Virus record (IMG/VR): IMGVR_UViG_3300042309_000815
Coordinates: 1 to 24,331 of that record
DNA: 24,331 bases
Reading direction: 5' to 3' (one strand)
Origin: a virus
The position numbers and the translations under genes are program-made. The first letter of the stretch is position 1. Every line of letters starts with the position of its first letter. The notes below the pieces were generated by a model. That model was not told the origin of the DNA and did not search any database. It worked only from the letters and a program-made list of their open reading frames with translations. This document shows, piece by piece, positions 1 to 24,331 of the stretch.

Positions 1-1
1 T

Positions 2-448
2 ACACACGGTGTTCCTGCCCATCATCATAATTTTTCAACTAACTATGCTGAAGAGGCAACAGCACACACTCACACATATACCATTAACAATGCATCAAGC
101 TCGGGAAACTCACAAATGCGTGGAGGTGCCGGCGATGGTTCCACAACGTACTTTTGGACTCATGAAACAATCTATACCTCGGTATATACGGTAGGGGGAG
201 CAGGAACAGGAAATGCAGGAGATACTGGATTTACCTCTGGGGGTGCAAGTTACACAAACACAGCAGGACCGGCGGTTAATGCCGCAGGTGCTTATACCGG
301 ATCAACAAATGGAACTAGTGCAAATTCTGGGCAAGCAACATTAACAAGCGCAACGGACTCAACAAATACTGGGAACTTGGCAGCACCAGCAAACGTGGGA
401 ACGTCAAATCCTCCTTTTATGACAGTTAATTTTATTATTAAGGTGTAA
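2..448 (+). CDS. Tail fibre / collar-type protein, C-terminal part (5' end outside window)
   Basis: An open frame runs from the first bases of the window to TAA at 446-448, about 148 residues, so this is the C-terminal part of a larger protein. It carries His-rich stretches (PAHHHN, AHTHTY near the start of the fragment), then a Gly/Ser/Thr/Asn-rich region, and ends in NPPFMTVNFIIKV. The next two genes end almost the same way (NPPYVTVNFIIK and NPPYFGIHFIIK), so it is very probably a third paralogue of those collar-domain fibre proteins with its collar domain cut off upstream. Family knowledge: His-x-His motifs in T4 gp12 and in the gp37 tip bind metal inside trimeric fibres. The inferred role is a virion surface fibre or adhesin tip. 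The next start codon lies one base after this stop, so the genes are co-transcribed. Confidence 0.7.
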   Translation, partial: THGVPAHHHNFSTNYAEEATAHTHTYTINNASSSGNSQMRGGAGDGSTTYFWTHETIYTSVYTVGGAGTGNAGDTGFTSGGASYTNTAGPAVNAAGAYTGSTNGTSANSGQATLTSATDSTNTGNLAAPANVGTSNPPFMTVNFIIKV

Positions 449-449
449 T

Positions 450-1439
450 ATGGGAGCTATATTTGGTTTAGCATCATCAACACAAGCAAATTCTGCAATT
501 AATAAGACCACAATTAATAATATGAGCACAAGTGCTTCTGGCATGCCTGTAGGTTGTATATTAGTATATGTTGGGGAAAGTGCTGATGTTCCTAGTGATA
601 TGCTTTTGTGTGATGGTAGTGCTATTTCAAGAACAACTTTTCCTGAATTGTTTGCTGTTATTGGAACAAACTATGGTGCCGGAAATGGCTCAACAACATT
701 TAATCTTCCCAATTTTGTAACGTCTAATAGAATTCCTATAGGATTAGATTCAGCACAAACAGAAATTAATACACTAGGAAAATCAGGAGGATCTTTTAAT
801 CACACACATGCGGGAGGTTCTCATCAGCACACGTTTTCACACAGCCATACTATTTCTGGAACACATCAACACACATATGACCATTTTCACACCATGCCTA
901 GTCACACACACACGACAACACACGGACATGGAACACAAGATCATAGACATTCAATAGGCGCACACGGACATACAGCAACCAATATTACTTATGATTTGCC
1001 TGATGTTGATCACTACCATGAATTTACAGGAAACTATTCAGGAAGTGCGGGAAATACTGATGATGGTCGAAACTCAAATGTTGATTATCCCAACGGCAAC
1101 AAAAACTATAACACAAGCTCAAATAACACCAGGTTTGCAATCGGCGGTTCAATAGGAAGCGGAACCGATGCATCCGTAAATTCACTTACGTCAGGTTCTC
1201 CATCAGTTGATTATGTATCATATAATACATACACATCTGGTGGACCATCAACAAATAACACAAGCTCTGTAACTGGAAGTGTTGATTTGGCGTCTTGTGG
1301 CCTGGACACATACTCTGGGAACACAGATTTTGGAGGTTCCTCCATAAATACATTATCATCTAATCCTCCATATGTTACCGTAAATTTTATTATTAAAGCT
1401 ATACCAGACGATCAAATCGTTGTTGGATTTCAACTATAA
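450..1439 (+). CDS. Phage tail collar domain fibre protein with HxH array
   Basis: A 329-residue protein. Residues about 32-88 match the phage tail collar domain (MPVGCILVYVGE, LLCDGS, SRTTFPELFAVIG, YGAGNGSTTFNLP). Residues 118-174, plus HYH at 188-190, hold about ten His-x-His motifs at short spacing, followed by a Ser/Thr/Asn/Gly-rich tail ending NPPYVTVNFIIK plus a short extension. In T4, such His pairs from three chains coordinate metal ions in a needle-like fibre tip, so a trimeric, metal-stabilised receptor-binding fibre is likely. AAGGTG at 440-445 is the ribosome binding site. The N-terminus (MGAIFG) resembles that of the next gene (MGRIFG), which marks them as tandem paralogues. Whether it serves as short tail fibre, long-fibre tip or baseplate fibre cannot be told from the sequence. 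Confidence 0.82.
   Translation: MGAIFGLASSTQANSAINKTTINNMSTSASGMPVGCILVYVGESADVPSDMLLCDGSAISRTTFPELFAVIGTNYGAGNGSTTFNLPNFVTSNRIPIGLDSAQTEINTLGKSGGSFNHTHAGGSHQHTFSHSHTISGTHQHTYDHFHTMPSHTHTTTHGHGTQDHRHSIGAHGHTATNITYDLPDVDHYHEFTGNYSGSAGNTDDGRNSNVDYPNGNKNYNTSSNNTRFAIGGSIGSGTDASVNSLTSGSPSVDYVSYNTYTSGGPSTNNTSSVTGSVDLASCGLDTYSGNTDFGGSSINTLSSNPPYVTVNFIIKAIPDDQIVVGFQL
798..975 (+). repeat. CACACA-rich His-x-His coding array (first copy)
   Basis: Irregular, non-identical repeats of a short unit encoding H-x-H plus three to five other residues, rich in CAC/CAT and ACA codons. This is the metal-needle segment of the fibre gene. The CA runs are interrupted, so this is a protein-level repeat rather than a perfect microsatellite. 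Confidence 0.7.
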
Positions 1440-1447
1440 GGAATAGC

Positions 1448-2410
1448 ATGGGACGAATATTTGGTGTTAAATTAAATTCTAGCAAAACAACGTCGGCCGT
1501 AACAAAGTCTGATGTTAATACATTTACTAATAGCATGTCAAATGTTCAGCCAGGTACTGTTATTATACACACAAATAATTCTATTCCGGAGGGATGGTTG
1601 TTGTGCGATGGCTCAGAATACAGTCAAGCAGTATACAACAGCCTATATACCATAATATCAAATAGATATAATTTTCATCCATCTTTAGGAAATCCATCCT
1701 CAGGAAATTTTAGAGTTCCTGATCTCAGAGATGTTTTTCCTATGGCAAAAAATGCAGCCGGACCAGCAGGAACAACAACTCTTGGAACATACAATACCAC
1801 AGGATGGAATCACACACACACGTTGCCGGCACACTCTCACGGATTAAATTCACACACACATACTATAACAGCACACTCACACGGTATTCCATCACATAAT
1901 CACAATTTAAATGGACACACCCACGCAATAGGAAGTCATACTCACACAGTATACGCACATAATCACATCTTTCCAAATCATGCACACTCACACAATCTTC
2001 AAGTCGATATAACACACTACCACAATATTAATACGGATACAACAGGAACAACATCAAATACCGCATATTATACACCAAGATCCGGTGCTTCTGCAACAAA
2101 CAAAACAATGACAACCGGAGGAGCAAAAATGTATATAAACTCAGCTTCAGGAACTGTAGGAGCAGGCAGTTTAAATCTAAGCACTACAACAGGATATTTG
2201 GATAGTAATACTGCCTTTGAGACCGGACCAAACACTGCAACACTATTGGCAAATAGTACAACAACAGGAACCAGAGACACATTAACAACAGGAAATCCAC
2301 TACAAGTCAGTGGTTTACCCAACAGCTCAACAACAAATACTGATGGATTGTCTACCACAGGTTCTGCAAATCCTCCGTATTTTGGAATACACTTTATCAT
2401 TAAGGCTTAG
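1448..2410 (+). CDS. Phage tail collar domain fibre protein with HxH array (paralogue)
   Basis: A 320-residue paralogue of the preceding gene. The collar domain spans residues about 35-95 (PGTVIIHTNN, IPEGWLLCDGSEYS, FRVPDLRDVFPMAKN). Residues 122-192 carry about eleven His-x-His motifs (for example NHTHTLPAHSHG and FPNHAHSHN), followed by a Thr/Ser/Gly-rich region and the shared ending NPPYFGIHFIIKA. AAGGAA at 1438-1443, overlapping the upstream stop, gives the ribosome binding site. The upstream gene ends eight bases before. Family knowledge: collar-domain fibres of T4-like phages trimerise and bind host receptors. The inferred role is a second or alternative adhesin. Outside the collar domain and the last residues the two paralogues have diverged strongly, as expected for receptor-binding proteins. 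Confidence 0.82.
   Translation: MGRIFGVKLNSSKTTSAVTKSDVNTFTNSMSNVQPGTVIIHTNNSIPEGWLLCDGSEYSQAVYNSLYTIISNRYNFHPSLGNPSSGNFRVPDLRDVFPMAKNAAGPAGTTTLGTYNTTGWNHTHTLPAHSHGLNSHTHTITAHSHGIPSHNHNLNGHTHAIGSHTHTVYAHNHIFPNHAHSHNLQVDITHYHNINTDTTGTTSNTAYYTPRSGASATNKTMTTGGAKMYINSASGTVGAGSLNLSTTTGYLDSNTAFETGPNTATLLANSTTTGTRDTLTTGNPLQVSGLPNSSTTNTDGLSTTGSANPPYFGIHFIIKA
1809..2019 (+). repeat. CACACA-rich His-x-His coding array (second copy)
   Basis: Irregular repeats encoding H-x-H separated by about four residues, equivalent to the array in the upstream paralogue but different in detail. They are built from CACACA and CACTCA blocks. Confidence 0.7.
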
Positions 2411-2444
2411 TTTATATTTGGATTAATATGTTGGATATACAGCA

Positions 2445-2452
2445 AATAAATA
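2445..2452 (+). promoter_or_regulatory. Late promoter, gp13 operon (AATAAATA)
   Basis: AATAAATA lies 33 bases before the gp13 start, in the only real gap (74 bases) between the fibre genes and gp13. T4 late promoters read TATAAATA at -10, so this is a one-mismatch match. An AAGG ribosome binding site at 2474-2477 follows downstream of the expected start of transcription. Confidence 0.5.
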
Positions 2453-2484
2453 CTTATTGGAACATAAACACATAAGGCCACAAA

Positions 2485-3723
2485 ATGTCAACAACACAAT
2501 CATTTGTATGTCGAGAAAAGCCAACAAAAACTGCACCAAAGGTTTTTGTCTTGGCAAACTCTATTTTACCAAACACAGATCAAGTGTTCTTGAATGGTGT
2601 TCTGCAAAATCCTGGCGTTGATAACGATTATGTTATTTCTGACAAAACCATAACTTTTAGTGCTAATACTCAAATTGATGATAGTGATGTTGTTTTAGTA
2701 AATTACTTAATTAATGTTGTTGTTCCTGAATATACTCCTAATGTACCAGAAGAAAGTTTAAAGGGTAGAAGGTCTTTAGTTCATTGGTGTTTGCGAAGAT
2801 TGGGTGCTCCTGTTATAGACATCAACATAGATGAAGATCAAATAGAAGACCGTATTGATGAGGCGCTCCTGTATTTTAGAGATTATCATTTTGATGGTAT
2901 TGAACGAGTATATCTTAAATATCAAATTACAGCATCACATGTGGTTACAGAATCTCCATATACAGGCGATATAACTCGCGGTGATACTTTACTTGGTTTA
3001 ACTAGTGGGGCAACTGCGGTAGCATATGATAAATCGGCTGATGAAAAGATTATACGATTTCGCTCCACATCAACAAAAAAATTTACTAAAGGTGAGACTG
3101 TTCAAGTTGGAAGTGATCCATCAAATACCTTTGAGATATTAAACACAGATACTTCTATTTTTACAGGCGATGTTGATAATCAGTATATTAATATTGGAAC
3201 AAAAGTAATTTCCGTCACAAACATTATTCCGCAAGAATCATCAAGCATTGGTGGAAATTTAGGAGGAATGTTTGATTTTCAATATCAATTTGCCCTTAAC
3301 AACATGTTCAATCTTGCAAGCACCGATTTAATAACCTACCAGATATACAAACAGTATATTTCTCAATGGGAGTTTATGTTTCGTGGCTCAAAAGGTATAC
3401 GATTTAATAGAAAAACAGATCGTGTTTACCTAGACATTCAAGACTGGGTTGTAGATCAATGGATTATTATTGAGGCATGGTCAGCATTAGACCCAAACAT
3501 TTATACAGAAATATACACAGATGAATTTGTTCGTGAGTATGCTTTTAATCTTATTAAGATGCAGTGGGGCGCAAACCTAAAGAAATTTAGTGGTATTCAA
3601 TTACCTGGTGGTGTTACATTAAACGGACAACAAATTTATGATGAGGCAACAGCAGAATTAGAAAAACTACGAGAAAGAGTTCGCAAAGAATTTGAATTGC
3701 CACCTGATTTTTTTGTTGGATAG
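2485..3723 (+). CDS. 13: Neck protein gp13 with extra N-terminal and internal modules
   Basis: A 412-residue homologue of T4 neck protein gp13, which with gp14 forms the collar that closes the filled head and receives the tail. The gp13 core starts near residue 93 (RRLGAPVIDINIDEDQIEDRIDEAL, here residues 104-128, then YHFDGIERVYLKYQIT) and resumes near 225 (INIGTKVISV through QIYDEATAELEKLRERV and the end). T4 gp13 is about 309 residues. The excess is explained by a β-type N-terminal module (about 18-80, VFLNGVLQNPG, DYVISDKTITFSA) and an inserted module (about 158-215, GDTLLGLTSGATA, FTKGETVQVG). Both resemble small modules common in phage fibres. It heads the gp13-gp17 run and is preceded by a late promoter-like box. 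Confidence 0.88.
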   Translation: MSTTQSFVCREKPTKTAPKVFVLANSILPNTDQVFLNGVLQNPGVDNDYVISDKTITFSANTQIDDSDVVLVNYLINVVVPEYTPNVPEESLKGRRSLVHWCLRRLGAPVIDINIDEDQIEDRIDEALLYFRDYHFDGIERVYLKYQITASHVVTESPYTGDITRGDTLLGLTSGATAVAYDKSADEKIIRFRSTSTKKFTKGETVQVGSDPSNTFEILNTDTSIFTGDVDNQYINIGTKVISVTNIIPQESSSIGGNLGGMFDFQYQFALNNMFNLASTDLITYQIYKQYISQWEFMFRGSKGIRFNRKTDRVYLDIQDWVVDQWIIIEAWSALDPNIYTEIYTDEFVREYAFNLIKMQWGANLKKFSGIQLPGGVTLNGQQIYDEATAELEKLRERVRKEFELPPDFFVG

Positions 3724-3726
3724 ATT

Positions 3727-4596
3727 ATGTCAAACAAATACTTTAATCTGTATCAACAAAAACAAGAACAAAGTTTGGTAAATGATCTTGTAGAAGAAGC
3801 AATCAAAATACATTCTATTGATGCCATTTACATACCACGAGATACAACAGACAAAATAGATCCACTTTTTAGAGAATCAATTTTAGCCAATTACAACGAT
3901 TATCATCACATTGAACTATATGTAAAGAATATTGATTCATTTGATGGTGATGGCGACGTTTTTAGAAAATTTGGTTTAGAAATAAAAAATCAAATTACAT
4001 TAACCATCTCACGAAAAAGTTTTGCCAAAGTGTTTGGTAAAGAACAATCTCGACCAAAAGAGGGTGATCTCATTTACATTCCTCTTAGTATTGCAGATGC
4101 ACTATATGAAATTCGTTTTGTTCGAGAAGATAGCATATTCTTTCAATTAGGTGAGTTTTATTCATACGATTTACAATGTGAACAGGCCGCATTTGAGGAC
4201 GAAAATATCAACACTGGTATTGAAATTATTGATGAAATTGGTGATGAGGCATCACAACAAATACTTTTGACACTAACAACTCCAATTACAGCATCACCAA
4301 AAAATGGAGAAGTAATTTATCAAGGTGAAAACCTAGAAGATGCTGTTGCAAAAGGTACCGTAATTTTAGTTGATAAAAATGCAAAAACAATAACAATAAA
4401 AGATATGTATGGTCAGTTTAGTTCAACACATGGGGAATTAAAAGGTACAACATCAACTTTTACAGGAACACTTGTAACTGACGATCCAGTTCTTGGTCCA
4501 ATACAAATTGGCGAAGATTTTGGTGCACAAAATCGAGATTTTGTTGTTATTGATTTTACTGAAAATAATCCATTTTCTGAAGATGAGGAGTTTTAA
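3727..4596 (+). CDS. 14: Neck protein gp14 with an inserted module
   Basis: A 289-residue homologue of T4 neck protein gp14 (256 residues), the partner of gp13 in the collar. Recognisable stretches are EEAIKIHSIDAIYIPRD, FRKFGLEIKNQITLTISRKSF (residues about 79-99), RPKEGDLIYIPL and FFQLGEF. The segment from about 178 to 252 (NGEVIYQGENLEDAVAKG, TITIKDMYGQF, GELKGTTSTF) has no T4 counterpart that I recall. It looks like the same kind of fibre-type β module that interrupts gp13. The C-terminus is acidic (FSEDEEF). It begins three bases after gp13 stops, and its last base is the first base of gp15. The ribosome binding site for its own start is weak, which suggests translational coupling to gp13. 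Confidence 0.88.
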   Translation: MSNKYFNLYQQKQEQSLVNDLVEEAIKIHSIDAIYIPRDTTDKIDPLFRESILANYNDYHHIELYVKNIDSFDGDGDVFRKFGLEIKNQITLTISRKSFAKVFGKEQSRPKEGDLIYIPLSIADALYEIRFVREDSIFFQLGEFYSYDLQCEQAAFEDENINTGIEIIDEIGDEASQQILLTLTTPITASPKNGEVIYQGENLEDAVAKGTVILVDKNAKTITIKDMYGQFSSTHGELKGTTSTFTGTLVTDDPVLGPIQIGEDFGAQNRDFVVIDFTENNPFSEDEEF

Positions 4597-5399
4597 TGTT
4601 TAATTCTCCATTTTATCATTACACTTTGCGAAAAGTTGTTGCGAGCTTTGGTTCGCTGTTTGCAAATATCTATGTTGTAAAACGAGATAAAGATGGTAAA
4701 GAAGTTGAGCGTCTTAAAGTGCCCTTAGCGTATGGTCCAGCCGAACGATATATTGTTCGACAGCAAGAAGATCCAGAGTTGAGTAGAAATTTTGCAATTA
4801 AACTTCCTAGAATGAGTTTTGAAATCAAGCAGCTTGACTACGATTCAGATAGAAAATTAAACACAATACGCAGAAACATTCAGCCTGTTGATAATACACC
4901 AGACAAAGTTATACGACAGTATCAAGGTGTTCCATATAAACTTACAATGGAACTGTCAATTATTTCAAAGTTTATTGACGACTCAAATCAAATAATAGAG
5001 CAAATACTACCATGGTTTACGCCAGCATATACAGTATCAATTAAAAGCATCCCAAAAATGAACTATAGTGATGATGTATCAATCGTTCTTGCAGGATTAA
5101 ATCTTCAAGATAACTACGAAGATGATTGGACAGTTAGACGAGATGTTGTGTGGACACTTACATTTGAAGCAAAAATTATTTTCTATGGACCAATATTTGA
5201 AAAGCCTGTTATCACAAAAGCAATCACAGACATTACAGCAGCAACAGATTTAGGTGGAGATTTAACACAACTTGATCCACTTGCAAGAGTAACAACCGAG
5301 CCAACACCAAATGATGTAACCTATGTGGAAGAATATGGCTATGTAGACACAGTAACAGATGGAGTGGGCAAAACAGTAATAATCAATAATGATGACTAA
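4596..5399 (+). CDS. 15: Tail sheath stabiliser / tail completion gp15
   Basis: A 267-residue homologue of T4 gp15 (272 residues), the hexameric ring that caps the head-proximal end of the tail sheath and joins the tail to the gp13/gp14 neck. Diagnostic stretches are FYHYTLRKVVASFGSLFANIYV at the N-terminus (residues 6-27), VPLAYGPAERYIVRQQ, LPRMSFEIKQLDYDSDRK, LTMELSIISKFIDDSNQIIEQILPWF and RRDVVWTLTFEAKI. TAATG overlaps the gp14 stop with the gp15 start, and GAGGAG at 4585-4590 is a good ribosome binding site inside the gp14 coding sequence. The C-terminus after about residue 205 is variable and acidic, as in relatives. The position between the neck and terminase genes fits. Confidence 0.92.
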   Translation: MFNSPFYHYTLRKVVASFGSLFANIYVVKRDKDGKEVERLKVPLAYGPAERYIVRQQEDPELSRNFAIKLPRMSFEIKQLDYDSDRKLNTIRRNIQPVDNTPDKVIRQYQGVPYKLTMELSIISKFIDDSNQIIEQILPWFTPAYTVSIKSIPKMNYSDDVSIVLAGLNLQDNYEDDWTVRRDVVWTLTFEAKIIFYGPIFEKPVITKAITDITAATDLGGDLTQLDPLARVTTEPTPNDVTYVEEYGYVDTVTDGVGKTVIINNDD

Positions 5400-5410
5400 C
5401 TTGGTGCATT

Positions 5411-5923
5411 ATGAGCAATAAAGATGTAGTAAAAAAGTATGATGTTGAGCAGAATAGTTTTGTCGCAACTGAAGAAGATTTAAAGTCGCTTGTTTCAACA
5501 AACGTAGAAACAATAGCCACCCCATCGCAACCAAAGCCACCGGAAGCTCAGCCACCTGTACGGTTTGAGAAAAAAGATTTAGTTTCAGCTCCAAATTCTG
5601 AAAACGATCTTTCAACAGACTATCAGTACATACGAACAAACTTATACACAATAACAGAAAGATCGATTGATGCGCTCAATAACCTTGTGCAAATTGCAGA
5701 TTCAAGCCAGCATCCACGAGCATATGAAGTTGTTGCTCTCCTTGTAAACACAATAGCAAACGCACAAAAAGACTTGATAGGCATTCATACCTCACGAGCC
5801 AAAATTGATGCAATTAAAAACAAAGGTAAGTCACCTGAAGTTGTCAACAACAACTTGTTTGTTGGTAACACAGCACAGCTTGATGAAATCATTAAAAAGA
5901 TGAATAAGAAGAGTGATGACTGA
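5411..5923 (+). CDS. 16: Small terminase subunit gp16
   Basis: A 170-residue homologue of T4 gp16 (164 residues), the ring-forming small terminase that regulates the gp17 motor and recognises concatemeric DNA. The conserved central coiled-coil region is visible: DYQYIRTNLYTITERSIDAL, QIADSSQHPRAYEVVALLVNTI, NAQKDLIGIH (about residues 70-125), followed by NNNLFVGNTAQLDEIIKKM, the counterpart of the T4 sequence VFMGSPTELMDEI. The N-terminal 60 residues are variable and Pro-rich (PSQPKPPEAQPPV). It overlaps the start of gp17 by eight bases, the usual pairing of terminase subunits. Confidence 0.9.
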   Translation: MSNKDVVKKYDVEQNSFVATEEDLKSLVSTNVETIATPSQPKPPEAQPPVRFEKKDLVSAPNSENDLSTDYQYIRTNLYTITERSIDALNNLVQIADSSQHPRAYEVVALLVNTIANAQKDLIGIHTSRAKIDAIKNKGKSPEVVNNNLFVGNTAQLDEIIKKMNKKSDD

Positions 5924-7586
5924 TAATTTACAGCAAATAGCACCAGACGGCATTAGAAACTACAAGAACAACCCAAACCTCAAGGGGATGGGGGTATCTT
6001 TTATCTTTACAAAAGAACAGATAGAAGAGCGCATAAAGTGTATGCGAGATCCAGAATACTTTATTGAAAAGTACATGAAGATTGTTCATGTAGACCGCGG
6101 TTTAGTTCCGTTTGACTTATACTCGTTTCAGAAAGAGTTGCTTCAATCGTACATGAATAATCGCTTTACAATAGCAAAACTGCCACGACAGGTGGGTAAG
6201 TCGACCGTTACGATTGCGTACATTCTACACACAGTATTGTTTGGTCCAATGCAAAACATAGCGATACTCGCAAACAAAGCAAGTACAGCACGAGACATTT
6301 TAGCAAAACTTCAACTAGCATATGAGCACATTCCATTATGGATGCAGCAGGGTATTGTATCTTGGAACAAAGGTTCTATTGAGCTTGAGAATGGTTCAAA
6401 AGTAATTGCAAACGCTACAGCAAGTTCAGCAGCACGAGGTAGCACATATAACATAATCTTCTTAGATGAGTTTGCGTTCGTTCCCAAGAATATCGCAGAA
6501 GATTTCATTACTTCTGTGTATCCTACGATCAGTTCAGGAAAAACTACGAAAGTCATTATGGTGTCTACGCCAAACGGAATGAATCTGTTCTACAAATACT
6601 GGGTAGATGCTGTCAATGGGCGAAACCTTTACAAACCTATTGAAGCACACTGGAGTGTAGTGCCTGGGCGAGACCAAGAGTGGGCAGCAGATCAAATCAA
6701 GCAGCTTGGTGAAGAAAAATTTAATCAAGAGTTTGGATGCGACTTCCTTGGCTCAGCGGGAACATTGGTTAGTTCATCAAAGTTGGGCATGATGGCATGG
6801 ACTTTACCTATTGAGCGGATAGGAGATTTACATATTTACGAACAACCAAAAAGCGATGGCATATACGTTCTTTCAGCGGACACAGCGGAAGGACAAAATT
6901 TGGATAATTCAGCGTTTACTGTTATTGATTGTACACAAGTACCATACAAAGTTGTAGCAAAATACTACAATAGCAAAATTGAACCTATGTTATTTCCAAA
7001 CGTAATATACAATGTGGCATGTAAGTACAATAATGCTCATGTGCTAATTGAGACAAACAACATTGGTTCTCAAGTGGCGCAGGTGTTACATGAAGATTTG
7101 GAATATGAAAACATCTTTTCAACAACAAACATGGGAAGAGGTGGTCAAAAAATATCAGCAGGCTTTAAAAAGAACTCTAAACTTGGGGTAAAGACAACAA
7201 ACCAAATTAAGACTATTGGGTGCTCAAATTTAAAAACTCTAATTGAAAATGACAAATTGTTTATCCAAGATTTTGACATTATATCTGAGCTAACATCTTT
7301 TGTGGCAACTCATTCAAGCTATGCGGCTGAGCCTGGATGTCATGACGATCTTGTTATGAGTTTGGTTTTGTTCTCTTGGCTAACTTCACAAACTTTATTT
7401 AAAGAAATAACAGACACAGATGCTAGACGAAGGGTATTTGAAGAAAAGATCAAAAACATAGAAGATCAAATACTACCTTTTGGATTCATAAACGACGGCT
7501 CTAACAGAAGTACATTTATTGACAATTCTGGAACGCTCTGGCACACCGTAGATGATGATTCTGACGACAATTTTGACGAGTTTTGA
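5916..7586 (+). CDS. 17: Large terminase gp17 (packaging ATPase-nuclease)
   Basis: A 556-residue homologue of T4 gp17 (610 residues), the portal-docked motor that pumps DNA into the prohead and cuts concatemers. ATPase domain: Walker A RQVGKST (residues 91-97), Walker B IFLDE (181-185) and the coupling motif VSTPNG (217-221). Nuclease domain, RNase H-like: first acidic residue D322 in LSADTAEG, E379 in LIETNN, and HDD at 476-478. All expected catalytic residues are present. I chose ATG at 5916 rather than GTG at 5913. The upstream AAGAAGAG lies inside gp16, and the two genes overlap by eight bases. The acidic C-terminal tail (DDDSDDNFDEF) is typical of terminases. This marks the phage as a headful packager of the T4 type. 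Confidence 0.96.
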   Translation: MTDNLQQIAPDGIRNYKNNPNLKGMGVSFIFTKEQIEERIKCMRDPEYFIEKYMKIVHVDRGLVPFDLYSFQKELLQSYMNNRFTIAKLPRQVGKSTVTIAYILHTVLFGPMQNIAILANKASTARDILAKLQLAYEHIPLWMQQGIVSWNKGSIELENGSKVIANATASSAARGSTYNIIFLDEFAFVPKNIAEDFITSVYPTISSGKTTKVIMVSTPNGMNLFYKYWVDAVNGRNLYKPIEAHWSVVPGRDQEWAADQIKQLGEEKFNQEFGCDFLGSAGTLVSSSKLGMMAWTLPIERIGDLHIYEQPKSDGIYVLSADTAEGQNLDNSAFTVIDCTQVPYKVVAKYYNSKIEPMLFPNVIYNVACKYNNAHVLIETNNIGSQVAQVLHEDLEYENIFSTTNMGRGGQKISAGFKKNSKLGVKTTNQIKTIGCSNLKTLIENDKLFIQDFDIISELTSFVATHSSYAAEPGCHDDLVMSLVLFSWLTSQTLFKEITDTDARRRVFEEKIKNIEDQILPFGFINDGSNRSTFIDNSGTLWHTVDDDSDDNFDEF

Positions 7587-7611
7587 GCAGTTAGACTGAA
7601 AAAGTTATTTG

Positions 7612-7619
7612 TATAAATA
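7612..7619 (+). promoter_or_regulatory. Late promoter for gp18 (TATAAATA)
   Basis: A perfect match to the T4 late promoter box TATAAATA, in the 119-base gap between gp17 and gp18. It leaves an untranslated leader of roughly 80 bases that ends in a strong ribosome binding site (AAGGAGATAAAG just before the start at 7706). Strong expression of the sheath gene is expected from this site. Confidence 0.8.
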
Positions 7620-7705
7620 ATTCATGCAACACGCTTGACTATATCAAAACCACTCGTAGTGTAGTTAGTGATAAGTTTCGACTTTAAGAAGACAAGGAGA
7701 TAAAG

Positions 7706-9613
7706 ATGGCATTTCAAGTTTCACCTGGAGTATTAGTTACAGAAAAAGACCTAACAACTGTAATTCCAGCAGTATCCGTATCCATCGGCGGATTTGCGGG
7801 TTTTTTCAAGTGGGGGCCTGTAGAAGAAATTGCCCTTGTTAGCACGGAAGATCAGCTAGCCCGTAGATTTGGTAAGCCAGATGCGGCTACTGCAACATCG
7901 TTCTTTACCGCAGCTAACTTTTTAGCTTATGGTATTCGTCTCAAGCTAGTTCGAGTTGTTGGAGAAAATGCAAAAAATGCAGTTGCCGATGGAGACGCAG
8001 TTCTTGTTAAGAATGACACACACTATGAGTCTTTAGGTTCATCGGCCCTAGCAGGACGAAAAATAATTGCCAAACACCCAGGTGCATTAGGTAATTCTCT
8101 TAGAGTTTCCATTTGTTCTGGACCAGCAGCTTTTAAGAAAACTCTTGTTGAAACTTTTACAGCAGAAAGAGGTGATACTGTTTTAGATGCAAGTGCTTCT
8201 ATTGTGGATAAGATTGCCGTAGGAAGTATTATTCGTGACGCGGTAACTGGTCAGCAACGTGTTGTCACAGCCGTTGGAGTTGGAGGAAACGATAAAGTTA
8301 CAATCGATAGACCACTAGACAAAGATATTATTGCAAGTCCACTTCAAGTTAAATGGGAGTTTGCTGATTTGACTGGTGTTGCACCTGGAACATCTTCACA
8401 CGTTGCAGGTTTGGGTGGTTCAAACGACGAGCTTCACGTTATAGTTGTTGATACAACTGGAGTTTTTAGTGGAGCTGCTGGAACTGTTCTTGAACGATTT
8501 GTTGGTCTTTCTAAGGCATCGGATGCCAAGAAAGAAGATAATTCTTCAAACTACTATGTAACTGTATTGAATAATAGTTCTCAGTACATTCGGTTTGCAT
8601 CTCATATTTCTGGAGAATGGGGAGTATCTGGTGCTGCAAATGATTTTGCAGATAGCGGAGCAGATTCAGCTCCACACAACCACACACTAACTAAAGGAGC
8701 TGATCACAATCCTACTAGCAGTGATTCACTTGATGATGATCGCATCAATGGATATGATCTATTTAAAGATTCAGATTCAGTTGACGTATCTTTCATTTTG
8801 GCTGGAGAAGCATCTGTATCTGTTGCTCAGTATATTGTAAATAATATTTGTGAAGTGCGAAAAGATTGTGTTGCTTTTATTTCGCCAACTCAAGATGCTT
8901 GTGTTGCAAATAGAAACAATGAAGTTGAAGATATTAAGGCATTTAGAGATGCACTGCAACTAAACACATCATATGCGTTCCTTGATAGCGGATGGAAGTA
9001 TCAGTATGACCGATACAACGATACATTCCAATGGGTTCCACTTAATGGTGACATCGCAGGATTGTGCGCTAGAACAGACGACACAAATGATCCTTGGTGG
9101 TCGCCAGCAGGATATAATCGTGGAGTCATCAAAAATGTTATTAAACTAGCCTGGAGTCCTTCCAAGTTTGAACGTGATGAATTGTATGTAAACGGAATTA
9201 ACCCAGTTATCACAACACCGGGTCAAGGAACAGTATTGTTTGGTGATAAGACGCTTTTGGCTAAGCCAAGTGCATTTGATCGCTTGAATGTTCGCAGATT
9301 GTTTATTGTGTTGGAAAAATCTATTGCAACAGCAGCAAGATTTACCTTGTTTGAGTTCAATGATGGATTTACACGAGAGCAGTTCAAGAGCCTTGTTGAG
9401 CCATTCTTGCGTTCAGTAAAAGCACGTCGTGGAATTTATGACTTTCGTGTAGTATGCGATGAGTCTAACAATACTCCCGATGTAATTGATGCTAATAATT
9501 TTGTGGGTGACATTTATATTAAGCCAGCTCGATCTATCAACACAATTCAACTGAACTTTATTGCCGTTAGAACTGGCGTTGAGTTTTCAGAAATTGTTGG
9601 AAAGGTAGGGTAA
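7706..9613 (+). CDS. 18: Contractile tail sheath protein gp18
   Basis: A 635-residue homologue of T4 gp18 (659 residues), the protein that forms the contractile tube around the tail. The N-terminus is typical (FQVSPGVLVTEKDLT, GGFAGFFKWGPVEE, RFGKPD, FFTAANFLAYG). The conserved C-terminal assembly region is clear (WWSPAGYNRGVI, LAWSPSKFERDELYVNGIN, VLFGDKTLLAKPSAFDRLNVRRLF, VEPFLRSVKARRGIYDFRVVCDESNNTP, IYIKPARSINTIQLNFIAVRTGVEF). The variable surface-exposed insertion lies between about residues 90 and 350. It has its own perfect late promoter and a strong ribosome binding site, in line with the high copy number of sheath subunits. The tube gene gp19 follows 39 bases downstream behind a second late promoter-like box. 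Confidence 0.96.
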   Translation: MAFQVSPGVLVTEKDLTTVIPAVSVSIGGFAGFFKWGPVEEIALVSTEDQLARRFGKPDAATATSFFTAANFLAYGIRLKLVRVVGENAKNAVADGDAVLVKNDTHYESLGSSALAGRKIIAKHPGALGNSLRVSICSGPAAFKKTLVETFTAERGDTVLDASASIVDKIAVGSIIRDAVTGQQRVVTAVGVGGNDKVTIDRPLDKDIIASPLQVKWEFADLTGVAPGTSSHVAGLGGSNDELHVIVVDTTGVFSGAAGTVLERFVGLSKASDAKKEDNSSNYYVTVLNNSSQYIRFASHISGEWGVSGAANDFADSGADSAPHNHTLTKGADHNPTSSDSLDDDRINGYDLFKDSDSVDVSFILAGEASVSVAQYIVNNICEVRKDCVAFISPTQDACVANRNNEVEDIKAFRDALQLNTSYAFLDSGWKYQYDRYNDTFQWVPLNGDIAGLCARTDDTNDPWWSPAGYNRGVIKNVIKLAWSPSKFERDELYVNGINPVITTPGQGTVLFGDKTLLAKPSAFDRLNVRRLFIVLEKSIATAARFTLFEFNDGFTREQFKSLVEPFLRSVKARRGIYDFRVVCDESNNTPDVIDANNFVGDIYIKPARSINTIQLNFIAVRTGVEFSEIVGKVG

Positions 9614-9617
9614 TTAG

Positions 9618-9625
9618 CATAAATA
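9618..9625 (+). promoter_or_regulatory. Late promoter for gp19 (CATAAATA)
   Basis: CATAAATA, one mismatch from the T4 late box, lies in the 39-base gap between gp18 and gp19. A strong AAGGAG ribosome binding site is at 9641-9646. This gives the tube gene its own transcript besides read-through from gp18. Confidence 0.6.
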
Positions 9626-9652
9626 ACCAAGTCTTACCAAAAGGAGAAACAA

Positions 9653-10249
9653 ATGGCATTTGATATTACACGTTTTAAACAAGCACTAAGTGGTGGTGGA
9701 GCACGTCCATCACTTTTTGAAGTAACACTTCAGTTCCCTGCCGATGTGGGATTGAATCTCACTATTGCAAATACACTAACTTTTTTGTGTAAGGCAACTG
9801 CTATCCCAACAAGCACGGTTGCGCCAATAGAAGTTCCTTATTTTGGTAGAAAGGTGAAGTTTGCTGGTAACAGAACATTTCCTGAGTGGACTATCACTGT
9901 TATTAATGACGAAAATTTTATTGTAAGAGATGCGTTTGAGCGTTGGCTTTCGGGAATTAACACACACGAAACAAACGTAAGACAATATAATGAGTCTATT
10001 ACTGGTGGATATCAGGCAACTGGAACAGTAAGTCAGCTTGGAAAAGAAGGTGCCTTGCTTAGAACTTATCAGTTTATGAACGTGTTTCCATCTGAAGTAT
10101 CTCCAATTGAGCTAAACTGGGCATCCGAAAATGAAGTTGAAGAATTTACTGTAACTCTTCAATATGACTACTGGCGAGTTTTGGGAATACCTGGCGTTGG
10201 ACCAATTAGTGGTACCCCAGGACCTGGTGGTGGATTGACAAATATCTAG
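9653..10249 (+). CDS. 19: Tail tube protein gp19
   Basis: A 198-residue homologue of T4 gp19 (163 residues), the subunit of the rigid inner tail tube. The T4-like core is plain: FKQALSGGGARPSLFEVTL, FLCKATAIPTSTVAPIEVPY, GRKVKFAGNRTFPEWTITVINDENFIVRDAFERWL, then LNWASENEVEEFTVTLQYDYW. About thirty residues beyond the T4 length lie at the C-terminus after the YDYW motif (a Gly/Pro-rich tail, GPISGTPGPGGG). The start is fixed by AAGGAG eight bases before it. The gene is closed by a 9-bp hairpin terminator at 10284, consistent with a separate abundant message. Confidence 0.95.
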   Translation: MAFDITRFKQALSGGGARPSLFEVTLQFPADVGLNLTIANTLTFLCKATAIPTSTVAPIEVPYFGRKVKFAGNRTFPEWTITVINDENFIVRDAFERWLSGINTHETNVRQYNESITGGYQATGTVSQLGKEGALLRTYQFMNVFPSEVSPIELNWASENEVEEFTVTLQYDYWRVLGIPGVGPISGTPGPGGGLTNI

Positions 10250-10260
10250 TTGAAATTAAC

Positions 10261-10278
10261 CTCAATAAATATATTGAG
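10261..10278 (+). promoter_or_regulatory. Palindrome containing a late-promoter-like AATAAATA
   Basis: CTCAATAAATATATTGAG is a perfect 7-bp inverted repeat around AATA. It holds AATAAATA at 10264-10271. Transcription from it would begin only a few bases before the terminator hairpin at 10284, so it may be an operator, an extra hairpin or a vestigial promoter rather than the gp20 promoter. Confidence 0.3.
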
Positions 10279-10283
10279 ACGAG

Positions 10284-10308
10284 ACGCCTTCTCTATAGAA
10301 GGCGTTTT
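10284..10308 (+). terminator. Rho-independent terminator after gp19
   Basis: A perfect 9-bp stem, ACGCCTTCT (10284-10292) with AGAAGGCGT (10297-10305), loop CTAT, followed by TTT, then AG and another TTT. It separates the gp18-gp19 tail transcripts from gp20. Confidence 0.75.
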
Positions 10309-10347
10309 AGTTTGTATACATATATAATGTTATAGGGGTGCTCCATC

Positions 10348-11988
10348 ATGGCATTTGAAATTTTCGGCTATAAAATAAAGAAATCCAAAGAAGAAGAGAA
10401 GCAAAAAAAGGCCGATTCATTTGTACTTCCTGAAAATCAAGACGGTGCAGTAAATGTCGAAGGCGTTGCTGGTGCATATGGCGCCTATATTGACTTTGAT
10501 GCAACAGTTAAAAATGAGTTTGAGCTTGTAACCAGATACCGAGAACTTTCATTACTTCCAGATGTTGATTTTGCAATCGACGATATTGTAAACGAAATGG
10601 TGGTAATGGATGGCAAAGATGATGCTGTCAAACTTAATCTTGAAAAGGTAAAGCTAAACAAATCAGTTAAAAGTAAAATTGAGGAAGAGTTCAATAATAT
10701 ACTAACCTTGTTGGACTGGAACAATCAAGCATACGAGATTGTAAGAAAGTGGTATATAGACGGAAGACTTTATTTTCATATTATACTTGATGATGCAAAA
10801 ACTGATAAAGGAATACTAGAGCTACGATATATTGATCCTCGCCAAATTAGAAAGATTCGAGAAATTGATCGACAAGTGGATGAAAACACTGGAGTTGAAC
10901 TTGTAAGTGTTCGTGATGAATATTTTACATATAATGCCAGAGGCATTCAATTTAATGCACCAAACTCATATAGCTCTGTGGCTAGTATTGGTGGTGTTAA
11001 AATAACCACGGATAGTATTTGCTACACACACTCAGGTATTGTTGATAAGTATTCTTCATCAATTTTGTCACATCTTCATAAAGCAATTAAACCAATCAAT
11101 CAATTAAAGATGATGGAAGATGCGCTAGTGATCTATCGTATTGCTCGTGCACCTGAGCGAAGGATTTTCTACGTTGATGTTGGTAATCTTCCCAAATCAA
11201 AAGCAGATGATTACCTACGCACAGTAATGAATCGTTATAGAAATAAACTCCAGTACAACATTGAAACTGGTGAAATGAAAGATGAAAGACGATTTATGTC
11301 AATGTTAGAAGATTATTGGTTGCCAAGGCGCGAAGGCTCTCAAGGTACTTCTATTGAGACATTACCAGGTGGAGAAAATCTTGGTGAAATGCAAGATGTA
11401 GAATACTTTCAAAAGAAAGTTTACAGAGCACTTAACGTACCATTATCCAGACTTGATTCTGGAGCAGGGTTTCAACTTGGTCGTGCCGCAGAAATTTCAC
11501 GAGATGAAGTAAAGTTTGCAAAATTCATTCACCGCATTCGGTTGCGTTTCAGTCATTTGTTTGATGAGCTTTTGAAAAAGCAACTAATACTTAAAAAGGT
11601 AATCAATGCTGATGAGTGGAACTCAATCAGAGAAAACATTAAGTATGTGTACAACACAGATAACCATTTTGCAGAACTAAAAGAATCAGAAATCTTTAAG
11701 AGCAGACTTGAGTTGCTAACTCAAATTGATTCGTTTGCTGGTAAATACTACTCGGTTGAATGGATTAGAAGAAATGTGTTGCGACAAAGCGATGATGAAC
11801 AAGAACAAATTGATAGTGAAATTAAACAAGAAAAAACAAAGTATGGTGTCGATCAACAAAATGGCAATTTGGAATCTGATGGTTCCGCATCGGTAGATGA
11901 TAATTTGGATTCTAATGAGCAACGAGGTGATAGTGACACGGTAAGTGAACTATATGATCCTTTGCGTGATTTGGATTTAGATAATTAA
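10348..11988 (+). CDS. 20: Portal vertex protein gp20
   Basis: A 546-residue homologue of T4 portal gp20 (524 residues), the dodecameric ring at the unique head vertex. It nucleates prohead assembly and is the dock for the terminase. Family-typical stretches are YRELSLLPDVDFAIDDIVNEMV (residues 44-65), LRYIDPRQIRKIREI, ITTDSICYTHSGIVD, LHKAIKPINQLKMMEDALVIYRIARAPERRIFYVDVGNLPKSKA, EDYWLPRREGSQGTSIETLPGG (residues 325-346), VYRALNVPLSRLD and GRAAEISRDEVKFAKFI. The N-terminus is Lys-rich and the last 60 residues are acidic and variable. AGGGG at 10334-10338 serves as the ribosome binding site. The 98-base gap upstream contains a terminator and a TATAAT at 10323-10328 that could be a housekeeping-type -10 box, but I see no good -35. 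Confidence 0.96.
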   Translation: MAFEIFGYKIKKSKEEEKQKKADSFVLPENQDGAVNVEGVAGAYGAYIDFDATVKNEFELVTRYRELSLLPDVDFAIDDIVNEMVVMDGKDDAVKLNLEKVKLNKSVKSKIEEEFNNILTLLDWNNQAYEIVRKWYIDGRLYFHIILDDAKTDKGILELRYIDPRQIRKIREIDRQVDENTGVELVSVRDEYFTYNARGIQFNAPNSYSSVASIGGVKITTDSICYTHSGIVDKYSSSILSHLHKAIKPINQLKMMEDALVIYRIARAPERRIFYVDVGNLPKSKADDYLRTVMNRYRNKLQYNIETGEMKDERRFMSMLEDYWLPRREGSQGTSIETLPGGENLGEMQDVEYFQKKVYRALNVPLSRLDSGAGFQLGRAAEISRDEVKFAKFIHRIRLRFSHLFDELLKKQLILKKVINADEWNSIRENIKYVYNTDNHFAELKESEIFKSRLELLTQIDSFAGKYYSVEWIRRNVLRQSDDEQEQIDSEIKQEKTKYGVDQQNGNLESDGSASVDDNLDSNEQRGDSDTVSELYDPLRDLDLDN

Positions 11989-11991
11989 AAT

Positions 11992-11999
11992 AATAAATA
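11992..11999 (+). promoter_or_regulatory. Late promoter for prohead core gene / gp21 (AATAAATA)
   Basis: AATAAATA lies three bases after the portal stop codon and 22 bases before the small prohead core gene, with AGGAG between. It is one mismatch from the T4 late box. Confidence 0.5.
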
Positions 12000-12021
12000 C
12001 AAGTATAAGTAGGAGAAAACT

Positions 12022-12201
12022 ATGTCAACTTCCAAAGAAAAAAATTTAATTCGTAAAGCACTTGAATCCATATCTGCTGGTAATGCAACAGGGCTTAAAA
12101 AGAATATTAAAGAGGCTCTATTGTTGAAAGTAAAGAAAGCTCTTAACATCAAAGAAAAAGAGCTGGCAACTAAAATCCTAAATCAAACAACCAAAAAGTA
12201 A
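12022..12201 (+). CDS. Small prohead core protein (gp67/gp68-like)
   Basis: A 59-residue Lys-rich, all-helical protein starting MSTSKEKNLIRKALESISAG and ending NQTTKK. AGGAG at 12011-12015 gives the start. Its position between portal gp20 and protease gp21 is that of T4 genes 67 and 68, which encode internal prohead core proteins cut up by gp21. The pattern (I..A..SGN.....K....L..KV..AL..KE.E.A) recurs, as I recall, in small core proteins of T4-like phages. Sequence similarity to T4 gp67 itself is not evident by eye, so the assignment rests on position, size and composition. It belongs to a late transcript that continues into gp21. Confidence 0.6.
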   Translation: MSTSKEKNLIRKALESISAGNATGLKKNIKEALLLKVKKALNIKEKELATKILNQTTKK

Positions 12202-12208
12202 ATCACAT

Positions 12209-12868
12209 ATGAAACTGATCTGTGAAGTTACAGAAGAAATTAAAGTAATAAAAGAGGGTACCGAAGACTCTCCAAAAAATTATTACATTGAAGGTGTGTT
12301 CATGCAGGCCGAACTCAAGAATAGAAATGGTCGCATGTATCCAAAAGAAATGCTTGAGCGAGAAATTAAAAGATACACCGAAGAATATGTAAACAAGAAA
12401 CGAGCTTTCGGTGAGCTTGGACATCCAGATGGACCTACAATAAATCTTGATCGTGTATCACACATGATTACAGATATTAGGGCTGAGGGTGCAGACTTTA
12501 TTGGCAAGGCAAAGATATTAAACACACCAAATGGAAATATAGTAAAGGCTCTAATTGATGAGGGAGCTAGACTTGGTGTTTCTTCTCGTGGTATGGGTTC
12601 TATTCGCACAGAAGGTCGAGATGTTCAAATAGTTCAAGATGATTTTTATCTTGCAACTGCGGCAGATATTGTTGCCGATCCTAGTGCACCAGATGCATTT
12701 GTTAATGGTATTATGGAAGGTAAAGAGTGGGTTTGGCAAAATGGTATTTTGTGTGAGCGAGATATTCATGACATTAAGAGAGCGATTACAAAAGCTCCAG
12801 CCAAAAAGATACAGCAAGTAAGTGTTAAGGCTTTTGAGAGCTTTATTAGAAAACTAGAGAAAAAATAG
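12209..12868 (+). CDS. 21: Prohead maturation protease gp21
   Basis: A 219-residue homologue of T4 gp21 (212 residues), the serine protease of herpesvirus-assemblin type. It sits inside the prohead and cleaves scaffold, core proteins and the capsid N-terminus so that the head can expand. Family stretches are KNRNGRMYPKEMLEREI (residues 37-53), AFGELGHPDGPTINLDRVSH with candidate catalytic His72 or His85, IGKAKILNTPNGNIVKALIDEGARLGVSSRGMGS with candidate nucleophile Ser125 or Ser126, and DIVADPSAPDAFVNGIMEG. The start lies seven bases after the upstream small core gene and has no clear ribosome binding site, suggesting coupling. The gene ends in a Lys-rich helix. Confidence 0.94.
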   Translation: MKLICEVTEEIKVIKEGTEDSPKNYYIEGVFMQAELKNRNGRMYPKEMLEREIKRYTEEYVNKKRAFGELGHPDGPTINLDRVSHMITDIRAEGADFIGKAKILNTPNGNIVKALIDEGARLGVSSRGMGSIRTEGRDVQIVQDDFYLATAADIVADPSAPDAFVNGIMEGKEWVWQNGILCERDIHDIKRAITKAPAKKIQQVSVKAFESFIRKLEKK

Positions 12869-12891
12869 TTTGATACAGTGAGTGATATGTT

Positions 12892-13326
12892 ATGGCAAGT
12901 TTTGTATATGATAGCGCACGAGAAAAATTTCTTACAGGCGATCTATCATGGACAAGAGATGATATAAGAGTTGCTATATTAAAAAATATTGGTACAACTA
13001 ATAATCCTATAAAATATATTGCAAATGAATCGGCACAAGAAAATCATAAAAGTCTTGCCGATTTGCCAATAGACAATCTTGTTAGTACAGCAGGAATAAT
13101 TTACAACAAAACATTTGCAAAAGGTATTGCAGGTGGTGATGCGGTAATTTTTAATGAAATTCCAGCCGGCATAGAATTAACTTCTGTTGTAATATACAAG
13201 CGAGGATTAACCAACTTGCAATCGTTTCTTATTGCTCATCTTGATGTTCAACTAATCACAGATTCAACACAGCAAGTTACAATTCAATGGAATATAGTAA
13301 ACGGTCAAACTTGGATTTTTAGATAG
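12892..13326 (+). CDS. Conserved phage protein, probable virion component (unknown function)
   Basis: A 144-residue, β-rich protein. The opening pattern (SFVYDSAREKFLTGDLSWTRDDIRVAIL) and closing pattern (VVIYKRGLTNLQSFLIAHLD, then VTIQWNIVNGQTWIFR) fit a family I recall from many unrelated tailed phages: Y..AR..FL.G...W..D.I.V, then .VIYK......S.LIA..D, then I.W....IF. Members sit among head and tail genes, but no function is established to my knowledge. T4 has nothing of this kind between gp21 and gp22, so with the next gene it forms an inserted cassette. The start follows gp21 by 23 bases. No signal peptide or membrane segment is seen. A minor capsid, decoration or fibre-associated role is inference from context. 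Confidence 0.65.
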   Translation: MASFVYDSAREKFLTGDLSWTRDDIRVAILKNIGTTNNPIKYIANESAQENHKSLADLPIDNLVSTAGIIYNKTFAKGIAGGDAVIFNEIPAGIELTSVVIYKRGLTNLQSFLIAHLDVQLITDSTQQVTIQWNIVNGQTWIFR

Positions 13327-13335
13327 GAACAATTC

Positions 13336-13722
13336 ATGTCACGATTGGGAATTTCATATTTCATTACGCACATAAAACAGCCTGCGGAGGTTCTTCCAAT
13401 AGACATAGGTTTTGGAAAATTGCACATATTACCTAGAGGTGCTTCCAAAATTGTATTAGCTGAAGTAAGCGCAAAACGATGGCATAGAAAGTTTCCAGAT
13501 GATGTGGAAGTTGTGGATATACAAGATTTTTTTGTTACAAAAATTGGTATTCCAGAAGATCCCCCTGAAGTTGATATAAAAATTCTCACACCCAATAATA
13601 CAACAGTTCGTTTTAGCGTAAAAGGTGGTGAATCTGGATATGATTACGAAGTAACACTTTTGGTTACGTTTGATAATGGAGCAAAATTGGAAGAGGAAGT
13701 GTTCGTAAGAGTGAGAGAATAG
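13336..13722 (+). CDS. Putative fibre/tail adaptor-like or decoration protein (unknown)
   Basis: A 128-residue protein with AGGA at 13325-13328 as ribosome binding site, nine bases after the previous gene. The C-terminal half reads as an immunoglobulin-like β domain (VDIKILTPNNTTVRFSV, GGESGYDYEVTLLVTFDNG, LEEEVFVRVRE). This resembles the C-terminus of small phage proteins called fibre-tail adaptors (GG..G..Y.VT.......G...E....V.V). The N-terminal half (VLPIDIGFGKLHIL, KIVLAEVSAKRWHRKF) is not recognised. In other phages such proteins often neighbour relatives of the preceding gene, which supports a shared function on the virion surface. The assignment is weak without a profile search. It could equally be a head decoration protein. 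Confidence 0.5.
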   Translation: MSRLGISYFITHIKQPAEVLPIDIGFGKLHILPRGASKIVLAEVSAKRWHRKFPDDVEVVDIQDFFVTKIGIPEDPPEVDIKILTPNNTTVRFSVKGGESGYDYEVTLLVTFDNGAKLEEEVFVRVRE

Positions 13723-13728
13723 TGAATG

Positions 13729-13736
13729 TATAAATA
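13729..13736 (+). promoter_or_regulatory. Late promoter for gp22 (TATAAATA)
   Basis: A perfect T4 late promoter box, 42 bases before the chosen gp22 start. The leader carries AGGAG at 13766-13770. Confidence 0.75.
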
Positions 13737-13777
13737 AAAATGCCGTATTGAGGAAATATAATTTCAGGAGAGTTACA

Positions 13778-15106
13778 ATGGCAATTACATCAAGATTTTT
13801 AAGAGATATTCGTGAGAGTGCTGAAGGCGATCTTCCAACACATCCTTCGGATGCTGCTAGTGAGCTGCCAGATTCTCTTGACGGTGGAAAAGTTGGTGCT
13901 CGTGGAGTTAAAGGAGCACACGATGGAGTTAAGGCAGTAAATGATACATCTGCCGTAGCTGCTGGAAAGAAAAAGACTGTGGCAAAAGAAGAAAAAGAAG
14001 ATGAGTTAGACGAAGGCGCAGAAGGCGATCTTCCAACTCATGCAAGTGCAGCCGGACAGCAAATTCCAGACAAGCTCTCTGAAGAGGAAGACGAGGAAGA
14101 AAAGAAAGAAGTTTCGGAAGAGGAAGACGAGGACGAGAAGAAGGCTGTAGCTGAGTCTGAAGATGAGGAAGAGGACGAGAAGAAGGCTGTAGCTGAATCT
14201 GATGATGAAGATGAGGATGATTCTGCTCTTCACGAAGAGGAAGACGAGGACGAGAAGAAGGCTGTAGCTGAGTCCGAAGATGAAGAGGAAACTGTAGAAG
14301 AGTCTGATGCACATCTTTCTAAAGATGATGAGGAAAAACTCTCTGAAGAGGAAGACGAGGAAGTTAAGGAAGCTGCCGATGCCCTAACTAAGGACGAGGA
14401 ACTTCCAGAATCATTCAAGCGTAAAGTTTCTTCAATTTTTGAGGCTGCTGTTAAGCGAACTTCAAAGAAGCGTGTTGATGCACACAAAAAGAAGCTGGTT
14501 GAAAACTACAACAACAAACTTTCTACTAGCAAGAAACAAATTTCAGAAACTCTTGTCAACAAAGTTGATGGTTATCTTGATTATGTTGTTGAAGAGTGGA
14601 TGAAAGAAAATAGAGTAGCTGTTGAAAGTGCTCTTCGTTCTGAGATTACTGAAAAGTTCATCTCTGGATTGAAGAACCTATTTGAAAGCCACTATATTGA
14701 GGTTCCTGCTGAGAAAGCCAATATTGTTTCTGAGCAAGAGCACAAGATCAAGACTCTTGAGAAAGAGCTAAACGATGAACTCGTTAAGAGTGTAGAACTC
14801 CGCAAGGAAAACATTCAGCTCAGGAAGTCTGCTATTGTCAAGAAGCTCACTGAAGGATTGACTGTTAGTGATGCAGCAAAGTTTATCGAACTCTGTGAGG
14901 GAGTTTCGTTTGAGGATGCTAAGTCATTTGGTCAAAAGCTCAAGGTGATTAAGGAAACTTACTTTCCAAAAACCCCTAAAAGCTCAGGTGATATAGACGC
15001 TTCTTTATTGATTGAAGGTGGGTTAAAGCACGATGATGAGACGCCAAAGACAATTACTGCGGCTGACATCTATGCTCAAACCATTTCAAGACTGGTGAAA
15101 AAGTAA
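13778..15106 (+). CDS. 22: Prohead core scaffold protein gp22
   Basis: A 442-residue scaffold, far longer than T4 gp22 (269 residues). The C-terminal two thirds (about 207-442) is the conserved helical core: LPESFKRKVSSIFEAAVKRT, VDGYLDYVVEEWMKENRVAVESALRSEI (residues 263-290), FISGLKNLFESHYIEVPAEKANIV, coiled coil 320-350, then a C-terminus ending DIYAQTISRLVKK. The N-terminal part adds a very acidic repeat region (about 100-205) and a duplicated motif AEGDLPTH (15-22 and 81-88). I prefer ATG 13778 over TTG 13748 because AGGAG stands seven bases before it. In T4 gp22 forms the inner core and is degraded by gp21. The position directly before gp23 agrees. Confidence 0.88.
   Translation: MAITSRFLRDIRESAEGDLPTHPSDAASELPDSLDGGKVGARGVKGAHDGVKAVNDTSAVAAGKKKTVAKEEKEDELDEGAEGDLPTHASAAGQQIPDKLSEEEDEEEKKEVSEEEDEDEKKAVAESEDEEEDEKKAVAESDDEDEDDSALHEEEDEDEKKAVAESEDEEETVEESDAHLSKDDEEKLSEEEDEEVKEAADALTKDEELPESFKRKVSSIFEAAVKRTSKKRVDAHKKKLVENYNNKLSTSKKQISETLVNKVDGYLDYVVEEWMKENRVAVESALRSEITEKFISGLKNLFESHYIEVPAEKANIVSEQEHKIKTLEKELNDELVKSVELRKENIQLRKSAIVKKLTEGLTVSDAAKFIELCEGVSFEDAKSFGQKLKVIKETYFPKTPKSSGDIDASLLIEGGLKHDDETPKTITAADIYAQTISRLVKK
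14117..14290 (+). repeat. Acidic-repeat DNA in gp22
   Basis: Three imperfect direct repeats of a roughly 40-base unit (starting near 14117, 14168 and 14234) share the segment GACGAGAAGAAGGCTGTAGC. They encode EDEDEKKAVAESEDE-type blocks. The second copy is shorter at its 5' end. Such repeats can change in number by recombination. Confidence 0.8.
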
Positions 15107-15110
15107 AAAT

Positions 15111-15118
15111 GATAAATA
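15111..15118 (+). promoter_or_regulatory. Late promoter for gp23 (GATAAATA)
   Basis: GATAAATA lies 35 bases before the major capsid start, followed by a strong AAGGAG at 15140-15145. It is one mismatch from the T4 late box. Confidence 0.6.
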
Positions 15119-15152
15119 GTTTTTAAGGGATTATATTAAAAGGAGACCTAAC

Positions 15153-16472
15153 ATGTATCTCACTGAAGAACTTCAAAAGAAATGGGAAAAGGTACTAAAT
15201 CATCCTGATTTGCCTTCCATTGAGGACGCACACAAGAGAGCAGTAGTTACTGTTCTTCTTGAGAATCAAGAGAACGAGGCCCGCAAGGAACGCGGTATTC
15301 TTACCGAGTCGCTTCCTGTTAATCACGGCGGACTTTCAACACAAACAACAAGCGCAAGCGGAACTGCTAATGCAAACGTAGCTGCATATGATCCAGTTCT
15401 TATTTCACTTGTTCGTCGTGCTCTTCCAAATCTAATGGCATTTGATATTTGCGGCGTACAGCCAATGAAAGCTCCAACAGGGCTTATCTTTGCTATGCGT
15501 AGCAAGTATGACACACAAGATGGTCAAGAGGCACTCTTTAAGGAGGCCAAGATTGGTCATTCTAGTAGCGGAGCTGCTAATGCTGCTGACCCTTTTGCTG
15601 CTAACCCAAGTATCGCTGGTGGTCTTCTTTCAACTGAGGGAGAAGCTCTTGGAACTGGCGCTGCTGGATCTAGCGATTTCAAGGAAATGGCATTCAGCAT
15701 CGATAAGGTTTCTGTAGAAGCTAAGACTCGTGCGCTCAAGGCTGAGTACACGATGGAGCTTGCACAAGACCTTCGTGCTGTACATGGTCTTGATGCTGAG
15801 ACAGAGCTTGCTAACATTCTTTCGGCTGAGATCCTTGCTGAGATCAACCGTGAAGTAGTTCGCACAGTTTACAAAGTTGGTAAGCAGGGTGCTCAACACA
15901 CCGGACTTGCAACTGCTGGTGAGTTTGACCTTGATGTAGATTCAAACGGACGTTGGTCGGTTGAGAAGTACAAGGGTCTTATGGTTCAGCTTGAGCGTGA
16001 GGCTAACCAGATTGCTAAGGAAACTCGTCGTGGTCGTGGTAACATCATCATCTGTGATGCTGATACTGCAAGCGCACTTAGCGTAGCTGGACTTCTTGAT
16101 TGTGGTAGCGCACTCAAGGATTCTCTCTCTGTAGATGATACTGGAAACACTTTCGTTGGAGTTCTTAACGGACGTTTCAAAGTATACATCGACCCATTTG
16201 CTAACCCACTCCAAAACTTTGCAGTTATTGGATTTAAGGGAGCAAATCAATATGACGCTGGATTGTTCTACTGTCCATACGTTCCACTCCAGATGGTTCG
16301 TGCAGTAGACCAGGGTTCGTTTCAGCCAAAGATTGGATTCAAGACCCGTTACGGGCTTGTAGCAAATCCATTCGCTGCTGCAACTGCTGGTGATAATGCT
16401 GCTCTTTCAGGGGCACTCACTGCTGGAACCAATGCTTACTACCGTAAGATTTTGGTTAAGAACCTTCTCTAG
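15153..16472 (+). CDS. 23: Major capsid protein gp23
   Basis: A 439-residue homologue of T4 gp23 (521 residues), with the HK97-type fold of the hexameric shell subunits. Family stretches are KKWEKVLNHPDLPSIEDAHKRAV in the N-terminal delta region (residues 9-31), DPVLISLVRRALPNLMAFDICGVQPMKAPTGLIFAMRSKY (residues 80-119), SVEAKTRALKAEYTMELAQDLRAVHGLDAETELANILSAEILAEINREVV (residues 186-235), RRGRGNIIICDADTASAL and IGFKTRYGLVANPF near the end. gp21 removes the N-terminus in this family; ILTE (49-52) before SLPVNHGG is the likely cleavage point. The Leu/Gly/Ala codons look more optimised (CTT, GCT, GGT) than in neighbouring genes, as expected for the most abundant protein. A late box and AAGGAG precede it and a strong terminator follows. 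Confidence 0.97.
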   Translation: MYLTEELQKKWEKVLNHPDLPSIEDAHKRAVVTVLLENQENEARKERGILTESLPVNHGGLSTQTTSASGTANANVAAYDPVLISLVRRALPNLMAFDICGVQPMKAPTGLIFAMRSKYDTQDGQEALFKEAKIGHSSSGAANAADPFAANPSIAGGLLSTEGEALGTGAAGSSDFKEMAFSIDKVSVEAKTRALKAEYTMELAQDLRAVHGLDAETELANILSAEILAEINREVVRTVYKVGKQGAQHTGLATAGEFDLDVDSNGRWSVEKYKGLMVQLEREANQIAKETRRGRGNIIICDADTASALSVAGLLDCGSALKDSLSVDDTGNTFVGVLNGRFKVYIDPFANPLQNFAVIGFKGANQYDAGLFYCPYVPLQMVRAVDQGSFQPKIGFKTRYGLVANPFAAATAGDNAALSGALTAGTNAYYRKILVKNLL

Positions 16473-16502
16473 TCTATACAACTAGATTAATATAATCCAG
16501 AG

Positions 16503-16535
16503 AAAGGGGACTTGGGAAACCAAGTCCCCTTTTTT
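16503..16535 (+). terminator. Strong rho-independent terminator after gp23
   Basis: A perfect 10-bp GC-rich stem, GGGGACTTGG (16506-16515) with CCAAGTCCCC (16520-16529), GAAA tetraloop, followed by six T. Flanking AAA/TTT can extend the stem. This is the strongest terminator in the window and ends the head-gene transcripts. Confidence 0.93.
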
Positions 16536-16602
16536 ATTGCATGTTGGAACTGGTAAGTTGGAAGTTTATTTTTTGCTTGATTTTGTTTGTTGCCCCCTAT
16601 AT

Positions 16603-16610
16603 CATAAATA
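16603..16610 (+). promoter_or_regulatory. Late promoter for the 16639 gene (CATAAATA)
   Basis: CATAAATA lies 68 bases beyond the gp23 terminator and 29 bases before the next gene, where a new promoter is needed. The short leader has no clear ribosome binding site. The rest of the 16473-16638 gap holds only the terminator and a T-rich stretch. Confidence 0.6.
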
Positions 16611-16638
16611 CTATGACTACTTACCATAACATCCAAAT

Positions 16639-17202
16639 ATGCCAACCTACGACGTAGCGACAAGAAATTTTCAATCGCCGCTCAACTTCGAGTTCCGCGT
16701 AGATCGGCTTACCGATTTTAATTACTTTGTTCAAAGAATAAACCTTCCTGATCTAAGCATACCCGTAGCAAGCAACGGTGGTGTAAATCCATTCGTTAGA
16801 ATTCCTTTGCCTGGTGATCATGTTGACTTTAGTGAGATTAGTATTGACTTCAAAGTAAGCGAAGGCATGAACAACTGGTATGAGATATATGCTTGGATGA
16901 CTGGCATCTCTTTCCCAGAAAATTTTGATCAATACAAAAATTGGAAGCAAGGTAAAACAAAAAACTTAAACGATCAGCCTTTAGTTCCACCAATTAATAC
17001 ACAAACCGTTTATGGGCAAGGAACTTTGATCATAAACAGTAGCAATAATAATCCTGTACTAAAAATAACTTTTATTGATATGCACCCAGTTAGTTTAGGG
17101 CAGCTAGTATTTGATACTAGAGAAACGGACGTGCTGTATGTTACAGCAACAACATCATTTAAGTTTGACCATTTGAAAATAGAAAAAATATCGCAAGAAT
17201 AG
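16639..17202 (+). CDS. Tail-tube-fold structural protein (possibly gp3-like tail completion)
   Basis: A 187-residue protein. Its layout parallels tube protein gp19: SPLNFEFRVDRLTDFNYFVQ (13-32), RINLPDLSIPVASNGGVNPFVRIPLPG (33-59), DFSEISIDFKVSEGMNNWYEIYAWMTGI (63-90), then a C-terminal β region (LKITFIDMHPVSLGQLVFDT). T4 tube and tube-initiator proteins (gp19, gp48, gp54) share this plan of a strand, P-rich loop, strand and a W-containing helix, so I infer a tube-like virion protein. In marine T4-like phages the gene following gp23 is often annotated gp3, the tube-terminating ring. That is a positional guess here. The start lacks a ribosome binding site but has a late promoter box 29 bases upstream. 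Confidence 0.6.
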   Translation: MPTYDVATRNFQSPLNFEFRVDRLTDFNYFVQRINLPDLSIPVASNGGVNPFVRIPLPGDHVDFSEISIDFKVSEGMNNWYEIYAWMTGISFPENFDQYKNWKQGKTKNLNDQPLVPPINTQTVYGQGTLIINSSNNNPVLKITFIDMHPVSLGQLVFDTRETDVLYVTATTSFKFDHLKIEKISQE

Positions 17203-17210
17203 GAGAACGT

Positions 17211-17555
17211 ATGGCAACAAAACGTAAAACACCAAAGAAGTTAAAAATTGGATATTCTACGTTCAAACTAGTTCCACGATCTAGTCACTGGGGTGTAAGA
17301 AACAAAGCGTTTGGTGAATGTTCTCCAGACGAAGCAAAGATACAATATGATGCAACTCAAAAAAAGAGTGAATTGGTAAACACAATTCTACACGAAGCAC
17401 TGCACGGTATTGTGTATATGTTTGATATTAACTTTAAGAATATGAAAGAGGAAGAGAATGTAGTTCGCAAAATGGCAAATGGACTACACACAGTCTTTAG
17501 AGACAATCCTGCGTTCCTAGAATGGATCAAACAAAACGCAAATAAAGATGACTAG
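17211..17555 (+). CDS. HExxH zinc-metallopeptidase-like protein
   Basis: A 114-residue protein with AGGAGA seven bases before its start. The central motif LVNTILHEALHGIVYM contains H61-E62-xx-H65, the zinc-binding and catalytic signature of gluzincin-type peptidases. EEENVV at 81-86 supplies a candidate Glu third ligand. The end (GLHTVFRDNPAFLEWIKQN) matches small phage HExxH proteins I recall of about this length. The substrate is unknown. By analogy with SprT-like enzymes it could act on proteins bound to DNA, but no SprT zinc ribbon is present. It sits between a tail protein and the uvsY group and overlaps the next gene by eight bases, so it belongs to that operon. Predicted cytosolic: no signal peptide or membrane segment. 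Confidence 0.6.
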   Translation: MATKRKTPKKLKIGYSTFKLVPRSSHWGVRNKAFGECSPDEAKIQYDATQKKSELVNTILHEALHGIVYMFDINFKNMKEEENVVRKMANGLHTVFRDNPAFLEWIKQNANKDD

Positions 17556-17805
17556 TGACGTACCCGACTGGGTTGAAGCACTAAAAAAAGGCGACTTCTT
17601 AGTTATAGTATTTCCATATACTGGCGAGACTGTGTTTGCAGAAGTTATTGAGAATGGTCCAACAGAAGATCCATTCATGTATTTTGGCACAATCACTGTA
17701 AACTATACCATCAAAAACTTTACACGACAGGTCGATCTATTGTATGATGATTACTCTAAAGATGGAACTAGTTACGACACTTGGTATGCATATCGTGTAA
17801 CATGA
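17548..17805 (+). CDS. Hypothetical protein, 85 residues
   Basis: I do not recognise this family. The protein is acidic and aromatic-rich, probably a small β domain: VPDWVEALKKGDFLVIVFPYTGETVFAEVI, then TITVNYTIKNFTRQVDLLYDDYSKDG and YDTWYAYRVT. The KKGDFLVIVFP....VFAEVIE pattern suggests an SH3-like or barrel strand pair, which is inference only. It overlaps the HExxH gene by eight bases at the 5' end, and its stop shares ATGA with the uvsY start, so the three genes are translationally coupled. That supports a genuine gene despite its small size. No membrane segment, no nucleic-acid-binding motif and no cysteine. Confidence 0.6.
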   Translation: MTSDVPDWVEALKKGDFLVIVFPYTGETVFAEVIENGPTEDPFMYFGTITVNYTIKNFTRQVDLLYDDYSKDGTSYDTWYAYRVT

Positions 17806-18233
17806 AACTTGAAGAAATTGAATCCCTTTGGGAACAAGACTCAAAAATTGACAGAACAGATTTAGACAACGAAAGTCTAAAAATACCAACGCTTCATGGC
17901 AAGTATTACAAAATATATCTGCGAGAAAAAGTACAACTAAAAGCAGAAGAACAAGAGTATAAGACGTTTTACAAATTAAAGCACGAATACTATACTGGCA
18001 AACTATCAAAAGAAGAATTAGATCAATATGGTTGGGAACCATTCCAGTTTGTTCTAAAAAACGATCTTCAAGTTTATATTGATGCTGACAAAGATATTGC
18101 CGATAGGCTTTTAAAGCTACAAGTTCAGCGTGAAAAAGTTGATCTGTTGGAAAGTATTATCAAGACTCTTAATGGAAGAGGATTTTTAATCAAAAACGCC
18201 ATAGACTTTATTCGATTTACTAGTGGCGGATAA
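17802..18233 (+). CDS. uvsY: Recombination mediator UvsY
   Basis: A 143-residue homologue of T4 UvsY (137 residues), which loads the UvsX recombinase onto gp32-coated single-stranded DNA in recombination-dependent replication. Matching features are the N-terminal KLEEIESLWEQDSKID, then KIPTLHGKYYKIYLREKVQLKAEEQEYKTFYKLKHEYYTGKLSKEEL (residues 28-74), DADKDIADRLLKLQVQREKVDLLESIIKTLNGRGFLIKNAIDFIRF (residues 96-141). The last block corresponds to the T4 sequence ALDAIKSRGFAIKHIQDMRAF. I chose ATG 17802, inside ATGA with the preceding stop, over TTG 17781. The protein is highly charged and helical. Its neighbour UvsW acts in the same pathway. Confidence 0.88.
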   Translation: MKLEEIESLWEQDSKIDRTDLDNESLKIPTLHGKYYKIYLREKVQLKAEEQEYKTFYKLKHEYYTGKLSKEELDQYGWEPFQFVLKNDLQVYIDADKDIADRLLKLQVQREKVDLLESIIKTLNGRGFLIKNAIDFIRFTSGG

Positions 18234-18234
18234 T

Positions 18235-18327
18235 ATGTTGGATAATAAATTTCTAATGACGGCAGCACTATTAGCTTGCTGGTTTATTGTTGGTTGCATA
18301 ATACAAGCCATAGCAGCATTTTTTTAG
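18235..18327 (+). CDS. 30-residue single-membrane-span peptide
   Basis: A short open frame starts two bases after the uvsY stop: MLDNKFLMTAALLACWFIV at the N-terminus, then GCIIQAIAAFF. Residues about 7-30 form one continuous hydrophobic helix (ALLACWFIVGCIIQAIAAFF) after a short charged head (LDNK). Two Cys could be lipid-near or disulfide-forming. T4 has small genes of unknown function (uvsY.-1, uvsY.-2) in the same place between uvsY and uvsW, but I see no sequence match. Likely an inner-membrane peptide if translated. Its spacing with uvsY favours coupled translation. The small size means it could be chance, though such a clean membrane segment with a tight junction argues for a gene. Confidence 0.5.
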   Translation: MLDNKFLMTAALLACWFIVGCIIQAIAAFF

Positions 18328-18330
18328 TGC

Positions 18331-18338
18331 AATAAATA
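18331..18338 (+). promoter_or_regulatory. Possible late promoter before uvsW (AATAAATA)
   Basis: AATAAATA lies four bases after the membrane peptide stop and 39 bases before the uvsW start. It matches seven of eight bases of the late box. uvsW is a late gene in T4, which fits, but the downstream sequence forms a hairpin and carries a separate TATAAT. Confidence 0.45.
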
Positions 18339-18340
18339 TC

Positions 18341-18366
18341 CAAGAGTTGGTATATAATAACTCTTG
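18341..18366 (+). promoter_or_regulatory. Hairpin with TATAAT in its loop, upstream of uvsW
   Basis: A perfect 8-bp inverted repeat, CAAGAGTT (18341-18348) with AACTCTTG (18359-18366), loop GGTATATAAT. The loop contains TATAAT at 18353-18358, a consensus -10 sequence, but no good -35 stands 17 bases upstream. It could be an operator overlapping a promoter, or an RNA hairpin just before the uvsW start, which lacks a ribosome binding site. Confidence 0.4.
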
Positions 18367-18377
18367 AATGTTTATTA

Positions 18378-19853
18378 ATGGAAAAACTTGTAGCTAAAAA
18401 ACAAAACGAGGTGTACATCAGTGTTGACACCTCTTCATCAATACACAGAGAGCTATCAGACTTTTTTAAGTTTAAAGTTCCTGGTTATCAGTTTATGCCT
18501 GCATATAAAATGCGTATGTGGGATGGTAACGTGCGCCTGTATAATATGATGAATGGCACAATATATGTTGGTTTGTTGCCATACCTTCGAGAGTTTTGTA
18601 AATCAAGAGAGTATGAATTGGAGCTTGACTCTGAGCTTGTTGGTAAAAATAAGTTTTCTGTTGATGATTGTAAAAAATTTTTAAACACACTTGAGTTGCC
18701 GTTTGAAGCACGAGACTATCAAATACAAGCAGTACAAGAAGCAGTAACAAATAATAGGTCATTACTTTTATCTCCAACAGGTTCAGGCAAGAGTCTTATC
18801 ATATACGCTCTTACACGTTTTTACAATAAAAAAACTCTAGTAATTGTTCCAACCATATCTCTTGTATCTCAAATGTTTTCTGATTTTAAGCAATATGCAA
18901 AGAATCAACCTGAATACAATGTAGATAAGATATGCCATCCTATATACGGTGGTCAAGAAAAAATTACAAATAAAAAAGTTGTTATCTCAACATGGCAATC
19001 AATTTACAAAATGCCTAAAAGCTGGTTTGAACAGTTTGATGTTGTGGTGGGAGATGAAGTACATCTTTTTAAAGCCAAATCTCTTGTTGGCATAATGACA
19101 AAATTAGAAAACGCAAAGTACAGATTCGGAACAACAGGAACACTTGACGGAACACAAACACACAAACTTGTATTAGAAGGATTATTTGGTACAACTTTTG
19201 CCGTAACCACAACAAAACAGTTGATGGAGAAAAAACAGCTTGCGGAATTAAACATAGAATGTGTTGTGTTGAAATATGACAGCGACATAATAAAAGCACA
19301 CAAGAAAGACAACTATCAAGACGAAATAAAATTTTTAGTTCAACACGAAAAACGCAACATCTTTATACGCAATCTTGCTGTTAGTACCAAATCAAATTGT
19401 CTTGTAATTTTTCAGTTGGTAGAATTACATGGAAAAGTATTATATGAGTTGATTAAAGATAAAGCACACAAGTTAGATCCAAACAGAAAAGTGTTTTTTG
19501 TATCTGGTAAAACCGATGCTGATGCTAGAGAAGAGGTGCGACAAATAACAGAGAAAGAACGAGATGCCATTATTGTTGCATCGAGTGGAGTGTTTAGTAC
19601 TGGAATTAACATTCGCAACCTAGAAAACATTATTTTTGCATCTCCAACTAAAAGCCGCATAAAAACATTACAATCAATCGGGCGCACTTTACGCATAGGC
19701 GATCATTCAGATAAAGCAAAATTATATGACATAGTTGATGATATGACAGACAAATCGCATAAGAATTTTGCAGTAAAACATTTTCTTGAGCGAGTGAAGA
19801 TATACAATGAAGAGAAGTTCAAATACAAACTTCATCGAGTAAACTTGTTTTAA
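18378..19853 (+). CDS. uvsW: RNA-DNA / branched-DNA helicase UvsW
   Basis: A 491-residue homologue of T4 UvsW (503 residues), an SF2 helicase. It unwinds R-loops and branched DNA and so switches the phage from origin-dependent to recombination-dependent replication. The N-terminal DNA-binding domain (MWDGNVRLYNMMNGTIYVGLLP) precedes the motor: Q-type FEARDYQIQAVQEAV, motif I LSPTGSGKSL (131-140), Ia VPTISLVSQM, motif II DEVH (226-229), III FGTTGTLDG (250-258), IV FFVSGKTDADAREE, V STGINIRNLENIIFA and VI QSIGRTLRIG (432-441). All motifs are intact. The start ATG 18378 lacks a ribosome binding site. Transcription probably starts in the 50 bases upstream. Confidence 0.96.
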   Translation: MEKLVAKKQNEVYISVDTSSSIHRELSDFFKFKVPGYQFMPAYKMRMWDGNVRLYNMMNGTIYVGLLPYLREFCKSREYELELDSELVGKNKFSVDDCKKFLNTLELPFEARDYQIQAVQEAVTNNRSLLLSPTGSGKSLIIYALTRFYNKKTLVIVPTISLVSQMFSDFKQYAKNQPEYNVDKICHPIYGGQEKITNKKVVISTWQSIYKMPKSWFEQFDVVVGDEVHLFKAKSLVGIMTKLENAKYRFGTTGTLDGTQTHKLVLEGLFGTTFAVTTTKQLMEKKQLAELNIECVVLKYDSDIIKAHKKDNYQDEIKFLVQHEKRNIFIRNLAVSTKSNCLVIFQLVELHGKVLYELIKDKAHKLDPNRKVFFVSGKTDADAREEVRQITEKERDAIIVASSGVFSTGINIRNLENIIFASPTKSRIKTLQSIGRTLRIGDHSDKAKLYDIVDDMTDKSHKNFAVKHFLERVKIYNEEKFKYKLHRVNLF

Positions 19854-19867
19854 TAAATAAAAGTAAT

Positions 19868-20317
19868 ATGGCACCACTAATCAAAGTAATAAAATTAGTC
19901 ACAAACGAAGAGCTTATAGGTGTCGTACAGGATGGTCGAGACCTTGAACATACTGAAGATGGTTACACAACAGACAATCTTCTATTCATAACAGCTCCAC
20001 TTAAAATTGTTTCCACATACGATGAGTTAATAAAAGCTCACTCCATATATCTTTTAGATTGGATACCCTCAATAGAAGATGATACAGTTCCAATCGACAA
20101 ACGACAGGTTTTAACATTGGGTACTCCAAACGTAGATTTAGAGTCACACTACTATGAACTAATACTAGCAAAAGAATTGCAGCTACAATACAAACAAGAA
20201 GAAAAGAAGCCTGAAGAACCAGAGATACAAACTAAACCAGCAAAGAATACTACTGAGAAAAAGAAACTCAAAGACATACTCAAGGACACTGATTTTGACG
20301 ATGAGGACATGAATTAA
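19868..20317 (+). CDS. Sm-like-fold protein (hypothetical)
   Basis: A 149-residue protein. The first 65 residues read as an Sm/LSm-type barrel: IKVIKLVTNEELIGVVQD is the usual strand-turn-strand signature (V..L..G.E.IG.V), then LLFITAPLKIVSTYD and AHSIYLLDWIPSIED. The C-terminal third (about 105-149) is Lys/Glu-rich and probably disordered (KQEEKKPEEPEIQTKPAKN). I recall similar proteins near uvsW in marine T4-like phages but know no proven function. An RNA-chaperone or oligomeric-ring role would follow only if the Sm fold is real. It starts 14 bases after uvsW, without a clear ribosome binding site, and is followed by a hairpin that may terminate the transcript. Confidence 0.55.
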   Translation: MAPLIKVIKLVTNEELIGVVQDGRDLEHTEDGYTTDNLLFITAPLKIVSTYDELIKAHSIYLLDWIPSIEDDTVPIDKRQVLTLGTPNVDLESHYYELILAKELQLQYKQEEKKPEEPEIQTKPAKNTTEKKKLKDILKDTDFDDEDMN

Positions 20318-20341
20318 TCGCATTTTTTTGCGGTTTGTTTT
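20316..20341 (+). terminator. Possible weak terminator after the Sm-like gene
   Basis: A 7-bp stem, AATCGCA (20316-20322) with TGCGGTT (20329-20335), one G-U pair, T6 loop, then TGTTTT. It overlaps the stop codon. The small stem gives limited confidence. Confidence 0.4.
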
Positions 20342-20480
20342 CAGCAACTTACATCAGCGAAAATTAATAGGAATTAACAATCTGATACAGCATACGGCTT
20401 TTTGTAAAAACCGTTCCTATACGGCTATTTTAATGTTGGGATAATTATTCCGTAACCAACATGGAAAGTTCGGTTTTTTT
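20340..20480 (+). ncRNA. Candidate structured RNA / leader in the gap before gene 55
   Basis: The largest gap in the window (20318-20620, 303 bases) has no credible reading frame but several consecutive inverted repeats. ATCAG (20353-20357) pairs with CTGAT (20382-20386) around an inner hairpin TTAAT-AGGA-ATTAA (20364-20377). ACGG (20394-20397) plus TTTT pairs with AAAA plus CCGT (20411-20414). ATGTTGG (20433-20439) pairs with CCAACAT (20456-20462). A last stem, CCG-T-AAC (20450-20456) with GTTCGG (20468-20473), is followed by seven T, like an intrinsic terminator. Some pairings exclude each other: CCGT can also pair with ACGG at 20421-20424, and AAAAACCG (20406-20413) with CGGTTTTT (20471-20478). 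This could be a small RNA or an attenuator. No known family is recognised. Confidence 0.35.
20450..20480 (+). terminator. Possible terminator/attenuator before gene 55
   Basis: Stem CCG-T-AAC (one bulged T) with GTTCGG, loop of 11 bases, and a run of seven T at 20474-20480. It competes with the alternative stem ATGTTGG/CCAACAT, which would trap its 5' arm. Confidence 0.4.
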
Positions 20481-20585
20481 AATCTTGGTTTCATACATAC
20501 GCTTGTAGCCCGTTCAACACACCTTTATTAAAAATACCTTAATTCTTATTAGGCCGGAATGGGCCAAAATCATTTTATTATTTTC

Positions 20586-20614
20586 TTGTATTGGTCTTTG
20601 TCTAATGATACATT
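20586..20614 (+). promoter_or_regulatory. Possible sigma-70-type promoter for gene 55
   Basis: TTGTAT (20586-20591), a 17-base spacer and TACATT (20609-20614), with an extended -10 TG at 20606-20607. Matches are partial (3/6 and 4/6). The start of transcription would fall at or next to the gene 55 ATG. The remaining 20481-20585 is AT-rich with a GGCC/GGCC mini-repeat (20552-20566) and nothing else that I can assign. Confidence 0.3.
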
Positions 20615-20620
20615 GTTCAC

Positions 20621-21220
20621 ATGGCAAATAAGGAAGATAAAAAATTGCACTATGTAAACAACGGAGAGTTCCTTGAACACATGAAGGAACACATAGCTGC
20701 TGTTAAATTAGCAAAAAAGAATAACCAGTCAATCCCAAAAGTATCAGACTATATTGGGCAGTGTATTGTAAACATCGCAAACAAGTTGGCTAACAAGCCA
20801 AACTTCATGAATTATCCTTTTAGAGAAGAGATGGTCAGCGACGGCATTGAAAATAGTTTACAGTATCTAAACAATTTTGATCCTAGCAAGAGTTCAAATC
20901 CATTTGCTTACTTTACACAAATCATATACTTTGCGTTTGTTAGACGTATTCAAAAAGAAAAGAAACAGCTATACACAAAATATCGAATGATTGAAGAAAG
21001 TTTACTTCATGACATACATGACGTTGAGGGTGTTTCAGCTAATAAATATGGAAGCGATCAAGCGGATCTTAATATGCACGAGTTTGTAGAAAACTTTGAA
21101 AAGAGCCGAGAAAACAAAAAGAAAAAAATAAAAGAGGCAAAAGACTCTAAAAAGAAAAAGACTACAGGATCTGATTTTGATGCTCTTCTCGATCAATATG
21201 ACGATCTTCCTGAACAATGA
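20621..21220 (+). CDS. 55: Late-transcription sigma factor gp55
   Basis: A 199-residue homologue of T4 gp55 (185 residues), the small sigma-family protein that with gp33 and the gp45 clamp redirects host RNA polymerase to late promoters. Conserved stretches are LHYVNNGEFLEHM near the N-terminus, DYIGQCIVNIANKLANKPNF, FREEMVSDGIENSLQYLNNFDPSKSSNPFAYFTQIIYFAFVRRIQKEKKQ (residues 67-116, the sigma region 2 core). A Lys-rich linker (165-181) and a C-terminal SDFDALLDQYDDL (184-196) follow. The latter is the likely clamp-binding tail, as in T4. The NATAAATA boxes elsewhere in this window are its expected targets. There is no ribosome binding site, and the gene stands behind the structured gap. The next gene overlaps by ATGA. 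Confidence 0.93.
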   Translation: MANKEDKKLHYVNNGEFLEHMKEHIAAVKLAKKNNQSIPKVSDYIGQCIVNIANKLANKPNFMNYPFREEMVSDGIENSLQYLNNFDPSKSSNPFAYFTQIIYFAFVRRIQKEKKQLYTKYRMIEESLLHDIHDVEGVSANKYGSDQADLNMHEFVENFEKSRENKKKKIKEAKDSKKKKTTGSDFDALLDQYDDLPEQ

Positions 21221-21528
21221 GTTTTGGTTTTGTTAAAAGAATCTGGAATCCTGCGATGAGTGCTGAAGCCAAGAAACAAGCAATTTTGGACAGTCTTTAC
21301 CACCATTGTCAAACTAGAACGCTTACATCCAAAGATGTTCTCCATAAATTACTCCAAGACTTGAAAGTTTCACCTCCCGAAGGTAAAAAGGAAGAGGATC
21401 TTTTGGCTGTAATAAGAGATTACAAAAATACAGGAAAATATCTTGAAGCCACAATCGATGTGATCTATACTATCTTATATGCTGGTACTGATACTAGCAA
21501 TACCCCTAATGATTGGGGCAAGTATTAG
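21217..21528 (+). CDS. Hypothetical protein, 103 residues
   Basis: Not recognised. The protein is basic and helical: FVKRIWNPAMSAEAKKQAILDSLYHHCQTRTLTSKDVLHKLLQDLKVS, then EEDLLAVIRDYKNTGKYLEATIDVIYTILYAGTDTSNTPNDWG. ATG overlaps the gene 55 stop as ATGA, a typical coupled junction that supports a real gene and a link to gene 55. The C-terminal GTDTSNTPNDWGKY is probably disordered. No membrane segment or known motif. One possibility worth testing is a gp33-like late co-activator, since gp33 is a small, fast-evolving helical partner of gp55. The sequence alone does not show this. Confidence 0.6.
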   Translation: MSFGFVKRIWNPAMSAEAKKQAILDSLYHHCQTRTLTSKDVLHKLLQDLKVSPPEGKKEEDLLAVIRDYKNTGKYLEATIDVIYTILYAGTDTSNTPNDWGKY

Positions 21529-21539
21529 AGGATATGATT

Positions 21540-21794
21540 ATGGCTAAAAGGAAATCTGTTAAGTCAAAATCTACAGTCAAAACTTCCAATACATTTGCTC
21601 CCGATTATATTACAGTAAACGGTCATGTTTATGAGCGACAATCTGGTGATTGTGTGAATGTTGAGATTGATATTAAGTCCGACGTTCTGGATCATTTAGA
21701 CCAGCTTGTAGAAAATGGCAAGTATGTTAGCCGTGGAGATGCTGTTCGTGATATTCTCAGAAATATGATTCGAGAAGAACAGTTAAATAAGTAA
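21540..21794 (+). CDS. Ribbon-helix-helix DNA-binding protein
   Basis: An 84-residue protein whose C-terminal half is a good ribbon-helix-helix (CopG/ParD-like) domain: strand VNVEIDI (39-45), helix 1 SDVLDHLDQLVENG (47-60), the turn YVSRGDAV and helix 2 DAVRDILRNMIREE (67-80). LDQLVENGKYVSRGDAVRDIL fits the family pattern LD.LV..G.Y.SR..A.R..L (residues 53-73). The N-terminal 38 residues are Lys/Ser-rich and then β-like. Start ATG 21540 is chosen over TTG 21513 and ATG 21534 because GAGG at 21528-21531 is well spaced from it. Such dimers bind operators in the major groove. It ends immediately before gene 47, so it may regulate this replication operon. The target site is unknown. Confidence 0.72.
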   Translation: MAKRKSVKSKSTVKTSNTFAPDYITVNGHVYERQSGDCVNVEIDIKSDVLDHLDQLVENGKYVSRGDAVRDILRNMIREEQLNK

Positions 21795-22877
21795 ATGAAA
21801 ATTGCTATAATTACTGATACCCATTGTGGTGCAGGTAATGATAATCAGTCTCTAAACGAGTTCTTTCTAAAGTTCTACGAGGAAGTATTTTTTCCTTACT
21901 TAAAGCAACATAACATTAAAACTGTGGTGCATTTGGGTGATACTTTTGATCGCAGAAAGTACATAAATTTTCAGACTCTTCATTCCTGGCAAAAACGTGT
22001 ATTTGATCCACTTAATGCGTGGTGTGACCGTGTTGATATATTAATCGGCAATCACGACACCTACTATAAGAACACAAACAAGATTAATAGCGTTGATGAG
22101 CTATTAAAAATTTACGACAAGTTCAACATATATCCTGAGCCAACTGAAGTAGAAATTGACTCACGAAAAATCATGTATGTGCCATGGATATGTGAGGACA
22201 ATCATGACCGTACAATGAGCATGATTGAAAATAGCGCAGCAACAGTTTGCATGGGACATCTTGAGCTTGTTGGCTTTGAGATGTATGCTGGACATATTAA
22301 TGCTGACAAAGGACATCGATCAGAAATATTTGATAAATTTTATATGACAATGAGTGGACATTTTCATCAAAAGTCCTCTCGTGGTAACATACATTATCTT
22401 GGAGCTCCATATGCTATGATGTGGGGTGATTGGGGTTCGTTAAAAGGTTTTCATGTGTTTGATACTGAAACACTGGATCTTACTTTTATTGAAAATCCAA
22501 TACAGATGTTTCATAAGATTTACTACAATGATTCATCAGAGACGTTTGAAAGTATCATGAAGAAAGATCATTCAAACATTGGTGGAAAGTTTGTTAAAGT
22601 TATTGTTCAAAAGAAAAACAATCCATACTGGTTTGATCAGTTTGTTGATGCACTACAAAAACACAACCCTGCTGATTTATCTGTTATTGAGTCGGCATTT
22701 GAAGATGGTATTTCCGATGATGTTGATATTGATCAAGCTAAAGACACACTAACTATTTTAAAAGAATGTGTTGATTCATTGGAAATAGATGAGCACAAAA
22801 ACGCCTTAAATGATCTTTTGCGTGAATTGTATCTTGAGGCGTTAAATAGCAACGAGCATATACAGAGCAACGGATGA
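21795..22877 (+). CDS. 47: Recombination nuclease subunit gp47 (Mre11/SbcD-like)
   Basis: A 360-residue homologue of T4 gp47 (339 residues), the metallophosphoesterase subunit that with ATPase gp46 forms the Mre11-Rad50-like complex. The complex resects DNA ends for recombination-dependent replication and degrades host DNA. Metal-binding motifs are intact: D8-x-H10 (ITDTHCG), GDTFDRR with D49, GNHD with N86-H87-D88, MGHLE with H155, and GHFH with H189 and H191. A C-terminal acidic helical region (ADLSVIESAFEDGISDDVDI and onward) probably contacts gp46. The start ATG follows the regulator's stop without a gap. The stop overlaps the gp46 start as ATGA, so the two subunits are translationally coupled, as suits a fixed-ratio complex. 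Confidence 0.96.
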   Translation: MKIAIITDTHCGAGNDNQSLNEFFLKFYEEVFFPYLKQHNIKTVVHLGDTFDRRKYINFQTLHSWQKRVFDPLNAWCDRVDILIGNHDTYYKNTNKINSVDELLKIYDKFNIYPEPTEVEIDSRKIMYVPWICEDNHDRTMSMIENSAATVCMGHLELVGFEMYAGHINADKGHRSEIFDKFYMTMSGHFHQKSSRGNIHYLGAPYAMMWGDWGSLKGFHVFDTETLDLTFIENPIQMFHKIYYNDSSETFESIMKKDHSNIGGKFVKVIVQKKNNPYWFDQFVDALQKHNPADLSVIESAFEDGISDDVDIDQAKDTLTILKECVDSLEIDEHKNALNDLLRELYLEALNSNEHIQSNG

Positions 22878-24331
22878 TAATTTTTACTAAAGTGCGATGG
22901 AAGAATCTTCTATCCACAGGCAACAATTTTACTGAAGTTGACCTCAATAAGAATCACACAACAATCTTATTGGGGCAATCTGGCAGTGGAAAAAGTACAC
23001 TGTTGGATGCTATTGCATTTGCTCTGTTTAATCGCCCGTTTCGTAACATTAACAAGAATCAATTAGTCAATACACTTAATCAAAAAAATTGCCTTGTTGA
23101 AATTGAGTTTACGATTGGTAGTCAACACTATCTTATTCGCCGTGGAATTAAACCAACTGTGTTTGAGATTCATTGTGATGGTGTTCTTATTAATCAAGAT
23201 AGTCATTCAAAAGATTATCAGCAGTATCTTGAGCGCAGTATCCTTAAATTTAATTTCAAAGCATTTACTCAGATTATTGTTCTTGGTGCCAGCAATTTTA
23301 CACCGTTCATGCAATTAAAGCCAGCAGACCGAAGAGTTATTATTGAAGGATTGTTGGACATAGAGATATTTTCTGTAATGAATATGATATTAAAGCAGAA
23401 AGTGTCCACACTCAAGAGTATTTCACAAGAAAATGATTTTTCCATGTCTATAGTAAAAGAAAAGATTGAATTGCAAAACAAGTATATTTCAGACTTGTCG
23501 CAAAGTAAACAGGAAAAGATACAAGAAAACATAGCCACAATAGAACAAAACAAACTTCAAGCTGATAAGTATGCCGCGGAAATTATTTCATTGAAAGAAA
23601 GCATATCCACACTCCGACAGCAAATAAACTTTAAATCTGAAGTGTTGTCACAAATGGACAAGATTCGAGATATTAAGAATAAGTTGGATACAAATATCAA
23701 AAAGACAAAAAAGGAAATTGTATTCTACGAAGAGAACGACAACTGTCCAACGTGCCAGCAACATATACCTGAAGATTTTAAGAACATTGAAGTCGATAAA
23801 AAGAACCATAAAATTGGCGAATGGCAAAATGGTTTAACTGATGCTAATTCTGCACTAACAAAGTTTTTGACTAAACTTGAAGAAGCAAAGTTGGTTGAAG
23901 ATCAGATAGATTCAATCGAAAGTCAGGTTGTAAAAAATCAAAGCATGATAGATGGTATTAACCAGTTTATCAAAAAGATTGCTAAAGAAACACTAGAAAT
24001 GAAGCAAGAAGAAAATGCTCCAAAAGAGTGTAGTGATAGATTACATGAGCTGCAAGCGCAACATGGTAAATTAGAAGGAAACAAACAGGAATATTCATAT
24101 CAAAAAAACCTTCAAGATTTAGCAACCGCACTTCTTAAAGATAATGGCGTTAAAGCTCGCATCATTAAACAGTATCTTCCACTTATCAACAAACACACAA
24201 ACATTTTCTTAAATGCGATGAACTTTTTTGTTACGTTTAACATTGATGAAGAGTTTAATGAAAACATTCGTTCTCGTGGAAGAGATGACTTTGCATATGA
24301 AAACTTTTCAGAAGGTGAAAAGCAAAGAATT
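22874..24331 (+). CDS. 46: Recombination ATPase subunit gp46 (Rad50/SbcC-like), 3' end outside window
   Basis: An open frame from ATG 22874 (ATGA overlap with gp47) to the window end, 486 codons without a stop. T4 gp46 is 560 residues, so roughly the last 75 are missing. The N-terminus shows an SMC/Rad50 head: KVRWKNLLSTGNNFTEVDL, Walker A GQSGSGKST (34-42), LDAIAFALF and the Q-loop region FTQIIVLGASNFTPFMQL. Long coiled coils flank a CPTC zinc hook (C291, C294), which joins two molecules. The second head half starts near residue 440 and reaches the ABC signature FSEGEKQRI exactly at the edge, so Walker B lies outside. It works with gp47 in end resection. Confidence 0.95.
   Translation, partial: MIIFTKVRWKNLLSTGNNFTEVDLNKNHTTILLGQSGSGKSTLLDAIAFALFNRPFRNINKNQLVNTLNQKNCLVEIEFTIGSQHYLIRRGIKPTVFEIHCDGVLINQDSHSKDYQQYLERSILKFNFKAFTQIIVLGASNFTPFMQLKPADRRVIIEGLLDIEIFSVMNMILKQKVSTLKSISQENDFSMSIVKEKIELQNKYISDLSQSKQEKIQENIATIEQNKLQADKYAAEIISLKESISTLRQQINFKSEVLSQMDKIRDIKNKLDTNIKKTKKEIVFYEENDNCPTCQQHIPEDFKNIEVDKKNHKIGEWQNGLTDANSALTKFLTKLEEAKLVEDQIDSIESQVVKNQSMIDGINQFIKKIAKETLEMKQEENAPKECSDRLHELQAQHGKLEGNKQEYSYQKNLQDLATALLKDNGVKARIIKQYLPLINKHTNIFLNAMNFFVTFNIDEEFNENIRSRGRDDFAYENFSEGEKQRI

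Follow-up and report, generated by a model that had tools for sequence, protein, structure and literature searches.

What occupies the 303 bases (20318-20620) that separate the gene of an Sm-like protein from gp55, the gene of the late sigma factor, is the question raised by this locus. The window, meaning the whole stretch of DNA that was analysed, corresponds to a linear virus record of IMG/VR, 24,331 bases long; this gap is the largest among the genes listed, the next in size measuring 166, 144, 119, and 98 bases. The initial annotation proposed a small RNA, or an attenuator or riboswitch-like leader, ahead of gp55. The reading to which we now give about even confidence is that the gap serves as a divergent promoter region, from which a leaderless gp55 mRNA would be transcribed rightward and an antisense or small RNA leftward.

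Organization of the locus

The genes around the gap are arranged in the order uvsW, a 149-aa gene, the gap, gp55, two small genes, and gp47 (SbcD-like). The uvsW helicase gene (18378-19853, plus strand) was assigned through phrog_16 and the Pfam domain UvsW_N, and gp55 (20621-21220, plus strand) through phrog_234 (E 4.8e-56). The 149-aa gene (19868-20317, plus strand) encodes an Sm-like protein of the cyanophage type, matching phrog_471 (E 2e-7) and related to PDB 3BY7, with a profile of seven relatives reaching 3by7_A at E 7.1e-5. We take 3BY7 to be an Sm-like protein of putative cyanophage origin, and one record of the 149-aa protein's family carries the annotation 'Sm-like RNA-binding protein'. 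Among the matches listed, the best-ranked named relatives of the region infect Pelagibacter and cyanobacteria; they are T4-like phages with 63-69% DNA identity. Those fetched are filed as Kyanoviridae, except S-SKS1, whose genus has no family name.

A coding function of the gap was considered and rejected: stop-free stretches of the window gap reach at most 41 codons on the plus strand and 35 on the minus strand. Longer stretches occur in the gaps of some relatives, reaching up to 110 codons (L273; L numbers designate the loci compared). A small terminator-like hairpin (20316-20335, plus strand), found by the terminator-like site scan, covers the stop codon of the Sm-like gene, and a GGCC/GGCC hairpin (20552-20565, plus strand), recognized by eye, is found again in several relatives in varied form. 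T4-type late promoter motifs, (N)ATAAATA, were seen by eye at 7612 and 13729 and also upstream of 2485, 9653, 15153, 16639, and 18378, preceding virion genes and uvsW in the window. The stretch TACATACG was considered as a late promoter and rejected, the late-promoter-like motif of the window being, by eye, NATAAATA.

Conservation of the gap within the clade

Relatives were found with gp55, the 149-aa protein, and DNA patterns, giving a clade of eleven long-gap members that comprises the window, L100, L101, L001, L128, L002, L003, L271, L272, L273, and L274, with gap lengths of 308-633 bases in the ten relatives. Gap identity to the window was 0.86 for L100, 0.71 for L101, 0.66 for L001, and 0.63 for L002, compared with 0.69, 0.44, 0.46, and 0.34, respectively, at four-fold degenerate sites of uvsW, gp55, and gp47, and shuffled gaps of five relatives aligned at a mean of 0.49-0.52 with a maximum of 0.56. 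Because gap identity exceeds both the four-fold sites and the shuffled gaps, the gap is, by this comparison, under selection in the closer clade members, with the far members retaining only single blocks; overall, L272 (0.47) and L274 (0.50) lie at the shuffle baseline, and L003 (0.56), L271 (0.56), and L273 (0.57) barely above it.

In the six best-aligned gaps the best-conserved blocks span 20359-20376, 20486-20520 (block 2), and 20581-20612, with the T-run region 20456-20485 likewise conserved. The initial annotation is borne out in part: the sequence is selected and a small RNA is possible, and the stems named at the outset are not the conserved features. In L001 and L128 the gap holds an extra 200-odd bases with CCTTCCTAACCTAAACC-like repeat units between block 2 and gp55, in place of which L272 carries TATTAGTATTA repeats.

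A candidate promoter at the gp55 start codon

The gp55 promoter candidate (20586-20614, plus strand), of the extended -10 type, consists of TTGTAT (20586-20591), a 17-nt spacer with a TGn motif, and TACATT (20609-20614). The ATG follows 6 nt past TACATT, placing the predicted +1 at or beside the A of the gp55 ATG. Ten of the 11 clade members share this layout when the hexamers are picked by eye, L003 being the sole exception: TTGTAT-like or TTTACA, a 16/17 spacer, TGn-TANNNT, and a distance of 6-8 nt to the ATG. No Shine-Dalgarno sequence was found before gp55 in these ten. When the gaps were scored unprompted, the gp55 site was the best plus-strand site in 4/11, with 6 to 93% of shuffles reaching its score. 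The start codon itself is well placed, because gp55 protein matches begin at residues 1-11 and the next methionine of the window lies at about residue 21.

Judging from the position of the candidate promoter, the gp55 mRNA of the clade should be leaderless, in which case the gap RNA could not be the leader of that transcript. Leaderless mRNAs are a known kind, and clade gp55 resembles them in its predicted start at the start codon and in lacking a Shine-Dalgarno sequence (10/11); here such an mRNA is predicted for the late-sigma gene of one phage clade. A search for the leaderless promoter pattern on eight clade contigs returned three gp55 sites and four others, versus eight matches in the reversed control. 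In the 14 named relatives outside the clade, the distance from the best -10 element to the gp55 ATG is 9-33 nt.

Folding of the gap RNA and the attenuator reading

The RNA of the window gap folds no better than chance in the single sequence, with a z of -0.81 on the plus strand (18 of 100 shuffles fold equally well) and -1.15 on the minus strand (10 of 100). Terminator-like sites between 12000 and 24331 numbered 6 versus 6.9 expected from shuffles. The elements described in the initial annotation were located, including the 8-base direct repeat ATACGGCT at 20392 and 20419, the T7 run at 20474-20480 (plus strand), and the named complementary pairs, all readable in the window sequence. The repeat is present as a pair in the window, and the pair is not kept in L100, the closest relative. 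For the terminator-like stem with T7, the run is real, but the hairpin directly before it reaches only -1.8 kcal/mol in the window; among the eight clade members tested, it has -10.6 kcal/mol in L101, -7.1 in L128, and -3.5 in L271, and it was not found in L100, L001, L002, and L003.

If read-through transcripts carried an attenuator or riboswitch-like leader that controls gp55, it would resemble known systems of that type in the mutually exclusive pairings, which can be drawn in the window and, by eye, partly in L100 and L101, and a consensus fold of six sequences beats shuffles. The gap differs from attenuators and riboswitches in that its structures fall outside the predicted gp55 transcript, lying 140-250 nt upstream in the window, and block 2 stands anywhere between 108 and 515 nt from the ATG in ten members. 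In eight sequences of the best-kept helix, P1 (arms 20367-20373 and 20414-20420), neither strand has a compensatory pair; the other stems were compared by eye. No Rfam family matched the window at the gathering score; the stretch 20250-20680 gave just two snoRNA matches, with E values of 0.39 and 1.7. The attenuator leader proposed earlier is not supported because the promoter candidate 6-8 nt before the ATG (10/11) lies downstream of all the named structures, and we regard such control as highly improbable. On sequence grounds, two of the best-conserved blocks are a better fit to a promoter and a terminator on the minus strand.

The leftward promoter outside the clade

A near-consensus leftward sigma-70 promoter, recognized by sequence comparison, is present in the Sm-like/gp55 gap of 21/21 loci that were taken from public phage records and lie outside the clade; it points at the Sm-like and uvsW genes. 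These loci comprise 14 named phages, five cyanophages added later, and two single-cell phage records, nearly all Kyanoviridae; as the phages are related, the counts are not independent, and the named ones span many genera. Minus-strand sigma-70 sites with a score of at least 11 numbered 14 in the 34,973 bases of the 14 named loci, all of them in the Sm-like/gp55 gap and one per locus, and of 200 shuffles per gap, no more than one attained the score of the gap's leftward site. The five further cyanophages, fetched afterwards as a check, had the leftward promoter in 5/5, as did both single-cell phage records, fetched earlier; the one further minus-strand match in those seven loci lies inside uvsW of DSL-LC03.

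The rightward partner, again with a score of at least 11, was found in the gap of 19/21 loci (not in ACG-2014f or S-SKS1). Among IMG/VR gaps, 41/47 have a minus-strand site that no more than 1% of 100 shuffles could equal, the six that fail being L011, L013, L018, L019, L032, and L064. This set was freed of duplicates by the last 40 bases with near-duplicates kept, and the remaining 33 of the 80 loci were three clade members or had no upstream ORF, a gap below 40 bases, or a duplicate end. We conclude that the Sm-like/gp55 gap outside the clade commonly carries a predicted divergent sigma-70 pair, with -35 and -10 hexamers at a 15-19 spacing on both strands. No description of this leftward promoter was found in the literature, a weak claim given that the search did not cover Doron et al. 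(Syn9).

The leftward promoter candidate within the clade

In the window, the leftward candidate (20490-20517, minus strand) comprises TTGAAC (20517-20512), the 16-nt spacer GGGCTACAAGCGTATG, and TATGAA (20495-20490), directly followed by the discriminator ACCAAG (20489-20484). The predicted transcription start is the A at 20483, the seventh base past the -10 element. The 16-nt spacing and the CTACAnnCnTATn spacer are common to the eight clade members checked, with hexamers assigned by eye. L002 and L003 can be fitted by eye alone, and then with a different spacing or different hexamers; a clear copy is lacking in L272. Mean promoter scores over six aligned gaps, calculated with no choice of site, ranked 20610 (plus) and 20495 (minus) as the top two positions, and with ten aligned gaps 20495 (minus) ranked first. 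Since column-shuffled alignments often reach these scores (131/200 on the minus and 102/200 on the plus strand with six sequences, 107/200 and 188/200 with ten), the clade scores alone are not significant. The block-2 site is significant in none of the single clade gaps and is the best minus-strand site in only 2/11.

Conservation is higher in the spacer CTACAAGCGTATG than in the hexamers of the leftward promoter, which a plain promoter does not explain. This pattern would suit DNA elements, with block 2 and the module described below acting as an operator or a replication origin and the RNA features being incidental; in T4, according to PMC3016281, promoters are where R-loop origins begin, and UvsW clears them. 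In a relative of 92,930 bases, however, the cumulative GC skew has no sign change there, only a flat stretch, and the distance of the elements to gp55 varies. We consider a DNA element quite unlikely. Returning to the divergent promoters, the clade probably carries a weaker version of the divergent sigma-70 pair at the same place.

The predicted leftward transcript carries an A-run at about +4 to +10, the A7 run just past the predicted start that corresponds on the minus strand to the T7 run at 20474-20480; it is kept in most relatives and could allow slippage at initiation.

A conserved module and a candidate small RNA

Downstream of the predicted leftward start lies a conserved module (20359-20424, minus strand), measuring 63-66 nt arm to arm in 8/11 clade members and beginning 46-49 bases past the Sm-like stop codon in these eight, with the rest of the gap varying greatly. 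Its minus-strand end is formed by the P1 hairpin followed by a U-tract (GAUUUUUG or a variant; 20365-20360 in the window). Among eight members tested, the minus-strand P1 hairpin before the U-tract has -13.5 to -16.6 kcal/mol in L100, L101, L001, L128, and L271 (5/8), and a closed hairpin was not found in the window, L002, or L003. The positions of the promoter and the U-tract would give a candidate small RNA of about 125-128 nt (20356-20483, minus strand), supposing that the leftward promoter works in the clade and that its transcript stops at the module.

A covariance model, R1, built from the eight module members, recovered all eight at the locus, as expected, and gave nothing in L272, L273, L274, 40 distant IMG/VR loci, and the 21 public phage loci, L272 and L002 being searched at the locus only; its remaining matches either hit the opposite strand at that very site (L271, L100) or were marginal, at 15 bits. 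Comparison of the gap sequence with a phage collection gave no match beyond chance (E about 1 or worse). The pattern ACATACGCTTGTAGC has 39 stretches in IMG/VR and the AAAATYAATAGGAAT-type pattern 14, and both are gp55-adjacent in clade members only, so the view of the gap as a repeated element was rejected. A scan for the P1 pair (at least 120 stretches) found beside gp55, among L151-L229, only the known member L002 (as L203). The sole match of the module pattern in bacterial genomes, a stretch of an alphaproteobacterial MAG, was taken as chance (15.8 bits, no window-gene match adjoining). A pseudoknot of P1 with AAAAACCG/CGGTTTTT was also considered and set aside, its A/U part being trivial.

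Folding of the candidate RNA favours neither strand throughout. The window, L100, L128, L002, L003, L271 (z -4.89), and L273 give the better fold on the minus strand, and L101 (z -2.69), L001 (z -3.16), and L274 on the plus strand. The wobble pairs of P1 likewise point both ways: two sequences keep a plus-strand G-U pair where the minus strand has A-C, and two favour the minus strand at the outer P1 pair, with U-G there. Given P1 without compensatory change and with wobbles and folding pointing both ways, the module may belong to a leftward small RNA of about 125 nt, with a bidirectional terminator as a serious rival.

The rival would make the gap RNA a plus-strand 3' UTR or terminator of the uvsW/Sm-like operon, in which late read-through ends in P1/T7, insulating the gp55 promoter; in a variant, P1, which is flanked on each side by A-runs and U-runs, may halt convergent transcription both ways. 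The position of the P1 arm so close behind the Sm-like stop codon in the eight members with the module agrees with this, as do the U-runs that follow P1 on both strands (by eye), the G-U pairs kept on the plus strand, and the plus-strand hairpins of L101 and L128. The consensus fold points both ways, since alifold gave a z of -3.58 with six sequences, reached by 1/200 column shuffles, but only -1.06 with three (26/200), -0.98 with two (36/200), and -0.38 with ten (9/200). The rival is further weakened by the feeble plus-strand hairpin of the window, which was not found in four of the eight members tested, and the two sequences that favour the minus strand. Overall, we consider a plus-strand terminator rather unlikely, though it is the strongest competitor of the divergent-promoter reading.

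Proposed function of the predicted divergent promoters

Under the divergent-promoter reading, a rightward host-sigma promoter (20586-20614) would start the leaderless gp55 mRNA, and a leftward host-sigma promoter (20517-20490, start about 20483) would transcribe towards the Sm-like gene and uvsW. In the short-gap relatives the leftward transcript would enter both genes. In the 14 named phages, minus-strand terminators within the Sm-like gene are scattered; as none was seen at a shared position, antisense transcription into the gene is expected there. In the clade, the space from the leftward promoter to the Sm-like stop codon would have grown to hold the 63-66-nt module, and the leftward transcript would probably stop at the module's hairpin and U-tract, releasing a small RNA of about 125 nt.

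Concerning the timing and the role of the RNA, we infer that leftward transcription would provide early antisense RNA, before late transcription of the Sm-like gene and uvsW, and that antisense would fall as late transcription takes over. Extended to the whole family, this would amount to a timer in which sigma-70-driven antisense keeps Sm-like/uvsW expression low until gp55 takes over, with the clade unit representing a free-standing small RNA and the Sm-like protein a possible partner; this extension is speculative and we think it improbable. The Sm-like fold is shared with Hfq.

An antisense promoter beside the late-sigma gene in every public Kyanoviridae locus fetched suggests antisense use at the early-to-late switch, the 21/21 loci behind this idea including one without a family name. 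The adjoining Sm-like protein might find its target or partner here, and the idea is directly testable in the cultured phages Syn1, S-SM2, and HTVC008M.

Comparison with known systems

Divergent sigma-70 promoter pairs that give antisense transcripts are known from bacteria and phages, and a precedent for cyanophage antisense RNA is cfrI of S-PM2 at psbA (PMC5931967). The divergent sigma-70 pairs resemble these in having a host-sigma-type promoter opposite annotated phage genes, from which the RNA would act in cis as antisense, and they differ in locus and gene set and in that the promoter here is predicted from sequence and kept in 21/21 loci outside the clade. T4 uses a late promoter for uvsW, and UvsW clears R-loops (PMC3016281); the likeness of the present locus to T4 lies in this late expression of uvsW and in gp55 being the late sigma factor. 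The Straboviridae differ, their gp55 standing in other surroundings and without a leftward promoter in the loci compared (RB14, nt-1, Ac42; 0/3).

Additional features of the cyanophage loci

A stretch like TAACNCTGTAAGGGTTCA lies just past the leftward -10 element in the gap of L282, L283, L285, L286, L289, L291, and L293 (minus strand), forming a conserved initial transcribed stretch in several cyanophages. Several cyanophage loci also carry a further near-consensus rightward sigma-70 site with a score of 12.8 near the 3' end of gp55, facing gp47, at position 1218 in L283, 1227 in L285 and L286, 1290 in L289 and L305, and 1272 in L291.
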